A stretch of 64,000 nt of DNA from contig CAMNSZ010000008.1 in NCBI GenBank assembly GCA_946557105.1, forward strand, positions 1-64,000, given 5' to 3'. The notes under the pieces were generated by a model that saw only the letters and a program-made list of their open reading frames with translations, had not been told where the DNA came from and ran no database searches. The stretch is from an uncultured Lachnospiraceae bacterium. Lineage in GTDB: Bacteria > Bacillota > Clostridia > Lachnospirales > Lachnospiraceae. The position numbers and the translations under genes are program-made. Each line of letters begins with the position of its first letter. The stretch's first letter is position 1. This document shows, piece by piece, positions 1-64,000 of this stretch.

Positions 1-50
1 GACATCGCCCTTTCACGGCGGTAACACGGGTTCGATTCCCGTTGGAGTCA
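1..50 (+). tRNA. tRNA-Glu (UUC), 5' end outside window
   Basis: This is the 3' two thirds of a tRNA. The anticodon stem-loop has a seven-base loop CTTTCAC with anticodon TTC at 12-14. It is followed by a variable region, a T arm with GGTTCGATTCC, and the 3' acceptor strand ending GGAGTC plus discriminator A. No CCA is encoded. The D arm and 5' acceptor strand lie before position 1. The anticodon assigns it to glutamate. Confidence 0.9.
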
Positions 51-65
51 TTTATAAATTAATAT

Positions 66-136
66 GGCGTCTTAGCCAAGTGGTAAGGCACGGGTCTGCA
101 ACACCCTTATCGCCGGTTCAAATCCGGCAGACGCCT
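66..136 (+). tRNA. tRNA-Cys (GCA)
   Basis: A complete 71-base cloverleaf. The acceptor strands GGCGTCT (66-72) and AGACGCC (129-135) pair fully and the discriminator base is T136. The anticodon loop CTGCAAC gives anticodon GCA at 98-100. The T arm contains GGTTCAAATCC. No CCA is encoded, and 15 bases separate it from the tRNA-Glu, so the two are probably co-transcribed. Confidence 0.95.
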
Positions 137-138
137 TT

Positions 139-173
139 AAAAACCTCGAAACGATATGTTTTCGAGGTTTTTA
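139..173 (+). terminator. Rho-independent terminator of the tRNA cluster
   Basis: Inverted repeat AAAAACCTCGAAA (139-151) against TTTTCGAGGTTTTT (159-172) with a short loop and a terminal T run. It lies immediately after tRNA-Cys. Confidence 0.9.
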
Positions 174-245
174 AGTTACGGAACAAAAGAAAAAAATGAT
201 TGAAGCAGGCCTTTTTAGTAAAGAGATGGAAGAATGAGGTATAAA

Positions 246-1238
246 ATGTACATAGCCGATGATAGAAGATATGATAAAATGAAATATATAAGATGTGGAA
301 GGAGCGGGATAAAGCTTCCTCAAATCTCCTTTGGCTTATGGCATAATTTTGGAAGTAACGCTTCATTTTCTAAGATGGAAGAGTTGTGTCACATGGCATT
401 TGATTGTGGTATTACACATTTTGATTTGGCGAATAATTATGGACCGATTTATGGTGCAGCAGAAGAAAATTTCGGAAGGATTTTAAAAGCCGGATTTGGA
501 AGATATAGAGATGAGCTTTTAATTTCTACGAAAGCAGGCTATGACATGTGGCCGGGGCCTTATGGGGATAATGGCTCGAGAAAATATCTGATTGCAAGCT
601 TGGACCAAAGCTTAAAGCGTTTGGGGTTGGAATATGTGGATATTTTTTATCATCACAGACCGGACACAGGTACGCCATTGGAAGAAACTATGCTGGCATT
701 GGATCAGGTTGTACGCAGCGGAAAGGCTCTTTATGTAGGAATATCGAATTATCGCCGAAAGGAATCCATGGAGGCGGCAGCAATTTTAAGAGATTTGAAA
801 ACTCCTTTTATTATTAATCAGCGTAATTATTCCATGTTTGAGCGCGATATTGAGTCAGACGGGCTAATTGATTATGCGGCTGCAGAGGGAATAGGTATCA
901 TTGCATATTGTCCTCTTGCGCAGGGGCTGCTGACAGATAAATATTTGAACGGAATACCGGGGGATTCCAGAATTAAAAGAGACGGAAGGTTTCTACATGA
1001 GTCTGCTATAACGGAGAAATATTTACATAAATTGAATGAGTTAAATATATTGGCAGGTCAACGAGGGCAGACACTTGCGCAAATGGCATTGTCATGGGCG
1101 CTCCGCGACGAAAGGGTGTGTAGTGTCATCATGGGAGCTTCTAAGCCTTCACAGATACTTGAAAATATGGATGTGATAGGTAGAACGAATTTTACGGAAG
1201 AAGAGCTTCGGATGATTGATGATATATTAGCCGAATGA
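246..1238 (+). CDS. Aldo/keto reductase, YghZ-like
   Basis: A 330-aa NADPH-dependent aldo/keto reductase of the AKR14/YghZ (L-glyceraldehyde-3-phosphate reductase) type, cytosolic TIM barrel. The AKR catalytic set is visible: Asp and Tyr in FDLANNYG, Lys in STKAG, His in FYHHRPD. The C-terminal cofactor region includes SVIMGASKPSQ. I start at ATG 246, behind GAGG at 236-239. The residues before MKYIRCGRSG resemble the N-terminal extension of E. coli YghZ, so the later ATG at 279 would truncate the family. Length is normal. The physiological substrate cannot be read from the sequence. The gene stands alone after the tRNA terminator. Confidence 0.88.
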   Translation: MYIADDRRYDKMKYIRCGRSGIKLPQISFGLWHNFGSNASFSKMEELCHMAFDCGITHFDLANNYGPIYGAAEENFGRILKAGFGRYRDELLISTKAGYDMWPGPYGDNGSRKYLIASLDQSLKRLGLEYVDIFYHHRPDTGTPLEETMLALDQVVRSGKALYVGISNYRRKESMEAAAILRDLKTPFIINQRNYSMFERDIESDGLIDYAAAEGIGIIAYCPLAQGLLTDKYLNGIPGDSRIKRDGRFLHESAITEKYLHKLNELNILAGQRGQTLAQMALSWALRDERVCSVIMGASKPSQILENMDVIGRTNFTEEELRMIDDILAE

Positions 1239-1289
1239 GGGTTGAGGCTAGAATGAAGAATTTTAAATTATTATTTGTATGGGAGTGTT

Positions 1290-1385
1290 ATGAGCATGTC
1301 TGATGGCAAACGCGGATGGGGATTTACCTGTCCGCGGCGTGCAGGAACGCTTCGGAGTGGAGATTTGTATGAGATACGAAAATGA
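1290..1385 (+). CDS. Possible 31-aa ORF overlapping the DUF3737 start
   Basis: ATG at 1290 follows GGGAG at 1281-1285 with little spacing. The frame reads 31 codons (start MSMSDGKRGWGF, end LYEIRK) and stops at 1383-1385, 17 nt inside the DUF3737 gene. It could be a leader peptide coupling translation, a remnant of an older gene, or chance. I recognise no family. The overlap with the next start is the main reason to list it. Confidence 0.3.
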   Translation: MSMSDGKRGWGFTCPRRAGTLRSGDLYEIRK

Positions 1386-2217
1386 AAGCTATGATGAAGA
1401 GAGGGCCTTATATGGAAGCCATGATATAGTAGTAAGCGGATGCAGCTTTGACGGACCCGCTGATGGAGAGTCTGCGCTGAAGGAGTGCAAGGATATTGTA
1501 ATTGAAAAATGTAATTTCCGGCTTCGTTATCCCTTATGGCATGTACAGGGAGCCGTAATAAGGAACTCTGTAATGACAGAAACCTGTAGGGCTGCATTGT
1601 GGTATGATAAAAATGTGGAAATATTTGAGAGCAGTTTGGGGGGAATTAAGGCTTTAAGAGAGTGCAAAGATTGTACACTAACGGATTGTGAGATTGTTTC
1701 ACCGGAGTTTGGATGGAAGTGTAGCGATATTTCCTTGAAGAAATGTAAGCTACAGTCGGAATATGTTTTTCTTGAAACAAAAAAGCTGTATCTCGATAAC
1801 GTGGATATGAAGGGAAAGTATTCTTTTCAATATGTTGAAGATGCATTGATAGAAAATTCTATATTAGATACCAAGGACGCATTTTGGCACAGCAAAAATA
1901 TTACGGTGAGGGATAGCGTTGTCAAGGGTGAATATTTGGCATGGTATTCTGAGAACCTGCATCTTATTCGTTGTAAAGTAATAGGAACGCAGCCGTTATG
2001 TTATGCGAAGGGCTTGGTTTTGGAAGAGTGTGAGATGATAGATACGGATTTGGCATTTGAGTATAGCGATGTGAAGGCCGATATTTGTTCTCATATTATC
2101 AGTGTAAAAAATCCTGTGTCAGGTTACGTTAAGGCTAAAAGTATCGGAGAAATTATTTTGGATGAACATCAGAAAGCAGGAGCAAGCTGTGTGATTACCT
2201 GTGAAGAAAACGCATAA
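1369..2217 (+). CDS. DUF3737 family protein (right-handed beta-helix-like)
   Basis: A 282-aa protein starting MRYENESYDEERALYGS, which matches the N-terminus of DUF3737 proteins. The body is a string of short repeats of the kind (I/L)-x-(N/K/E)-C-x-(F/L), such as DIVIEKCNFR and NITVRDSVVKG, spaced about 20 residues apart. That pattern fits a parallel beta-helix. FDGPADGESALKEC near the N-terminus is a family landmark. There is no signal peptide, so it is probably cytosolic. The start at 1369 is supported by GGAGTGGAG at 1354-1362; the longer frame from 1303 has no such support. The biochemical function of DUF3737 is unknown. Confidence 0.85.
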   Translation: MRYENESYDEERALYGSHDIVVSGCSFDGPADGESALKECKDIVIEKCNFRLRYPLWHVQGAVIRNSVMTETCRAALWYDKNVEIFESSLGGIKALRECKDCTLTDCEIVSPEFGWKCSDISLKKCKLQSEYVFLETKKLYLDNVDMKGKYSFQYVEDALIENSILDTKDAFWHSKNITVRDSVVKGEYLAWYSENLHLIRCKVIGTQPLCYAKGLVLEECEMIDTDLAFEYSDVKADICSHIISVKNPVSGYVKAKSIGEIILDEHQKAGASCVITCEENA

Positions 2218-2248
2218 TGTTCATAAAATATAGAGGAAACATAAGAAC

Positions 2249-3010
2249 ATGAAGCAGCGATATGAATATCTAGATGTGATAAGAGGAATTACTTTATTGA
2301 GTATGATTTTCTATCACGGAGTTTGGGATTTGGTTTACATAGCAGATTATTCTTTGGAATGGTTTGACTCCGGCTTCGCTTATATCTGGCAGCAAAGTAT
2401 ATGCTGGACATTTATTCTGCTTTCAGGGTTTTGCTGGTCAATGGGAAGAAGCAGGCTGAAAAGAGGACTCATCGTATTTGGAGCAGGTCTGCTGGTTTCC
2501 GCGGCGACAATCTTTTTCCTACCGCAGCAAATGGTACTGTTCGGAGTTCTTACAATGCTGGGAAGCAGTATGTTAATTATGATTCCTTTGAATAAGCTGT
2601 TAAGCGCAACGCCCGCCACAGGAGGGCTTGTATTTAGTATCGTACTGTTTGCCTTAACGAGAAATGTAAATAGAGGTTCATTGGGGTTTGAGGGATTAAG
2701 TATATTAGCTCTGCCGGAGAGCTGGTATGACAAAGGGTATTTAATGACATTTGTAGGCTTCATGGATAAGGATTTCTGTTCTACGGATTATTTCTCAATC
2801 ATACCATGGTTCTTTTTGTTTACATCAGGGTATTTTTTGTTTAGACTGATTAATAATAAAGGGCTGTTGGAGGAATCATTCCGAACCGGCTTTGCGAAAA
2901 TACCGGCGTTTCTTACACCCCTAAGCTTTATGGGGAGGCATTCCTTGTTCATTTATCTAATTCATCAGCCCATTATTTATGTATTGATCAATTTGTTTCA
3001 AAGTGACTGA
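2249..3010 (+). CDS. DUF1624/HGSNAT-like acyltransferase membrane protein
   Basis: A 253-aa integral membrane protein. It begins with the DUF1624 (heparan-alpha-glucosaminide N-acetyltransferase catalytic-like) signature: YLDVIRGITLLSMIFYHGVWDL, read here as LDVIRG followed by FYHG with the conserved His. About seven hydrophobic segments follow, and the C-terminus contains GRHSLFIYLIHQP, the end typical of acyltransferase-3-like folds. Related proteins move acyl groups to sugars across the membrane; the substrate is unknown here. It follows DUF3737 by 31 nt and is likely co-transcribed. Its 3' end overlaps the convergent sirtuin gene by 13 nt. Confidence 0.8.
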   Translation: MKQRYEYLDVIRGITLLSMIFYHGVWDLVYIADYSLEWFDSGFAYIWQQSICWTFILLSGFCWSMGRSRLKRGLIVFGAGLLVSAATIFFLPQQMVLFGVLTMLGSSMLIMIPLNKLLSATPATGGLVFSIVLFALTRNVNRGSLGFEGLSILALPESWYDKGYLMTFVGFMDKDFCSTDYFSIIPWFFLFTSGYFLFRLINNKGLLEESFRTGFAKIPAFLTPLSFMGRHSLFIYLIHQPIIYVLINLFQSD

Positions 3011-3726
3011 AAAACTTCTCCGATAGCTCCCTGTATCAGTAAATCGGCGTGATTATCCCGAGGTGTGGAGGATTTATTGATGACGACCAGCTTTTCTCCT
3101 TTAAAATAATCTATTAAACCGGCGGCGGGATATACGGCAAGAGAGGTTCCGCCAATAATAATAACATCTGCATTGCTTATGTAGCTTACGGCAAGGTTAA
3201 GAGTCTCCTGATTCAACCCCTCTTCATAAAGTACAACGTCGGGCTTTATGATGCCCCCGCATTTTTGACATTTTGGTATACCTTCAGAGTCGGTAATGCA
3301 ACGGACATCATGGAAGGTGCCGCAATTTTCACAATAATTGCGCAGGACGGAACCATGGAGCTCCAAAACAATTTTACTTCCGGCCGCCTGATGTAGTCCG
3401 TCAATATTTTGGGTAATAACGGCGCGCAGCTTCCCCTGTGCCTCCAGCTCGGCAAGCTTTATGTGGGCGGCATTTGGCTTGGCGTTGAGAAAGAGCATTT
3501 TCCGGCGATAAAAACGGTAGAATTCTTCTGTGTGGGAACGGTAGAAGCTATGGCTTAAAATTGTTTCGGGAGGATAATCATATTCTTGATGATATAGTCC
3601 GTCCACGCTTCTGAAATCAGGTATTCCGCTTTCGGTAGAAACGCCGGCGCCGCCAAAAAAGACAATATTGTCATATTTTTCGATTATTTTCTTTAATTCC
3701 AAAACAGCTTTCTGATAATTTTCCAT
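2998..3726 (-). CDS. cobB: NAD-dependent protein deacylase (sirtuin)
   Basis: A 242-aa sirtuin that removes acyl groups from lysine using NAD+. The NAD-binding signature GGAGVSTESGIPDFRS is at about residues 25-40, TQNIDGLHQ lies near 105-113, and the catalytic His is in ELHGSV. A four-Cys zinc site (YCENCG and PKCQKCGG) sits between about 130 and 160. GGTSLAVYPA closes the NAD pocket. The length is normal for bacterial class III/U sirtuins. AGGAGG precedes the ATG. It converges on the DUF1624 gene with a 13-nt overlap. No acetyltransferase partner is next to it. Confidence 0.95.
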   Translation of the reverse strand: MENYQKAVLELKKIIEKYDNIVFFGGAGVSTESGIPDFRSVDGLYHQEYDYPPETILSHSFYRSHTEEFYRFYRRKMLFLNAKPNAAHIKLAELEAQGKLRAVITQNIDGLHQAAGSKIVLELHGSVLRNYCENCGTFHDVRCITDSEGIPKCQKCGGIIKPDVVLYEEGLNQETLNLAVSYISNADVIIIGGTSLAVYPAAGLIDYFKGEKLVVINKSSTPRDNHADLLIQGAIGEVFQSL

Positions 3727-3836
3727 AAACTCCTCCTTTAAATATCGGATAACATAATTTTATAATTTCGCGGCAAATGAAACGGATGTAAGTGCGGGCA
3801 TGTTTTCCTGTAATGACAGGTTATTGGTAAAATTGG

Positions 3837-3883
3837 TAAAATAAAATGCCGACACCTTTTACTGCGACGACATTTTATCTTTT
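3837..3883 (-). terminator. Probable terminator of the DUF2085 operon
   Basis: Inverted repeat AAAATAAAATGCCG against CGACATTTTATCTTTT with a roughly 15-base centre. It lies between the end of the DUF2085 gene (3930) and the sirtuin start (3726), both on the minus strand. The stem is AT-rich, so termination strength is uncertain. A short direct repeat TTGGTAAAA precedes it. Confidence 0.5.
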
Positions 3884-3929
3884 GGTATATAGGCAATTTC
3901 GTCTTTAAAGAGAAGAATGTAAGGCATTC

Positions 3930-4313
3930 TTAGAAGTGCAGCAAACGCCAATTTTTTACTAATTTCAAAATATACTTAAATATATTTATATATATAGAAA
4001 ACAAACCTAAACCACCAAGAAACCCTGTTATTAATCTGCGAATATTATTAGATTCCTTAATACCAAGCTCTTGAAGACACCAGTCGGTTCCCATAATGGA
4101 GAGCATAATTAGGGATAGAGGGATGGAGAGGAGCTTCTTAAAAACAAGTAATAAAATCGCAGTGAGCTGACCGAAAAAAACACCGGTACATCTGGCGCAG
4201 ACAGGAAATTGATATCCTTTATAGAAGAAGCTTCTGTCCTTCATGCGATGGCATCCGCTGGCTTCTCCCAGCCAGTCAAGAATTAGTACCAACGATTGCC
4301 GCAATTTTGACAT
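3930..4313 (-). CDS. DUF2085 family membrane protein
   Basis: A 127-aa protein with the DUF2085 hallmark CHRMKDRSFFYKGYQFPVCARC: a Cys-His pair followed by a PVCARCTG motif around residues 20-42. Two to three hydrophobic helices follow, with TDWCLQ between them. DUF2085 proteins are small membrane proteins of unknown function, with Cys/His residues that might bind metal. The start is preceded by AAGGA about 10 nt upstream. The gene overlaps the zinc-ribbon gene by 31 nt, so translation is probably coupled. Confidence 0.8.
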   Translation of the reverse strand: MSKLRQSLVLILDWLGEASGCHRMKDRSFFYKGYQFPVCARCTGVFFGQLTAILLLVFKKLLSIPLSLIMLSIMGTDWCLQELGIKESNNIRRLITGFLGGLGLFSIYINIFKYILKLVKNWRLLHF

Positions 4314-4516
4314 ATGTGGATAATCCTTGTAGTTGTGGTGGTCTTTGATTTTCCTTTACCCATGCCGCATAATCCACACAATATGCCGGGTATGTTAAAG
4401 AGAAGGAAGCCGATGCAGGACTTAATCCAGCCGAAGCCCTTGATTTTTGTATTGGTGGTGGTTTCTGTGACGGGTTGACTGTTTATATGATTACTGCCGC
4501 ATTTTGGACATTGCAT
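4283..4516 (-). CDS. Small zinc-ribbon membrane protein
   Basis: A 77-aa protein with a split zinc ribbon. CPKCG sits at residues 3-7 and CQNCGNRWY at the C-terminus. Between them lies a hydrophobic, Gly/Cys-rich segment (about 29-52, GFLLFNIPGILCGLCGMGKG) and a Thr run. Similar small proteins with a ribbon around a hydrophobic hairpin are common in Firmicutes, with no assigned function. GAGAGG is present upstream of the ATG. It is the first gene of an operon with the DUF2085 gene and has its own promoter. Confidence 0.75.
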   Translation of the reverse strand: MQCPKCGSNHINSQPVTETTTNTKIKGFGWIKSCIGFLLFNIPGILCGLCGMGKGKSKTTTTTRIIHICQNCGNRWY

Positions 4517-4565
4517 TTATTTTACCTCTCGCCTTTAGATTCTGAATTTACGTCATTACATAATT

Positions 4566-4594
4566 ATTATATCTTAACGGAGCGTTATAAGCAA
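4566..4594 (-). promoter_or_regulatory. Sigma-A promoter of the zinc-ribbon/DUF2085 operon
   Basis: On the minus strand, TTGCTT (4589-4594) and TATAAT (4566-4571) are separated by 17 bases, about 50 nt upstream of the gene start. Confidence 0.75.
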
Positions 4595-4949
4595 CTGAAA
4601 AATCTGAGGACGTGCCGGTTATATTTTTTATTGATATATAGATAAAAACCATCTTATAAGCCCTTGTAAGGATTTATAAAAAACGCTTGAAGGCGCTTTA
4701 AATCAAGGCCTTCTCGCATATTTCTGTCTATTGCCTTATATATCCGCATAAGCTTATTTTGCAAAATTGGGCGCCATTTTGGCGCCAAAGCCTTAAAAAT
4801 CATTGCTGTGTTGGGTGTCGTAACTGCCCTAAAATATTTTCCGTTGGGTAATCATGACTGCCCTGAATATCACCAATATTATTGCCTGTTGTACGCTCGG
4901 AAAGCCGTAAGCTCCAATGTGTTTCCCATTAGCTTTTCAAATCCGATTT
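4595..4949. other. Intergenic stretch between two minus-strand genes
   Basis: No convincing gene is present. A plus-strand frame at 4808-4993 has no ribosome-binding site and no recognisable protein. A hairpin is formed by two GGCGCC hexamers around ATTTT (about 4770-4787) and could end dtd transcription, although it lacks a clear T run on that strand. Confidence 0.5.
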
Positions 4950-5390
4950 TCAATCGTCTGTATCAAACAGCAGTGTTACCGGTCCGTCATTGACAGATGC
5001 CACTTGCATATCTGCCCCAAACTCCCCGTGCTCTACATGAAATCCTCTAGCTTGGCATTCTTCCATGAACCTTTCATATAAAGGCACTGCCACATCCGGC
5101 CTTGCCGCACCGCTAAAACCGGGCCGACGACTCTTCAAATCCGCAAATAATGTAAACTGTGATACCACCAGAATTTCTCCGCCTGCCTTCTCCAAATTCA
5201 GGTTCATTTTCCCGTTTTCGTCTTCAAATACACGAACGCCGCATAACCGGTCTGCCAGATACACCGCTTCCTTTTCCGTATCGTTTGGCGCAATGCCAAG
5301 CAACACCAAAAATCCTTTGTCTATCTTTCCGTTGACCTTGCCGTCAATGGTAACAGATGCCTCTGTGACACGTGTAACTACTGCTTTCAT
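4950..5390 (-). CDS. dtd: D-aminoacyl-tRNA deacylase
   Basis: A 146-aa Dtd that hydrolyses D-aminoacyl-tRNAs, and also Gly-tRNA(Ala) in the known family. Both active-site signatures are present: SQFTLFADLKSRRPGFS near residues 78-94 and a C-terminal variant of the cross-subunit motif, NDGPVTLLFD. The N-terminus MKAVVTRVTEASVTIDG is canonical. GGAGGCAGG precedes the ATG. The gene appears monocistronic; in many Firmicutes dtd follows rel, which is not visible here. Confidence 0.95.
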   Translation of the reverse strand: MKAVVTRVTEASVTIDGKVNGKIDKGFLVLLGIAPNDTEKEAVYLADRLCGVRVFEDENGKMNLNLEKAGGEILVVSQFTLFADLKSRRPGFSGAARPDVAVPLYERFMEECQARGFHVEHGEFGADMQVASVNDGPVTLLFDTDD

Positions 5391-5436
5391 AACCTGCCTC
5401 CTTGCCTTATGGCAACATTTTAACTCTAAACTAAAA

Positions 5437-6000
5437 TTATTCCACGCTAAATGACCATTCTACTTCAATTACACACTTATCCGAGCCGGTCTTTATGCCT
5501 TCAAGCAATGTAACTTTTACATCCCTTTGAAATACTGTACTAAAAATTCCGTCTGTATTACCTAATGTACAATAACACCATGTTTTAGATAACTTTTGTA
5601 GAATTCTTTTTACACAAGCGCAATGGCATTCAGGATAACAAAACAAAATGTTGTTGTCAGATATATATTCAAAAATGTATTTACAAACGCTTCTATGGTA
5701 TCCGCTTTGTTCAGATATTGTAGAAGCCTGTTGGCAATTGATTTTCCATCATTACATCTGCAATCTTTTCTAATTCTAATAATTGTATCTTTATCAAAAT
5801 GCTCTTCAAGATAATTGCAGGCAGCTTTTGCCCATTCGTATTTCTTTTCGATATTCGCACTTTTAGATAATGGATATTTTTCTTCAAATTCTATAACCGT
5901 ATCATATTGTACATTTTTATTTAAGCTTTCTACTAATCGAAGAGAATGTGCATTATCGTTTTTCTCATAGTATTTATCCTCCCTAAATTTCCGTTTGGCA
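5437..6000 (-). pseudogene. Decayed cysteine-rich protein gene (DUF6144-like?)
   Basis: Reading the minus strand, about 110 codons run without an ATG (start region KFREDKYYEKND, later CRCNDGKSIANRLLQYL) until a homopolymer A run at 5671-5675. There the frame shifts. A second segment then continues with CYPECHCACVKRI, TWCYCTLGNTDGIF and CVIEVEW to a stop at 5437. The two parts together look like one Cys-rich domain protein. It resembles DUF6144-type proteins, but I am not certain of the family. The lost start and the frameshift indicate a pseudogene. Only 46 nt separate it from dtd. Confidence 0.6.
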
Positions 6001-6225
6001 TTCTAAACCACATAAGCAGTATACCATGCCACTATATATAAGTCCATCATTGCCTTTAGATGCTCCTTTGCCTGTTCCGATGTGCACTGCGTTTGGGAAG
6101 GATAATCAACATTAAGAAAAATTTAAGAAACTAAAATATATACGCTATTGAGTACAAATGGTTTCTTATGATATAGTAAATAATATCTAGGAATGCTGCG
6201 ACATATAAATAGGTAGAAAGAAACT
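6001..6225. other. Intergenic remainder with a coding-like fragment
   Basis: On the minus strand, 6003-6122 holds a short open stretch without a start codon whose product (TSEQAKEHLKAMMDLYIVAW, then a stop) reads like the C-terminus of a lost gene. The rest is the AT-rich promoter region of the YdcF-like gene. It probably belongs to the same decayed locus as the neighbouring pseudogene. Confidence 0.35.
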
Positions 6226-7068
6226 ATGTGGAAGAGAAAAAAAGGGCAATTGATTCCCTTGGAAAAAAGTAAAAAAGTGATATATCTGGAGAGCCGTGGA
6301 CGCAGGCGGCAGAAAAAGTCCATAGGCTCCATCTGTTTTGCGGCGCTGGGTGCGGTATGTCTGCTATATTGCCTTTCCATTGCTTTGTTTATGGGGTACG
6401 GCACCTCTTTTTTTGCAGTGTGGGGCGTACTGGCGGCAGCGTGTGGTCTGGTCTCGTTTATATTGTCTCGCAGGAGATTGGTGCAAAGGCTGCCGGGGGC
6501 GTTGAAGGTATTTATTGTAATGATTTTTACAGCAGGCCTACTGTGCTTTGGTATAGTGGAGGGCTTGATTTGCAGCAGGTTTCAGGCGAAGGCCCAGCCC
6601 GGAGCGGATTATGTAATTGTGTTGGGGGCACAGTGGAAAATGAACGGGCCCAGCTATGTGTTAAAAAAGAGACTGGACAAGTCTTTGGAATATTTGAGAG
6701 AAAATCCTGACACAAGCGTCATTGTATCGGGAGGACAGGGAAGCGACGAGCCTGTCAGCGAGGCGCAGGGCATGTTTGAATATCTTGTAGCTGCAGGGAT
6801 TGAACAGGAGCGTATTTTATTGGAGGATAGGTCAACTAGTACTTATGAGAATCTTTATTACAGCGCGGCGCTGTTAGACAAGGAAAAAGACAGAGTGGTT
6901 CTGGTCACAAATAACTTTCATGTATTCAGGGGAGAGAAGATTGCAGAGAAGATGGGTTACGCACATGTAGAAGGACTGGCGGCGGCTTCTTATCCTGCCA
7001 TGCTTCCCAATAATATGCTCAGGGAATTTTTAGGGGTAATCAAGGATTTTTGGATAGGTAAGCTTTAA
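6226..7068 (+). CDS. YdcF/SanA-like DUF218 membrane protein
   Basis: A 280-aa protein. The Lys/Arg-rich N-terminus (1-30) is followed by three hydrophobic segments at about 32-52, 58-78 and 92-115, then a DUF218 domain. Its motifs are YVIVLGAQW near 129, LKKRLDKSLEYL, VIVSGGQGSDEP near 163, ERILLEDRSTSTYENL and VTNNFHVFR near 226. DUF218 proteins act at the membrane and in some species affect envelope barrier function, but their reaction is not established. AGAAAG precedes the ATG. It is 16 nt upstream of the DUF951 gene and may be co-transcribed with it. Confidence 0.85.
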   Translation: MWKRKKGQLIPLEKSKKVIYLESRGRRRQKKSIGSICFAALGAVCLLYCLSIALFMGYGTSFFAVWGVLAAACGLVSFILSRRRLVQRLPGALKVFIVMIFTAGLLCFGIVEGLICSRFQAKAQPGADYVIVLGAQWKMNGPSYVLKKRLDKSLEYLRENPDTSVIVSGGQGSDEPVSEAQGMFEYLVAAGIEQERILLEDRSTSTYENLYYSAALLDKEKDRVVLVTNNFHVFRGEKIAEKMGYAHVEGLAAASYPAMLPNNMLREFLGVIKDFWIGKL

Positions 7069-7084
7069 GGATGGGATTTGACAG

Positions 7085-7267
7085 ATGGATATTAATGTGG
7101 GTGACATTTTAAAGTTAAAAAAGCAGCATCCCTGCGGAAGCAGGGAGTGGGAGGTTTTACGAGTGGGAGCAGATTTCCGTCTTAAGTGTCTTGGGTGTGG
7201 GCGTCAGATTATGATTGCACGGAGGCTTTTGGAAAAAAACGTAAAGGAAATTAACGAAAATGCTTGA
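7085..7267 (+). CDS. DUF951 family protein
   Basis: A 60-aa small basic protein of the DUF951 family. It begins MDINVGDILKLKKQHPCGS and has a CLGCG motif near residue 38 followed by a conserved Arg-rich end. DUF951 genes commonly lie just upstream of rpsF in Clostridia and Bacilli, as here. The function is unknown; the Cys and basic residues suggest a nucleic-acid or zinc-binding role, which is inference. The rpsF promoter overlaps its last codons. Confidence 0.88.
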   Translation: MDINVGDILKLKKQHPCGSREWEVLRVGADFRLKCLGCGRQIMIARRLLEKNVKEINENA

Positions 7268-7292
7268 AACCGTGCAGGGATTGTGGTATCAT
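7264..7292 (+). promoter_or_regulatory. Promoter of the rpsF-ssb-rpsR operon
   Basis: TTGAAA (7264-7269) and TATCAT (7287-7292) are 17 bases apart. The leader contains a hairpin, CTCACAT against ATGTGGG (about 7320-7338), just ahead of AGGAGG. S6-S18 binding leaders are known for this operon, but I cannot confirm that motif here. Confidence 0.7.
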
Positions 7293-7364
7293 ACTAATTC
7301 GTGATATATTAATTCCTTGCTCACATATAAGATGTGGGCCAGAGACCAAAAGGAGGTAACAAGC

Positions 7365-7655
7365 ATGAACAAGTATGAATTAGCCGTTGTTGTTAGCGCT
7401 AAAATCGAAGATGATGAGAGAGCGGCAGTTGTTGACAAGTGTAAGGCTCTGGTTGAGAGATTCGGCGGTACCATCACAGAAGTGGATGAATGGGGTAAGA
7501 AAAGACTTGCTTACGAAATTCAGAAAATGAAAGAAGCTTTCTACTATTTCATCAGATTTGATGCTGATAGCACTGCGCCGGCTGAAATTGAAAGCCGCAT
7601 CCGCATTATGGACAATGTTATCAGATACTTATGCGTTAGACAGGACGAGGCATAA
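7365..7655 (+). CDS. rpsF: 30S ribosomal protein S6
   Basis: A 96-aa S6, a small-subunit platform protein that pairs with S18. The sequence MNKYELAVVVSAKIEDDER, WGKKRLAYEIQK and YYFIRFDAD follows the family throughout, and the length is normal. The start at 7365 is set by AGGAGG at 7351-7356; the longer open frame from 7317 is not supported. It is the first gene of rpsF-ssb-rpsR. Confidence 0.98.
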   Translation: MNKYELAVVVSAKIEDDERAAVVDKCKALVERFGGTITEVDEWGKKRLAYEIQKMKEAFYYFIRFDADSTAPAEIESRIRIMDNVIRYLCVRQDEA

Positions 7656-7675
7656 ATAGAAAGCGAGACGAAAAG

Positions 7676-8122
7676 ATGAATAAAGTAATTCTTATGGGAC
7701 GTTTAACAAGGGATCCGGAAGTGAGATATTCACAGGGGGCGAGTCAGACTGCAGTGGCGCGCTTTTCGGTGGCGGTAGACAGAAGGTTTAAGCGCGAGGG
7801 TGAACCGGACGCAGATTTCTTTAACTGTACCGCATTCGGAAAGCAGGCTGAGTTTATCGAGAGGTATCTGCGTAAGGGCGTAAAGGTTGTTATCTGTGGA
7901 AGAATCCAAAATGACAATTACACCAACAAAGACGGTCAGATGGTTTACAGTGTCCGAGTTATGGTTGATGAAATCGAATTTGCGGAGAGCAAAAACGCAT
8001 CCACAGGCAATGAGGGCGGTTATAACGGCGGCTTTGGCGGCGGTTCACCGGCTCCTTCAGGCGCAGGCGACGGATTTATGAATATCCCTGACGGCATTGA
8101 CGAAGAATTACCGTTTAACTGA
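7676..8122 (+). CDS. ssb: Single-stranded DNA-binding protein
   Basis: A 148-aa SSB with an N-terminal OB fold (about 1-105; MNKVILMGRLTRDPEVRY, FNCTAFGKQAEF, VVICGRIQ). A Gly-rich linker (about 112-130) leads to the acidic tip DGIDEELPFN, the partner-docking tail. It acts in replication and repair and sits in the usual place between rpsF and rpsR. Confidence 0.98.
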   Translation: MNKVILMGRLTRDPEVRYSQGASQTAVARFSVAVDRRFKREGEPDADFFNCTAFGKQAEFIERYLRKGVKVVICGRIQNDNYTNKDGQMVYSVRVMVDEIEFAESKNASTGNEGGYNGGFGGGSPAPSGAGDGFMNIPDGIDEELPFN

Positions 8123-8180
8123 TTTTGACAAATACGAGGCTGCTCGTAGAGAGTGATTTTGTTAGATAGGAGGCATTGAA

Positions 8181-8444
8181 ATGGCTTATAATAAAGCAGA
8201 GAAGCCCGATTCCCCCATGAGAAAAAAGGGTGGAGTTCGCAGAAGAAAGAAGGTTTGTGTATTCTGTGGCAAGGACAATGTAATTGACTACAAGGATACC
8301 AATAAGTTAAAGAGATATGTATCTGAGAGAGGAAAGATTCTTCCTCGCAGAATTACAGGTAACTGTGCTAAACATCAGAGAGCATTGACCGTAGCTGTTA
8401 AAAGAGCGCGTCATGTTGCACTGATGCCTTATGTTCAGGATTAG
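8181..8444 (+). CDS. rpsR: 30S ribosomal protein S18
   Basis: An 87-aa S18 that binds the 30S platform with S6. [16 protein letters not shown] and [18 protein letters not shown] are diagnostic. The Cys-x2-Cys and Cys-x2-His residues match the zinc-binding (C+) form of S18, so this copy probably holds zinc. AGGAGG is present, and a terminator lies 62 nt downstream. Confidence 0.98.
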
Positions 8445-8506
8445 ATCCAAGTAAAAAAGGGGTTTCTTGGGTTCGAGAGAATGGTTCTGTAGCAAACTAA
8501 AAAAAG

Positions 8507-8540
8507 AGGCCAATCATCTTTCGGGGTGGTTGGTCTTTTT
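8507..8540 (+). terminator. Terminator of the rpsF operon
   Basis: A 12-bp stem with some G-U pairs (AGGCCAATCATC, 8507-8518, against GGTGGTTGGTCT, 8525-8536), loop TTTCGG, then TTTT. Confidence 0.9.
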
Positions 8541-8570
8541 AATAAATTTTAATAAAGTAAAAGGTGGGGT

Positions 8571-9299
8571 ATGGTGTTTAAGGTAGGGATTTGTGGTAAG
8601 GAGCAAGTTGATTGCTCTTATTTGGAGAAAACAGTCTTGCAATATGCCGAAGGCAGGGGGAGGCATTTTGAGACAGAAATTTTTTGCTTGGATAAGGATT
8701 TATGCAGGCATCTGCAACAGGGAAATCGTTTGGATATTCTTTTTCTGGATGTTGAATTAATAGAAATGACTGGCGTTGAGGTGGGCTGCTTTATCCGTAA
8801 CCGGCTTGAAAACAGAAATATACAGATAATATACATATCGGAAAAAGAGGAAGATGTCAGACATTTATTGAAGACACAGCCTCTTGATTTCTTGATAAGG
8901 CCGATAAAGCAGGAACATGTTATTAGCGCTTTAGAAGCTGCGGAGAAAATCTTAAAAAAGGATAATATTATATTTAGGTATCGGCATGGGAAAGAATATT
9001 ATGGAGTTCCTTATGGCGATATTATATATTTTATCAGCAACGGAAGAAAGCTGCAGATTATAACAAGCGATGGAGTAAAAGAATTTTATGGGAGGCTTAA
9101 GGTAATTATTCCCGGATTGCCGGAGGATTTCTTATTAATTCACAATTCCTATGTGATCAACGTGAATTTTGTGAGAAGATACAATTATGAAGAGGTAGAA
9201 TTAATGAATGGCGCCATACTGACTGTCAGCAGGCCATATAGAAAGTGTGTGCGGCAGAAAATATCCCGGTTTTGGAAAGAAGAACATGCGGGTAAATAA
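8571..9299 (+). CDS. LytTR-family response regulator (orphan)
   Basis: A 242-aa AgrA/LytR-type regulator. The receiver domain spans about 1-120; the likely phospho-acceptor Asp is in DILFLDVEL near residue 62, and LDFLIRPI supplies the conserved Lys-like position as Arg-Pro. The LytTR DNA-binding domain covers about 135-235 (YGDIIYFISNGRKLQI, FLLIHNSYVINVNFV). No histidine kinase gene is adjacent, so the activating signal is unknown. It ends at its own terminator, and the duplicated secreted-protein cassette begins 255 nt further on, which makes that cassette the most likely target. The GTATGG context of the start has only a weak GGTGGGG upstream. Confidence 0.88.
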   Translation: MVFKVGICGKEQVDCSYLEKTVLQYAEGRGRHFETEIFCLDKDLCRHLQQGNRLDILFLDVELIEMTGVEVGCFIRNRLENRNIQIIYISEKEEDVRHLLKTQPLDFLIRPIKQEHVISALEAAEKILKKDNIIFRYRHGKEYYGVPYGDIIYFISNGRKLQIITSDGVKEFYGRLKVIIPGLPEDFLLIHNSYVINVNFVRRYNYEEVELMNGAILTVSRPYRKCVRQKISRFWKEEHAGK

Positions 9300-9320
9300 T
9301 ATTATATAAAATATTTGGGA

Positions 9321-9353
9321 AAAAGGTGTTGTAGGTTTGCAACGCCTTTTTTT
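9321..9353 (+). terminator. Terminator after the LytTR gene
   Basis: GGTGTTG (9325-9331) pairs with CAACGCC (9340-9346) and is flanked by an A run and a T run of seven. Confidence 0.85.
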
Positions 9354-9553
9354 AGTCTGATTATAACATAAATGTATACTGTTTTTTACAATTTACAGCA
9401 TAATAAAATATTTATTATATAATGTAACGAGAAAAGAGAATCACTTTAAAGAAATGCAATAATAATTATGAATGCGACGTGCCTATACATGTTTTAGTAT
9501 AAGAAAATGTATGGCAGCAGAAACAAAGATGTGTTAAAAAGGAGAGAAAAATT
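9354..9553 (+). promoter_or_regulatory. AT-rich control region of the secreted cassette
   Basis: TATAAT at 9418-9423 is a good -10 element, but the nearest TTTACA (9392-9397) is 20 bases away, so any -35 box is poor. That is expected for an activator-dependent promoter. A partial dyad CTGTTTTTTA...TTTACAG (9380-9398) sits where a LytTR protein could bind. I cannot identify the two direct repeats of a standard LytTR site with confidence. Confidence 0.4.
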
Positions 9554-9865
9554 ATGAAGAGTAAGAAAAAAATTAGAGGAATGTTAATTTGTTTTGTGAT
9601 GTGTTTATGCATGCTGTATAGCGGTACCATTATGGCCCATGCGGTTCAAACCGTGTGTCGGGGAGAGCATAATTTCTGCAAGGTCAGGAACGCCGGAACC
9701 ATAACAATCGGGAATGCCATTAGTCATAATCATGATGGTTATTATTGCTCTATGGTGGAAAAACAGGATATGAAGCTAGAGAGATGCTATTGTGAAATTG
9801 AGAGAGTGGTTCCTGACGGAGGTCCTTACATAGTACATTATGTTGATTATTCCAGAAAATATTAA
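9554..9865 (+). CDS. Small secreted Cys/His protein, copy 1
   Basis: A 103-aa protein with a signal peptide (Lys-rich start, hydrophobic core about 9-28, likely cleavage after AHA). The mature part has the pattern C-x6-C-x15-H-x-H-x4-C-x12-C-x-C, shared exactly with the copy at 12116. Conserved blocks include HNFCKV, QDMKLERCYC and ERVVP. I recognise no family. The metal-ligand-like spacing suggests a zinc-binding or disulfide-bonded extracellular domain, which is inference. GGAG precedes the start. It is followed 36 nt later by the lipoprotein gene, forming a two-gene cassette that is duplicated in tandem. Confidence 0.75.
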   Translation: MKSKKKIRGMLICFVMCLCMLYSGTIMAHAVQTVCRGEHNFCKVRNAGTITIGNAISHNHDGYYCSMVEKQDMKLERCYCEIERVVPDGGPYIVHYVDYSRKY

Positions 9866-9901
9866 GAGTATACAAAAAGTAACGAGCAGGGGAGATAATA
9901 A

Positions 9902-12079
9902 ATGTCATACTTAAAAAATAACATAATATTTCTTATTTTGTTTATCATGATGGCATTCACATTGTCGGGTTGTGAGGAGGAGTCTTTTAAAGAGATACAA
10001 AATACTTCATTATCGATATGCGTGGATAGTGCGGGGAAAGTGTATAAAACGGATTTGCAAGATTCCCATATAACTCCTGATTACAGACCTCTTTCCACCT
10101 CTTTTGTTCTGACCGGCGATAAGCTTTATTTTATCAATACAAAAGAAATGTCCGGACAAAATATTTGTGAGCTGTCGTTTCAAAATGCATATGCAATTAA
10201 TAGCCTTCCGATTGATTTGGGAGAGGCAGCTGTTAAGGCCATTGCTATAGAAGGTGAAGAGGCAAAAACAACTACATTATATTGTCTGGCTATGAATATG
10301 CCGGAAAATGGTTTTATGGCGGCGTTTTCTTCTGACGGGGGGGAGATTTGGAAGAAGGAGTTTGATGAAGGCGTAAATCAGCTTTTGCTGGAAAATGAGG
10401 TGCTCCGGCTGATTCGGGATGGAGACGGCAGGTTTTACGCCCTTACAATGGGATGGATTTTTTTGTTTAATAGTGATGGAGATTATAGGGGGAAAATCGA
10501 ATGCCCCGGCAAAGCGTTTATTGATATCAGCCTAGGAGGCAAGAATGGGATATATGCGACTTATCAGGGAGATAGCGGCAGCCAGTCGTTTCTTGCGAAG
10601 GTGCGGTTTCAGGAAGGGAAGCTGACTGATGAAAAACGGGTTTTGGGAAACGGGTATATATTTGAGGGAACAAATAATACTCTGCTGCTCTACGATTCAG
10701 ATTCGGTTTATTCCTGTGAAACGGATAGTGAGAGGGTTATAAAATTATTTGATTTAAAGGATTATAATATCGTAAGCGGAGAAATCCGGTCGTTACTGCA
10801 AACCGCTGCGGATGAAATTTTGATGGTCAATTGGAGGCTTTTAGAGCAAAGCAGTCCGGTGGAGCTTATAAGCTTCAGAGAGATTGAAGGAAAGGAGATA
10901 GAGGAAAAACAGACTGTCACGCTTATCGGAGTTAATTCATCCTTTATGGAGGACTACTTTAACGACGTGATTGTCAGCTTTAATAAGCAAAGCAATGATT
11001 ACAAGGTGGTGTTGGATGTAATTGATTTGCCGGGAGATACCGATTCGGCGATTAACACTCGTCTTATGGCGAAGGAAAGTGCGGATATATTGTATATAGC
11101 AGATTATAAGGATATAGAAAAATATCAGGGTAAGGGATATTTGGAGGATTTGACTCCTTATCTGGAGCGTTCGGAAACAATTGGAAAGGAAGATTATTTA
11201 GAGGAAATTTTAAAGTGTCTGGAGGTTGACGGAAAGCTTTACGGCATGTCTGAAGCATTTGGAATCGATACTTTGATGGGAAGGGTATCGGAGCTGGGGG
11301 ATGTTTCAGGCTGGACGCAGGAAGAGTTTTTGAGCTGGATGAAACAGAACCCGAAAGCCAAATCACCATTTTCATTAGATAAAGTCAATGTTTTGGAGTA
11401 TTGTCTGAAAGGTAATCTGAGCAGTTATGTGGATTGGGAGACGGGCAATGTCTATTTTGAGGGAGAAGCTTTTAAAGAGCTTTTGTCAGAAATCTATGCT
11501 TTGGACACAGACGACAAGACTCATTATGATGATTGGTTTCAAATACTGGTCGGCAAAGAAGCCATATTGGAGTGGGTGAACGTGGGTTATTTTGAAAAAA
11601 ATAATATAGAGGCAGAACATCGATATGGCGACGAGCTTGTTTTTATAGGTTATCCCGGCGCGGATAAAACGCCCAGACATCTATTGAATATGTCATGCCT
11701 TAGCGTATTGAACAGAAGCAATTGCAAGGAAGGCGCTTTTGCTTTTTTGGAATATGTTATGGGGCATAAAGAATACGGAGAAAGTACATATTTTACTAAA
11801 AGGTCCGATTTTGAGGCGGCAAAGGAAAAAGCACTAGAAAAAAAGGTTACATTATATGATGAGCCTGATGGAGAAGCCGTTTTTTCAATGACAGAAAAGC
11901 AGTTGGAAAAGCATACGGAGTTGTTAAAATACGCTGTTGCCGATACCCTTGCGGCACAGACGGTAAGGGGGATTATTTTAGAGGAGGCGCAGGCATATTT
12001 TCAAGGCGATAAGGAGCTTTCGGAAACATGCAGGATAATACAGAGCCGCGTGCAGCTGTATGTGAAGGAAAACCAATAA
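9902..12079 (+). CDS. Large lipoprotein with solute-binding-like domain, copy 1
   Basis: A 725-aa lipoprotein. The lipobox is TLSGC (Cys at about 24). The N-terminal half (about 40-330) has recurring short motifs such as LYFIN, RFYALTMGWIFLFN and YSCETDSERV that read like a beta-propeller. From about residue 345 it resembles family 1 extracellular solute-binding proteins: FNKQSNDYKVVLDV, NTRLMAKESADILYI, YLEDLTPYLE, DGKLYGM and GWTQEEFLSWM. No ABC importer genes are nearby, so a sensing or adhesive role is as likely as transport. It is paired with the small secreted protein upstream and has a paralogue at 12451. GGGGAG precedes the ATG. Confidence 0.8.
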   Translation: MSYLKNNIIFLILFIMMAFTLSGCEEESFKEIQNTSLSICVDSAGKVYKTDLQDSHITPDYRPLSTSFVLTGDKLYFINTKEMSGQNICELSFQNAYAINSLPIDLGEAAVKAIAIEGEEAKTTTLYCLAMNMPENGFMAAFSSDGGEIWKKEFDEGVNQLLLENEVLRLIRDGDGRFYALTMGWIFLFNSDGDYRGKIECPGKAFIDISLGGKNGIYATYQGDSGSQSFLAKVRFQEGKLTDEKRVLGNGYIFEGTNNTLLLYDSDSVYSCETDSERVIKLFDLKDYNIVSGEIRSLLQTAADEILMVNWRLLEQSSPVELISFREIEGKEIEEKQTVTLIGVNSSFMEDYFNDVIVSFNKQSNDYKVVLDVIDLPGDTDSAINTRLMAKESADILYIADYKDIEKYQGKGYLEDLTPYLERSETIGKEDYLEEILKCLEVDGKLYGMSEAFGIDTLMGRVSELGDVSGWTQEEFLSWMKQNPKAKSPFSLDKVNVLEYCLKGNLSSYVDWETGNVYFEGEAFKELLSEIYALDTDDKTHYDDWFQILVGKEAILEWVNVGYFEKNNIEAEHRYGDELVFIGYPGADKTPRHLLNMSCLSVLNRSNCKEGAFAFLEYVMGHKEYGESTYFTKRSDFEAAKEKALEKKVTLYDEPDGEAVFSMTEKQLEKHTELLKYAVADTLAAQTVRGIILEEAQAYFQGDKELSETCRIIQSRVQLYVKENQ
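11936..12060 (+). repeat. Near-identical 125-bp tract, copy 1
   Basis: This 3' segment of the first lipoprotein gene matches 14503-14627 with only four mismatches by direct comparison. The sequence immediately upstream in the two genes is clearly diverged. Confidence 0.9.
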
Positions 12080-12115
12080 AGGCATTTCATTTTATAAATT
12101 GAGGGAGAAAGTTTT

Positions 12116-12454
12116 ATGAAGAGTAAAAGGGTTAGAGAAATGTTAATCTGCTTTGTGCTGTGTCTGTCTATGTTGTGTAGCGTAAGTGAAATTGTCCGCG
12201 CGGTCACACCGGTGTGTGGAGGAAACCATAATTTTTGTAAGGTCAGCGATGCAGGGAGGCAGACAATAGGCGACGCGCATGTTCACCGTCATGGAGACCA
12301 TTGGTGTATATATGTATTGGTACAGGATATGAAACTGGAAAGATGTTATTGCGGCACTGAAAGAGTGGTTCCCGAGGGAGGTTCCTATGAAGTGCATGAA
12401 AAAATGAATATTAATGAAGCTTTAATATTGTCTGTGAGGGGGGAAGATAAATGA
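12116..12454 (+). CDS. Small secreted Cys/His protein, copy 2
   Basis: A 112-aa paralogue of the protein at 9554, with the same signal-peptide layout (MKSKRVREMLICFVLCLSML) and the same C-x6-C-x15-H-x-H-x4-C-x12-C-x-C pattern. The middle is richer in His (HVHRHGDH). It is about 10 residues longer at the C-terminus and ends in an ATGA overlap with the next lipoprotein gene, so the pair is translationally coupled; copy 1 is not. Preserved cysteines and histidines against diverged filler suggest selection on ligand residues. The function is unknown. Confidence 0.75.
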   Translation: MKSKRVREMLICFVLCLSMLCSVSEIVRAVTPVCGGNHNFCKVSDAGRQTIGDAHVHRHGDHWCIYVLVQDMKLERCYCGTERVVPEGGSYEVHEKMNINEALILSVRGEDK

Positions 12455-14646
12455 TACGGTTAAAAAAAACAGGAATTGTTTGTATTTTATTTTTGATATT
12501 GACCTTAGTACTGTGTGCATGTGAACAAGAAGCGGAGGGAACGGTGAAAAATACTTCGCTGTCAATATGTACGGAAAGCTCGGGCAAGTCATATGTGTCG
12601 GATTATAAGGATATGCAGATAACGCCCGGGTACCGTCCGCTCTCCACTTCATTTTTTCCGTTGGAGGAAGAGCTTTATTTTATTGATACTACGGATGGTT
12701 TGTCAAGTATTTGCAGAGCGTCCTATCAAAAGACAGCCGTTCCGGAAAGCCTTCCCATTGACTTAGGAGAGGCGTCCGTGAAGGCGCTTACGACAGATAG
12801 TAGGAGCATGCAAAGCCCTGTGGTATACTGTCTTGCTATGAATCTGTCTGAGGGGGGCTTTATAGCGGCTTTTTCCTGTGAGGGAGAAGAATTGTGGAGG
12901 CAGGAGTTTGATGAGTACTTAAATAATCTTTTACCGGAAAATGAAGTGTTCCGGCTGATACAGGATGGAGAAGGCAGATTTTATGCACTTGCCATGCAAA
13001 GGATTTTTTTGTTTGATGAGAAGGGAGCCTATCAGGGAGAAATTGAATGCCCCGGTAAGGCATTTGTGGATATTAGCCGTTGTGGCGAGGAAAAGGTTTA
13101 TACGACCTATCAGCAAGGTGACGGAGGACAGCCCGTTCTTTCGGAGGTGCGTTTTCGGGAACGAACGCTGGCGGAGGAAAAACGGGTTTTGGGAAACGGC
13201 AGCTTAGGAAGGGGAATGGGGAATACGCTTCTTTTTTGCGATGGAAGTGCGGTTTATTCCTGTGAACCGGAAACGGAAAGTATAGTAAGGCTTTTAGAAT
13301 TTGCAGATTATGATATTATAGGTAAGGACGTTCGGACAATTGTCCAACTGGCGGATGGCAAACTTATAACGGTATGCTTTGATATTCAAAACCTGAGCGC
13401 TCCGGTGGAGCTGATAAGCTTTAGGGAGACACAAAAACAAACGGTTGAGAAGGACGGAAAAAAAGTGATTACCTTTCTCTGTATAGATAATCCGCTGATG
13501 AATGAACAGTACGCCGGAGTGATCGCCGATTTCAATAAACAGAGCAAGGAATACAAAGTGGTGCTGGAAGGCATAGCTATGACCGATGATATTGGAAAGG
13601 ATGCTTTCTTTGCGTCCGCCAACACCCGTCTTGCGGCAAAGGAGAGCGCCGATCTTTTCTATATATTTGATTATAGGGATATAGAAAGGTATCAGAGCAA
13701 GGGTTATTTAGAGGATTTAGCTCCCTATCTGGAAAAATCCGAACTCATAAAAGAGGAAGATTATATAGAGGGGGTTCTTGAATGCTTTGAGGTGAGCGGA
13801 GGGCTATACGGCATGTCCGTTTCTTTCAGCATCGACACCTTAGCCGGCAAGGCGACACAATTAGGGAACAAAGCCGGTTGGACGGTGGAAGAATTTCTGG
13901 ATTGGCTGAAGAACAATCCAAAAGTCAAATCAGAGTCGGGGCTGACTAAAACGGCTGTTTTGGAATATTGCCTTAAGGGGAATTTGGAAGCCTATGTGGA
14001 TTGGGAAGAGGGGAGAGCTTTCTGTGAAGAAGAAATCTTTGAAGACCTGCTTGCAACAATCAGCGTTTTGGATACGGACGATCATTCCCATTATGACAAT
14101 TGGAGTGAAATACTGGGTCAGGAGGAACCTATTTTGGAGCAGCTCTATATAGGGAATTGTGTAGGCTATAATCTATATAAAGAAATTAGCTATGGGGATA
14201 AAATGGTGTACGTGGGTTATCCCGGCAGTGGCAATATGCCAAAATATTATTTGGATACGGGCTGTCTTAGTATACTGAGCAGAAGCAGTTGTAAGGAAGG
14301 CGCCTTTGCTTTTGTGGAATTTTATATGAATTACAAAAGAAGCAGCGGTACTTATTATACGAAAAAAGCAGATTATGAAGCTTCTATGGCGGAGGCGCTG
14401 GAGGGAGAAATCACGATTTTTTCCCATGCCGGTGAGGAGGAGACGGTTCCTACGCTTACGGAAGAAGGGAAAGAAAAACAGGAACAGCTATTAAAACATG
14501 CGGTTGCCGATACCCTTGAGGCACAGACGGTGAGGGGGATTATTTTAGAGGAGGCGCAGGCATATTTTCAAGGCGATAAGGAGCTTTCGGAAACATGCAG
14601 GATAATACAGAGCCGCGTGCAATTGTATATGGACGAAAGAAGATAA
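12451..14646 (+). CDS. Large lipoprotein with solute-binding-like domain, copy 2
   Basis: A 731-aa paralogue of the protein at 9902. The lipobox is VLCAC (Cys at about 24-25). The N-terminal repeats are the same, and the solute-binding-like half starts near 345 (FNKQSKEYKVVLEG, NTRLAAKESADLFYI, GGLYGM, GWTVEEFLDWL). The start codon lies in the ATGA overlap with the small protein gene. The last roughly 40 codons are almost identical in DNA to copy 1, while the rest has diverged widely. The ABC exporter genes begin 109 nt downstream with no clear terminator between, so read-through is possible. Confidence 0.8.
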   Translation: MIRLKKTGIVCILFLILTLVLCACEQEAEGTVKNTSLSICTESSGKSYVSDYKDMQITPGYRPLSTSFFPLEEELYFIDTTDGLSSICRASYQKTAVPESLPIDLGEASVKALTTDSRSMQSPVVYCLAMNLSEGGFIAAFSCEGEELWRQEFDEYLNNLLPENEVFRLIQDGEGRFYALAMQRIFLFDEKGAYQGEIECPGKAFVDISRCGEEKVYTTYQQGDGGQPVLSEVRFRERTLAEEKRVLGNGSLGRGMGNTLLFCDGSAVYSCEPETESIVRLLEFADYDIIGKDVRTIVQLADGKLITVCFDIQNLSAPVELISFRETQKQTVEKDGKKVITFLCIDNPLMNEQYAGVIADFNKQSKEYKVVLEGIAMTDDIGKDAFFASANTRLAAKESADLFYIFDYRDIERYQSKGYLEDLAPYLEKSELIKEEDYIEGVLECFEVSGGLYGMSVSFSIDTLAGKATQLGNKAGWTVEEFLDWLKNNPKVKSESGLTKTAVLEYCLKGNLEAYVDWEEGRAFCEEEIFEDLLATISVLDTDDHSHYDNWSEILGQEEPILEQLYIGNCVGYNLYKEISYGDKMVYVGYPGSGNMPKYYLDTGCLSILSRSSCKEGAFAFVEFYMNYKRSSGTYYTKKADYEASMAEALEGEITIFSHAGEEETVPTLTEEGKEKQEQLLKHAVADTLEAQTVRGIILEEAQAYFQGDKELSETCRIIQSRVQLYMDERR
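14503..14627 (+). repeat. Near-identical 125-bp tract, copy 2
   Basis: Partner of 11936-12060, at the 3' end of the second lipoprotein gene. Four substitutions in 125 bases were counted by eye. Confidence 0.9.
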
Positions 14647-14755
14647 TTAGGATATAATCAAATAGAAGCATCCGACAAGCAAAGGCCGGACCGACTTGGC
14701 AAGATATTATGTGATGAAGCCCATTACGGCGATATAACTACCAGGAGGAAGCAAC

Positions 14756-15544
14756 ATGATTACGATGGAAAACGTATGTAAGTCGTACAGGATTGCAAAA
14801 CGTAACGCAGGCTTTAAAGAAGCCTGTAAGTCATTATTTCACAGGGAATATGAAGAGATTCACGCCCTTAAGGATGTGAGCTTTACCATTAACGACGGTG
14901 AGATGGTGGGCTATATCGGACCCAACGGAGCAGGGAAAAGCTCCACAATTAAAATTCTAAGCGGAATATTGACGCCTGACGGGGGACGGTGTTATGTGGA
15001 CGGAAGAGTTCCATGGAAGGACAGAATTCGTCATGTGAGTGAGATTGGCGTTGTTTTCGGACAGCGTTCCCAACTGTGGTGGGATGTTCCGGTCATAGAT
15101 TCTTTTGAATTGTTAAAGGATATTTATTCCATTCCCCATCGGGTATATCAGTCAAATCTGGACGAACTGACAGAATTGTTGGGTTTGGGGGAGCTGCTGC
15201 GCTCTCCCGCCAGACAGCTGTCTCTGGGGCAGCGTATGCGCTGTGAGATTGCCGCCTCTCTTTTACATAGTCCCCGTATCCTTTTTTTGGATGAGCCTAC
15301 TATTGGGCTGGATGCGGTGTCAAAGCTGGCGGTAAGGGAGTTTATACGGGGGCAAAATGAAAAGCATGGAACCACTGTGATTCTGACTACCCATGACATG
15401 CAGGATATCGAGGCGCTTACCAAAAGGATTATCTTAATAGGAAAAGGACAGATTCTATTAGACGGCACTTTGGAGGACATTAAAAAGGGAGACGGTAATA
15501 TTGATGAAACTGTGGCGGAGCTTTATCGCACGTATGAGATTTAG
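14756..15544 (+). CDS. ABC exporter ATP-binding protein
   Basis: A 262-aa ATPase of an ABC-2 type exporter. Walker A GPNGAGKSS is near residue 57, the Q-loop lies in VFGQRSQLWW near 100 (typical of the viologen/DrrA-like exporter subgroup), the signature reads LSLGQRMR near 156, Walker B is ILFLDEPTIGLD near 177, and the H-loop is TTHDM. AGGAGG at a good distance sets the start. It forms an operon with two PF06182-type permeases. It could export the small secreted proteins or an unrelated compound; their signal peptides argue that they use Sec instead. Confidence 0.92.
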   Translation: MITMENVCKSYRIAKRNAGFKEACKSLFHREYEEIHALKDVSFTINDGEMVGYIGPNGAGKSSTIKILSGILTPDGGRCYVDGRVPWKDRIRHVSEIGVVFGQRSQLWWDVPVIDSFELLKDIYSIPHRVYQSNLDELTELLGLGELLRSPARQLSLGQRMRCEIAASLLHSPRILFLDEPTIGLDAVSKLAVREFIRGQNEKHGTTVILTTHDMQDIEALTKRIILIGKGQILLDGTLEDIKKGDGNIDETVAELYRTYEI

Positions 15545-15553
15545 GGGGCGGGC

Positions 15554-16357
15554 ATGAGAAAATATTTATCCTTTTTCCGTTTACGTTTTTCCATGGGTCT
15601 CCAATATAGGACTGCGGCGCTGGCAGGAATTACTACTCAGTTTTTTTGGGGAGCTATGGAAATAATGGTCTTTAAAGCATTTTATGAGGCGGAGCCGGAG
15701 AGCTTCCCCATGACCTTCGAGGCTACCGTCTCTTATATATGGCTGCAGCAGGCTTTTTTGGCATTTTTTGCAGCATGGATGATAGAAAATGAAATCTTTG
15801 ATGCAATTATGGACGGCAATATAGCGTACGAGCTTTGTCGCCCGATAGGTATTTATCATATGTGGTTTTCGCGCAGTCTGGCGAATCGGCTGTCAAGAGC
15901 TTTGCTCCGCTGTTTTCCTATATTGCTTATAGCGGCGATGCTGCCTGCGCCGTACGGTCTGCATGGACCGCAAAGCATGCTTCGTTTGCTTGTGTCTTTA
16001 TTGACAATGGCTTTGGGATTGCTGGTAACGGTTGCTTTTTGTATGCTTATTTATTCGCTCACGTTTTTTACCGTATCGCCCAAAGGACTTCAGATATTGT
16101 TCACCTCGGCGGTGGAATTTTTGTCGGGGGGAGTAATTCCGTTACCCTTTTTTCCTGAAAGAATACAGCGTATCATGGAGCTTCTTCCTTTTGCCTCCAT
16201 GCAGAACGTACCACTGCGTATTTACGGCGGAAGTATGTGGGGGCGGGAGGCGGTAAATGCTGTGTGTCTGCAATGTATATGGCTTGTTGTACTTATAGCG
16301 GGAGGCAGCAGTCTGTGCCGGTATGCGGAAAAGAAGGTAACGATACAGGGAGGATAA
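15554..16357 (+). CDS. ABC-2 family permease (PF06182-like), subunit 1
   Basis: A 267-aa protein with about six membrane helices, of the ABC2_membrane_6 type found in paired permeases beside such ATPases. Landmarks are YIWLQQAFLAFF, ENEIFDAIMDGNIAYELCRPI near 80-100 and FLSGGVIPLPFFPE near 190. It forms the transmembrane part of the exporter with the next gene. It lies 9 nt after the ATPase gene and one base before the second permease, so the three are one transcript. Confidence 0.85.
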   Translation: MRKYLSFFRLRFSMGLQYRTAALAGITTQFFWGAMEIMVFKAFYEAEPESFPMTFEATVSYIWLQQAFLAFFAAWMIENEIFDAIMDGNIAYELCRPIGIYHMWFSRSLANRLSRALLRCFPILLIAAMLPAPYGLHGPQSMLRLLVSLLTMALGLLVTVAFCMLIYSLTFFTVSPKGLQILFTSAVEFLSGGVIPLPFFPERIQRIMELLPFASMQNVPLRIYGGSMWGREAVNAVCLQCIWLVVLIAGGSSLCRYAEKKVTIQGG

Positions 16358-16358
16358 A

Positions 16359-17171
16359 ATGATAAGGAGAAGAGGGGCTGCGTGCAGGAATTCCCTGCGG
16401 CTGTATAAGCATTATATTTCCATTAACGTCCGAAGCATGATGCAGTATAAGGCTTCCTTTCTGCTCACGGCAATGGGCCAGTTTTTAGTGTCCTTTAATG
16501 TGTTTCTGGGTATCTTTTTTATGTTTCAGAGATTTTCAAGAGTGAAGGACTTTTCCTACAGCGAGGTATTGCTTTGCTTTTCGATTATGCTGTTGGAGTT
16601 TGCATTGGCGGAAATGTGGGCGCGAGGCTTTGACAGCTTTTCGGGTATGGTACGAAGCGGCTCCTTTGACAGAGTGCTGGTCAGACCGCGCAGCGAGATA
16701 TTGCAGGTACTGGGAAGTAAATTTGAATTGACAAGAATAGGAAGAATGCTTCAGGCGATAGTAATGTTTATTTATGGGATTATTCAGTGCGATATTTCAT
16801 GGACATTTGCAAGGATATGTACGGTCTTGTTTATGCTGGTTGGAGGCGCCTGCCTGTTTACCGGGCTTTTTATGGTATATGCCGCTCTTTGTTTTTTTAC
16901 TCTGGAAGGACTTGAATTTATGAATGTATTGACGGATGGCGCCAGAGAGTATGGTAAGTATCCTATCGGGATTTATGGTAAGAGGATTCTGCAGCTTACT
17001 ACCTTTGTCATTCCCTATGCGCTGGTGCAATATTATCCGCTGCTTTATCTGCTGGGCAAGAGGTCAAGTCCGGTCTATATATTTCTGCCGCTGGGAGCAG
17101 GCCTGTTTTTGATTCCATGCTATTTGTTGTGGAGAGTAGGCGTGCGCCATTATAAATCCAGCGGTTCATAA
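16359..17171 (+). CDS. ABC-2 family permease (PF06182-like), subunit 2
   Basis: A 270-aa partner permease with about six helices. The landmark GMVRSGSFDRVLVRP near residue 100 parallels GNIAYELCRPI in the first permease, and TTFVIPYALVQYYPLLYLLG near 225 is typical of this family. Its start is set by GGGAGG in the end of the previous gene. No terminator is obvious after it. The substrate of the exporter cannot be read from the sequence. Confidence 0.85.
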   Translation: MIRRRGAACRNSLRLYKHYISINVRSMMQYKASFLLTAMGQFLVSFNVFLGIFFMFQRFSRVKDFSYSEVLLCFSIMLLEFALAEMWARGFDSFSGMVRSGSFDRVLVRPRSEILQVLGSKFELTRIGRMLQAIVMFIYGIIQCDISWTFARICTVLFMLVGGACLFTGLFMVYAALCFFTLEGLEFMNVLTDGAREYGKYPIGIYGKRILQLTTFVIPYALVQYYPLLYLLGKRSSPVYIFLPLGAGLFLIPCYLLWRVGVRHYKSSGS

Positions 17172-17221
17172 AAGGCGTGCTCCGTTCATAAATGGCATGA
17201 TGATATGAAATGTGTGACAGC

Positions 17222-17250
17222 TTGACACAAAAATTATGGCATGTTACAGT
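17222..17250 (+). promoter_or_regulatory. Promoter of the U32-like gene, with structured leader
   Basis: TTGACA (17222-17227) and TACAGT (17245-17250) are 17 bases apart. The ~130-nt leader that follows contains AGTCC/GGACT (about 17276-17298) and AGTCTG/CAGACT (about 17314-17349) complementary pairs, so it may fold. I recognise no riboswitch class. Confidence 0.6.
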
Positions 17251-17386
17251 TAGATAGACAGGTGGGAAGGGATTTAGTCCGTGGTGAAAATAGGACTATG
17301 AGAGTGAGATTGAGTCTGGAGCTTGTGTTTGTGCCGCGTCTGCAGACTTGAGCTATAAAAAGAGCGGCGCAGAAATGAGGTTAGCT

Positions 17387-18352
17387 ATGAATGAAGTGCC
17401 ACAAAAGGTTCGTTTTCATTTACCGGGTCTGAGATATAATTACCCTCTTAATATGCTATTTCTGAGTATGTTAAAAGCGTATCCGCAGTATTTTCGCGAG
17501 GGAGTTGAAATTGCTTCATTTTATGGGGAATTTCCCACCTCTCTGTGGAACGGCGGAAGATACAGTAACGGGGATCAGTGTGACGCCAAATTTGTCACGG
17601 AGGTGGTAAAAAACATTAACGCGCAGGGCGTTCCCGTGCGTTATACTTATACGAATCCGGTGCTTACAAAGGAGGACTTAAAGGATCCTTATTGCAATTT
17701 TTGTATGAAGGCAGCGGATAACGGAATGAACGAGGTTATGATATTTTCTCCGATTTTGGAGGAGTATATTCGTGAAGCTTATCCCAGCTTTAAGCTGAAC
17801 AGCTCTACCTGTAAGGAAATTCGCGATATTGAAGCCTTGAACGAGGAGCTTGATAAGGATTATTACATGGTTGTTTTGGATTATAATCTAAACAACCAGT
17901 TTGATATTTTAAGTAAAATAGAAAAGAAGGAAAAGGTCGAAATTCTGGTAAACTCTTGTTGTGTGCCAAACTGTCCGCGTAGGGGGGGGCATTATGAGAC
18001 AGTGGGAAAACAAGGTCGCATTGCATTGAAAAACAGAAAGCTTCCCGCCGATAAGCAGATTCCCGTGCCGGGCTGGTATTGTAAATATGGTGATATGAAT
18101 TCCCTATATACCATTCAGGATTACCCTACCTTTGTGTCTCCCGAGGCAATTTGGGAGACTTATGTGCCCATGGGTTTCAGAAACTTTAAAATTGAAGGAC
18201 GTACTGCAAATCTTTTTCAGATTATCGATACCTATTGCTTTTATATGCTTAAACCGGAGTGTAAGGATCAGGCAAGGCTTCTGCTTATTTCCAATTTGGA
18301 GAAGAGCAGAGTTATCACCGTGAACAGGCCCAGACCCGGCGTATGGCCCTAG
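17387..18352 (+). CDS. Peptidase U32-like protein of unknown function
   Basis: A 321-aa cytosolic protein resembling the TIM-barrel peptidase U32/UbiU-UbiV group. It has an N-terminal strand pattern, VRYTYTNPVLTKEDL, SFKLNSSTCKEIRDIE, then VNSCCVPNCPRRGGHY near residue 200 and NFKIEGRT near 270. Cysteines around YCNFCMKA (about 105) and SCCVPNC could ligate an Fe-S cluster, as in UbiU/V; this is inference. ATG 17387 is chosen because GAGG lies 6 nt upstream at 17377-17380; TTG 17348 and ATG 17375 lack such sites. The gene stands alone with its own promoter. Confidence 0.65.
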   Translation: MNEVPQKVRFHLPGLRYNYPLNMLFLSMLKAYPQYFREGVEIASFYGEFPTSLWNGGRYSNGDQCDAKFVTEVVKNINAQGVPVRYTYTNPVLTKEDLKDPYCNFCMKAADNGMNEVMIFSPILEEYIREAYPSFKLNSSTCKEIRDIEALNEELDKDYYMVVLDYNLNNQFDILSKIEKKEKVEILVNSCCVPNCPRRGGHYETVGKQGRIALKNRKLPADKQIPVPGWYCKYGDMNSLYTIQDYPTFVSPEAIWETYVPMGFRNFKIEGRTANLFQIIDTYCFYMLKPECKDQARLLLISNLEKSRVITVNRPRPGVWP

Positions 18353-18578
18353 GAGGAAGCAATAAACAAAAATTATTAGTATTTTTCTACATAACTTTTC
18401 AACGTTTGACAAATTAAATTGTAGCATAGTGCTATGATATTTGGTATAATGTACGGTAAGGGCAGAGCGAAATATCATCTGCCATGGGGCGTGCTTGCTC
18501 AAAATCCGGCCCGTTCAACTATTGAATTTAAGTCCGTCGGGAACGCGGCAAAAGGCGTTCCCCACATGGGGTATTATA

Positions 18579-20630
18579 ATGAAAAAAAGAATCAAATTAA
18601 AGGGCAGAATTAAATCATATATACAATTTGGTATTTATTTAGGAATTCTTCTCTGTATCGTTGCTGCCGCCATGTATATGGTGGATTATCGCGCCGGGCT
18701 TCTTCTGACCGGTTATACTGTTTTCTATTTAATTATAACTCTAACTCTATATTTTTATAATAAGCCCATAATTATGAATGAGCTTATCAGCTTTGCCACG
18801 GAATACGGGCAAATTCAGCGTAAGCTTCTGCGTGATTTGGACATTCCTTATGCATTACTGGATGACGGCGGCAAAATTATTTGGACAAATATAGCCTTTG
18901 AGAATGTAATTCACCAGCCTAAGGGATATAATAAGTCTATTACGTCTCTGTTTCCTACTATAACCAGAGATCGTCTGCCGGATGACAGCGGTGTGGACGA
19001 GGCTCAATATGAACTTGAATATGAAGGCTCCGAGTATATTGCAAAGTTTCGCAAGATTTCTTTGAAGGAAATGGTAGAGCACAGCAATATGATTGAGGAT
19101 GGAGATTATAACGGTTATTTGATAGCGGTATACCTGTTCGATGAGACGGCGCTGCATATCGCCCTGCAGGAGGTGGACGACCAAAGTCTGGCGGTGGGTA
19201 TGATTTATCTCGACAATTATGAGGAAGCGCTGGAAAGCGTTGAGGAGGTCAGGCGTTCTCTGTTGATAGCATTGATAGACAGAAAGGTCAACAAGTACAT
19301 TTCCGCATTAGACGGTATCAGCAAGAAGCTGGAAAAGGATAAGTATCTGATAATTTTACGGAAAAAAGCAATTTCTCAGTTTCAGGAAACACGTTTTGAT
19401 CTTTTGGAAGAGGTTAAAACGGTTAATATCGGGAACGAGATGGCGGTGACAATCAGTATCGGAATCGGCTTGGACGGATTGACATATGCGCAAAATTATG
19501 AATTTTCCCGAAACGCTATTGATCTGGCGCTGGGACGCGGAGGAGATCAGGCGGTGGTGAAAACTCCTGAAAGTATCACTTACTATGGCGGAAAGAGTCA
19601 GCAGGTGGAGAAAAATACCCGTGTAAAAGCGCGTGTGAAGGCTCATGCCCTGAGAGAAATTATTACCTCCAAGGACAGGGTGCTGGTTATGGGGCATCGT
19701 ATGCCGGATGTGGACAGCTTTGGCTCTGCGGTGGGCATTTACCGTATTGCACAGACACTGGGGAGAAAAGCGAATATTGTGTTAAATGAAGCAACCAGTG
19801 CAATACAGCCTCTGGTGGATATATTCAGAAGCAATCCGGAGTATGAGGAGGATATGATAATAAGCAGTCAGCAGGCTATTGAAATGGCAGGCAGTAATAC
19901 GGTGCTGGTTGTCGTGGATGTGAACAAGCCCTCCATAACAGAATGTCCGGATCTATTGAGATTTTGTAAATCCGTAGTAGTTTTGGACCATCACAGGCAG
20001 GGAACGGAGACCATTGAAAACGCGACGCTTTCATATGTGGAGCCTTATGCTTCCTCGGCGTGTGAAATGGTATCGGAAATTTTGCAATATACATATGACA
20101 ATATTAAAATTCGCCCTGAGGAAGCCGATTGTATGTACTCCGGTATAATGATAGATACCAGTAACTTTATGACAAAAACAGGCGTGCGTACTTTTGAGGC
20201 GGCTGCTTTCCTGCGCCGCAGCGGAGCCGACGTGACAAGAGTGCGTAAGCTGTTTAGAGAAGACGCATTGGAATATAAGGCGAAGGCGGACGCAGTCAGT
20301 CAGGCTGAAATATACCGGCAATGCTTTGCAATTTCCGTGTGTACCGCGGATGAACTGCCCAGCCCTACTATTATAGGCGCTCAGGCGGCGAACGAGCTTT
20401 TGAATATTAAGGGGATAAAGGCAAGCTTTGTACTTACCGATTACCAGAGCAAGATATATGTCAGCGCCCGTTCCATTGATGAGGTAAACGTACAGATTAT
20501 TATGGAGAGGATGGGCGGCGGCGGTCATTTGAGCACGGCGGCATGTCAGATGGAGGATGTTGGGCTTGCAGAGGCAATCGGCGTTTTAAAGAGAACGATA
20601 GACAGTATGCTGGATAATAACGAGATATAG
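18579..20630 (+). CDS. gdpP: Cyclic-di-AMP phosphodiesterase GdpP
   Basis: A 683-aa membrane protein that degrades c-di-AMP. Two membrane helices (about 14-34 and 38-57) are followed by a PAS domain (about 80-170), a degenerate GGDEF domain (about 200-310) and a DHH/DHHA1 phosphoesterase (about 370-680). Metal ligands are visible in GHRMPDVDSFGSAVG, VVDVNKPS and VVLDHHRQG, and GGGGH lies near the end. Length and order match the family. The start at 18579 is preferred over the open frame from TTG 18495 because it gives the normal length, though the GGGG upstream is a weak site. It heads the conserved gdpP-rplI-dnaB cluster. Confidence 0.95.
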   Translation: MKKRIKLKGRIKSYIQFGIYLGILLCIVAAAMYMVDYRAGLLLTGYTVFYLIITLTLYFYNKPIIMNELISFATEYGQIQRKLLRDLDIPYALLDDGGKIIWTNIAFENVIHQPKGYNKSITSLFPTITRDRLPDDSGVDEAQYELEYEGSEYIAKFRKISLKEMVEHSNMIEDGDYNGYLIAVYLFDETALHIALQEVDDQSLAVGMIYLDNYEEALESVEEVRRSLLIALIDRKVNKYISALDGISKKLEKDKYLIILRKKAISQFQETRFDLLEEVKTVNIGNEMAVTISIGIGLDGLTYAQNYEFSRNAIDLALGRGGDQAVVKTPESITYYGGKSQQVEKNTRVKARVKAHALREIITSKDRVLVMGHRMPDVDSFGSAVGIYRIAQTLGRKANIVLNEATSAIQPLVDIFRSNPEYEEDMIISSQQAIEMAGSNTVLVVVDVNKPSITECPDLLRFCKSVVVLDHHRQGTETIENATLSYVEPYASSACEMVSEILQYTYDNIKIRPEEADCMYSGIMIDTSNFMTKTGVRTFEAAAFLRRSGADVTRVRKLFREDALEYKAKADAVSQAEIYRQCFAISVCTADELPSPTIIGAQAANELLNIKGIKASFVLTDYQSKIYVSARSIDEVNVQIIMERMGGGGHLSTAACQMEDVGLAEAIGVLKRTIDSMLDNNEI

Positions 20631-20655
20631 TTGACAGAAGAAAGGATGAGACGGC

Positions 20656-21102
20656 ATGAAGATTATATTATTGCAGGACGAGAAAAAATTAGGAAAAAAA
20701 GGCGATATTATCGATGCCAGCGATGGTTTTGCCAGAAACTATATTTTACCGAAGAAAATAGGAGTGGAGGCAACTCCTAAGAACCTGAACGACTTAAAGC
20801 TTCAAAAGTCAAACGAGGACAAGCTTGCCAAGGAGAAGCTTGACGCAGCGAGGGCATTGGCGGCAGAGCTGGAGAAAAAGCAGGTTGTGGTGAAAATTAA
20901 AGCCGGTGAAGGCGGAAAGGCATTTGGCTCCGTGTCAACCAAGGAAATTGCCGCTGCCTGCAAAACCCAGCATAATATTGAAATAGACAAGAAGAAAATT
21001 TTACTTTCCGAAAGCCTAAAAGGTTTCGGAGCTTATGAGGTGGCTGTAAAGCTTCATCCGCAAGTAACGGCGAAGCTGACCGTGAAGGTGGAAGAGAGTT
21101 GA
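20656..21102 (+). CDS. rplI: 50S ribosomal protein L9
   Basis: A 148-aa L9. The N-terminal domain MKIILLQDEKKLGKKGDI with NYILPKKIG, the long connecting helix and the C-terminal domain (GKAFGSVSTKEIA) are all present. It binds 23S rRNA at the base of L1. It lies between gdpP and dnaB in the usual order, 25 nt after gdpP. Confidence 0.98.
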   Translation: MKIILLQDEKKLGKKGDIIDASDGFARNYILPKKIGVEATPKNLNDLKLQKSNEDKLAKEKLDAARALAAELEKKQVVVKIKAGEGGKAFGSVSTKEIAAACKTQHNIEIDKKKILLSESLKGFGAYEVAVKLHPQVTAKLTVKVEES

Positions 21103-21138
21103 TACTAATGAAGCGGGAAGGACAGGAAAGGTAAGAAT

Positions 21139-22494
21139 ATGCCGGCTATGGACGAGAATGTCATAAAGAGAATACTGCCCCATAGTTTAGAAGCGGAACA
21201 GTCGGTGATTGGTTCCATGATTATGGATGGGGAAGCAATAGTTGCCGCCTCTGAGATAATTACCGGAGAGGATTTTTATAACAAACAATACGGTGTTTTG
21301 TTTGAAACTATGATAGAGTTAAATGACGAGGGAAGTCCGGTGGATTTAGTAACACTGCAGAATCGCCTGCGTGAGAAGGATGTGCCGCCTGAGGTGAGCA
21401 GCCTTGAGTTTGTCAGGGATTTAATGACTGCGGTACCCACATCGGCTAATGTGAAATATTATGCTACCATAGTGTCCGAAAAATCGGTGCTTCGCAAATT
21501 GATTCGTTTGAACGAGGAGATTGCAAATACCTGTTACGCAGGTAAGGAAAGTCTGGAATACATATTGGAGGATACCGAGAAAAGAGTGTTTCAGCTGGTG
21601 CAAAAGCGCAATAGCGGTGAACTTATACCGATTCGCCAAGTAGTAATGAACGCCATGGACAAAATCGAGAAGGCAGCTAAAAATAAGGGAAGCGTTACGG
21701 GTATTGCCACCGGCTTTACGGATTTGGATTATCGAACCGCAGGCATGCAGCCCTCGGATCTGGTGTTGATTGCAGCGCGTCCTTCTATGGGAAAGACGGC
21801 ATTTGCCTTAAATATAGCGCAGCATGTGGCATTTAAGCAGAGCAGAACTCTGGCGATTTTTAGTCTTGAAATGAGCAAGGAGCAGCTGGTAAACCGTATG
21901 TTTTCCTTGGAGTCCAATGTAGACGCTCAAAAGCTGAGGACAGGCCAGTTAAATGATCAGGAATGGGAGCGCTTGATAGAAAGTGCAGGTATTATAGGAA
22001 AGTCCAATTTGATTATAGATGACACTCCGGGTATCAGCGTATCGGAGCTGAGGTCTAAATGCAGAAAATATAAGCTGGAGTATAATTTATCCATGATTAT
22101 TATAGATTATCTGCAGCTGATGTCCGGCACCGGGCGGACGGAATCAAGACAGCAGGAGATTTCCGATATTTCCCGTTCCCTGAAAGCAATAGCCAGAGAA
22201 TTGAGCGTGCCGGTGCTGGCGCTTTCCCAGCTCAGCCGCGCGGTAGAGCAGAGGCCTGACCATAGACCGATGCTGTCTGATTTGCGTGAATCCGGCGCCA
22301 TTGAGCAGGATGCCGATGTGGTTATGTTTCTTTATAGGGATGATTATTATAATTCTGATACGGATAAAAAAGGCGTTTCGGAGATTATTATAGCCAAGCA
22401 GAGAAACGGCCCCATCGGTACGGTAGAGCTTGCATGGCTGCCTGAATATACCAAATTTGCCAATTTGGAACGACCGAGGAACCGGGAACAGTAG
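21139..22494 (+). CDS. dnaB: Replicative DNA helicase
   Basis: A 451-aa hexameric helicase. The N-terminal primase-interaction domain (about 10-115, LPHSLEAEQSVIGSM) is joined by a linker to the RecA-like ATPase. Walker A is ARPSMGKTAF near residue 215, IIIDYLQLM is the Walker B strand near 320, and LRESGAIEQDADVVMF is near 385. The length is normal and no intein is present. It ends the gdpP-rplI-dnaB cluster. The DnaC/DnaI-like loader and DnaD protein lie at the other end of the window. Confidence 0.98.
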   Translation: MPAMDENVIKRILPHSLEAEQSVIGSMIMDGEAIVAASEIITGEDFYNKQYGVLFETMIELNDEGSPVDLVTLQNRLREKDVPPEVSSLEFVRDLMTAVPTSANVKYYATIVSEKSVLRKLIRLNEEIANTCYAGKESLEYILEDTEKRVFQLVQKRNSGELIPIRQVVMNAMDKIEKAAKNKGSVTGIATGFTDLDYRTAGMQPSDLVLIAARPSMGKTAFALNIAQHVAFKQSRTLAIFSLEMSKEQLVNRMFSLESNVDAQKLRTGQLNDQEWERLIESAGIIGKSNLIIDDTPGISVSELRSKCRKYKLEYNLSMIIIDYLQLMSGTGRTESRQQEISDISRSLKAIARELSVPVLALSQLSRAVEQRPDHRPMLSDLRESGAIEQDADVVMFLYRDDYYNSDTDKKGVSEIIIAKQRNGPIGTVELAWLPEYTKFANLERPRNREQ

Positions 22495-22513
22495 AATATT
22501 GAGAACTTTTTAC

Positions 22514-22549
22514 AAAAGAGAACGAGCAGGGGTTGAGCGTTCTCTTTTT
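22514..22549 (+). terminator. Terminator after dnaB
   Basis: AAAAGAGAACG (22514-22524) pairs with CGTTCTCTTTTT (22538-22549), which carries its own T run. Confidence 0.9.
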
Positions 22550-22597
22550 GTGAATTTATAAATCTATATTATATATATATTAGGAAAGGGGAATTAT

Positions 22598-23266
22598 ATG
22601 AATAACTATTTATTAATCTCAGATGCTGCAAAAGAAGTGAAGGTGGAGAGCCATGTTTTGCGTTACTGGGAAGAAGAACTTCATCTGCCCATTAAGCGAA
22701 ACGAATTAGGCCATCGCTACTATACTGAGGAAGACGTGGAAAGATTTAAGCAAATTAAAAATATGAAGGAAAGGGGATTGCAGTTGAAGGCTATTAAGAT
22801 GATTTTAAAGGACGGTAAGTTGGATGTGGTATCGAAGGAGCCTCATATGGCAATTGATATTGTTGACGCCGGTGAAAAAAGGAAGCCCGTGGCGATTGCG
22901 GAGGAAAACAGAGAGGAGAAAGCTAAACGCCTCCAATGGCTTTTACAGCAGATGATTAGAGAGACCTTGCGTGAAAATAATCAGGAGCTGTGTCAGGAGA
23001 TGAAGGAGAGTATTATAAAAGAACTGGATTATCAATTCAGGGCACAGGAAGAGCGTGAGGAGGAGAGAGACCGCATTCAGGCAGAGCGTAATGATAAATA
23101 TTATCAAAGGATGGACGAGCTTTTGCGTAAAAAGAGCAGAAAGAGCGTGGAGGCTGTCAAAAAGAACGAAGAAGCACAAAAACGGGAAGAAAAAAAGGAA
23201 ACCGAAAAGCTGATGGAAGAAATGCAAGGAAAAGGTGGAAAAAAGAAAAGGCATTTCATTTTTTGA
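22598..23266 (+). CDS. MerR-family regulator with charged coiled coil
   Basis: A 222-aa protein. The MerR winged-helix domain occupies about 1-70 (LISDAAKEVKVESHVLRYWE, GHRYYTEEDVERF, GLQLKAIKMIL). A long, highly charged region rich in Glu, Arg and Lys follows (about 105-222), predicted to be coiled coil, ending in a Lys-rich tail. No ligand-binding or metal-binding domain is visible, so it resembles chromosome-anchoring MerR-like proteins of the RacA kind more than metal sensors. That comparison is inference. GGAAAGGGG is upstream. The terminator hairpin overlaps its stop codon. Confidence 0.8.
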   Translation: MNNYLLISDAAKEVKVESHVLRYWEEELHLPIKRNELGHRYYTEEDVERFKQIKNMKERGLQLKAIKMILKDGKLDVVSKEPHMAIDIVDAGEKRKPVAIAEENREEKAKRLQWLLQQMIRETLRENNQELCQEMKESIIKELDYQFRAQEEREEERDRIQAERNDKYYQRMDELLRKKSRKSVEAVKKNEEAQKREEKKETEKLMEEMQGKGGKKKRHFIF

Positions 23267-23275
23267 AATGCCTTT
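23247..23275. terminator. Bidirectional terminator between MerR and ferredoxin genes
   Basis: AAAGGCATTTC (23247-23257) and GAAATGCCTTT (23265-23275) form an 11-bp stem with A/T flanks usable from either side. The left arm lies inside the last MerR codons. Confidence 0.85.
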
Positions 23276-23291
23276 CGTATTATAGTAGGAA

Positions 23292-23462
23292 TTATTCCTG
23301 TGAGATAGTACCGACAGGGCACTGACCTGCACAAGAACCGCAGTCGATACACTTGTCAGCATCAATCTCAAACTTGCCGTCGCCCATGCTGATAGCGCCA
23401 ACAGGACACTGTGCCTCACAGGCACCGCAAGCTACGCAAGCATCGCCAATTACATATGCCAT
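23292..23462 (-). CDS. 2[4Fe-4S] ferredoxin
   Basis: A 56-aa clostridial-type ferredoxin. Two C-x2-C-x2-C-x3-C-P sets (Cys 9/12/15/19 and 38/41/44/48) bind two [4Fe-4S] clusters. The start at 23462 has AAGGAGG 9 nt upstream; the longer frame to 23519 is unsupported. A separate promoter lies upstream. Placed next to pflA, it could donate electrons to the PFL activase or serve pyruvate/hydrogen metabolism; the link is positional only. Confidence 0.95.
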   Translation of the reverse strand: MAYVIGDACVACGACEAQCPVGAISMGDGKFEIDADKCIDCGSCAGQCPVGTISQE

Positions 23463-23530
23463 AATCTCAATCCTCCTTAATATTCTATCAGGAACGATTG
23501 CCCTGAAAGAAAATCTCAACAGCTGATTAT

Positions 23531-23559
23531 ATTTTAATATAAATAGTAGCTTAATACAA
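23531..23559 (-). promoter_or_regulatory. Promoter of the ferredoxin gene
   Basis: On the minus strand, TTGTAT (23554-23559) and TAAAAT (23531-23536) are 17 bases apart, in an AT-rich gap between pflA and the ferredoxin gene. Confidence 0.55.
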
Positions 23560-23595
23560 GACCTATTTCACAAAATTTATAATAGTTAAAGCTAC

Positions 23596-24348
23596 TTATG
23601 AGCTCTGGGTACGTCTCTTCTTGATGCCGTCCAATATTACCTGCTTTTTGTCTAAAAGCTTATCCTTATCCATAGCGGGAACGTCCTTCAATTTATATTC
23701 CATGCCAAGCTTTTCATATTTCGCGGCTCCCATGGTATGATAAGGAAGTACGTCCAACGCCCTTAGGTTAGTGAATTGTCCGATGAAATAACCCAGCTCG
23801 AAAAGATAGGTATCATCATCGGTAATGCCCGGAATGACCACGTGACGAATCCACATATCTACATGCTTCTCGTTTAAGTAAGCGGCAAATTTGAGGATAT
23901 TGGTGTTAGGCTGTGCGGTAAGTTCCTTATGCTTCTCTGGGTCTATATGCTTGATATCCAGCATTACAAGGTCGGTTAGGGTCATAAGGTGATCCAGCTT
24001 TTCAAGTAAGGGAGCGTTATCGGGATTGAAAGCAATACCGGAGCTGTCAATACAGGTGTGTATATTTTTTTGTTTGGCCAAAGTGAATAATTCTATCAGG
24101 AAATCCGGCTGCATCAAAGGTTCTCCGCCGGTAACAGTGATTCCGCCGCCTTTATAAAAGCCAGCGTTTCGCTCATACTGTTCAATAATTTCGGATGGCT
24201 CCATCAAGGTGCCGGCATTCATTTCCCAAGTATCGGGATTATGGCAGTAAGCACAACGCATGGGGCAGCCCTGAACAAATACTACAAAACGCACACCCGG
24301 TCCGTCAACAGTGCCGAAGCTTTCTAATGAATGAATTCTACCTTGCAT
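23596..24348 (-). CDS. pflA: Pyruvate formate-lyase activating enzyme
   Basis: A 250-aa radical SAM enzyme that installs the glycyl radical on PFL. The cluster motif C-x3-C-x2-C is at residues 28, 32 and 35 (CPMRCAYCHNPDTW), preceded by the family lead-in SFGTVDGPGVRF. GGGITVTGGEPLMQ is near residue 75. There are no extra ferredoxin domains, which fits the true PFL-AE subgroup. ATG 24348 is chosen because GAGG lies 7 nt upstream; the ATG at 24360 overlaps that site. It is downstream of the split PFL genes, separated by a terminator. Confidence 0.95.
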   Translation of the reverse strand: MQGRIHSLESFGTVDGPGVRFVVFVQGCPMRCAYCHNPDTWEMNAGTLMEPSEIIEQYERNAGFYKGGGITVTGGEPLMQPDFLIELFTLAKQKNIHTCIDSSGIAFNPDNAPLLEKLDHLMTLTDLVMLDIKHIDPEKHKELTAQPNTNILKFAAYLNEKHVDMWIRHVVIPGITDDDTYLFELGYFIGQFTNLRALDVLPYHTMGAAKYEKLGMEYKLKDVPAMDKDKLLDKKQVILDGIKKRRTQSS

Positions 24349-24510
24349 AATATTCCTCATTTCTGAGCGATATGTGGCGAAAAGGCCACGCGAATATAGG
24401 ATTTGCGTCTCTGCCGTGAGGGCTATTTGCTTTCGCTCACAAACAAACAGCCCTGTGAAAACCCACAGCTTTTTTGTTTTGAAAAAATTCGGTCTTCGTT
24501 TCTTTTGGTA

Positions 24511-24542
24511 AAAAACCCGGGAAGAATTCCTCCCGGGTTCTC
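24511..24542 (-). terminator. Terminator after the glycyl-radical domain gene
   Basis: AACCCGGGA and TCCCGGGTT form a GC-rich stem (24514-24539), and on the minus strand it is followed by a T run. It ends or attenuates the PFL transcript before pflA. Confidence 0.85.
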
Positions 24543-24579
24543 AATGCATTTTCCGTATAAGTATATGCTCTTGCAAAAC

Positions 24580-24822
24580 TTAAATGTTCTCGTGGAATGT
24601 ACGAGAAATTACGTCAGCCTGCTGTTCAGGGGTCAGCTTAATAAAATTAACAGCATATCCTGATACACGAATGGTAAGCTGGGGATAATTCTCGGGATGC
24701 TTTTGCGCGTCTAATAAGGTATCTCTGTTTAATACATTTACATTTAAGTGATGTCCGCCCTTTGTTGCGTATCCATCTAATAATGATACAAGGTTATCAA
24801 CCTGTGCCGTATTTGCTGCCAT
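24580..24822 (-). CDS. Free-standing glycyl-radical domain of PFL (GrcA-like)
   Basis: An 80-aa protein equal to the C-terminal end of [24 protein letters not shown] and [10 protein letters not shown] are present, with the radical Gly at residue 55. Added to the 679-aa body encoded upstream, the total of 759 matches a normal one-piece PFL. E. coli GrcA (YfiD) is a comparable domain that rescues oxygen-cleaved PFL, but there the main enzyme has its own glycine. Here it appears to be the only glycine, so it should be an obligatory subunit. AGGAGG is 7 nt upstream of the ATG. It is the last gene before the terminator. Confidence 0.9.
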
Positions 24823-24896
24823 AGTTATTTCCTCCTATATAATGTGTGAGAAAGCAAAATTTTATTCCCAAAAAATGTTGTCCGGATGACTGCCGC

Positions 24897-25100
24897 TTAG
24901 CGGTAGTCATCCAAACCTTCCTCAAGAGTAGGTACACTACAGGCCAACGGCGTTCTGGAGCAATCCGTACAGCCCATTGTCTGAACGTTTTTAGACTGCT
25001 CGCTTGTCTGAGCGGTATCTACATTTACATGTCCCACACCGTTTGCCATGCCGGAATCCAGCATTTTTACAAGATCGTCAATCATTTTTTTCTCGTCCAT
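24897..25100 (-). CDS. 67-aa truncated glycyl-radical-domain relative with Cys tail
   Basis: A 67-aa protein between the PFL body and the glycyl-radical domain. Residues 7-29 (IDDLVKMLD...GHVNVD) align by eye with residues 8-30 of the neighbouring 80-aa protein (VDNLVSLLD...HHLNVNV). The radical loop RVSGY is absent and is replaced by a tail with Cys44-x2-Cys47 and Cys54 (MGCTDCSRTPLAC). Gaps of 34 and 74 nt and a strong AGGAGG argue that it is a real, separately translated gene. It may bind the PFL body at the same place as the radical domain, as a placeholder, assembly factor or oxygen/redox guard. That is inference. Confidence 0.8.
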   Translation of the reverse strand: MDEKKMIDDLVKMLDSGMANGVGHVNVDTAQTSEQSKNVQTMGCTDCSRTPLACSVPTLEEGLDDYR

Positions 25101-25134
25101 GGTATCTCCTCCTAATGATTCTTCATAAATCTGC

Positions 25135-27174
25135 TTATTTGTTTAAATCCAGTTCAATATCTCCGGCAAAAACCTGATCCTCTTTACCGAGAGCTCCGGG
25201 AATGATGGTGAAGGTATTGGAAATACCGTCCTGAGCATCATTGAAAGGAAGCTTGGATACGGAAGACAGAGATGCTACTGCGCCGTGGGTATCACGTCCG
25301 TGCATAGGGTTGGCGCCGGGAGCAAAAGGCTGACCTTTCTTACGTCCATCGGGAGTATTACCGGTAGCCTTACCATAGGTTACGTTAGAGGTAATAGTTA
25401 AAATGGAGGTTGTAGGAACACCGTTTCTGTAGGTGTGATGTCTTCTGATTGCGGTCATGAACTTGTGAACAACTTCCTGAGCAATCTCGTCTACGCGATC
25501 GTCGTCATTACCGTATTTAGGGAATTCACCCGTTGTCTTAAAGTCAACGATAATGCCGTCCTCGTCACGTACAACTTCAACCTTGGCATATTTGATAGCG
25601 GATAAGGAGTCTGCTACGATGGAAAGACCTGCCACACCTGTTGCAAAGTAACGCTTAACGTCTCTGTCATGAAGAGCCATCTCTGCTCTCTCATAGCAGT
25701 ACTTGTCATGCATGTAGTGAATGATGTTCAGAGTATTTACATAAACATCTGCCTGCCACTCCAGCATATCGATGAACTTGCTCATTACGTCGTCATAATC
25801 AAGAACGTCTCCGGAAACAGGGCGGTACTTAGGTCCAACCTGCTTCTTGGTAACCTCGTCAACACCGCCGTTCAAAGCGTACAGCAGACATTTTGCAACG
25901 TTTGCACGAGCGCCGAAGAACTGCATTTCTTTACCGATTACCATGGAGGATACACAGCATGCGATACCGTAGTCATCGCCGTGGGTTACTCTCATAAGGT
26001 CATCATTCTCATACTGAATGGAAGAGGTCTGGATAGACATCTTTGCGCAATATTTCTTCCAGTTCTCAGGAAGTCTGGTAGACCAAAGCACCGTCAGGTT
26101 AGGCTCGGGAGAAGGTCCTAAATTGGTTAAGGTGTGAAGATAACGGAAGCTCATCTTTGTAACCATAGGACGACCGTCAACACCGACACCACCCAAGGAT
26201 TCGGTTACCCATACGGGGTCGCCTGCAAAAATCTGATTGTACTCAGGGGTACGGGCAAATTTAATACATCTTAACTTCATAATGAAGTGATCGACAAATT
26301 CCTGAATCTGCTGCTCGGTAAAGGTACCGTTTGCAAGATCTCTCTCTGCATATACGTCAAGGAAGGTAGAGGTACGTCCGAGGGACATAGCGGCGCCGTT
26401 CTGCTCCTTAACTGCACACAGATAGCCAAAGTATACGGCCTGAATAGCTTCCTGAACATTGGAAGCGGGCTTGGAAATATCACAGCCATAGGAAGCAGCC
26501 ATTTCCTTCATCATCTTAAGGGCTATCATCTGCTCGGAAATTTCCTCGCGAAGACGGATAACGTCATCGGTCATAACGCGGCCCGTAGAATCCTTCTGAG
26601 CCTGCTTATCCTCAATCAGTCTGTCGATACCGTACAGAGCAACACGTCTGTAGTCGCCGATGATACGTCCGCGTCCGTAAGCATCGGGAAGACCTGTGAT
26701 AATATGAGAAGAACGGCAAGCTCTCATCTCTGCGTTGTAAGCGTCAAAGCAGCCTGCGTTATGTGTCTTTCTGTGAGTGGAGAAGAACTCGCTGATCTCG
26801 GGGTCAACCTCATAGCCGTTGTCCGAACAAGCCTTCTCTGCCATACGGATACCGCCGTAAGGCTGTAAGGAGCGCTTAAAGGGCTTATCGGTCTGGAAGC
26901 CTACGATAGTCTCCTTGCTCTTGTCCAAGTAGCCGGGTCCGTGGGAGGTGATAGTAGAAACAACCTTGGTATCCATATCAAGGACGCCGCCTGCTTCTCT
27001 TTCCTTCTTCTGCAAATCAAGTACCTGTGCCCATAAATCCTTTGTGTTCTGTGTAGCTTCGGCTAAGAAAGCTTCATCGCCGTCGTAGGGATGATAGTTT
27101 CTCTGGATAAAGTCGCGGACATTGACTTCTTTGTCCCATTTACCGCCTACAAAATCTTTCCATTCTGGTCTCAT
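25135..27174 (-). CDS. pflB: Pyruvate formate-lyase body lacking the glycyl-radical end
   Basis: A 679-aa protein covering the PFL barrel: pyruvate + CoA to acetyl-CoA + formate. The active-site Cys pair is C406-C407 in [38 protein letters not shown] and the late [17 protein letters not shown] segment are all canonical. It stops after SKLPFND...[10 protein letters not shown], about 80 residues before a normal C-terminus, so the RVSGYA loop is missing and is supplied by a separate gene. GGAGG precedes the ATG, and a sigma-A promoter lies at 27248-27276. This is the main fermentative acetyl-CoA route of the cell. Confidence 0.92.
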
Positions 27175-27247
27175 TTTGAAATAGCCTCCTATAAAATTTG
27201 AATTAGTATAAAATGAATTACTAAAGTTGCTCTAATCCTTAGTTCTC

Positions 27248-27276
27248 ATTATATTGAAAAGAGTCGGCACAGTCAA
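27248..27276 (-). promoter_or_regulatory. Promoter of the split PFL operon
   Basis: On the minus strand, TTGACT (27271-27276) and TATAAT (27248-27253) are 17 bases apart, with a leader of about 70 nt to the ATG. Confidence 0.8.
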
Positions 27277-27485
27277 GCAAAGTAGTGTACTTTTTTCTAT
27301 ACAAAGCGGGAGTTTAGTCACCATTCACACCGTGACCGGTAATAGATGCACTGAAGTGAAAAAAACGGTTTGACGCACAGCTGTTTTGAGCTTTGATGTA
27401 AAGGCTGCGCAAAAACATCTCTCGGTGGCGTGGGGGGAAAAGCACCAAATTGTTATAGGCAAATAAATACAAAAAAAGGAATGAC

Positions 27486-27514
27486 TTGTCAGATTGTGGG
27501 GAAAGTATTATACT
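27486..27514 (+). promoter_or_regulatory. Promoter of the secreted-protein gene at 27745
   Basis: TTGTCA (27486-27491) and TATACT (27509-27514) are 17 bases apart. Transcription from here gives a leader of about 220 nt that includes an AACAAAA/TTTTGTT hairpin (about 27543-27562) and the repeat at 27622. The 27277-27485 stretch between this and the PFL promoter shows no gene. Confidence 0.7.
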
Positions 27515-27621
27515 ATAAAAAGCATTAAAATAGGTAATTGCAAAACAAAATTTCAGTTTTGTTCCCTGCAGTTTCATTGGCGCGCAAGAATCATGCCTTT
27601 TCAAAGGGAGTATCCTGTAAC

Positions 27622-27716
27622 CAACTCCATTATACCATCAACCATTGAGGATACGTTTTATTTTATAACGAAAAGAATCCCGCATTTATGTGGGTTTTGG
27701 CGTTTCGCAAACGCTT
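27622..27716 (+). repeat. Duplicated hairpin leader, copy 1
   Basis: About 95 bases that recur at 29072-29158. The unit begins AACTCCATTATACCAT and ends with two adjacent hairpins. Hairpin one is CCCGCA-TTTA-TGTGGG (27679-27694), followed by TTTT. Hairpin two is GGCGTTT-CGC-AAACGCT (27699-27715). It ends about 28 nt before the start of the secreted-protein gene. Confidence 0.85.
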
Positions 27717-27744
27717 GTTAATAAACTATAAAAAGGAGATAATA

Positions 27745-28860
27745 ATGAAAAGAATTAAAAAGATTTTTTTAAGCTTACTGACAGTCCTTTTGGTCATAGC
27801 ATCCCCCAAAGTTGTTATGGCGGCAGAAATTATTGAAGACCCGTCTGTGACCATAACGTTTACAGCGCATGTTCCGGAAGGATTTAACCACGATATCATT
27901 CTTAAAATCACAAACCAGTCAACAGATATCATACAGACATTAGGGCTTGCGGAAAGTGTAGAATACACCAGATCAATAATGGTTCTGCGTGACAGCGTTT
28001 ATATTATAGAACCTATTATAGAAAACGGCGATTACATAACTGATATGGAAGAAAGCTATACTTTTGCCAGCGAGCAGACGGTTGAATTTAATGTATTGGG
28101 AAACACAGAAGAACAGCAGGATACAAAAAGCCCTGAAGATGGTACATCCGAAATTCCCTATCATGAAGAAAATGATATAGACATAGACGAGCTGACAGGT
28201 CTGGAAAGTGCGGATAGTGTGTTTGAAAGGTTTACCGGCGTGTGCTCTGTTATGGAAGACAATCCTGATTATGAGGATTATATCGATATATATTCTGCGC
28301 AGTTAATCAAGCAGGAATATCTTAAGGATAAGGATACAAATACGGAAGAAGCGTGGGAAGCCATGACACCGACGGAAAGATATATCCTGCACATATCCTA
28401 TACACTCCCTAAATTATATCTGTTTAAAGGAGCGGATAGCGAAAAAGATTTTCTTGAAAATGTAGAGAGTAAGCTAAAAGGGCTGGAGGATATTGAGGGC
28501 GGTGACGTAATCCGTGATGAAGTTTTAGCTCTATGGAGCTGGCATTACAAATATTACTTACATACCGGCATGTTCTATGATTTTTATACGGATTATCAAG
28601 GGGAATATGCAGGTACTCCACTTGACGAATCAAAGGGAGAGATGGAAGAAATCAAGGAAATCATATCTGATAGCGGAATGGAAGACGAAATTCGGGAAAT
28701 AATAGAGGAGGAATACCCTCCCCGCGAGGAAAAAGAGAATGGGGTTATTGTCTGGATAAAAAACAATATCATTACTCTCAGTATTCTGGTGATCGTCGGC
28801 ATTGCTCTTATCGCAGCTGTCGTTCTGGTAAGACATAAAAAGAAGAGGGATACAGAATAA
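27745..28860 (+). CDS. Secreted, C-terminally membrane-anchored protein
   Basis: A 371-aa protein of unknown family. The signal peptide occupies about 1-27 (KKIFLSLLTVLLVIAS, cleavage near MAA). A beta-rich N-domain follows (about 28-115, PSVTITFTAHVPEGFNHDI), then an acidic linker (about 115-145), a mainly helical domain (about 150-290) and an acidic stretch. A C-terminal helix (WIKNNIITLSILVIVGIALI) ends in a basic stop (RHKKKR). So it is extracellular with one anchor. Start ATG 27745 follows AAGGAG; the longer frame from 27688 reads into the hairpin leader and is rejected. It is flanked on both sides by the duplicated leader. Confidence 0.75.
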   Translation: MKRIKKIFLSLLTVLLVIASPKVVMAAEIIEDPSVTITFTAHVPEGFNHDIILKITNQSTDIIQTLGLAESVEYTRSIMVLRDSVYIIEPIIENGDYITDMEESYTFASEQTVEFNVLGNTEEQQDTKSPEDGTSEIPYHEENDIDIDELTGLESADSVFERFTGVCSVMEDNPDYEDYIDIYSAQLIKQEYLKDKDTNTEEAWEAMTPTERYILHISYTLPKLYLFKGADSEKDFLENVESKLKGLEDIEGGDVIRDEVLALWSWHYKYYLHTGMFYDFYTDYQGEYAGTPLDESKGEMEEIKEIISDSGMEDEIREIIEEEYPPREEKENGVIVWIKNNIITLSILVIVGIALIAAVVLVRHKKKRDTE

Positions 28861-29071
28861 CAAACGTTAATTGCCAAGTACAGCCGTTCAAAAGATATAA
28901 TGAATGAGCGGGGAAGTGGGAACGGAGAAAATTAGCTGTAATAACAGAGCCTTAAGCATCGGGTAAATTATCATTATCAAATTTATTTTGGCAATCTGCC
29001 AAAGAAAGCTGTATATGCCCTATTATGGAAGTGCATTTCCTTATTTGGCGGATTGTTTGATAGTTTCTTGA
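28861..29071. other. Intergenic stretch before the second hairpin leader
   Basis: No gene is seen between the secreted-protein gene and the repeat at 29072. TTGACA at 29069-29074 and TTGATA at 29057-29062 are possible -35 boxes, the latter 18 bases from TATACC, but no promoter is clear. Confidence 0.5.
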
Positions 29072-29158
29072 CAACTCTATTATACCATGGAGGAGATGTT
29101 CTATTTTATGACAAAAGGAATCTCGCATTTATGCGGGTTCTGGCGTTTCACAAACGCC
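29072..29158 (+). repeat. Duplicated hairpin leader, copy 2
   Basis: The second copy of the unit at 27622. It starts AACTCTATTATACCAT, contains hairpin CTCGCA-TTTA-TGCGGG (about 29122-29137) and hairpin GGCGTTT-CAC-AAACGCC (about 29142-29158). Differences from copy 1 mostly keep the pairing (C-G against G-U). It is followed by TATAAAAA and the start of the DUF1858 gene. Confidence 0.85.
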
Positions 29159-29195
29159 TATATAAAAAGCATTAAAATTCAGAAAGGAGAATATT

Positions 29196-29399
29196 ATGAG
29201 CGAAATTACAAGAGACATGACAATTGGTGAAATTTTACGCGCCAATCCTGATGTGGCGCCTATTCTGTTAGAAGCCGGAATGCATTGTCTGGGGTGTCCT
29301 TCGGCGCAGGGGGAATCTCTGGAGGAGGCTGCAATGGTGCACGGCATTGATATTGACGAGCTTATGTCAACCATTGAGGCGGCTGTCGACACTAAATAA
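29196..29399 (+). CDS. DUF1858 domain protein
   Basis: A 67-aa protein consisting of one DUF1858 domain: [34 protein letters not shown] read as a helix pair with the conserved HCLGC motif near residue 30. The domain is also the N-terminal part of ScdA/Ric-type iron-sulfur repair proteins and of hybrid-cluster-associated proteins, where the cysteines are thought to be redox- or metal-active. Small stand-alone forms are common in anaerobes. AAAGGAG is upstream. It is preceded by the hairpin leader and followed by a strong terminator. Confidence 0.88.
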
Positions 29400-29411
29400 A
29401 AGAAAAATTAT

Positions 29412-29455
29412 AAAAGGCGGTGATACCATAGTAATGGATGGTGTCACCGCCTTTA
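29412..29455. terminator. Bidirectional terminator between DUF1858 and mecA
   Basis: AAAGGCGGTGATACCAT and ATGGTGTCACCGCCTTT form a long, nearly perfect stem serving two convergent genes. Confidence 0.9.
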
Positions 29456-29490
29456 GTGAAGCAGCCCTTGTGAAGATATATCAAAGCAGC

Positions 29491-30213
29491 TTAAATGTTA
29501 CCCAGAATTGAAATCGCATTGTCCGTCAGCAAGGCTTCATAATGCTCCTCCAAATAGGTACGGCTTATGGGAACGGCGCGTTGTAAAGCGCCATACTCAG
29601 AAAGAATATTGCTCACTCTGTCAAAGGCTTCGGGGGTTTCCTCACCTTGAGTGAGTACCATAAGGTATCGGGAGGAACGCTCATCCTTATAGAGAGTGCT
29701 TATACCGCTATAGTGAGGGGCGATCAGAGCGGAAGCGTCCATTGCCTGCCTTAGAGTACCAAACAGGAAAATGCGGGTGTGGCCGGCAGGGGATATCTCG
29801 GTACCGGAAGGCTTTTCCACGGAAACATCCTCGGATACCTGATCCCTTTGAAGCTTGCGGAAAAGGTCTAAAACCTCATCGGAAGACTGGGACGTTACCT
29901 CCTCGTCTTCGTCCTCGTCACCGGCGGAAGGGGCAAATCTCGAAAAACGGGTGTCCAGCTCTTCGGGATCCTCCACCTTGGTAATTATAAGAACTATACA
30001 TTCCGCATTCAAGGGAATGGCTTCTATCATGAGAGGAATATCCTCTGCCTCAAATCCAAACTCAAAATTTGCCTGCTGCATCATATCGCGGAACAAATTC
30101 TTAGCCTTTTCCGTGCCGTAGGCTAGCTCGCTTAATTTTAATTCGCGGCTGGCAAGGTCTTCTCTGGTCAAGGTACAGCGAATTTGGTTTTCGTTTACTT
30201 TTTCGATTTTCAA
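29491..30213 (-). CDS. mecA: MecA-type ClpC adaptor protein
   Basis: A 240-aa adaptor that delivers substrates to ClpCP. The N-terminal domain (KIEKVNENQIRCTLTREDL, then FGFEAEDIPLMIEAIPL) is followed by an acidic linker (GDEDEDEE near 105) and the C-terminal ClpC-binding domain (TRIFLFGTLRQAMDASAL). I take TTG 30213 as the start. It restores the family N-terminus M-KIEKxNENQIRCTLT, and GGAAGGG lies 8 nt upstream. The ATG at 30237 adds eight unlike residues and sits in front of that site. It is monocistronic, and its AT-rich upstream region has TTGACT-like and TATAAT-like boxes. Confidence 0.92.
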   Translation of the reverse strand: MKIEKVNENQIRCTLTREDLASRELKLSELAYGTEKAKNLFRDMMQQANFEFGFEAEDIPLMIEAIPLNAECIVLIITKVEDPEELDTRFSRFAPSAGDEDEDEEVTSQSSDEVLDLFRKLQRDQVSEDVSVEKPSGTEISPAGHTRIFLFGTLRQAMDASALIAPHYSGISTLYKDERSSRYLMVLTQGEETPEAFDRVSNILSEYGALQRAVPISRTYLEEHYEALLTDNAISILGNI

Positions 30214-30356
30214 TACGACAACCCTTCCTTTCTGCATCGGGAGGATGCTGAAATCAAAATTGTTACTTTGAATAAAAGTATATTATACTTTCATCACTTT
30301 TAAGTCAATAGGAGTAAATATAGTTTAAAAATTTTTAATAAATTTGAGAATTTCTC

Positions 30357-30385
30357 TTGCCAAAATTCGGTATATCAGTTATACT
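30357..30385 (+). promoter_or_regulatory. Promoter of the candidate structured RNA
   Basis: TTGCCA (30357-30362) and TATACT (30380-30385) are 17 bases apart. The expected start site, about 6-7 nt later, falls on the 5' arm of the closing stem of the RNA. Confidence 0.75.
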
Positions 30386-30390
30386 TTAAC

Positions 30391-30692
30391 AAGTGAATGC
30401 CTTCGGTACTCATGTACGGAAAGGGGGCAGGCAGTCTTGATTTTCAGTTGATTTCAGGAACAATTCGTTCCGGCTCATCCTTGATGCTTCTATATTGTAT
30501 ATACATTATAACATATTATATGGCATAAATATAGTTGCTGACATAATTAATTTTTTTTCAGGATGTCTTACAAGCATATGCGTGCTTGATCATAGTAATT
30601 CAACTAATACTTTTCACCTTTATAATTCATTTTAAACTATATTTTTTTAACAAATTTTGTTAATTATAATGTACTGCCGAAGGTGTTTGCTT
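30391..30692 (+). ncRNA. Candidate ~302-nt structured RNA
   Basis: The ends of this gene-free stretch are complementary. Bases 30391-30406 (AAGTGAATGCCTTCGG) pair with 30677-30692 (CCGAAGGTGTTTGCTT) over 16 consecutive positions: 12 Watson-Crick and 4 G-U. The pairing continues as TAC/GTA after a 3-base bulge. Inside, GTAC-TCAT-GTAC and GGAAC-AATTC-GTTCC hairpins are visible. A sigma-A promoter is correctly placed for a 5' end at the stem. Size and closing stem recall large bacterial RNAs; I considered tmRNA, RNase P and 6S and found none of their diagnostic sequences. It could be a raiA-like or new class, or a long leader of the next gene. Confidence 0.55.
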
Positions 30693-30767
30693 AAATAAGC
30701 CGTCCAATCGTCAATAATATATCACATATCCTTTTGGGGAACGGTTTAAGAAGGAAGGGAGGTATCT

Positions 30768-30977
30768 TTGCAAAATAGCAATGCAGAGCAAATGCTAGCC
30801 CTTTTTGAACAAATGCAGAAAACGGGAACGGAATTTTTTGTGGACGGAGAGCTTATGCTTCCGAGAGAAGCCGTGGCAAGGGCAGTGAAGGAGGATAGTC
30901 CTTATATGGCTGACTTTGTCATCGGGGAAGGAGGGAGGGTAGAGCAAATACGTTTCGACAAAATTAATCTGCTTTAA
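30768..30977 (+). CDS. 69-aa conserved-looking hypothetical protein
   Basis: A 69-aa acidic protein starting at TTG 30768, behind a strong GGGAGG with correct spacing. Features are LALFEQMQKTGTEFFVDGEL, a Pro-Arg turn (LPREAVARAV) and a C-terminus of VEQIRFDKINLL. No membrane segment, signal or motif is recognised. An ATG at 30780 could serve instead. It could be translated from the transcript that begins at the candidate RNA promoter, or from its own promoter. Confidence 0.6.
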   Translation: MQNSNAEQMLALFEQMQKTGTEFFVDGELMLPREAVARAVKEDSPYMADFVIGEGGRVEQIRFDKINLL

Positions 30978-31069
30978 TTCCACAGTATAATACCATGGAT
31001 TGCCTCTCATGCTGACAGAAAGTGGAATTTTGTCAAAATTGGTAATGACGTTGTCGGGTTAGTATGTTA

Positions 31070-31112
31070 GAATGTAACTGTCCGGTTCTATTTTTGCCGG
31101 ACGGTTGCATTC
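31070..31112 (+). terminator. Long hairpin, possible terminator or attenuator
   Basis: GAATGTAACTGTCCGG (31070-31085) pairs along its length with CCGGACGGTTGCATTC (31097-31112). There is no T run after it, so simple intrinsic termination is doubtful. It lies between the 69-aa gene and the GH18 gene. Confidence 0.5.
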
Positions 31113-31193
31113 ATTTCATAGAGTAAGCGGACAGTCGCCGGCATTGTTTAAAAAGCGAATGTTCCGGCAATGCTATAAGAAAGGTATAAAAGT

Positions 31194-32894
31194 ATGAAGA
31201 AAAAATTTTTCCCGGTTTTGATTGCGTTGATTCTAATTATTTTAATTGCCGGTATTGCTGTAGGGAGCTTTCTTGTGGAAAAATACTCCTATAGCAAGGA
31301 GAGGGCTGATTTAAATGAATATTTTCAGGTGTCGGGCGACCGGATGGCAATCATTTTACAGGATGATATGCTGGAGGAGAAGGCTGTTTTAAAAAACGGT
31401 ATCTGCTATTTTGATCTGGCTACAATACATCAGTACCTCAATGAGATCTTCTATGTGGACAGAGCGGAAAACCTGCTTTTGTATACAACTGCGACGGAAA
31501 TCATTCAATCAGACTTAGGAGGCTCAACATATAACGACGCTTCAGGAAATCAGGATGCGGGATATGTGATTGGTTTTGTGGAGAACGATACGGTATATAT
31601 TGCCGCCGAATTTGTGAAAAGGTATACTAATTTTTCTTATGATATATATGATATGCATATTCAGATTTATAACGAGTGGGGAACAAGACAGGTTGCGGAG
31701 ATTAAGAAAAATACCCAGATACGTCTGAAGGGAGGCATAAAGAGTCCGATTTTATCCGAAGTAAAAGCGGGGGATACGGTTGAGCTTTTGGAACGGATGG
31801 AAACATGGAGCAGAGTAAAGAGTCAGGATTCGATTATCGGTTATATTGAAAACAAATTTCTGATTAATGAGAACACTGTCTCCGAGACGCCGGTAACGGA
31901 TTATACAGCGCCGGATTATACAAGCATTGCCATGGACGGGAAGGTTTCCTTGGGCTGGCATTCCATAGGAGGAACAGGCGGTAACGCTACATTGGACAGT
32001 ATGATTGCGGGTACAAAGGGGATGAATGTAATTGCGCCTACATGGTTTAGCATGAATGATAACGAGGGAGGCTTTAGAAGCTTTGCCTCTTCTGATTATG
32101 TTGCCAGAGCGCACTCTCTGGGTTTGAAGGTGTGGGGAGTTTTGGATAATTTTAATTATAAGAACGAAACGGGAACGGATGTGGACAGCTTTGCGGTACT
32201 CTCTTCCACCACCAGAAGACAGAGGCTGGCGCAAGGTATCGCCGATGCGGCTGTGAGTTTGGGATTAGACGGTATCAACATTGATTTTGAACAGCTGGGG
32301 GCGGACTGCGGAGAACATTTTGTTCAGTTTTTAAGAGAGCTTTCTATTTTGTGCCGAAGTAATAATCTGGTACTCTCGATTGACAATTATGTTCCCTTTA
32401 ATTTTAATGAATACTATCGTCTTGACATTCAGGGGCAGATTGCGGATTATGTGATTATAATGGGGTACGACGAGCATTGGCATGGCAGTGGTAATCCGGG
32501 CAGCGTGGCAAGTATTAATTATGTTTCCAACGGCATTTCCAAGACGGTGGAAAAAGTACCGGCAAAAAAGGTTATCAATGCATTACCCTTTTATACAATT
32601 GTGTGGACGACGGAGGGAACCACCGTTACGGACGAATACCTGACAATCGCCAGAACACCTGAGTTTTTGAGTAGTCTGGGTATGCAGCCCGTGTGGGATG
32701 AAGAGACCTGCCAGAATTATTTGGAGTGGACGGAAGGGAATAAGTTGCGTAACGTTTGGCTTGAGGATGCGGAATCCATTCGTGTGAAGCTGAACGTAAT
32801 GAACACTAACAATATCGGAGGCGTGGCAGTGTGGAGGCTGGGCTACGGTAATCAGGCGGTATGGGAGCTTATAAATGCGTATGTTAATTCATAG
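31194..32894 (+). CDS. Membrane-anchored GH18 wall hydrolase with SH3 domain
   Basis: A 566-aa protein. A signal/anchor helix (about 5-28) is followed by a copper-amine-oxidase-like or stalk region (about 40-165), a bacterial SH3 domain (about 168-225, TQIRLKGGIKSPILSEV) and a GH18 barrel (about 250-560). The catalytic line reads DGINIDFE near residue 360, with Asp and Glu in the catalytic places and Asn at the first inner position, as in many YaaH/SleL-like enzymes. MGYDEHW and GVAVWRLGYG are conserved. It probably cleaves peptidoglycan N-acetylglucosamine linkages, perhaps in spore or wall turnover. A terminator follows directly. Confidence 0.88.
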   Translation: MKKKFFPVLIALILIILIAGIAVGSFLVEKYSYSKERADLNEYFQVSGDRMAIILQDDMLEEKAVLKNGICYFDLATIHQYLNEIFYVDRAENLLLYTTATEIIQSDLGGSTYNDASGNQDAGYVIGFVENDTVYIAAEFVKRYTNFSYDIYDMHIQIYNEWGTRQVAEIKKNTQIRLKGGIKSPILSEVKAGDTVELLERMETWSRVKSQDSIIGYIENKFLINENTVSETPVTDYTAPDYTSIAMDGKVSLGWHSIGGTGGNATLDSMIAGTKGMNVIAPTWFSMNDNEGGFRSFASSDYVARAHSLGLKVWGVLDNFNYKNETGTDVDSFAVLSSTTRRQRLAQGIADAAVSLGLDGINIDFEQLGADCGEHFVQFLRELSILCRSNNLVLSIDNYVPFNFNEYYRLDIQGQIADYVIIMGYDEHWHGSGNPGSVASINYVSNGISKTVEKVPAKKVINALPFYTIVWTTEGTTVTDEYLTIARTPEFLSSLGMQPVWDEETCQNYLEWTEGNKLRNVWLEDAESIRVKLNVMNTNNIGGVAVWRLGYGNQAVWELINAYVNS

Positions 32895-32903
32895 AGGGAA
32901 ATA

Positions 32904-32935
32904 AAGGGGCGCTTAACATAAGGAAGCGCCCCTTC
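32904..32935 (+). terminator. Terminator after the GH18 gene
   Basis: AAGGGGCGCTT (32904-32914) pairs perfectly with AAGCGCCCCTT (32924-32934). Confidence 0.9.
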
Positions 32936-33359
32936 GGCGTTTTAAAGAATTTGTGATGGTTGTTGGATATGATGAATTAACAAAACAGCTAAAGGCAGAA
33001 AACGCCTGACGGGGGAAGGACATTTCACCAGAATTATTAGATATATAAATCTATGTCTTGCCCCTAAGCACTGAATTCGGCTATCCAAATTCGCTTGTTA
33101 GGGGCATTTGCCCCTAAACCCCCTTCTGACGGCCGGCACACGAATTGTCCGCAGCTGTTCGATTGATGCAACTTATCTATTTGACTATAATATAACGACG
33201 CAAACATTTGCAAAGCACCACACATTAAGGGCGTTAATCATCTAAGCTGCGTATGTTTTCTTCCAAAAGACACAAAAGGCTGCGGATTCGCGAAGAAAAA
33301 GCGAAGCCTAATTAAAAACTAATAAACACTTGCTATAATGTCAGTATGGAGGTCTGCAT
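32936..33359. other. Intergenic junction with mobile-element-like debris
   Basis: A short open fragment (about 32940-33010, MVVGYDELTKQLKAENA then stop) reads like the C-terminus of a lost gene. At about 33058-33123, TGCCCCTAA occurs twice around its complement TTAGGGGCA, giving a GGGGCATTTGCCCC hairpin next to a C run, a look common near oriT or relaxase genes of mobile elements. The promoter of the two-component system lies at the end, with TATAAT at 33334-33339. I take this as the left edge of an acquired island; this is inference. Confidence 0.45.
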
Positions 33360-34028
33360 ATGGATAAAAAAATATTGATAATTGAGGATGAAGCGGCAAT
33401 ACAGAAAATACTCTCTGAGCCGCTGGCCTTTGCAGGATATAAGGTTACTACTGCTTCGGATGGATTGGAAGGTATCAACGCTTTTCACGAACAAAATTTT
33501 GACCTTATTCTATTGGATATCATGCTGCCAAAGATTGACGGATATACTGTATGTGAAATGATACGGCAGGAGTCGCAAATCCCAATTATTCTTTTAACTG
33601 CCCTTGATACTGAGGATGCCCAAATAAAGGGATTTGATAAACTGGCTGATGATTACATCACAAAACCGTTTTCCATAAAGCTCGTATTAAAGCGTGTGGA
33701 AGCTCTTTTGCGACGGACATCGTCAGGTACAGTGTCAGACAGTATCCGTTACAAGGAAATTACTTTGAGCGAAACAGAACGCAAGGTTACTGTTTCTGGA
33801 AACGAGGTAGCGCTTACCCATTTGGAATTTGAGATATTATTGTTGTTCCTTAAAAATAAGGGGCGTGTTTTCACAAGAGATGACTTACTTAATCTCGTTT
33901 GGGGATATGACTTTGTAGGAGATGAAAAGGGCATAAATTTCCATATTATGAATTTACGCAGGAAACTGGGTGTCGATTATATTGAAACGGTCAGAGGGTG
34001 GGGATATAGAATTGCGAAAGAAAATTAA
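33360..34028 (+). CDS. OmpR-family response regulator
   Basis: A 222-aa regulator. The receiver domain (about 3-115) has the acidic pair in IEDEAAI, phospho-Asp in LILLDIMLP near residue 52, Thr in LLTA near 80 and Lys in DDYITKPFS near 101. The winged-helix effector (about 128-220) has LTHLEFEILLLFLKNKGRVF and VRGWGYRI. GGAGG precedes the ATG. It overlaps the sensor kinase gene by 17 nt. The next genes encode an ABC system, so the pair probably controls transporter expression, in the manner of peptide-antibiotic resistance modules. Confidence 0.93.
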   Translation: MDKKILIIEDEAAIQKILSEPLAFAGYKVTTASDGLEGINAFHEQNFDLILLDIMLPKIDGYTVCEMIRQESQIPIILLTALDTEDAQIKGFDKLADDYITKPFSIKLVLKRVEALLRRTSSGTVSDSIRYKEITLSETERKVTVSGNEVALTHLEFEILLLFLKNKGRVFTRDDLLNLVWGYDFVGDEKGINFHIMNLRRKLGVDYIETVRGWGYRIAKEN

Positions 34029-35382
34029 AAACAGTTTAAGCATAAAAGTGTTTTTATGGGTGTTCACCGCCCTTACTATTTGCAGTATGCTGATTTATGG
34101 AATTGTATTGACAGTCCTGCCCAAACAATATCAGGTTACATCGGATAAGCAACTGGACGAAAATACTGCAATCCTTGTTTCAAAGTTGCAGAATATGCGT
34201 TATGAGGAAGCGGTCAATGAAATCTATAATTTCTGTATTCAAAATAATTCGGCGGCAATACTCAGTGATGATAGCAAAACTTTGAGTTTTGGCGAAATAA
34301 AGACCAATGAATGGATGGTTATGACATCAAGCATTGCAATAACAGTTACTTTTACAGACAGCAAAACAGAATACGCATTGGTGGTATCTTCTCTATCACA
34401 AACGGCTGATATAATATTAAGCCTGATGCTTCGTTTTTTACCTGCTGTCTTTGCAATTATTTTGTTGCTATCGTCGTTAAGTGCCTTTATTTGCAGCAAA
34501 GTTATTGTCAGTCCTATCGCTAAAATCAGTCAGATTTCTAAGCGGATGACGTCACTTGATATGACTTGGAGGTGCGATGTTGAAAGTAACGACGAAATTG
34601 GCGTACTTGCTTCCAGTCTGAATACGATGGCAGGCCGATTGCAGGAAACGATGGAAGAATTAACAAATGCCAATAGTCAGCTAACGGATGATGTTGAAAA
34701 ATTCAAGATATTGGAAGAACAACGCAGAAACTTTTTTGCAGCGGTATCCCACGAACTGAAAACTCCGCTTACCATCTTAAAAGGGCAAATCGAAAATATG
34801 ATTTTGGGATACGGCGATTATCAAAATTACGAAAAATATCTGCCCGAAGCACTGAAAGCAACGGAAGATATAGAGCATCTTGTGAAAGAGATTATTGCCA
34901 TATCCAAAATGCAAAGTATGGACTTAAAGGATACCTTGCAGGAAGTTTCGCTGAATCAAACGGTGAATGACACGATACAGGCTATCCTACCGATTGCACA
35001 GGATAAGGATATTCAGATATACCAAAATATCTTCACAGATGTAGTTTTGTCCGTCAATCCCAATCTTTGGAATAAAGTTTTGTCTAATATTATCGGGAAT
35101 GCCGTTCGACATTCTCCCTGCGGCGAAAATGTTTTTATATCCATGCAGCCTTGTGAAAACGGAAATACTCTTGTAATCAAAAATACCGGAGCTTCTATTT
35201 CGGAGGCCGACCTTCCGCATATGTTCACCCCCTTTTATCGGACAGACAAATCGAGGAATAAGGCTACTGGAGGAAGCGGTCTGGGTCTATACATTGTCAA
35301 AACAATTCTTGACCTGCACAGTATGACCTATTGTATAAAAAACACAGAGCAGGGCGTAGCCTTTTATCTCTATTTAAGTTGA
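34012..35382 (+). CDS. Sensor histidine kinase
   Basis: A 456-aa membrane kinase, partner of the OmpR regulator. TM helices lie at about 8-32 and 142-165 with a short extracellular part between. A HAMP domain follows (about 165-220), then the H-box FFAAVSHELKTPLT near 246, the N-box LWNKVLSNIIGNAVRHS near 355, and the G boxes ending in GSGLGLYIVKTIL. TTG 34012 is chosen as the start because GGTGGGGATA precedes it at good distance and it avoids a long overlap with the regulator. A terminator follows. Confidence 0.9.
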   Translation: MRKKIKNSLSIKVFLWVFTALTICSMLIYGIVLTVLPKQYQVTSDKQLDENTAILVSKLQNMRYEEAVNEIYNFCIQNNSAAILSDDSKTLSFGEIKTNEWMVMTSSIAITVTFTDSKTEYALVVSSLSQTADIILSLMLRFLPAVFAIILLLSSLSAFICSKVIVSPIAKISQISKRMTSLDMTWRCDVESNDEIGVLASSLNTMAGRLQETMEELTNANSQLTDDVEKFKILEEQRRNFFAAVSHELKTPLTILKGQIENMILGYGDYQNYEKYLPEALKATEDIEHLVKEIIAISKMQSMDLKDTLQEVSLNQTVNDTIQAILPIAQDKDIQIYQNIFTDVVLSVNPNLWNKVLSNIIGNAVRHSPCGENVFISMQPCENGNTLVIKNTGASISEADLPHMFTPFYRTDKSRNKATGGSGLGLYIVKTILDLHSMTYCIKNTEQGVAFYLYLS

Positions 35383-35402
35383 TCATAACTTTATCCTAAT
35401 TA

Positions 35403-35433
35403 AAAGCTGCCAGCGAGTTGCTGACAGCTTTCA
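35403..35433 (+). terminator. Terminator after the two-component system
   Basis: AAAGCTGCCAGC (35403-35414) and GCTGACAGCTTT (35420-35431) pair with one mismatch around GAGTT. The T run is short. Confidence 0.75.
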
Positions 35434-35532
35434 ATGTAATCAAATCAAAGCCTTATGAAAATCAAATCAAAAACTAATCAACGGGTTGTATGATAGGTCT
35501 GCAATGATAGATTGCAGAAAGGATGAAAACAG

Positions 35533-36393
35533 ATGAATGTGGAAATTTCTAACCTATCCATGACCTACCCGTCGGGCAAAACTGCCTTGCGGGGAATTAA
35601 CCTGAAGATGAGTAGTCCGAATCTGATTGGACTTTTGGGCCCAAATGGAGCGGGAAAGTCTACTTTGATGAAACTTCTGGTGGCGGGCCTTCTCCCTACC
35701 GAGGGAACAATCTTGATAGACGGAAAGCCCCTGATAAAGAAGGAGCGGCTACTGAAGGCCCGTCTGGGCTATCTGCCCCAGTCCTTTGGGCTGTTTGACG
35801 AGCTGACGGTTTGGCAATTTCTGGACTATATGGCAGCGCTAAAGGGAATCACCAATAGCAAAGAAGCCATCTCCGCCGTCATTCAGAGCACAAATCTAGA
35901 GGAAAAGCAAAAAGCGAAAATCCGCACTCTGTCCGGCGGTCAGCGTCAGCGAGTGGGAATTGCTCAGGCCATTTTAGGAGCTCCCCATTTTCTGATTTTC
36001 GATGAACCTACGGTGGGCCTTGACCCGGAGGAACGAATCGGCTTCCGTAATCTCTTTTCCCAAATGGCTCAGGATCGGCTGGTACTCCTGTCTACCCACA
36101 TCATTGAGGATGTTCAGTCGGTATGCAATCAGTTGATCGTGATACATCAGGGATGTATTCGGTTCGTCGGTTCTCCCGCCAAACTGATTGCCGGGGCTGT
36201 GGGACATGTAGGTGTCTTTCGGGAGAAAGATCAGCGACAAGAGGCGGGTCTGCAGATCACATCCCGGATCAATACGGCTCAGGGCATCCTCTGCCGTGCT
36301 GTTGCAGAGAAACTGCCCGATTTTGTGGAACAGGCGGAACCCACTCTGGAGGACGCTTACCTCTACCTCATTTCCGGGGGGGTGGTTCAATGA
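35533..36393 (+). CDS. ABC transporter ATP-binding protein
   Basis: A 286-aa ATPase. Walker A is GPNGAGKST near residue 37, the Q-loop LPQSFGLFDEL near 82, the signature LSGGQRQRVG near 138 and Walker B HFLIFDEPTVGLD near 158, with STHIIEDV as the H-loop. The C-terminal 60 residues are a short extension. It pairs with the two permeases downstream, and its stop overlaps the next start (ATGA). Codon choice becomes GC-richer across this gene. Confidence 0.93.
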   Translation: MNVEISNLSMTYPSGKTALRGINLKMSSPNLIGLLGPNGAGKSTLMKLLVAGLLPTEGTILIDGKPLIKKERLLKARLGYLPQSFGLFDELTVWQFLDYMAALKGITNSKEAISAVIQSTNLEEKQKAKIRTLSGGQRQRVGIAQAILGAPHFLIFDEPTVGLDPEERIGFRNLFSQMAQDRLVLLSTHIIEDVQSVCNQLIVIHQGCIRFVGSPAKLIAGAVGHVGVFREKDQRQEAGLQITSRINTAQGILCRAVAEKLPDFVEQAEPTLEDAYLYLISGGVVQ

Positions 36394-38609
36394 GTATTCT
36401 GCGGCAATTTCGTCTGGAACTGACCAGACTGGTTCAAAGCCGTCTTACCTGGCTGGCTATCCTTTTGACCATCATCTCTCCCATTGTGGGACTGACGGTC
36501 TATCATCCTCTGCTTTCCGTCAGCGAAAGCGGCTATGCCACTACCATGCAGGGGATGGATCTGGCAAATCCGGCCCTGGCAGGCGGTGTGCTTGGCGCTG
36601 TCATATTTGCAATCCTCACCGTCTTGAGTATGGACAGGCTTCGACGGGATGGGATGGAAGCGCTGTTCCATGCAGTGGTATCCCCCATGACAGCCTCTTT
36701 GACCCAGCTGGGCGCACTGCTGTTCCTCTCTGTCCTGACCCAGCTCATCGCCATGCTGGTATGGCTTCCTTATACCATGTTCAAGCTGGGGGCGGTTTTT
36801 GACGCTGAAAGTTATTTTCTAATATATGTGATTTTCATGTATGGTGCGATACCTCTTGCCATCTTGTTCGTGTCCGCCGCTCATCAGTTTAGCCGGCGGA
36901 CGGATGTGTCGCTGATCTTGTTTGCAGCTTTCGCTGCTCTCAGTTTGACGGTCTGGAGTAACCGGTGGCAGCTATGCTGGTTGAATCCGTGTGTCTTGGC
37001 GATTTCTGATGACTTTTCCAATGACCGTATTCTCCGATCGGTGGCCTATATGCGCCTTAGCTGGCTGCTAGCGCTGGCAGGGCTGTGGTGTCTGTCCTAT
37101 CTTGGTGTGCGGCGGTACGGAAAGGGATTATTTGCTTCCCTGCGTCACAACGTTCGGCGCTTTTACCGTTTGGTTTTGGTGTTGCTGCTGGCTGTCTGCG
37201 CCGCGTTTACCTATGCGAAACAGCCTTTTCTGGATCACAGTGAAGCACAGCCAGACTACAATTTTCTTTTTGCCTCCGAGTATCAGGAGGCTGTATTCTG
37301 CGATTTCTGGTCCGCCAAGGTGCGCCCAAAACCATCATCAGGACGGCTGGAAGGAACGGCTATGTATCAGCTTCTCAATTTGAGTGGTGAGGAACAGAGG
37401 ATTGAGCTGCGGTTGAATCCGGGCTATCAGGTTCAGGCTGTCCGTGCCAATGGAGCTGATGTTCCCTTTTCTTTGAAAATGCGGGAGGTTATGAACCAAC
37501 GAGGGCTTACCGTTACGCTGCCCGCAGACGAGAACATTGAGCTGGTCATTGACTATGGAGGATATCCCCGCGAGTGGAATTCGGAGGGCGGAGCGGTTCA
37601 GGGAGATATGGAAATCAGCGATACTTATATGGCGTTGGAGAATGCTATGCTCGCGCCCAGACTTTACGATGTGCTTCAGGCGGGAGAAACCCTGCCGGTC
37701 ACGGTGGAGATTACCCTGCCAGACCAAATGATTCCTGTTCCTTTCGGAACGGAGGAGGCGGAGCTTTTGGATCAAAAACCGGACGGTTCCAACATTTGGC
37801 GAGTTGAGGGAGATGGGGGCAGTGTCATTCTTTATGTAGGGGATTATGTGCGGGAGGACATTCCCATTGAAAGTGCCGGACTTACCATCCAGTTTTACTA
37901 TGCTCGAAAGCATCAACCTCTCATGGAGGAGGCGGATACCGCCGGAGCTATCCGAAAGGTTGTCGAATACTGCACCGAGCATATTGGCCCGCTGGTCTTC
38001 TATGACGGCAGCGTCTTTAAACTTATCGAAAAACGGAGCAGCAGCAGCGGCTATGCAGGTTATGGTGCCAGTCTTGCCAACGAGGTGGATTTTACCGCCC
38101 AAAATATGGACGATGCTGCCAAGGGCGGTACACCGGAAGAGGTGATGATCCATGAACTGGTCCATCAGTGGTGGGGTCTGGGAAATATGTTCCCGCCCGA
38201 GTGGGAGGACGGCCTCTGGTCCAGTGAGGGCCTGACCTGCTATACAACCTATCGCATCGTAAAGGAGTTTTATGGAGAGGAGACCGCCCACAGAGCTTAT
38301 GTAGAGCGATGGCAGGCGGAGTTGGCGGATTACAATGACAATTTCTATGTCCGCAATCCGGAGTATCTGTCTCTTTTGCCGGAACAGTATCAGGCCAACA
38401 TCGTGGGCAGCTTGCGGACTGTGCGACAATATAGTGAAATGCCACTAAAGCTCATAAAAGCGGAAGAACTGGTGGGCGGCGAGGAGGCCATGGATGAAAT
38501 TTTGTTCAGCCTTTTTAACCGGGAACTGGATCCGGAATACCCCTATCTGACCTATCGGGATTTCTTAGATGCTTGCAATCTGACGGAGGAGGATCTGAAC
38601 ATTGAGTAA
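36390..38609 (+). CDS. ABC permease fused to M1-type metallopeptidase domain
   Basis: A 739-aa fusion. The N-terminal part (about 1-270) has six or more membrane helices of ABC-2 permease type (QFRLELTRLVQSRLTWLAIL). The rest is extracellular: a beta-rich region (about 290-500) and a gluzincin domain with HELVHQWWG near residue 590 and the third ligand Glu in LWSSEGL about 20 residues on. This matches ABC permease/M1 aminopeptidase proteins known in Firmicutes. A link to peptide handling or resistance is inference. Start ATG 36390 lies in an ATGA overlap with the ATPase gene. It is markedly GC-rich, unlike the flanking chromosome. Confidence 0.88.
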   Translation: MSILRQFRLELTRLVQSRLTWLAILLTIISPIVGLTVYHPLLSVSESGYATTMQGMDLANPALAGGVLGAVIFAILTVLSMDRLRRDGMEALFHAVVSPMTASLTQLGALLFLSVLTQLIAMLVWLPYTMFKLGAVFDAESYFLIYVIFMYGAIPLAILFVSAAHQFSRRTDVSLILFAAFAALSLTVWSNRWQLCWLNPCVLAISDDFSNDRILRSVAYMRLSWLLALAGLWCLSYLGVRRYGKGLFASLRHNVRRFYRLVLVLLLAVCAAFTYAKQPFLDHSEAQPDYNFLFASEYQEAVFCDFWSAKVRPKPSSGRLEGTAMYQLLNLSGEEQRIELRLNPGYQVQAVRANGADVPFSLKMREVMNQRGLTVTLPADENIELVIDYGGYPREWNSEGGAVQGDMEISDTYMALENAMLAPRLYDVLQAGETLPVTVEITLPDQMIPVPFGTEEAELLDQKPDGSNIWRVEGDGGSVILYVGDYVREDIPIESAGLTIQFYYARKHQPLMEEADTAGAIRKVVEYCTEHIGPLVFYDGSVFKLIEKRSSSSGYAGYGASLANEVDFTAQNMDDAAKGGTPEEVMIHELVHQWWGLGNMFPPEWEDGLWSSEGLTCYTTYRIVKEFYGEETAHRAYVERWQAELADYNDNFYVRNPEYLSLLPEQYQANIVGSLRTVRQYSEMPLKLIKAEELVGGEEAMDEILFSLFNRELDPEYPYLTYRDFLDACNLTEEDLNIE

Positions 38610-39369
38610 GATATTTGGATATGAACTGCGGCGCTTGCTGTGGAATAAGCTGTTTTTCGGTGTTTTACTGGTAATTTTGGGATATGGCTGGCTGACGCTT
38701 ACCGGCTCCGTGATTCAGGGTGTGGCTAATACCGCTCCCTTTTCTCCCTGGAGCTTTGGGTATTATCTCAGTCAGACCATGCCGCTGATTTGTTTGGGAG
38801 AGCTGTTTTTTCTGGCGTTCTTTTCCTTAAAGGAGGAGCGCTTGCTCCAACCTTTGACTCAGGCCACCCCGGTTAAAGAGCGGCCATATATGGTCCTGCG
38901 CTACGGGGCGGTGCTGACGGCCATAGCGATTCTTTGTCTGTGCGTTGTTGCCTTGGCAATCGCATTCTATGTGTCGCTGTTTGGCTGGATGAACTACGGC
39001 GAGCTGATTTTGCCCGCTCTGCTGACATTGATACCGCCCGTTCTTTTCTGTCTGGGGGCTGGACTGGTTTTGAGCCGGCTCCATCCCGTGCTGCTCTACG
39101 CTCTCATGGCGGCGGTGCTGTTGCTCTCCCTATTGCCCCTGCCCTCAGTGGTTAGTTTTTCGCTCGGTAGCTTTTTCTCTCAATTTCCGTTGACCCTGAG
39201 CACATTGGATCCGGCGTTCCATATTCCCTGCTGGCTTGCGGCATCTAAAATATTCCTTGCTATCTTGGGATTATTCCTCACAATATTAGCAATAGGTATG
39301 CGGAAAGAGAAAGTAGAGTTTCTAAAAGCGCATAATGTAAGCGGCAAGAAAGGAACGGAACAAATTTGA
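38602..39369 (+). CDS. ABC-2 type permease, second subunit
   Basis: A 255-aa protein with about six membrane helices (LLWNKLFFGVLLVILGYGWL, then LICLGELFFLAFFSLK, VLLYALMAAVLLLSLLPLP). The N-terminus FGYELRRLLWNK matches short ABC-2 subunits that accompany permease/M1 fusions. The start is TTG 38602, behind GGAGGA and overlapping the previous gene by 8 nt. It is the last intact gene of the island; an FtsX-like remnant follows. Confidence 0.82.
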   Translation: MSKIFGYELRRLLWNKLFFGVLLVILGYGWLTLTGSVIQGVANTAPFSPWSFGYYLSQTMPLICLGELFFLAFFSLKEERLLQPLTQATPVKERPYMVLRYGAVLTAIAILCLCVVALAIAFYVSLFGWMNYGELILPALLTLIPPVLFCLGAGLVLSRLHPVLLYALMAAVLLLSLLPLPSVVSFSLGSFFSQFPLTLSTLDPAFHIPCWLAASKIFLAILGLFLTILAIGMRKEKVEFLKAHNVSGKKGTEQI

Positions 39370-39415
39370 TGAATTATACATAGAGAGCTATGCTTTACAT
39401 ATCACGTAAAAAAGG

Positions 39416-39554
39416 AAAACCATAAGCCTGTTTTTGGTGGCATTCATAGTCGCGGTTTTACTGATTTCAAGTCAGTACGGCGCTTTTAATCTTGCTATTA
39501 ACCATGCGTATGCGTAGCCGAATGCAGGAAGCAGGTATTTTCGTACTCTTTTAA
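39416..39554 (+). pseudogene. Remnant of an FtsX/MacB-type permease
   Basis: One frame reads a hydrophobic helix (ISLFLVAFIVAVLLISSQYG, then AFNLAINHAYA) to a stop at 39515-39517. The overlapping frame from 39504 continues with MRMRSRMQEAGIFVLF. Together these look like a transmembrane helix followed by the R-x-R-x-x-E-x-G-I turn of FtsX-like permeases, broken by a frameshift and truncated on both sides. Confidence 0.5.
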
Positions 39555-39620
39555 ATTTCGCGCAATTCGTAAAAAGCCTAAGTGAAAAAAATCTTGTTTA
39601 AGGATACAAAGATTAATATC

Positions 39621-39657
39621 AAAAGGGAGGCACAACATCGCGCTGTGCCTCCCTTTT
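39621..39657. terminator. Bidirectional terminator at the island/sortase boundary
   Basis: AAAAGGGAGGCACA (39621-39634) pairs perfectly with TGTGCCTCCCTTTT (39644-39657). Confidence 0.92.
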
Positions 39658-39679
39658 GATAAAGTGATTATTTATGGTG

Positions 39680-40492
39680 TTAAGCCCTTTTTTTCTTCAG
39701 GGCGTAGCTTCCTGCAAAGCATAAGGCGGAAGCGGCAAACAGAATAAGATAGAGACTACTGTCCCCTGTTTTGGGAACGTCGTCATAATCGTTAGCGTTT
39801 GACGAAGAAGGAGTCTGGGTCGGGGTCTGTGTTGCCGGCTTGGCAGGCGCAGGCTGTGAGGTGGCAGGAGCCGTAGAGCTGTACTTGGAGGGATCGGTTC
39901 TCATAATGCCTTTGTCAATGCTGAAGCTGCCTTTTTCAAAGTTATAAAATTCATAATAGGTTTTCTGGACATCACTGATTTTTACATAGCTTACGGTACC
40001 ACCCACAACCACGGTAGGTACTACCTCGGGATCCCCGTATAGAATCAGATTGGTTACATTATTATTGAGATTACAGGTTGCATTGTCATAAACATTGGCA
40101 TTAACGATATCTCCGTTGATAGCAGCGACGCTGTCACGTAATACATAGAGCTCCTGAATGCTTTTGGCGGTAACTACGGCGGAGTTGGTGTTTTTGATAG
40201 TCAGATTGCTTAGGCTTACGGATAATTCCAGACCCAATGCGGAGTTGGTACCATCAATTACCAGAATATCACCGTCCTTGATATTCTCCTTTAAATAGTA
40301 CAATTCCCTGCCGTTATTTTCGCTATCCCAAGACTGAGCCTGTTGGTACCTCCACTCATTTAAGGAATCCACATATTTTACATAGTATCTTTCCGGCTCC
40401 GCCGCGGAAGCAGTCAAAGTGTTCTGTGCCGGAAGCAGAGCTAAAACAGCCGCTATGACAACAAGTGTTACAAATTTTTTAAAACATTTCAT
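39680..40492 (-). CDS. Sortase-anchored surface protein (VPKTG)
   Basis: A 270-aa surface protein. The signal peptide occupies about 1-31 (FVTLVVIAAVLALLPAQ, cleavage near ASA). The mature domain (about 32-205) has repeating short strands and many Asn/Val residues, perhaps a beta-solenoid (LTIKNTNSAVVTA, VNANVYDNATCNL). A Pro/Thr/Gln-rich spacer (about 210-235) follows. The sorting signal is VPKTG, a hydrophobic helix and KKKRA. The start at 40492 is the ATG before the signal peptide; the longer frame to 40579 overlaps the sortase gene. It is the likely substrate of the sortase 37 nt upstream. Confidence 0.82.
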   Translation of the reverse strand: MKCFKKFVTLVVIAAVLALLPAQNTLTASAAEPERYYVKYVDSLNEWRYQQAQSWDSENNGRELYYLKENIKDGDILVIDGTNSALGLELSVSLSNLTIKNTNSAVVTAKSIQELYVLRDSVAAINGDIVNANVYDNATCNLNNNVTNLILYGDPEVVPTVVVGGTVSYVKISDVQKTYYEFYNFEKGSFSIDKGIMRTDPSKYSSTAPATSQPAPAKPATQTPTQTPSSSNANDYDDVPKTGDSSLYLILFAASALCFAGSYALKKKRA

Positions 40493-40529
40493 AATGATAC
40501 CCTCCTGAATAAATTGTCTGTATGTTGTA

Positions 40530-41390
40530 CTAATCCCGGAAGCTTCGGTATTCAACCGTACTGTCCGTCTCCTTGGCAACTACCACAAAGCGACCTTGCT
40601 CCACATGATACACGCAAGTGGAAAGAGTGAGAAAACGGTCGCCGAATTGTGCCGTGACTCCCGTATCGTACAGGGACATTTGCTTAATATTATTGTAAAA
40701 GTCGTCAAATTCTTCCTGAGTATCTGCCTGAAAGAATTTGTAGAACTTAAACACATCATCGGATTTTTTAAAAACCTGAGAGCGGAATACGGCAATTACC
40801 TCATAATTTTGCATGCGCTCCTGCGTGTGCAAAATTATCTGCTTATGCTTCTCGTAATAAGAAAAATCTTCATAATCGGTAAGATTACCAAACATGGCGC
40901 CGGAACGCATATTATGTCCGTGGATAATAAGGTTGGTAGTCAAAGGGTCAAGAGAGCTGTCTGTGTCAAGAATGAGACAGCCGTTTTGATTGTCTCTTCC
41001 CTCAAAATCCCGGTACAGATAATAATTCTCATCTCGGGGCGTCCACATCACGGGGTAATCAATATTGGTGTCCGGTATCTGCAGCCATGCCGCCATATCT
41101 TCATTGGCAAGAAAGCTGTCTTGATAAGGATTTTCCATAAGCTCTACAGGAGAAGAGGGGTTCTCGCCGGATTGCTCCTGAGAGGAAACAGGTGTTTCCG
41201 ATTCGTCCGTTGCAGTAGCTTCTTTTGATATTTCCGTATAGCTCTCCGCCGATTCGCGCAAGTCCTCGAAAACAGCCTCGGACTGCCTGTCCGAATGAAC
41301 ATGCTTCACAAATAGAAAGCCTGCGGCAACAAGGAATCCCATGCCCAATATACATAATATGATTGTAATTATTTTCCGCGTATTTTCCAT
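40530..41390 (-). CDS. Class B sortase
   Basis: A 286-aa sortase. An N-terminal anchor helix (about 6-26) is followed by a Ser/Glu-rich spacer and the catalytic domain: NIDYPVMWTPRDENYYLYRDF opening, catalytic His in LIIHGHNM near residue 150, Cys in FLTLSTCVYH near 258 and Arg in GRFVVVAKE near 268. These are class B features. C. difficile SrtB accepts (S/N/P)PxTG-like signals, so the neighbouring VPKTG protein is a sensible substrate. The start ATG 41390 has almost no room for a ribosome-binding site behind the promoter. The gene lies divergently from the CwlD-like gene. Confidence 0.92.
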   Translation of the reverse strand: MENTRKIITIILCILGMGFLVAAGFLFVKHVHSDRQSEAVFEDLRESAESYTEISKEATATDESETPVSSQEQSGENPSSPVELMENPYQDSFLANEDMAAWLQIPDTNIDYPVMWTPRDENYYLYRDFEGRDNQNGCLILDTDSSLDPLTTNLIIHGHNMRSGAMFGNLTDYEDFSYYEKHKQIILHTQERMQNYEVIAVFRSQVFKKSDDVFKFYKFFQADTQEEFDDFYNNIKQMSLYDTGVTAQFGDRFLTLSTCVYHVEQGRFVVVAKETDSTVEYRSFRD

Positions 41391-41396
41391 GCCTAT

Positions 41397-41426
41397 ATTA
41401 TACGTCATAAAACCGTGATAATGCAA
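41397..41426 (-). promoter_or_regulatory. Promoter directly abutting the sortase start codon
   Basis: On the minus strand, TTGCAT (41421-41426) and TATAAT (41397-41402) are 18 bases apart. Only ATAGGC separates the -10 box from ATG 41390, so the message would start at or next to the start codon. Confidence 0.55.
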
Positions 41427-41523
41427 CAGTTTCATAAATAATTAAGATTGGGGGGCGGCGGAGGTATTGTTCATTGTAAAATAAAAAAGGGCATATACAT
41501 ATTAAAAAAAAGAAGGATTGTGT

Positions 41524-42228
41524 ATGAGCAAGCTTCAATATAAGCTGTTATCCATGGTTATGGGAGTGCTTTTGGTGGTATCTATGCTATTTGTGAGCCG
41601 GGAGGCTGCAAAAAGTGTGAACGGCAGCAGGATTCTGGTGGGAGAAGAAAAAAAATGTGTGGTAATTGACGCAGGGCATGGGGGCGATGATCCCGGAAAG
41701 GTAGGAATAAACAACTCGCTGGAAAAGGATATTAACTTAAAGATAGCCTTGCTTGTAAAGCAGTTTCTGGAAGCTGAAGACATTGAAGTGGTGTTGACAA
41801 GAGAAACCGAATCGGGGCTTTATGATGCCGGAGCGACGAATAAAAAGGTACAGGACATGAAACGCAGAATTGCCATTATAGACGAGGTAAAGCCTGATTT
41901 GACGGTCAGCATACACCAGAACAGTTATCCGGAGGAGTATGTACACGGCTCTCAGGTCTTTTTCTATACAGGGAGCAGGGAAGGGCAGGCGTTGGCAGAG
42001 ACTATCCAAAAGCAGCTGAAGGAAAAAACAGACCCGGAGAATACCAGACAGATAAAGGCAAACGACAGCTATTATTTGCTGAAAAAGACAGGGGTACCCA
42101 TCGTTATCGTGGAGTGCGGCTTCCTTTCAAATTATACGGAGGCGGAAAAACTCTGTACACAGGAATATCAGGAGAGGGTTGCATGGGCGATACATATGGG
42201 AATTTTACAGTATCTGAATAAAGAATGA
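41524..42228 (+). CDS. cwlD: N-acetylmuramoyl-L-alanine amidase, CwlD-like
   Basis: A 234-aa amidase_3 enzyme. The signal/anchor helix is at about 8-27. The zinc ligands are His in VVIDAGHGGDDPG near residue 53, Glu in NNSLEKDINL, and His in LTVSIHQNS near 125, with the catalytic Glu in IVIVECGFLSN near 197. CwlD helps make muramic lactam in the spore cortex, and the compact single-domain form fits. The start ATG 41524 follows GAAGGA; an upstream TTG at 41518 is less likely. Confidence 0.88.
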   Translation: MSKLQYKLLSMVMGVLLVVSMLFVSREAAKSVNGSRILVGEEKKCVVIDAGHGGDDPGKVGINNSLEKDINLKIALLVKQFLEAEDIEVVLTRETESGLYDAGATNKKVQDMKRRIAIIDEVKPDLTVSIHQNSYPEEYVHGSQVFFYTGSREGQALAETIQKQLKEKTDPENTRQIKANDSYYLLKKTGVPIVIVECGFLSNYTEAEKLCTQEYQERVAWAIHMGILQYLNKE

Positions 42229-42348
42229 TTGACGAAGAAATGTATGCGGGCGGCTTAATTGTTACAAAATGATAGAACTTTTTTTTAACTTATGTTATAC
42301 TATAAGCAGTGTGCATGTCATGGTGGAGTACACGGAAAGTGTCAGCTT

Positions 42349-43401
42349 ATGGAAACAAGAATTATCAAATTGGAACAGGAAGAGTCGGATGAGGATTTGC
42401 TGCAGGAGGCAGGCAGTGTGATACGCTGCGGCGGATTGGTGGCGTTTCCCACGGAAACAGTGTACGGTCTGGGGGGGGATGCGCTGAATAAGAACTCCGC
42501 CCGAAAAATATATGAGGCGAAGGGAAGACCCTCCGACAATCCCTTGATTGTGCATATTTGCAGGTTTAAGGATATTTATGAAATTACTGAAAGGGTGCCA
42601 AAGGAAGCTGTTAAAATAGCCGACGCCTTTTGGCCGGGTCCGCTTACCATGATATTGCCTAAGTCGGACAGAGTGCCTTATGAGACTACGGGAGGCCTTG
42701 GTACCGTGGCGGTTCGCATGCCTTCCCATCCGGTGGCGCAGAAATTGATAGCGTACGGAGGGGGGTATGTTGCGGCGCCCAGCGCCAATGCTTCCGGGCG
42801 CCCAAGCCCGACCGTGGCAAGACATGTTATCGAAGATATGCGGGATAAAATAGATGTGATTGTGGATGGCGGCGAAGTGGGAATCGGCTTGGAATCCACC
42901 ATTATTGACCTTACGGTATCCCCTCCCCAGATATTGCGTCCGGGCTATATTACCCGGAAAATGTTGTCCGGAATACTCGGTTCGGTGGAAGAGGATATTA
43001 CTATACTTAAGGCGGACAGCGGACAGGCTCCCAAGGCGCCGGGTATGAAATACCGTCATTATGCGCCTAAGGGCGAGCTTACCGTTGTGCAGGGAGACGC
43101 TAAAGAGGTGACGGCGTACATCAATGCTCATGCGAAGGACGCAATGGCGGCAGGTAACAGAGTAGGGGTGATTGCCACCGAGGAGCTTTCGGGAGAATAT
43201 TGTGCCGATGTGGTGAAATGCGTGGGCAGAAGGGATGACGAAGACATGATTGCCAGACATTTGTATACCGTTCTCAGAGAATTTGACGAGGAGGGAGTTA
43301 CGATGATTTATTCGGAGAGCTTTGATGCGAAAGATTTTGGACAGGCAATTATGAACAGGCTTTTGAAGGCGGCGGGGCATAAAGTTATAAAATTGGATTG
43401 A
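42349..43401 (+). CDS. sua5: Threonylcarbamoyl-AMP synthase (Sua5 type)
   Basis: A 350-aa enzyme that makes threonylcarbamoyl-AMP for tRNA t6A37. The YrdC domain occupies about 10-205 (VAFPTETVYGLGGDAL, KGRPSDNPLIVHI, FWPGPLTMIL, AAPSANASGRPSPT). The C-terminal Sua5 domain (about 230-350) follows the APGMKYRHYAPKGEL linker. The start is the ATG at 42349, with GGAAAG upstream; the longer frame from 42292 runs through the promoter region. It begins a run of short-gap housekeeping genes that continues to 46245. Confidence 0.95.
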   Translation: METRIIKLEQEESDEDLLQEAGSVIRCGGLVAFPTETVYGLGGDALNKNSARKIYEAKGRPSDNPLIVHICRFKDIYEITERVPKEAVKIADAFWPGPLTMILPKSDRVPYETTGGLGTVAVRMPSHPVAQKLIAYGGGYVAAPSANASGRPSPTVARHVIEDMRDKIDVIVDGGEVGIGLESTIIDLTVSPPQILRPGYITRKMLSGILGSVEEDITILKADSGQAPKAPGMKYRHYAPKGELTVVQGDAKEVTAYINAHAKDAMAAGNRVGVIATEELSGEYCADVVKCVGRRDDEDMIARHLYTVLREFDEEGVTMIYSESFDAKDFGQAIMNRLLKAAGHKVIKLD

Positions 43402-43489
43402 GACCCCAAGCGGCGGTTTAAATGTGGGTATGCGGATAGGAGCACTGGGGCGGCGGCCCGTGAATATATAATAAGACAAGGAGGCTTAT

Positions 43490-43918
43490 ATGATAGCAAT
43501 AGGAAGTGATCATGGCGGTTATGAATTAAAGCAGAAGGTAATAAAGCATTTGGAGGAGAAGAACATACCCTGTCGGGATATGGGCTGTAACAGTAAGGAC
43601 AGCTGCGATTATCCCGTGTTCGGTCATGCGGTGGCAAATGCCGTGGCGCAGGGAAGCTGTGAAAAGGGAATTGTGATTTGTACTACCGGCATAGGCATCA
43701 GCATTACGGCTAACAAGACAAAAGGAATCCGTTGCGCGCTGTGTTCGGACAGTCTTTCCGCAAGGATGACGAGGCTGCATAATGACGCCAACGTATTGGC
43801 CTTGGGAGCAGGCTTCGTAGGAGAGAATTTGGCGATTGAAATTGTTGATACCTTTTTGAATACGGAGTTTTCGGGGGAAGAGAGACATCAGAGAAGGGTA
43901 GACCTTATAGAACAATAG
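43490..43918 (+). CDS. rpiB: Ribose-5-phosphate isomerase B
   Basis: A 142-aa RpiB/LacAB-family isomerase interconverting ribulose-5-P and ribose-5-[14 protein letters not shown], the catalytic Cys in [17 protein letters not shown] near residue 65, and NVLALGAGF are present. AGGAGG is upstream. It is 11 nt before upp. Confidence 0.95.
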
Positions 43919-43929
43919 GAGGAAAGGCG

Positions 43930-44559
43930 ATGGCAAAGGTAATTGTAATGAATCATCCGCTGATTCAGCATAAAATCGGATTTATTCGCAGAAAGGAAAC
44001 AGGAACCAAGGATTTCAGGCAGACTATCAGTGAGATTGCAATGTTGATTTGTTATGAGGCAACAAGAGACCTGAGGCTGGACGAGGTGGAGATTGAAACG
44101 CCTATCTGTACTGCCCATGTAAAGGAATTAAAAGGGAAAAAAATGGCGATAGTTCCCATTCTCCGTGCCGGTCTGGGCATGGTTGACGGAATGCTGACGC
44201 TGATTCCCGCCGCAAAGATTGGTCATATTGGTCTTTACAGAGATCCCGAGACACTTAAGCCTGTGGAGTACTACTGCAAGCTTCCTGCGGATTGTGCGGA
44301 GCGGGAGGTTTTTGTAGTTGACCCTATGCTTGCTACGGGAGGTTCTTCTGTTGCAGCTATCCAGATGCTTAAGGACAAAGGTTGTAAAAATATTCATTTT
44401 ATGTGTATTATTGCGGCTCCCGAGGGTGTGGAGGCTATGAAGCAGGCGCATCCTGATGTAGACATGTACATTGGTGCAATGGATGAGAAATTGAACGACC
44501 ACGGCTATATCGTGCCAGGGCTGGGGGACGCCGGAGACCGTATTTTCGGTACTAAATAG
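43930..44559 (+). CDS. upp: Uracil phosphoribosyltransferase
   Basis: A 209-aa enzyme forming UMP from uracil and [32 protein letters not shown], the PRPP loop [12 protein letters not shown] near residue 132 and the end [17 protein letters not shown] are canonical. AGGAGG precedes the start. Its PRPP comes from the prs product encoded later in the window. Confidence 0.98.
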
Positions 44560-44571
44560 AGCGGGGGGCTT

Positions 44572-45057
44572 ATGGGAGCAAAGAGAAAAGATTATATCAG
44601 CTGGGACGAGTATTTTATGGGAGTGGCGCATCTTTCGGGAATGCGCTCTAAGGATCCGAACACACAGGTGGGCGCCTGTATAGTGAGCAGTGACAATAAA
44701 ATATTGTCAATGGGATACAACGGATTCCCGAGCGGCTGCTCGGACGATATATTCCCATGGGAGCGGGAAGGGGAAGAGCTTGACACCAAGTATCCCTTTG
44801 TTACCCATAGCGAGTTGAATGCTATTTTAAATTATAGGGGAGGCTCCTTGGAGGGAACAAAGCTGTATGTGTCCCTGTTTCCCTGCAACGAATGCGCGAA
44901 AGCAATTATTCAGGCAGGGATTGCCTGTGTTGTCTATGACAGCGACAAATATAAGGGAACCTTGGCGAATTTGGCGGCGAAGCATATGTTTGACGCCGCC
45001 GGTGTAAAGTATGTTCCATACAAAAGGACGGGCAGGCAGATTGTAATATCGGTGTAG
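44572..45057 (+). CDS. dCMP deaminase (ComEB-like)
   Basis: A 161-aa zinc deaminase. The ligand motif HSELNAIL near residue 82 supplies His and Glu, and PCNECAKAII near 104 supplies two Cys. The N-terminal SWDEYFMGVAHLSGMRSKD and MGYNGFPSGCSDD are typical of dCMP deaminases. It feeds dUMP for thymidylate synthesis and follows upp by 12 nt. Confidence 0.93.
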   Translation: MGAKRKDYISWDEYFMGVAHLSGMRSKDPNTQVGACIVSSDNKILSMGYNGFPSGCSDDIFPWEREGEELDTKYPFVTHSELNAILNYRGGSLEGTKLYVSLFPCNECAKAIIQAGIACVVYDSDKYKGTLANLAAKHMFDAAGVKYVPYKRTGRQIVISV

Positions 45058-45078
45058 GGAAAGGTGGGTTGGTGAAGG

Positions 45079-46245
45079 TTGAAGCGTTGGAAAAAGATAG
45101 CTGTATTGATGTCAATAGTGCTTCTGATGGGGGAATTTCCCTCTTCGTCGGATGTCCTTGTGGCAAAGGCTACTACAACTCAGCAGCAGATTACCCAGAC
45201 CCAGACGGAGAAGAATGAGCTGGAGAGTCAGCTTGGACAGACCAACGAAGAACTGGAAGATCTGAAGGGAGAGCAAAAAACTCTTCAGGGGGAATTGAAA
45301 AAGCTGAATGAACAACTGACGGCTGTCAGCAATCATTTGGAAGAGCTGGAAGGGCAGATTAAGGAAAAGGAGCAGGAGATCATAGCTACGCAGGCGGCGC
45401 TTGACGAGGCCAGAGCTACGGAGAGCTGGCAGTATAAGTGTATGGTTATCCGGGTGCGGGATATGTATGAGCGCAACGATACCAGTTATGTAAATGCATT
45501 GCTTAACGTTGGAAGCTTTTCGGATATGCTCAATGTCGCAGACCGCTTTGAAAAGATAGCCGATTATGATAAGCAAAAGCTCGAGGAATTTAAAGAGAAT
45601 CGTATATTAATAGAGGAAACCGAGGAGAGGCTTAAAGCGGAAAAGGTGGAGTTGGACAATCTTAAGGTTGCGGCAGAGGCTGAGAAAAATAAGGTTTCCG
45701 GGCTTATCAGCCAGACCTCCAATACAATGGCGCACTATGCGGATCAGATATCCGATGCGGAACAGAGGGCAAGGGAATATGAGGCGGAGATCAAGAAAAA
45801 GGAGGAGGATCTGGAATACCTGAAGAAGAAGCTTGCCGAGGAGCTTAGGATGTCTCAGGCGGCGGCAAACGCTACATGGAGGGACATTTCCGAAGTTAAC
45901 TTTGCGGAGGGCGACAGATATCTTTTGGCGAATCTTATTTATTGTGAAGCGGGAGGCGAGCCTTATGAGGGCAAGCTTGCAGTGGGTGCCGTTGTTATCA
46001 ACAGGGTATTAAGTTCCGTATACCCCGATTCCGTGGTGGGAGTCATATATCAGAAATCTCAGTTTTCGCCGGTAGGAAGCGGCAGATTAGGGATTGCCCT
46101 TGCAAATAATAAGGCGACTCAAAGCTGCTATCAGGCGGCGGACGAAGCCATGTCGGGCGCTACCAATGTGGGCTCCTGTGTGTATTTCAGAACGCCCATT
46201 GAAGGACTTACAGGAATTAATATCGGCGGTCATGTATTTTATTAG
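45079..46245 (+). CDS. Coiled-coil cell-wall hydrolase with SleB domain
   Basis: A 388-aa secreted protein. The signal peptide occupies about 1-30. A long coiled coil (about 33-255, PcsB/CwlO-like) follows, with a conserved insert near 115-165 (MVIRVRDMYERNDTSYVNAL). The C-terminal Hydrolase_2 (SleB/CwlJ) domain covers about 270-388: LANLIYCEAGGEPYEGKLAV with the catalytic Glu, VVINRV and QFSPVGSG. Such domains are lytic transglycosylases. The coiled coil suggests regulation by membrane partners such as FtsEX, which is inference. The start is TTG 45079, with GGTGAAGG nearby. A terminator follows. Confidence 0.88.
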   Translation: MKRWKKIAVLMSIVLLMGEFPSSSDVLVAKATTTQQQITQTQTEKNELESQLGQTNEELEDLKGEQKTLQGELKKLNEQLTAVSNHLEELEGQIKEKEQEIIATQAALDEARATESWQYKCMVIRVRDMYERNDTSYVNALLNVGSFSDMLNVADRFEKIADYDKQKLEEFKENRILIEETEERLKAEKVELDNLKVAAEAEKNKVSGLISQTSNTMAHYADQISDAEQRAREYEAEIKKKEEDLEYLKKKLAEELRMSQAAANATWRDISEVNFAEGDRYLLANLIYCEAGGEPYEGKLAVGAVVINRVLSSVYPDSVVGVIYQKSQFSPVGSGRLGIALANNKATQSCYQAADEAMSGATNVGSCVYFRTPIEGLTGINIGGHVFY

Positions 46246-46300
46246 GCGGTCATGGTTTTGGCTTGGGTCAAAGCATTGAAAAATTTGATTGATAGGAAAC

Positions 46301-46339
46301 AAGCGGCTGAATCCGGTGCATTATTGGATTTAGCCGCTT
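46301..46339. terminator. Bidirectional terminator between SleB and DUF402 genes
   Basis: AAGCGGCTGAATCC (46301-46314) and GGATTTAGCCGCTT (46326-46339) pair with one G-U. Confidence 0.88.
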
Positions 46340-46343
46340 TCTG

Positions 46344-46823
46344 TTATAAATTAAGACTGTCAAGATACGTCTGCAGTCTGTCGAATTTATCCCGGTAGAT
46401 TAGAGTCAAGAGAGCATTCAGACGTTTTAGGCACAGGCTCATCAGGGAGGAGGATATAAGCCCCTTATCCAAAGCGACGGCAAGCTCGTCCAAGTCCATT
46501 ACCTTCATGGAGCCGTTTGGATATACGATCACATCGGCAAGAAGATCCGTGACAATTAAAGTGTTTTCGGCGGAATCAAGGGCATAATCTACAATGTCGC
46601 AATACCAATATAAGAGGGAATTATCGGGGCGGTAAAATTTGCTGACTTTGATTCCCTGCTTCAAAAAATAGCAGGAACAGCCGTGGGAAAAATCATTCTT
46701 AGGGCGAATGGTATTCCATTTGGTAATAATAATCTCATCGTCCGCCTTGATAATTTCGTCTCCTTTGAGTAAAATGCATTCGGGAGGGATAATTCTTCTG
46801 CGATAAATCTGCAAAGGGTTCAT
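46344..46823 (-). CDS. DUF402 domain protein
   Basis: A 159-aa protein of the DUF402/FomD-like group, whose characterised members are nucleoside di/triphosphate phosphatases. The core pattern YWYCDIVDYAL, TLIVTDLLADVIVYPNGS and MKVMDLDEL (about 80-125) contains the Asp-rich metal-binding residues. The first 40 residues carry a basic strand (RRRIIPPECILLKGDEI). AAGGAG precedes the ATG. It is divergently placed from the ATP synthase operon and monocistronic. Confidence 0.78.
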   Translation of the reverse strand: MNPLQIYRRRIIPPECILLKGDEIIKADDEIIITKWNTIRPKNDFSHGCSCYFLKQGIKVSKFYRPDNSLLYWYCDIVDYALDSAENTLIVTDLLADVIVYPNGSMKVMDLDELAVALDKGLISSSLMSLCLKRLNALLTLIYRDKFDRLQTYLDSLNL

Positions 46824-46931
46824 AGAAGCTCCTTTCTCTGCGAAAATAAGGGTTTGTACAAATACTACAGCCTTAAAAAAAGTAAGTCAATCAATTTTTA
46901 CATATTTTTTGGTTTCATATAAGTGTTTCCC

Positions 46932-46960
46932 TAGACATTTGGCGAAATTTTGGGTATAAT
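46932..46960 (+). promoter_or_regulatory. Promoter of the ATP synthase operon
   Basis: TAGACA (46932-46937) and TATAAT (46955-46960) are 17 bases apart, about 80 nt ahead of the first gene. Confidence 0.75.
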
Positions 46961-47038
46961 TTTCCATGACGGTATGTGTGTCCGCGACGGGTGTATGGTT
47001 ATGTGTCGTATGGGAATTTCGGATTTCGGGAGTGTGTT

Positions 47039-47347
47039 ATGCGCAAGGACAAGCCTTATGACAAAAGTGTATATCGTTCGCTTGCTTTGATTTTGCAGTT
47101 TGGAATTAATATGCTGGTGCCTATCGGTATGATGACGGCTTTAGGCATTTATCTGGACGGGAGGTTTGATACCTCCTTTTGGACTATTCTTTTGTTTTTT
47201 GTGGGAGCCGTAGCAGGGGCGCAGAACATATACAAAATGGCAAAAAGGATTTTTGATACACCGGCTGACGATTTTAACAAAAAGGAGAGAAGCGGCGCGG
47301 ATGAAAATGGTGGAAGCATTGAGAAAGAAAAACAGGACGCTTCTTGA
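47039..47347 (+). CDS. AtpZ/AtpI-like assembly protein
   Basis: A 102-aa membrane protein with two helices (about 17-38 and 45-68) of the AtpZ/AtpI family (SLALILQFGINMLVPIGMMT, YLDGRFDTSFWTILLFFVGAVAG) and a charged tail. Family members help c-ring assembly or cation uptake for the F-ATPase. The start ATG 47039 follows GGGAG; the frame from 46976 reads through the leader. It overlaps the next gene by 47 nt. Confidence 0.85.
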   Translation: MRKDKPYDKSVYRSLALILQFGINMLVPIGMMTALGIYLDGRFDTSFWTILLFFVGAVAGAQNIYKMAKRIFDTPADDFNKKERSGADENGGSIEKEKQDAS

Positions 47348-47777
47348 GATGCATTTAGGCATACTGTTTCTGGGAATTGTCTGTCAGGCGGTAGGCGCGC
47401 TTCTGGTAAAAAACCAGTTTTTTTATGCCAAAAGCCTTTGGTTTGGTATATTGCTTTCCATGGTAAGTGCGGCGCATATGTACAGGACGCTGGACAGGGC
47501 GCTGGATTTGGAGGAGAAGACGGCGGCGAAGGTGATTTTCAGAGGATATTTGATACGCTATGTATTGCTTGTTGCTTTTTTGCTCATTATTATTTACACA
47601 AAGGTCATGAATCCTTTAATTGTGTTTATGGCGTATATGACCTTGAAGGTAACGGCATTGATTTGGCCGATTACTCATAAATTATGTAATAGGTTTTTTC
47701 ATGAGGCGGATCCGATACCCGAGCCGGTTTCGGATGAGGTCTCAAATGAGGAGGGAGAACTCTCCGCTAAAAATTAA
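47301..47777 (+). CDS. ATP synthase subunit I-like membrane protein
   Basis: A 158-aa protein with four hydrophobic segments (about 20-40, 44-62, 80-100, 104-122), in the place of the poorly conserved AtpI/UncI. The acidic C-terminal tail (EPVSDEVSNEEGEL) is not membrane. The start is ATG 47301, with GGAGAG upstream; ATG 47307 is an alternative. Its role in c-ring assembly is inferred from position. Confidence 0.75.
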   Translation: MKMVEALRKKNRTLLEMHLGILFLGIVCQAVGALLVKNQFFYAKSLWFGILLSMVSAAHMYRTLDRALDLEEKTAAKVIFRGYLIRYVLLVAFLLIIIYTKVMNPLIVFMAYMTLKVTALIWPITHKLCNRFFHEADPIPEPVSDEVSNEEGELSAKN

Positions 47778-47794
47778 AAAAAGGAGGTGAAAAT

Positions 47795-48535
47795 ATGATG
47801 CATGGGATTCTGTTATCCTCATCCGGTGAAATCGACGTTATGGTACACGGGCTGATGAAGTACAGCTTTTTCGGTCATGAGGTGTGGATAACAACTACAC
47901 ATGTCTGCCTGCTTCTTGTAATGTTGGTTCTTATCGTTTTTTCTATTGCCGCCGGCCGGGCGATTAAAAAAGGCGCCGAGGTACCGGGAGGTTTTCAAAA
48001 TGCGGTAGAGCTAATCGTAGAAAAGCTGGATGGCATGGTAGACGGTACGATGGGAAGAAGCGGCGCCAAATTTTATAATTATATAGGTACCGTTTTTATC
48101 TTTATCCTTTTCAGCAACATATCCGGACTTCTGGGCTTAAGACCCCCTACGGCAGATTACGGCGTAACTTTTCCGTTGGGCGTGATAACCTTTATATTGA
48201 TTCATTTTAATCAGTTTAAGTATCAGAAGCCAAAGGATATCTGGACGGACATGTGTTCGCCTCTTCCGCCGTGGCTGCCTATCTGGCTTCCAATCAACAT
48301 TATTAGTGAGATTGCGGTTCCGGTGTCGCTGTCGCTTCGTCTGTTTGCCAATATATTGTCAGGAACGATTATGATGGCGTTAATTTACGGCTTGCTAGGC
48401 TGGGTTGCGACAATTTGGCCGGCAGCGCTGCATGTGTACTTTGACTTGTTCTCAGGAGCAATTCAGACCTATGTGTTCTGTATGCTGACCATGACTTATA
48501 TTTCCAATGCAATCGGAGATAATGCGGATGCATAA
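47795..48535 (+). CDS. atpB: F-ATPase subunit a
   Basis: A 246-aa membrane stator subunit that forms the ion half-channels with the c-ring. The essential Arg is in SLSLRLFANILSG near residue 185. GLRPPTADYGVTFPLG near 115 and a C-terminal helix with an acidic end are typical. GGAGGTG precedes the ATG. Confidence 0.95.
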   Translation: MMHGILLSSSGEIDVMVHGLMKYSFFGHEVWITTTHVCLLLVMLVLIVFSIAAGRAIKKGAEVPGGFQNAVELIVEKLDGMVDGTMGRSGAKFYNYIGTVFIFILFSNISGLLGLRPPTADYGVTFPLGVITFILIHFNQFKYQKPKDIWTDMCSPLPPWLPIWLPINIISEIAVPVSLSLRLFANILSGTIMMALIYGLLGWVATIWPAALHVYFDLFSGAIQTYVFCMLTMTYISNAIGDNADA

Positions 48536-48594
48536 CGCACAGGATGCGGATTACGAAAAGCAAAACACTTTTCGGCAAATTATATATTTGATAG

Positions 48595-48867
<273 letters not shown>

Positions 48868-48898
48868 GAAACCATAACATACCGGAAAGGAGGCAAAA

Positions 48899-49428
48899 AT
48901 GATACTATTAACTGCGGGAGAGACCTATGACAGAATGTTTGGTATAGACTGGCAGCTGCTTTCGGATTCTACGCTGACTATTATTGCAGTCTTTGCCCTG
49001 TTTGCCATAATGAGTTATTTCCTGTTCAATCCGGCGAGAAAGATGCTTAACGACCGTAAGGAAAAAATCAAGGGTGAGCTTGAGGACGCCAAGGCCAATA
49101 TGGAGGAGGCGCACAACTTACGGAGCGAATATGAAGGCAAATTAAAAGCTATTGACAAAGAAGCGGAAAGCATTTTAAGCGAAGCCCGCAAAAAAGGTCT
49201 TGTCAACGAGAATCAGATAATTGCTCAGGCTAAGGAGGAAGCGGCGCGTATACTTGAGAGAGCACGCGTAGAGGCACAGCTTGAGAAGCAAAAGATGTCG
49301 GACGATGTGAAAAAGGAGATTATTTCCGTAGCGTCGGCGATGGCGGGCAAGGTGGTATCTGCTTCCATTGACGTCTCTGTGCAAAATCAGCTGATAGACG
49401 AGACACTGAAAGAAATGGGTGATGATAC

Positions 49429-49441
<13 letters not shown>
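48899..49441 (+). CDS. atpF: F-ATPase subunit b
   Basis: A 180-aa peripheral stalk subunit. One N-terminal helix (about 22-45) carries the conserved FNPARKMLNDRKEKI exit, followed by a long amphipathic helix rich in Ala, Glu and Lys. It lies in standard order after atpE and overlaps atpH by 13 nt. Confidence 0.94.
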
Positions 49442-51532
<2,091 letters not shown>

Positions 51533-51547
51533 AGGCGAGGGTAAAAT

Positions 51548-52411
51548 ATGGCATCAATGCGTGATATAAAGCGCCGTAAGGGCAGTATACAAAGCACGCA
51601 GCAGATTACTAAGGCGATGAAGCTTGTTTCTACCGTTAAGCTGCAGCGTGCCAGAGCCAATGCCGAGCGCTCTCAGACTTATTTTAACTGTATGTATAAT
51701 ACGGTGAACAGTATTTTATCCCGTGTGGGACATATGGAGCACAGATACCTGATGTCCGGAAAATCTCCCAAAAAAGCAGTGATTGTGATTACCTCCAACC
51801 GCGGTCTTGCAGGCGGCTACAATTCCAATGTTGTGAAGCTTGTTACCAGAAACGAAAATTGGAACAAGGAGGAATTGCTCATTTATGCAATAGGTAATAA
51901 GGGCAGGGAGCTTTTGCAAAGAGGCGGTTATGAAATAAAGGAGGTACTTCCGGAGATTATTGAAGAACCGGCTTATGCAGACGCAATGCATTTGGCGCAA
52001 AGGCTGTTAAAGGCGTTCGAGGAGGAAGAAATAGGCGAGATTTATCTTGCGTATACTTCATTTAAGAATACGGTCAGCCATGTGCCGACGCTGCTTAAGC
52101 TGCTTCCGGTGGAGATGGAAGGAGAGCAGCCGTCCGATTCCGCAAGTCAGGATGCGATTATGAACTTTGAGCCGGAGGATATTGAGGCTTTGGATATGAT
52201 TGTGCCCAAGTATATGGCAAGTCTTATATACGGAGCCATGGTGGAGGCGGTAGCCAGTGAAAACGGCGCCCGCATGCAGGCAATGGATAATGCTACCAGC
52301 AATGCGGAGGAAATGATTAGCGATTTGGCGCTAAAATATAACAGGGCAAGGCAGGGCTCTATCACACAGGAATTGACAGAGATTATCGCAGGTGCGGAGG
52401 CACTGGGATAG
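51548..52411 (+). CDS. atpG: F-ATPase subunit gamma
   Basis: A 287-aa central rotor shaft. The N-terminal coiled coil (MRDIKRRKGSIQSTQQITKA MKLV) and the C-terminal partner (MQAMDNATSNAEEMISDL, TQELTEIIAGAEAL) are canonical, with ITSNRGLAGGYN at about 82. Confidence 0.97.
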   Translation: MASMRDIKRRKGSIQSTQQITKAMKLVSTVKLQRARANAERSQTYFNCMYNTVNSILSRVGHMEHRYLMSGKSPKKAVIVITSNRGLAGGYNSNVVKLVTRNENWNKEELLIYAIGNKGRELLQRGGYEIKEVLPEIIEEPAYADAMHLAQRLLKAFEEEEIGEIYLAYTSFKNTVSHVPTLLKLLPVEMEGEQPSDSASQDAIMNFEPEDIEALDMIVPKYMASLIYGAMVEAVASENGARMQAMDNATSNAEEMISDLALKYNRARQGSITQELTEIIAGAEALG

Positions 52412-53842
<1,431 letters not shown>

Positions 53843-53852
53843 GAGGAAAGCT

Positions 53853-54257
53853 ATGGCAGATAACAAAGGCTTCCAGTTGCATATTATCACGCCCGACAGA
53901 GTATTTTATGAGGGCGAGGTGGATATGGTAGAATTCAACACCACGGAAGGGCAGATTGGTATTCTGCCCGGTCATATTCCCCTAACTGTTATCGTGAAAC
54001 CGGGAATTTTGAATATCAGTGAGCCTGAAGGAGAGAAGGAGGCGGCGCTTCACGCCGGCTTTGCGGAAATTTTGCCGGATAAGGTTACTATTTTGGCGGA
54101 GATTATCGAGTGGCCAAGCGAGATTGATGAAGAGAGGGCCGAGGCGGCGCTCCATCGTGCACAGGAGCGTTTGCGCCATAAGAGTAAGGAGACTGATGTG
54201 GCGAGAGCGGAAACTGCTTTGCAGAGAGCTATTGCCAGAATTCAAGTGTTAAAATAA
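53853..54257 (+). CDS. atpC: F-ATPase subunit epsilon
   Basis: A 134-aa rotor-tip subunit with the N-terminal beta-sandwich (LHIITPDRVFYEGEVDMVE, GQIGILPGHIPL) and a two-helix C-terminal domain (EERAEAALHRAQERL) that can inhibit hydrolysis. AGGAGG is upstream. It is the last gene of the operon. Confidence 0.97.
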   Translation: MADNKGFQLHIITPDRVFYEGEVDMVEFNTTEGQIGILPGHIPLTVIVKPGILNISEPEGEKEAALHAGFAEILPDKVTILAEIIEWPSEIDEERAEAALHRAQERLRHKSKETDVARAETALQRAIARIQVLK

Positions 54258-54275
54258 AATTTTACCGGTATCATA

Positions 54276-54316
54276 TTACAGCCCCGCCATGCAAAATTAG
54301 CCGGCGGAGCTGTAAC
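54276..54316 (+). terminator. Hairpin after atpC
   Basis: TTACAGC-CCCGCC and GGCGG-A-GCTGTAA form an interrupted GC-rich stem around a 13-base loop. The T run is weak. Confidence 0.6.
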
Positions 54317-54369
54317 AAATTGTACGCAGTGCGCATATGTTATTAAAAAATAACTATGAGGCACTGCGT

Positions 54370-54804
54370 ATGGATTTTAATCCCAAAATGCTGCATACGT
54401 TTCCCAGTAATATTCCCTTGCCCTATTATATGACATATCCCGGATGCTTAGGAGAAAAACAGGAGCAGGAAAATTTAAGGGATTTGGAGTATTTACAGCA
54501 GACTTATCCCTCGAAGGTGCAGAAATATCAGCGTAGGCTGGCTGAAATATTGGACAAATTGGACTATGAGGGAAGTATGATTTATGATGAATATCCGGAC
54601 AGATATTGCCTGCAGAAGCTGGCAAAGACAGTGACCCAGATGATTCGTAACGAAGAAGAGGAAATGTGTGAGGAAGATATTCCGCCGCAGGTGTGGAATA
54701 ATTTGGAAAATATGATTTATGTGCTGACCTGTAATGAGATTTATAAACGCAGGCACGGTGGAAAAAGGGCAAGTGTGACACGCTTTTATCCCTGCGGACA
54801 ATGA
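54370..54804 (+). CDS. Conserved hypothetical protein, 144 aa
   Basis: A 144-aa cytosolic protein with no recognised domain. The N-terminus MDFNPKMLHTFPSNIPLPYY is Pro/aromatic-rich. A helical, charged middle follows (about 35-110, RDLEYLQQTYPSKVQKYQRR, then EEEEMCEEDIPPQVW), and the C-terminus is basic with a final Cys (RRHGGKRASVTRFYPCG). The start at 54370 is favoured by TGAGG 8 nt upstream; ATG 54337 would add 11 residues. It lies between the ATP synthase operon and a methyltransferase gene. Confidence 0.65.
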   Translation: MDFNPKMLHTFPSNIPLPYYMTYPGCLGEKQEQENLRDLEYLQQTYPSKVQKYQRRLAEILDKLDYEGSMIYDEYPDRYCLQKLAKTVTQMIRNEEEEMCEEDIPPQVWNNLENMIYVLTCNEIYKRRHGGKRASVTRFYPCGQ

Positions 54805-54892
54805 CCCATAAGGGCATATTCGGCGCTTGCGGCGTTTTAGATTTTGTTCCGGCGGTTTAAGGCGGGGTTAGCGATTGATAGGATGTACAGAA

Positions 54893-56062
54893 ATGGATGA
54901 ATTAAAATTATTATTAGACAGTATGTTAAATGACCAACTGACGCAGATTATATTAAGCAATTCCCGAAATTCAGGGCATGCTTCAAAGATAAAAATAAGA
55001 CCGGTGCTCATAAAGGGAAAACTGTATTTTCAGGAAACTCTTTATCGGGGAGCTCAGGTTTTTCATGAAAATTTTAAGGCAGAAGAAGAGAAAGTTAGAA
55101 TTATGAATTATTTGCAAGAGCTTTTTAGACAGGGAGAGCTTAAAGCACTGACTAGAGAGGCGGTTGTCTTGGTAAGCAAAAAAGGGAAGATAACAGTGAA
55201 AAGCCGGATAAAAACAGCTGCGAAGGTGGAAAGGACAGATGATTCAAAAAGTTCTGCCCTTTCACATAATCGCAGTAAACAATATATTTTAAAAGATGGG
55301 CAGCCGGTAGATTTTCTTGTGGAGCTGGGCGTACAGACGCCTGAGGGGAAAGTGACAAAGGCAAAATATGATAAATTTAGACAGATTAATCGTTTTTTGG
55401 AGTTTATAGAGGATGTGCTAGACGAGCTCCCCTTGAATCGTCTTGTTCGTATAATTGATTTCGGATGCGGAAAATCCTATTTGACCTTTGCCATGTATTA
55501 TTATTTGCACCAGATGAAAAATAGAGACATTGAAATCACAGGGTTGGATTTGAAGGCAGACGTGATTGAAAGGTGTAATCAGCTTGCGCATAAGCTGGGC
55601 TATGCTAAGCTTTGTTTTGAAAAAGGAGACATCAGTACCTATGAGGGCGCCCGCAATGTGGACATGGTGGTTTCTCTTCATGCCTGTGATACAGCCACGG
55701 ATTATGCATTAGAAAAGGCGGTAAAGTGGGGGGCAAGGGTAATTATGGCGGTTCCATGCTGTCAGCATGAAATAAACAGGCAGATAAGCAATGACATATT
55801 GCAACCGATTTTAAGGTATGGGGTGATAAAGGAGCGCTTGTCGGCATTGGTCACAGACGCACTGCGTGCCAATCTTTTGGAAGGACAAGGATATGAAACA
55901 CAGATTATCGAGTTCATTGATATGGAACATACGCCTAAGAATCTGTTAATCAGGGCTGTAAAGGGAAAAGGAATGAAGCCTAAAAACCGAAAGAACGATA
56001 TTTTGGAGGTGACAAGCTTTTTACAGGTTCAGCCAACGTTAGAAAGGCTCTTTAAGGAATAA
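54893..56062 (+). CDS. Class I SAM-dependent methyltransferase
   Basis: A 389-aa protein. The N-terminal domain (about 1-130) is unassigned. The Rossmann-fold methyltransferase domain (about 135-370) has RIIDFGCGKSYLTFAMYYYL near residue 185 (SAM motif I), ITGLDLKADVIERC near 217, and MVVSLHACDTATDYAL near 255. It resembles Methyltransf_32-type proteins, some of which act on RNA or histidine; the target is unknown here. The ATG at 54893 is chosen over TTG 54875. It is 8 nt upstream of the large membrane-anchored protein gene. Confidence 0.82.
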   Translation: MDELKLLLDSMLNDQLTQIILSNSRNSGHASKIKIRPVLIKGKLYFQETLYRGAQVFHENFKAEEEKVRIMNYLQELFRQGELKALTREAVVLVSKKGKITVKSRIKTAAKVERTDDSKSSALSHNRSKQYILKDGQPVDFLVELGVQTPEGKVTKAKYDKFRQINRFLEFIEDVLDELPLNRLVRIIDFGCGKSYLTFAMYYYLHQMKNRDIEITGLDLKADVIERCNQLAHKLGYAKLCFEKGDISTYEGARNVDMVVSLHACDTATDYALEKAVKWGARVIMAVPCCQHEINRQISNDILQPILRYGVIKERLSALVTDALRANLLEGQGYETQIIEFIDMEHTPKNLLIRAVKGKGMKPKNRKNDILEVTSFLQVQPTLERLFKE

Positions 56063-56070
56063 AAGCATAT

Positions 56071-58599
56071 ATGAAAAAAACAATTATTAAAGGAACGGCG
56101 TTTGCTGTGATATTTTTAGCCTCCCTTTTTATAATAGGAAGGCTGATGAACAAGGGGCATAATAATCTTACCATGGAAATGCAGGCGGCAAGCCTGCCTG
56201 TGATTACCATGGAAAAAGCAGGAATAGCTTATAATGAGCTGCATGGTTATGTAGAGGCTATGGACACTGCATTTCAGAGGGATACCATGACTGTTTTGGG
56301 AGAAAACAGGGATGCAGGCTTTACAGTGGAGACCTTTGGAAGAGATGTGACGGGAATCTCTGTGGAGGTCAGAAGCACCGACGGTTCCAGATTAATAGAG
56401 AATTCGCAGATTACGGATTATCAGTCGATAAGAAATCAAATAACAGGGCGTATAGCGCTCAAAGACTTAATTAACAAGGATGAAGAATATGCTCTTGTCA
56501 TTATTTTAGAGCTGGATGGGGAGGAGCAGATTCGCTATTATACCAGAGCGATTTGGAGCGATACGCTTCATGCGGCGGAGAAGCTTGCCTTTGTGAAGGA
56601 CTTTCATGAGAAATTATATGATAAGGAAGCGGCAAAGGAGCTGACAAAATATTTGGAAACCAATTCTTCTCTGGAGGATAACCGTTCTTTTCATAAAGTA
56701 AATATTCATAGCAGCTTCAGACAGATTACATGGGGAGAGCTGCCTATAAGAGAGGTTATGGAGCCGGTAATACAGCTGAAGGAGATTGCAAATCAGACGG
56801 CCTCTATAGTGGTCGATTATATGGTGGCTACGGATAGTGGACGAAAGACTGTATATTACCGAGTGAAAGAATATTATCGCATAAGATACACTACAGACAG
56901 AATTTATCTGTTGGACTATGAACGTACTATGACTCAGATGGCAGATGTGGAGCATATGTACGCCAATAACAAGATTTTGTTAGGTATAACGGACACAAAT
57001 ATTCCTATGCTGGAAAGCGAGGACGGAAATGTTGTGGTATTTGAGGTAGAGAATTGTCTGTGCAGCTATAATGTGACGACCAATAAGCTAACGGTAGTTT
57101 TTTGCTTCTATGATAAAGAAAATATGGATACGCGAACCTTATACGGTCAGCATGCCATTAAAATATTAAACGTAGATGAGGGCGGTAATATAAGGTTTGC
57201 GGTATATGGTTATATGAACAGGGGCAGGCATGAAGGAGAGGTGGGAATCCAGTTGTACTCCTATGACCATACGCTGAACACTATAGAGGAATCTGTTTAC
57301 ATTCCTTATAATAAATCCTTTGCCGTTCTTGCGCCGCAGATGGAGCAGCTTTTATACCTGAATCGAGAGCAGAAGCTTTATCTTTCATTGGAAGGTATAA
57401 TTTATGGTATTGACCTGATAGAAAAAACCTATGAGAAATTAGTTGAGATTATACAGGACGATAGTATTCAGGTGTCCGACAATCATAAGATTATGATGTG
57501 GCAGGAGGACAGTGATATGTATCACTGTACCAAGCTGAATGTACTTGATTTAAACAATGATACACAGACGGTGATTGAGGTAAATATGGACGAGGCCATA
57601 CGTCCTTTGGGATTTATGGGAGAGGATATCATTTATGGAGTTGCAAGACAAGAGGAAATTCTGGAGGAAAATACAGGCCATGTCTTTTTCCCTATGTATA
57701 AGGTGTGCATTGCCAATTCCGACGGGGAGCTGCTAAAGGAGTACAGCCAAAGTAATTATTATGTGACGGGCTGTACGGTTATTGACAATCAGATTACTTT
57801 GGAAAGACTGATAAAATCAGAAGGCGGCGGCTATAGTGACGCGCCCACGGATCATATAATGAACAATGTGCAGGCAGAGGTGGGTAAAAATACAATTGTG
57901 GCGGCAGATATTGATATTTATAAGAGATATGTGCAGATTCAAACAAGAAGCGCCATTGACAGCAAGTCAATTAAAATATTGACGCCGAAGGAAGTAGTGT
58001 TTGAAGGGGGAAGAGAGCTTTTACTGGAAAACGAGAATGAAACGATTAAATATTATGTCTATGGACCGTATGGTGTTATGGGGGTATATAGTGCGCCGGC
58101 AAGGGCGGTAAATCTGGCGTATGAGAAATCCGGAGTGGTGGTGGATTCGGAAGGAAATTGTATCTGGATTAAGGGAAACCGGGTTACAAGGAATCAGATA
58201 ATGGCTATTAAAGAACCCGAGATTTCCGATGAAGGGGGAAGCCTTGCCGTCTGTCTGGACACAATATTAAAATTTGAGGGCTTAATGAGTAATGCAGATT
58301 ATCTTTTGCGTCAGGGGCAGACCGTCATTGAAATATTAGAGGATAACCTGAATGACGTACAGGTTTTAGATTTGACAGGCTGTACGCTGGATGCGGTTCT
58401 TCATTATGTTAATCAGGACATTCCTGTTCTGGCGATGCAAAAAAACGGAGAGGCGGTGTTGATTACAGGATTTAATGAATTTAATGTAGTGATTATGGAG
58501 CCTTCTACCGGAGCCTTATATAAAAAGGGTATGAAGGATGCCACAGAATGGTTTTATGAAAACGGAAATTGTTTTATAACCTATGTTAGAAAAGATTAA
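56071..58599 (+). CDS. Large membrane-anchored extracellular protein with degenerate C39-like end
   Basis: An 842-aa protein with one N-terminal anchor helix (about 5-25). Most of it is beta-rich and unassigned; segments such as LYLNREQKLYLSLEGIIYGI and MMWQEDSDMYHCTKLNVLDL suggest a propeller. The last 90 residues (QGQTVIEILEDN, DLTGCTLDAVLHYVNQDIPV, GEAVLITGFNEFNVVIMEP) follow the shape of Peptidase_C39_2 domains, but the His expected before the VLITGF strand is absent. This would be an inactive copy. The next gene encodes an intact C39 peptidase. It follows the methyltransferase gene by 8 nt. Confidence 0.65.
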   Translation: MKKTIIKGTAFAVIFLASLFIIGRLMNKGHNNLTMEMQAASLPVITMEKAGIAYNELHGYVEAMDTAFQRDTMTVLGENRDAGFTVETFGRDVTGISVEVRSTDGSRLIENSQITDYQSIRNQITGRIALKDLINKDEEYALVIILELDGEEQIRYYTRAIWSDTLHAAEKLAFVKDFHEKLYDKEAAKELTKYLETNSSLEDNRSFHKVNIHSSFRQITWGELPIREVMEPVIQLKEIANQTASIVVDYMVATDSGRKTVYYRVKEYYRIRYTTDRIYLLDYERTMTQMADVEHMYANNKILLGITDTNIPMLESEDGNVVVFEVENCLCSYNVTTNKLTVVFCFYDKENMDTRTLYGQHAIKILNVDEGGNIRFAVYGYMNRGRHEGEVGIQLYSYDHTLNTIEESVYIPYNKSFAVLAPQMEQLLYLNREQKLYLSLEGIIYGIDLIEKTYEKLVEIIQDDSIQVSDNHKIMMWQEDSDMYHCTKLNVLDLNNDTQTVIEVNMDEAIRPLGFMGEDIIYGVARQEEILEENTGHVFFPMYKVCIANSDGELLKEYSQSNYYVTGCTVIDNQITLERLIKSEGGGYSDAPTDHIMNNVQAEVGKNTIVAADIDIYKRYVQIQTRSAIDSKSIKILTPKEVVFEGGRELLLENENETIKYYVYGPYGVMGVYSAPARAVNLAYEKSGVVVDSEGNCIWIKGNRVTRNQIMAIKEPEISDEGGSLAVCLDTILKFEGLMSNADYLLRQGQTVIEILEDNLNDVQVLDLTGCTLDAVLHYVNQDIPVLAMQKNGEAVLITGFNEFNVVIMEPSTGALYKKGMKDATEWFYENGNCFITYVRKD

Positions 58600-58743
58600 A
58601 GCAATATGTAAGAATTCTGTCAGAAATATATAAGTGATTTTTTAAGAAAATCATTTAAGATTTCCCTATAATGTAAACAGAGTGAGTTGATGATTAAAAG
58701 ACGCAAATTCACTGATGTATATAAAGAGGAGAGGGAAATCTGC

Positions 58744-59643
58744 ATGGAACAAAGTATGAGATATACAGGTCGAAGAATAAAAAGAAGGAGAAGGCGGGTT
58801 CGGGCCGTAAAAAGAACTATCATCCTGTTTGGCATGTTAGCGGCGCTTATATTAATCTTTTACGAGATGGCTAAGAGTTCGCATGTAATAGGACGTGAGT
58901 CTGATGATATGCCTGTAAAAAGTTACTGGATGGAAGCACAGGCGCCGGTGAGGCATGAGCTTGCGGAAATTTATGAGAAGTTGGACGAGCTGGCGGCAAC
59001 GGATAAAACTGCGGCCAAAATAAATGAGGAAAGGGCGCAATTTCCGGAAAAGCTTTTGGCGGCATATGTAAACAACACAGAGATGGCAGAGTTTATGCTG
59101 GGGTATACTACGGCGGATTTTGAGAGTATAGGGGAATTGTCCGACATGGAAAAGCAGGAGAGATATCCGTTGCTTTTGCAGTGGGACAAGCGTTGGGGTT
59201 ATGCGCCGTATGGGGAGAGCATTATTGCGTTGTCGGGTTGTGGGCCAGTATGCCTTTCAATGGTAGTAGTTACACTGACCGGTAATGCAGAGTGGACGCC
59301 TGCGCGAGTGGCGCAGTTCAGTGAGGAAGAAGGCTACTATGTGACGGGAGTGGGCACTGCGTGGTCATTGATGAAGGAGGGGGCACAGCAGCTGGGGGTA
59401 ACTGCAAGGGAGCTTTCGCTGTCAGAGTCTGCAATGCAGGAGGTGCTAGATGAAGGAGGGGCTATAATATGTACCTTGCGACCGGGAGACTTTACTACGG
59501 AAGGACACTTTATTGTTATTCGCGGATATGATGAGACCGGTTTTTTGGTAAATGACCCAAACTGCATTGCCCGAAGCAGTATGACATGGAGTTTTGATAA
59601 GCTATATGGGCAGATTAAGAATCTGTGGGCATATACTATCTGA
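58744..59643 (+). CDS. Membrane-anchored C39-family cysteine peptidase
   Basis: A 299-aa protein. A very basic N-terminus (RRIKRRRRRVRAVKR) precedes one helix (about 28-46), a helical linker and a Peptidase_C39_2 domain (about 140-299). The catalytic Cys is in LSGCGPVCLSM, His in TEGHFIVIRGYD and the Asp/Asn region in FLVNDPN. It is predicted to cut peptides outside the cell. ATG 58744 follows GAGGAGAGGG at ideal distance, while the frame from TTG 58687 has no such site. A TATAAT near 58669 may drive it. Confidence 0.85.
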   Translation: MEQSMRYTGRRIKRRRRRVRAVKRTIILFGMLAALILIFYEMAKSSHVIGRESDDMPVKSYWMEAQAPVRHELAEIYEKLDELAATDKTAAKINEERAQFPEKLLAAYVNNTEMAEFMLGYTTADFESIGELSDMEKQERYPLLLQWDKRWGYAPYGESIIALSGCGPVCLSMVVVTLTGNAEWTPARVAQFSEEEGYYVTGVGTAWSLMKEGAQQLGVTARELSLSESAMQEVLDEGGAIICTLRPGDFTTEGHFIVIRGYDETGFLVNDPNCIARSSMTWSFDKLYGQIKNLWAYTI

Positions 59644-59784
59644 TAAATCAAGAGGGGCTCTTTGGGAGCGCCGGAACTATCCCAATTGTAAAGAATCGAG
59701 TATAATGCCAAATAACGTGCAAGGCGCAGTTGATTTTAAAGCAAATTTGATGCTTTCATGGATTGAGCCATAAATAGTCTTATG

Positions 59785-60354
59785 CTATAGTTTTCCTATA
59801 ATGCCGGCCTTCAGCAGCCGCGTGTGAATCTGATAACCCAATAGCATGGCAAGTATAATTTTTATTAAGTCTCCCGGTATGTAAGGGAGGACGCCCATGG
59901 AAAGAGCCGCCGGGAAATCCAAGGATAGCTGATATGCCAGCCAAAAGGTACCGAACAGGTAGCACACGGCGGTGCCGATAAGCATGCCGAAAAAGGATAC
60001 CAGTTTGTTGGAAAGGCCGCGCCTGCATGAAAATTTATCAATAAAAAGACCGCAGATTAGCGCCATAAAAATATAACCTATTATATAGCCGCCCGTAGGA
60101 CCGAATAGCTTACCTGCGCCTCCGCTAAAGCCGGAAAAGACAGGGAGCCCTACCAGCCCCAGAAGAATATAGATTATGACGCTTGCGGTTCCGAGCTTCA
60201 TACCCAGAACGGAGATTGCAAAATAGATTGCCAATGTGCAGAGAGAGATTGGTACAGGGGTCAGCGGAAGATACAAGGACCAGGGTCCCAGAAGGCAGAT
60301 AACGGCTGCCATAAGCCCTATGAGCGCCATTTGTTTTGTAGCTATTTTTTGCAT
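59785..60354 (-). CDS. bioY: Biotin transporter substrate-binding subunit BioY
   Basis: A 189-aa S-component of an ECF transporter, with about six helices. LGPWSLYLPLTPVPISLCTL, GKLFGPTGGYIIGYI near residue 85 and PYIPGDLIKIILAMLLG near 157 are BioY hallmarks. No EcfA/T genes are adjacent, so it probably uses a shared energising module. It is controlled by a promoter bracketed by BirA-like operators at 60431-60519. AGGA precedes the ATG. Confidence 0.95.
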   Translation of the reverse strand: MQKIATKQMALIGLMAAVICLLGPWSLYLPLTPVPISLCTLAIYFAISVLGMKLGTASVIIYILLGLVGLPVFSGFSGGAGKLFGPTGGYIIGYIFMALICGLFIDKFSCRRGLSNKLVSFFGMLIGTAVCYLFGTFWLAYQLSLDFPAALSMGVLPYIPGDLIKIILAMLLGYQIHTRLLKAGIIGKL

Positions 60355-60430
60355 AAGAATCCTCCATAATGCCGACAGCCTGTATATACGGACGTCAGCA
60401 CAAATTGTGTGTTATAGGTTCCATGATAAA

Positions 60431-60461
60431 ATGTTAACCTATATTAAAAAACTATTGACAA
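60431..60461 (-). promoter_or_regulatory. Candidate BirA operator, promoter-downstream
   Basis: On the minus strand, TTGTCAATA-N13-GGTTAACAT. The right half matches the BirA half-site well; the left half is weak. It lies over the expected transcription start of bioY. Confidence 0.55.
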
Positions 60462-60466
60462 ATAGG

Positions 60467-60495
60467 AGTATACAGTATTAAAAGAGAAATGTCAA
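60467..60495 (-). promoter_or_regulatory. Promoter of bioY
   Basis: On the minus strand, consensus TTGACA (60490-60495) and TATACT (60467-60472) are 17 bases apart, with an AT-rich leader of about 105 nt. Confidence 0.85.
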
Positions 60496-60519
60496 CACAT
60501 ATAAATAAAAGGTTTACAA
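60489..60519 (-). promoter_or_regulatory. Candidate BirA operator, over the -35 box
   Basis: On the minus strand, TTGTAAACC-N13-TGTTGACAT. The left half is a perfect consensus half-site; the right half overlaps the TTGACA of the promoter. Confidence 0.55.
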
Positions 60520-60534
60520 TAGGCAAAAATAAAA

Positions 60535-60601
60535 CTCCGCCATTTTGCTGTATTTCTTATACCGAAAAAGCTTTTATAAGAAATATAGTAAAATGGCGGA
60601 G
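60535..60601 (-). terminator. Terminator of prs with a 27-bp stem
   Basis: Arms 60535-60561 and 60575-60601 are complementary over 27 positions with two G-U pairs and no mismatch; the loop is 13 bases. On the minus strand the stem ends GGCGGAG followed by TTTTATTTTT. It is far longer than the other terminators here. Confidence 0.8.
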
Positions 60602-60621
60602 AACCCTTGCCGGTCCGTGAA

Positions 60622-61806
60622 TTATAAAGTGCCGGCTTTATATTTTGCTACAATTTGTTGAATTCTTTCGTTAGGATTCAATAGATCACTAATGGAGGAA
60701 TCATGATTTAATGTGTCAATGATATAGGCGATATATTTGCTCATATCACAATTAACATACCATTCCCGTCTCAGCAGGTCGGGTGTCTGATAAATTAAGT
60801 TGGTAGTCAGCACCCTGTCAATCATGCCGTTTTCATAAGCCTTGTCAAACTTGTCCAAACCACCGGTAAACAGACCAAAGGTTGAAAAGACGAAAATTTT
60901 ATTTGCCTTGCGCTCCTTTAGGGCGGCGGCTACCTCTAAAACACTTTCACCCGAAGAAATCATATCATCAATAATAATCATGTCCTTTCCCTGTACGCTG
61001 GTTCCAAGAAATTCATGCGCTACAATAGGATTGCGACCGTCCACGACCTTGGTATAGTCGCGTCTCTTGTAAAACATGCCCATATCAAGACCTAATACAT
61101 TGGCAATATAAATAGCACGTTTCATACCGCCCTCATCGGGACTGATTACCATCATATGGTCTGAGTCAAATTGCAAATTCTGCTCTGAACGGAGAAGCCC
61201 TTTGATAAATTGGTAAGCGGGCTGAACGGTCTCAAAGCCGTTTAAGGGGATGGCATTCTGTACTCTGGGGTCGTGCGCATCAAAGGTTATAATGTTATCA
61301 ACTCCCATATGAACCAATTCCTGTAGGGCAAGAGCGCAATCCAAAGATTCTCTGGAGGTTCTCTTATGCTGACGGCTCTCATAGAGGTAAGGCATGATGA
61401 CGGTAATTCTTCTGGCTTTGCCCCCCACTGCAGCAATAATACGCTTTAAATCCTGATAATGGTCGTCGGGAGACATGCGATTCTCATGGCCGCATAGTGA
61501 ATAAGTCATAGAATAGTTACATACGTCCACCAATAAATAAAGGTCTGTACCCCGGACGGATTCTAAAATCATACCCTTGGCTTCACCGGAGCCGAAGCGC
61601 GGCACCTTAGCTTCTAAGAGGTAAGAATTTCGCTGATAACCTGCAAAGGCAAGAGAATCCTTGTGTTCGCTTTCCCGCTCGGCTCGCCATCTGACAAGGT
61701 ATTTATCTACTTTTTCTCCTAAGGGTCTGCAGCCCTCCAATGAAATAATTCCTAAAGAGCCCACGGGTATGGTTTCTAAGTTTCGCTTTTCTTCGCGATT
61801 GCCCAT
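60622..61806 (-). CDS. prs: Ribose-phosphate pyrophosphokinase, long divergent form
   Basis: A 394-aa PRPP synthetase-like protein, about 75 residues longer than the common 315-aa enzyme. The double phosphoribosyltransferase fold is visible: MPYLYESRQHKRTSRESLD near residue 140, FDAHDPRVQNA near 175, VISPDEGGMKRAIYIA near 222 and the PRPP loop MIIIDDMISSGESV near 278. The extra length lies in the N-terminal 80 residues and a C-terminal segment (DLLRREWYVNCDMSKYIAYI). Key acidic loop residues are kept, so activity is likely. GGAGG precedes the ATG. It is preceded by the loader gene and ends at an unusually long terminator. Confidence 0.88.
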   Translation of the reverse strand: MGNREEKRNLETIPVGSLGIISLEGCRPLGEKVDKYLVRWRAERESEHKDSLAFAGYQRNSYLLEAKVPRFGSGEAKGMILESVRGTDLYLLVDVCNYSMTYSLCGHENRMSPDDHYQDLKRIIAAVGGKARRITVIMPYLYESRQHKRTSRESLDCALALQELVHMGVDNIITFDAHDPRVQNAIPLNGFETVQPAYQFIKGLLRSEQNLQFDSDHMMVISPDEGGMKRAIYIANVLGLDMGMFYKRRDYTKVVDGRNPIVAHEFLGTSVQGKDMIIIDDMISSGESVLEVAAALKERKANKIFVFSTFGLFTGGLDKFDKAYENGMIDRVLTTNLIYQTPDLLRREWYVNCDMSKYIAYIIDTLNHDSSISDLLNPNERIQQIVAKYKAGTL

Positions 61807-61824
61807 GAAAAATATCCTCCGTTT

Positions 61825-62817
61825 CTATATGTTCAATGAATTTGCAGTACGCTTTTTATGCATGCGTATATCGGGGCCGGTTAGCTTACACAGTGTGTAA
61901 TTGCTGGTAATCCGAGAAAAAATTCTGTCGGAATAACGGTCGCGCAGTTCCTCCAGACTCAAATTGGTGGAAATAATACATGCTCTTCTGCGAAGGTGCC
62001 GTTCATTCAGACATGCAAATAACTGAGAGGTCACAAAGGAATTCGTTACCTCGGTACCCAAATCATCAATAATTATCAAATCACAATTGTAAAGGTCTTT
62101 ATAAAAATTGTAAAGGGTTTCTTTTGATTTTGTGTCAAAGGAATATCGGGCAAGAGCTTCAAACAGCCCCGAGGAGCTGAAATAGATAACGGAATGACCT
62201 TGCTTTAAAAGCTCTTGCGCAATACATCCCGATAAAAAGCTTTTACCCGTGCCTACCGTACCGTAAAAGAAGAGATTGTTGTAATCGTTTCCAAAATTTT
62301 CCGCAAATTTCTGAGATATCCTGACGGCATTTTGAAAACGTGTCAAATCTTCACCATGATAGTATTCATAAGAAAGAGTAGAAAAGTTCTCCTTGGAAAC
62401 CATTTCCTGCAGGTTGGATTGTTCATAGAGCAGGGCAAGCTCCTGTCTGCGAAAGCAGCGGCATTTTTCCCTATGACCGTCAGGAGACAATACGTAACCG
62501 GTATCCTCACATTCCGGACATGTGTAGATAGGCTCCAGATAATCTTCCGGTAAACCTGCTTCCCGAAGAAGGTCCTTTTTGTGTATGCTTATCTTCGCAA
62601 GGGAAGAGCGGAGCTGGGCGATGGCAGCGTCATTGCCTTCCAATAAGGAGCGCGCCTGCGCAAGGGCAACGCTGCTCACTGAAGCCTCCAGTTCCTGATA
62701 GGAGGGAATCCGGTCGTATACATATTCTCTTCGCTCCTCCAAAAGCTTGCGATTTAAGTCTCTGGTTCTTTCGTAGCCTCTGATAATGGATTCGTACTGC
62801 AGGTTATTTAATGCCAC
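61825..62817 (-). CDS. DnaC/DnaI-like replicative helicase loader
   Basis: A 330-aa AAA+ ATPase. An N-terminal helical region (1-95) is followed by a Cys cluster (CPECEDTG and KCRCF, about 103-125) likely to bind zinc, as in DnaI. The ATPase has Walker A GTVGTGKSF near residue 190, Walker B LIIIDDLGTE near 250 and sensor STNLS near 285. It loads DnaB at origins or forks. It lies 18 nt downstream of the DnaD-domain gene and is probably co-transcribed with it. IstB-like transposition helpers look similar, but no transposase is present. Confidence 0.9.
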   Translation of the reverse strand: MALNNLQYESIIRGYERTRDLNRKLLEERREYVYDRIPSYQELEASVSSVALAQARSLLEGNDAAIAQLRSSLAKISIHKKDLLREAGLPEDYLEPIYTCPECEDTGYVLSPDGHREKCRCFRRQELALLYEQSNLQEMVSKENFSTLSYEYYHGEDLTRFQNAVRISQKFAENFGNDYNNLFFYGTVGTGKSFLSGCIAQELLKQGHSVIYFSSSGLFEALARYSFDTKSKETLYNFYKDLYNCDLIIIDDLGTEVTNSFVTSQLFACLNERHLRRRACIISTNLSLEELRDRYSDRIFSRITSNYTLCKLTGPDIRMHKKRTANSLNI

Positions 62818-62835
62818 GTTATTTTCCTTCCTTGG

Positions 62836-63888
62836 TTAATTGCTTAAGAGCTCTTTTTCTAGGGCGTCAAAATCATAGCTGTTCTGCGTAAATTGATTAA
62901 ATTTATTGGCGGGAACAGGCTTTGAGGCTGCCTTGCGTTTTTGCTGGTACAAATCGTCTATTTTACGTATGTCCGCCTTGTGGTGGACGTTTTCGCGCTT
63001 CCAGCTGCTTAAGATGCCCTCGGCGTATTCAAACCGGTGCTTGTCGGTAGCAAGCACCGTTCGTTCGCATGCTTCAAAAATAATGTCCGTGGTAAATCCG
63101 TATTCTCTGGTCCAGCGGGTAATATATTCCAATTCCTTGGCGGTAGGGCTTCCGCTCTTGCCTAATTCGTTCATAATGGCATAGATGCTTTTATCGTATC
63201 TGGTTGAAAATTTCTCTGCCTGCTTGGAGGTAGTAACACCCTCTTCCGCCCAATTTATGGCAACCTTTTCTATGTATTTGAAGTCCTTTTTGCCGCGGTC
63301 CACACAGTATTGTATCAGATAATCTATCAAGTCCTCGGAGAAATGCAATACATCCGTGAAAAAAAGAACGGACTTTATCTCAGAGGGGGTCAGGGGCCGC
63401 CCTATATATGACTCCGCGATAAAAATAAGCTGGGAGGTTGTCTCCCGGTTTTTAAATTCACGAAGCTGATCGGGAGAGTAAACGGGCTTTGCAAAGGATG
63501 AAGCGGGGGCCTGTCCGGTCAGAGGCAGTACCACCGGTGTGGCAGGAGCCGCGGACAGAGCGATATCGTAGGAAGGGGAAGAACTGGCAGGGGCGTCTAA
63601 GTCGCACAGGTGGATTCCTACCAAATTCTTATTTCCGTCATAATCCAAATTAAGGAGCTTGTTCTTCTCCCAATATTTTAAGGCACGGATAACATCCTTT
63701 TCCGTATGATTAAATTTGTCCGCAATATCGGACACACTGGTAGCCTGATTGGCGTTCAGCATACGAATCAGGTATAAGTAAATCTTCAACTGAGCATCGT
63801 TGGCGTCCTTCATATATTCATCAATAAAACGATTAGACACAACGGTGGAATCCACATAATTATCCTTATAAATTGTCAAACGTGCCAT
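62836..63888 (-). CDS. DnaD-domain replication protein
   Basis: A 350-aa protein with an N-terminal winged-helix region (about 20-90, DANDAQLKIYLYLIRML, SVSDIADKFNHTEKDVIRAL), a Pro/Ala/Ser-rich linker (about 105-140) and two DnaD domains (about 145-225 and 235-310). FIAESYIGRPLTPSEIKSVL and YITRWTREYGFTTDIIFEACE are typical. It acts with the loader and DnaB in initiation or restart. The upstream region 63889-64000 is AT-rich, presumably its promoter. Confidence 0.9.
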   Translation of the reverse strand: MARLTIYKDNYVDSTVVSNRFIDEYMKDANDAQLKIYLYLIRMLNANQATSVSDIADKFNHTEKDVIRALKYWEKNKLLNLDYDGNKNLVGIHLCDLDAPASSSPSYDIALSAAPATPVVLPLTGQAPASSFAKPVYSPDQLREFKNRETTSQLIFIAESYIGRPLTPSEIKSVLFFTDVLHFSEDLIDYLIQYCVDRGKKDFKYIEKVAINWAEEGVTTSKQAEKFSTRYDKSIYAIMNELGKSGSPTAKELEYITRWTREYGFTTDIIFEACERTVLATDKHRFEYAEGILSSWKRENVHHKADIRKIDDLYQQKRKAASKPVPANKFNQFTQNSYDFDALEKELLSN

Positions 63889-64000
63889 AGCAACACAATC
63901 CTTTCACCAATCCATTGCTTTATCAAAGCAAATCAAAGTATAGCATACGAAACGCAAAAAAGAAATAGTAAATTTCCCGAAACCCTATTAAATACTGGAT

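Follow-up and report, generated by a model that had tools for sequence, protein, structure and literature searches.

What is made from the stretch that separates mecA from the next large gene in this Lachnospiraceae contig? In the window, that is the whole stretch of 64,000 nucleotides that was analysed, mecA (29491–30237, minus strand; Pfam MecA, E-value 4.7e-66) lies divergently from a promoter (30357–30385, plus strand) which consists of a −35 element TTGCCA, a 17-bp spacer and a −10 element TATACT, and a GH18/SH3 gene (gh18, 31194–32894, plus strand) is found downstream. The first-pass annotation, made from the sequence alone, placed here a candidate structured RNA of 302 nt, with its own promoter and without an open frame, and suggested that it may be raiA-like or something new. 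Conservation, promoter and covariation support a structured RNA that has its own promoter and may be new, but the kinship with raiA was not borne out. The reading we favor, with a probability of about 0.5, is that of a regulatory or dual-function RNA with a bistable 5′ end: the RNA would be the selected product, and the small ORF that follows it an optional passenger or a second product.

Promoter-like sites are abundant in this region (13 on both strands of 2 kb, versus 4.8 in shuffled sequences), so that the promoter match by itself is little proof. The promoter is kept in all 52 loci for which the upstream sequence is available, and the 17-bp spacer, already pointed out in the window, is found in 51 of them. 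No intrinsic terminator-like site was found on the RNA strand within 29500–31500.

The sequence of the RNA occurs once in its own genome, and 62 non-redundant loci from the same genus and its near kin carry the RNA. It adjoins mecA wherever the locus extends to that gene: mecA is matched, upstream and divergent, in 57 of the 62 loci, and the remaining five start at most 115 bases from the RNA. Similarly, gh18 is downstream in 60 of the 62 loci, the two others ending before they reach it, and DUF1858 is found in 42. When 60 sampled relatives, 36 of them from the same genus, were searched by BLAST, the RNA was found in 25 of these 36; the matches L024, L028 and L029, from other families of the order, were taken as chance and excluded. 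A pattern derived from its most conserved block retrieved 61 stretches, many of them in Acetatifactor or other Lachnospiraceae, seven of which are unconfirmed by profile.

Two models were used to follow the RNA further. R1 is a sequence-only model of one conserved block, and at an E-value of 0.01 it matches 19 of 381 genomes of the order outside the genus. The weak matches among these are treated as background (L103, L105, L107, L108 and L109 were given to the second model and all failed), so that the count obtained with R1 inside the genus, 107 of 138 genomes (57 of 66 among the better genomes), includes some weak matches, a few of the weakest being perhaps due to chance. R2 is a full covariance model built from 24 sequences, among them that of the window, whose match at 30387–30692 is therefore that of a training sequence. 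It recovers all 31 held-out loci tried, from the 38 outside its training set, which had all been found originally by sequence match. Among 20 mecA loci from other genera of Lachnospiraceae, R2 finds the RNA in four, at the right place upstream of mecA (E-values from 3e-4 to 2.4e-3), and misses 16. Over 397 genomes of the family it gives five matches, of which two are in other genera (E-values of 1.9e-14 and 4.4e-14); one of these two lies beside mecA, the other beside the small ORF and gh18, mecA being absent from the fetched stretch. A search of 291 genomes of the class gives two matches, each of them in the genus. In total, R2 reaches six other genera, which it matches more weakly, and this reach may be understated because the large searches scored only 4–6 candidates per genome.

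On the plus strand, the fold of 30390–30700 is more stable than that of 99 out of 100 sequences shuffled by dinucleotide (z −3.2). Since the minus strand gives a stable fold as well (z −2.65), the folding energy cannot assign the strand. The assignment to the plus strand comes from the G-U cells of the alignment, which outnumber the A-C cells (180 versus 50), together with the promoter. All the elements of the RNA described hereafter are on this strand.

The first-pass annotation had made its proposal depend on covariation in relatives, and compensatory changes were found. In an alignment of 50 rows (A2, the 62 loci minus nine which are not full-length by profile and minus L016, L022 and L061, for which the anchor failed), 93.2% of the cells of 42 named pairs are paired, 25 pairs show two-sided change, and 121 cells carry a double change compared to 38.4 (sd 7.4) in shuffles, while sliding the partner by 1–3 columns makes the pairing fall to 30–43%; these shuffled and slid controls only partly account for the relatedness of the loci. 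A hand-segmented alignment, in which the anchor failed in 16 of 53 loci and 37 were kept, led to a set of 24 rows (A3) where 92.6% of the cells of 55 pairs are paired, with two-sided change in 24 pairs and 63 cells versus 22.7 in shuffles. Judging from sequence comparisons, the fold is conserved by evolution in the genus and, in an altered form, in some related genera.

The structured RNA proper, domain 1, spans 30391–30692, the 302 nt originally claimed, and is closed by the stem P1. The 5′ strand of P1 (30391–30408, AAGTGAATGCCTTCGGTA) pairs with its 3′ strand (30675–30692, TGCCGAAGGTGTTTGCTT) over 18 contiguous positions, five of them G-U, instead of the 16 bases first noticed; this pairing is 6 sd above that of shuffles of the 5′ strand. 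Two-sided changes are seen in 14 of the 16 P1 pairs counted in the 50-row alignment, and the own partner is better than swapped partners in 0.877 of the comparisons (n = 52). P1b prolongs the closing stem beyond a small asymmetric loop, by pairing of the second GUAC (30414–30417) with the GUAC at 30671–30674; it is paired in 100% of the cells, with two-sided changes in three of its four pairs, in the 50-row alignment, and is nearly invariant in the 24-row one. P1b is followed by a purine arm (30418–30431) that resembles a Shine-Dalgarno (SD) sequence, AAGGAGG or a near form being present, by eye, in most relatives. In the local fold, this arm can pair with the 5′ strand of P1.

Inside the domain, P2 (GUUGA at 30447–30451 with UCAAC at 30600–30604) is paired in 98% of the cells and nearly invariant, which is little evidence for or against it. 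The inner hairpins announced by the first-pass annotation are compensated to differing degrees. P4 (GGAAC...GUUCC, 30457–30471) shows two-sided changes in four of its five pairs and 88.6% of paired cells, and P5 (CAAGC...GCUUG, 30571–30588) in one of five pairs, with 77% and 92% of the cells paired in its two parts. P3 (CAUCCUU at 30476–30482 with CAGGAUG at 30559–30565) is paired in 95.6% of the cells, with two-sided changes in three of seven pairs. The most conserved block (30559–30637), as seen in alignment A1 and with model R1, comprises GGATGTCTTACAAG, the P5 hairpin, TCAACTA, TTTTCAC and TATAATTCA. The comparisons support P1 with P1b most strongly; P4 is well supported, support is moderate for P3, P5 and the middle hairpin, and P2 hardly varies.

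Could the conservation reflect a short peptide, or an element that acts only as DNA? Of the 62 loci, 61 have a conserved ATG, as ATGTCTTACA or a close variant, which would open a frame for AUGUCUUACAAG (MSYK...). The frame that starts there ends after anything from 4 to 153 codons, the distances between the conserved blocks occupy all three frames, and no conserved ORF runs through the RNA in the 62 loci, in keeping with the absence of an open frame noted in the window. This coding frame was therefore rejected, and the compensatory changes and the G-U excess indicate an RNA, which makes a peptide or a purely DNA-level element very improbable.

The RNA does not fall into a class for which it was searched. 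In the scan of Rfam 15 that the first-pass annotation had suggested, no family except tRNA reaches its gathering score in the window; when E-values as high as 10 are admitted, the only matches are to two eukaryotic families (2.2 and 8.9), far below their cut-offs, and 14 loci from other genera give no match either. The annotation had seen no landmark of tmRNA, RNase P, SRP or 6S RNA, and the covariance models indeed give no such match at the locus. The genome's single match to 6S RNA (RF00013) is elsewhere (contig C12, 15428–15631, 63 bits), as is its single match to the bacterial large SRP RNA (RF01854; contig C9, 19461–19702, 96.5 bits). RNase P RNA has no match at the locus, and the genome-wide search, made for type B, gave a weak match below the cut-off in contig C7 (1946–2359). 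In the window, neither ARAGORN nor Rfam detects tRNA-like ends or a tag frame of tmRNA at the locus.

The raiA RNA, or ModT, is similar in that it is encoded on the chromosomes of Bacillota, folds into a structure with complex junctions and has about 200 nt (the model of RF03072 has a length of 209), as described in the available part of PMC11706538. RF03072 has no match at the locus. It was silent too across the whole genome and across 146 genomes belonging to the order, but in both of these searches the control was equally silent, so that they do not establish its absence. According to the same part of that paper, the common neighbours of ModT are comFC (74%) and raiA (66%) (PMC11706538). 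The RNA of the window is without this synteny, which is common and not universal, and has mecA, GH18, often DUF1858 and the small ORF as neighbours instead; nor are an 18-bp closing stem and a competing local hairpin among the ModT features described in that part of the source (PMC11706538). OLE, ROOL and GOLLD are likewise large ornate bacterial RNAs (PMC12286853, in its available part), from which the RNA differs in that the window has, apart from tRNA, no Rfam match at gathering score, a difference that counts only for the classes that have Rfam models. The open-licence full texts searched hold no description of this RNA: PMC11109978 and PMC8632094 contain no mention of mecA or of the Lachnospiraceae names tried, and PMC5171806 no mention of mecA.

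Downstream of domain 1, two hairpins frame the small ORF. P8 (30696–30748) has the conserved loop parts AUAUAUCACA and CCUUUUGG, and its flanks prefer their own partner in 0.804 of the comparisons (n = 24, the loci out of 62 found by a strict pattern, of which L084 looks misplaced and L060 is cut off). P9 (30976–31029) has a conserved loop, UUGCCUCUCAUGCUGA, which is C-rich and resembles an anti-SD sequence, and an own-partner score of 0.843 in the 51 of 62 loci found by pattern. The folds of these hairpins in the window alone are unremarkable (z −1.2 for P8 and −0.2 for P9). Within the genus, the comparisons support the promoter, P1, P1b, P4, the stems of P8 and P9 and, in part, P3 and P5.

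The ORF itself (30768–30977, plus strand, 69 aa) begins with TTG, and the product of the window copy has no match in Pfam or NCBIfam. Does the RNA exist only as an elaborate 5′ leader that controls the translation of this ORF in cis, as a riboswitch or by binding a protein, with P8 as the expression platform? This is possible, if on balance doubtful. As in riboswitches and leaders, there are alternative pairings near the 5′ end, and P8 stands just 5′ of an ORF with an SD: of the 60 loci extending to gh18, 41 have the ORF after the RNA, by eye behind P8 and its own SD. The pyrimidines of P8 could pair with the SD-like arms, and no terminator-like site separates the RNA from the ORF. The protein family of about 70 aa, with the signature YMADxVxDExGxLxELRYDKI, is also matched in 21 of 48 mecA-upstream stretches from other genera (nine of which are seeds of the profile); from its position beside mecA, this protein could be a candidate adaptor partner. 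Unlike a leader, however, the RNA, with its P1, is kept in the 19 of the 60 loci where the ORF is not recognised. Here "missing" means no profile match at an E-value of 1, a test that a strongly diverged ORF could escape, and at this position unmatched frames of at least 90 codons are present in L022, L043 and L091. In addition, the P9 stem is conserved although it lies 3′ of the ORF, and, in contrast to known leaders, no Rfam match above the cut-off was obtained.

On a MecA tree of 64 rows, which includes 17 of the 19 ORF-less loci as well as L156 and L196 from other genera, seven changes in the presence of the ORF are needed, at least three of which are forced by well-supported branches. Loss is the likelier direction, since other genera carry the ORF, and gains are also possible. 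The RNA without ORF is found in L196 too, as a match of R2, and less surely in L156, which gives no R2 match and a shuffle p-value of 0.075 for P1. Since the presence of the ORF changed at least three times and the RNA persisted throughout, the RNA is probably more than the leader of the ORF. That the ORF comes and goes beside a constant RNA is the chief reason for thinking that selection probably acts on the RNA itself.

The RNA might instead regulate gh18 in cis, by read-through and attenuation at P9. The presence of gh18 downstream in nearly every locus speaks for it, as does the position of P9 immediately 5′ of a promoter-like site of gh18 (31045–31073). But this site, which recurs by eye in relatives, gives gh18 a putative promoter of its own 3′ of P9, and P9 is, by eye, without a regular U tract. 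We consider this reading unlikely.

The same address was inspected in other genera, where 19 of the 48 mecA-upstream stretches combine a TATCAC motif with a suitably spaced promoter. In seven of the 19, the sequences are unrelated and the end pairing beats all 200 shuffles, with lengths of 27, 18, 17, 18, 18, 14 and 13 nt, mismatches included. For the other 12, a P1-like end pairing does not beat all 200 shuffles. P8 and P9 are not clearly supported in other genera (0.667, n = 6, and 0.609, n = 11, respectively). In eight other stretches of the 48 (L146, L160, L164, L165, L166, L169, L170 and L177), a gene for a Ser/Thr-type protein kinase replaces the RNA, as judged by eye and, for two fragments, by Pfam. 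Several of the kinase leaders begin, by eye, in a similar way (AGAAG..TA) and contain an AAGGAGG placed so as to serve as SD. Because of this shared start and AAGGAGG, the purine arm of the RNA may have descended from a ribosome-binding site.

These loci also bear on the two states of the 5′ end. In 14 loci from other genera, the 5′ segment, compared with its pairing to the arms and bodies of the other genera, scores 0.805 with its own adjacent arm and 0.912 with its own distal body, and both values are reached in none of 5000 permutations; five of the 19 loci, without a recognisable arm, were dropped for this test, and the −10 boxes were picked by eye. The segment that pairs locally likewise prefers its own distal body (0.868, in a set that readmitted L149 and L150, their windows being placed by hand once the local hairpins were known, and that omitted L168 and L180). 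Within the genus, the local pairing of the 5′ segment with the arm does not covary (0.548, n = 52). The alternative 5′ pairing is thus supported across genera and unsupported inside the genus.

The purine arm (30418–30431) and the P9 loop (31000–31015) are complementary, of the GGAGGCAGC/GCUGCCUC type, and this complementarity exceeds 95 of 100 shuffles in only 24 of 46 loci. Within the genus, neither the pair formed by the arm and P8 (0.473, n = 24) nor that formed by the arm and P9 (0.47, n = 20) covaries. A contact of the arm with P8 or with the P9 loop was therefore rejected as a covarying pairing and is kept as an idea.

A stand-alone scaffold of a ribonucleoprotein, or a catalytic RNA, of no recognised class but working in the manner of raiA/ModT or OLE, is another way of reading the domain, and the alternative pairing at the 5′ end would then be irrelevant. 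The size, the multi-branched fold, the conserved unpaired stretches, the single match in its own genome and the wide presence in the genus according to R1 would suit such an RNA. To our knowledge, it has no known protein partner. The RNA drifts fast beyond the genus, where R2 finds it in four of 20 loci, unlike a housekeeping ribonucleoprotein, and in other genera the alternative pairing shows specificity for its partner. This reading therefore seems quite unlikely.

We return to the favored reading, a regulatory or dual-function RNA with a bistable 5′ end. The housekeeping-type promoter would give a transcript that starts near 30388–30391. Its first 300 nt or so would form the multi-branched domain closed by P1, followed by P8 and P9 with, in most species, the small ORF between them. 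In the nascent RNA, the 5′ segment would pair first with the adjacent SD-like purine arm; once the 3′ strand of P1 is made, P1 would displace this local hairpin and free the arm. The freed arm may then pair with the C-rich parts of P8 and P9, or with ribosomes. Such a switch could set the availability of the C-rich P9 loop, with its CCUC core, for the SD sequences of other mRNAs, in trans.

RNAIII is a dual-function RNA with long-range pairing of its ends, an internal small ORF and a C-rich loop complementary to SD sequences. Compared by description only, the RNA of the window is similar to RNAIII as a long structured RNA with paired ends, a small ORF and a C-rich, SD-complementary loop, but differs from it in that its ORF is often missing. 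A bolder and less likely reading is a class of Lachnospiraceae RNA in which evolution would keep one 5′ segment complementary both to an adjacent SD-like arm and to a strand about 300 nt away. Completion of the domain would then unmask an SD mimic whose pairing partner is a C-rich, anti-SD-like loop; the ORF would be dispensable and translation would be affected in trans.

A family of RNAs with a conserved structure and no match in Rfam 15 would join the large bacterial RNAs as a new entry, and this one belongs to a family of common gut bacteria, the Lachnospiraceae. Its function is directly testable because the RNA lies at a fixed address between mecA and the GH18 gene, occurs in nature both with the small ORF and without it, and is carried by a bacterium in culture, Acetatifactor muris DSM 23669 (locus L054).

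Several other features of the locus are worth recording. A palindrome, AAAGTATATTATACTTT, beside AAGTCAATAG (30276–30312), overlaps the divergent promoter of mecA and looks like an operator, hence a candidate; by eye, variant forms occur in many loci, and AGTCAATAG in most. Just 5′ of the promoter-like site of gh18, at 31030–31075, GGTAATGAC is found in most loci by eye, often inside the longer TTTGTCAAAATTGGTAATGACG, and is possibly the site of a regulator. A 94-nt repeat, 80% identical between its two copies (27641–27734 and 29084–29177), precedes two different genes, in the region of a 390-aa ORF and at the DUF1858 gene, respectively.
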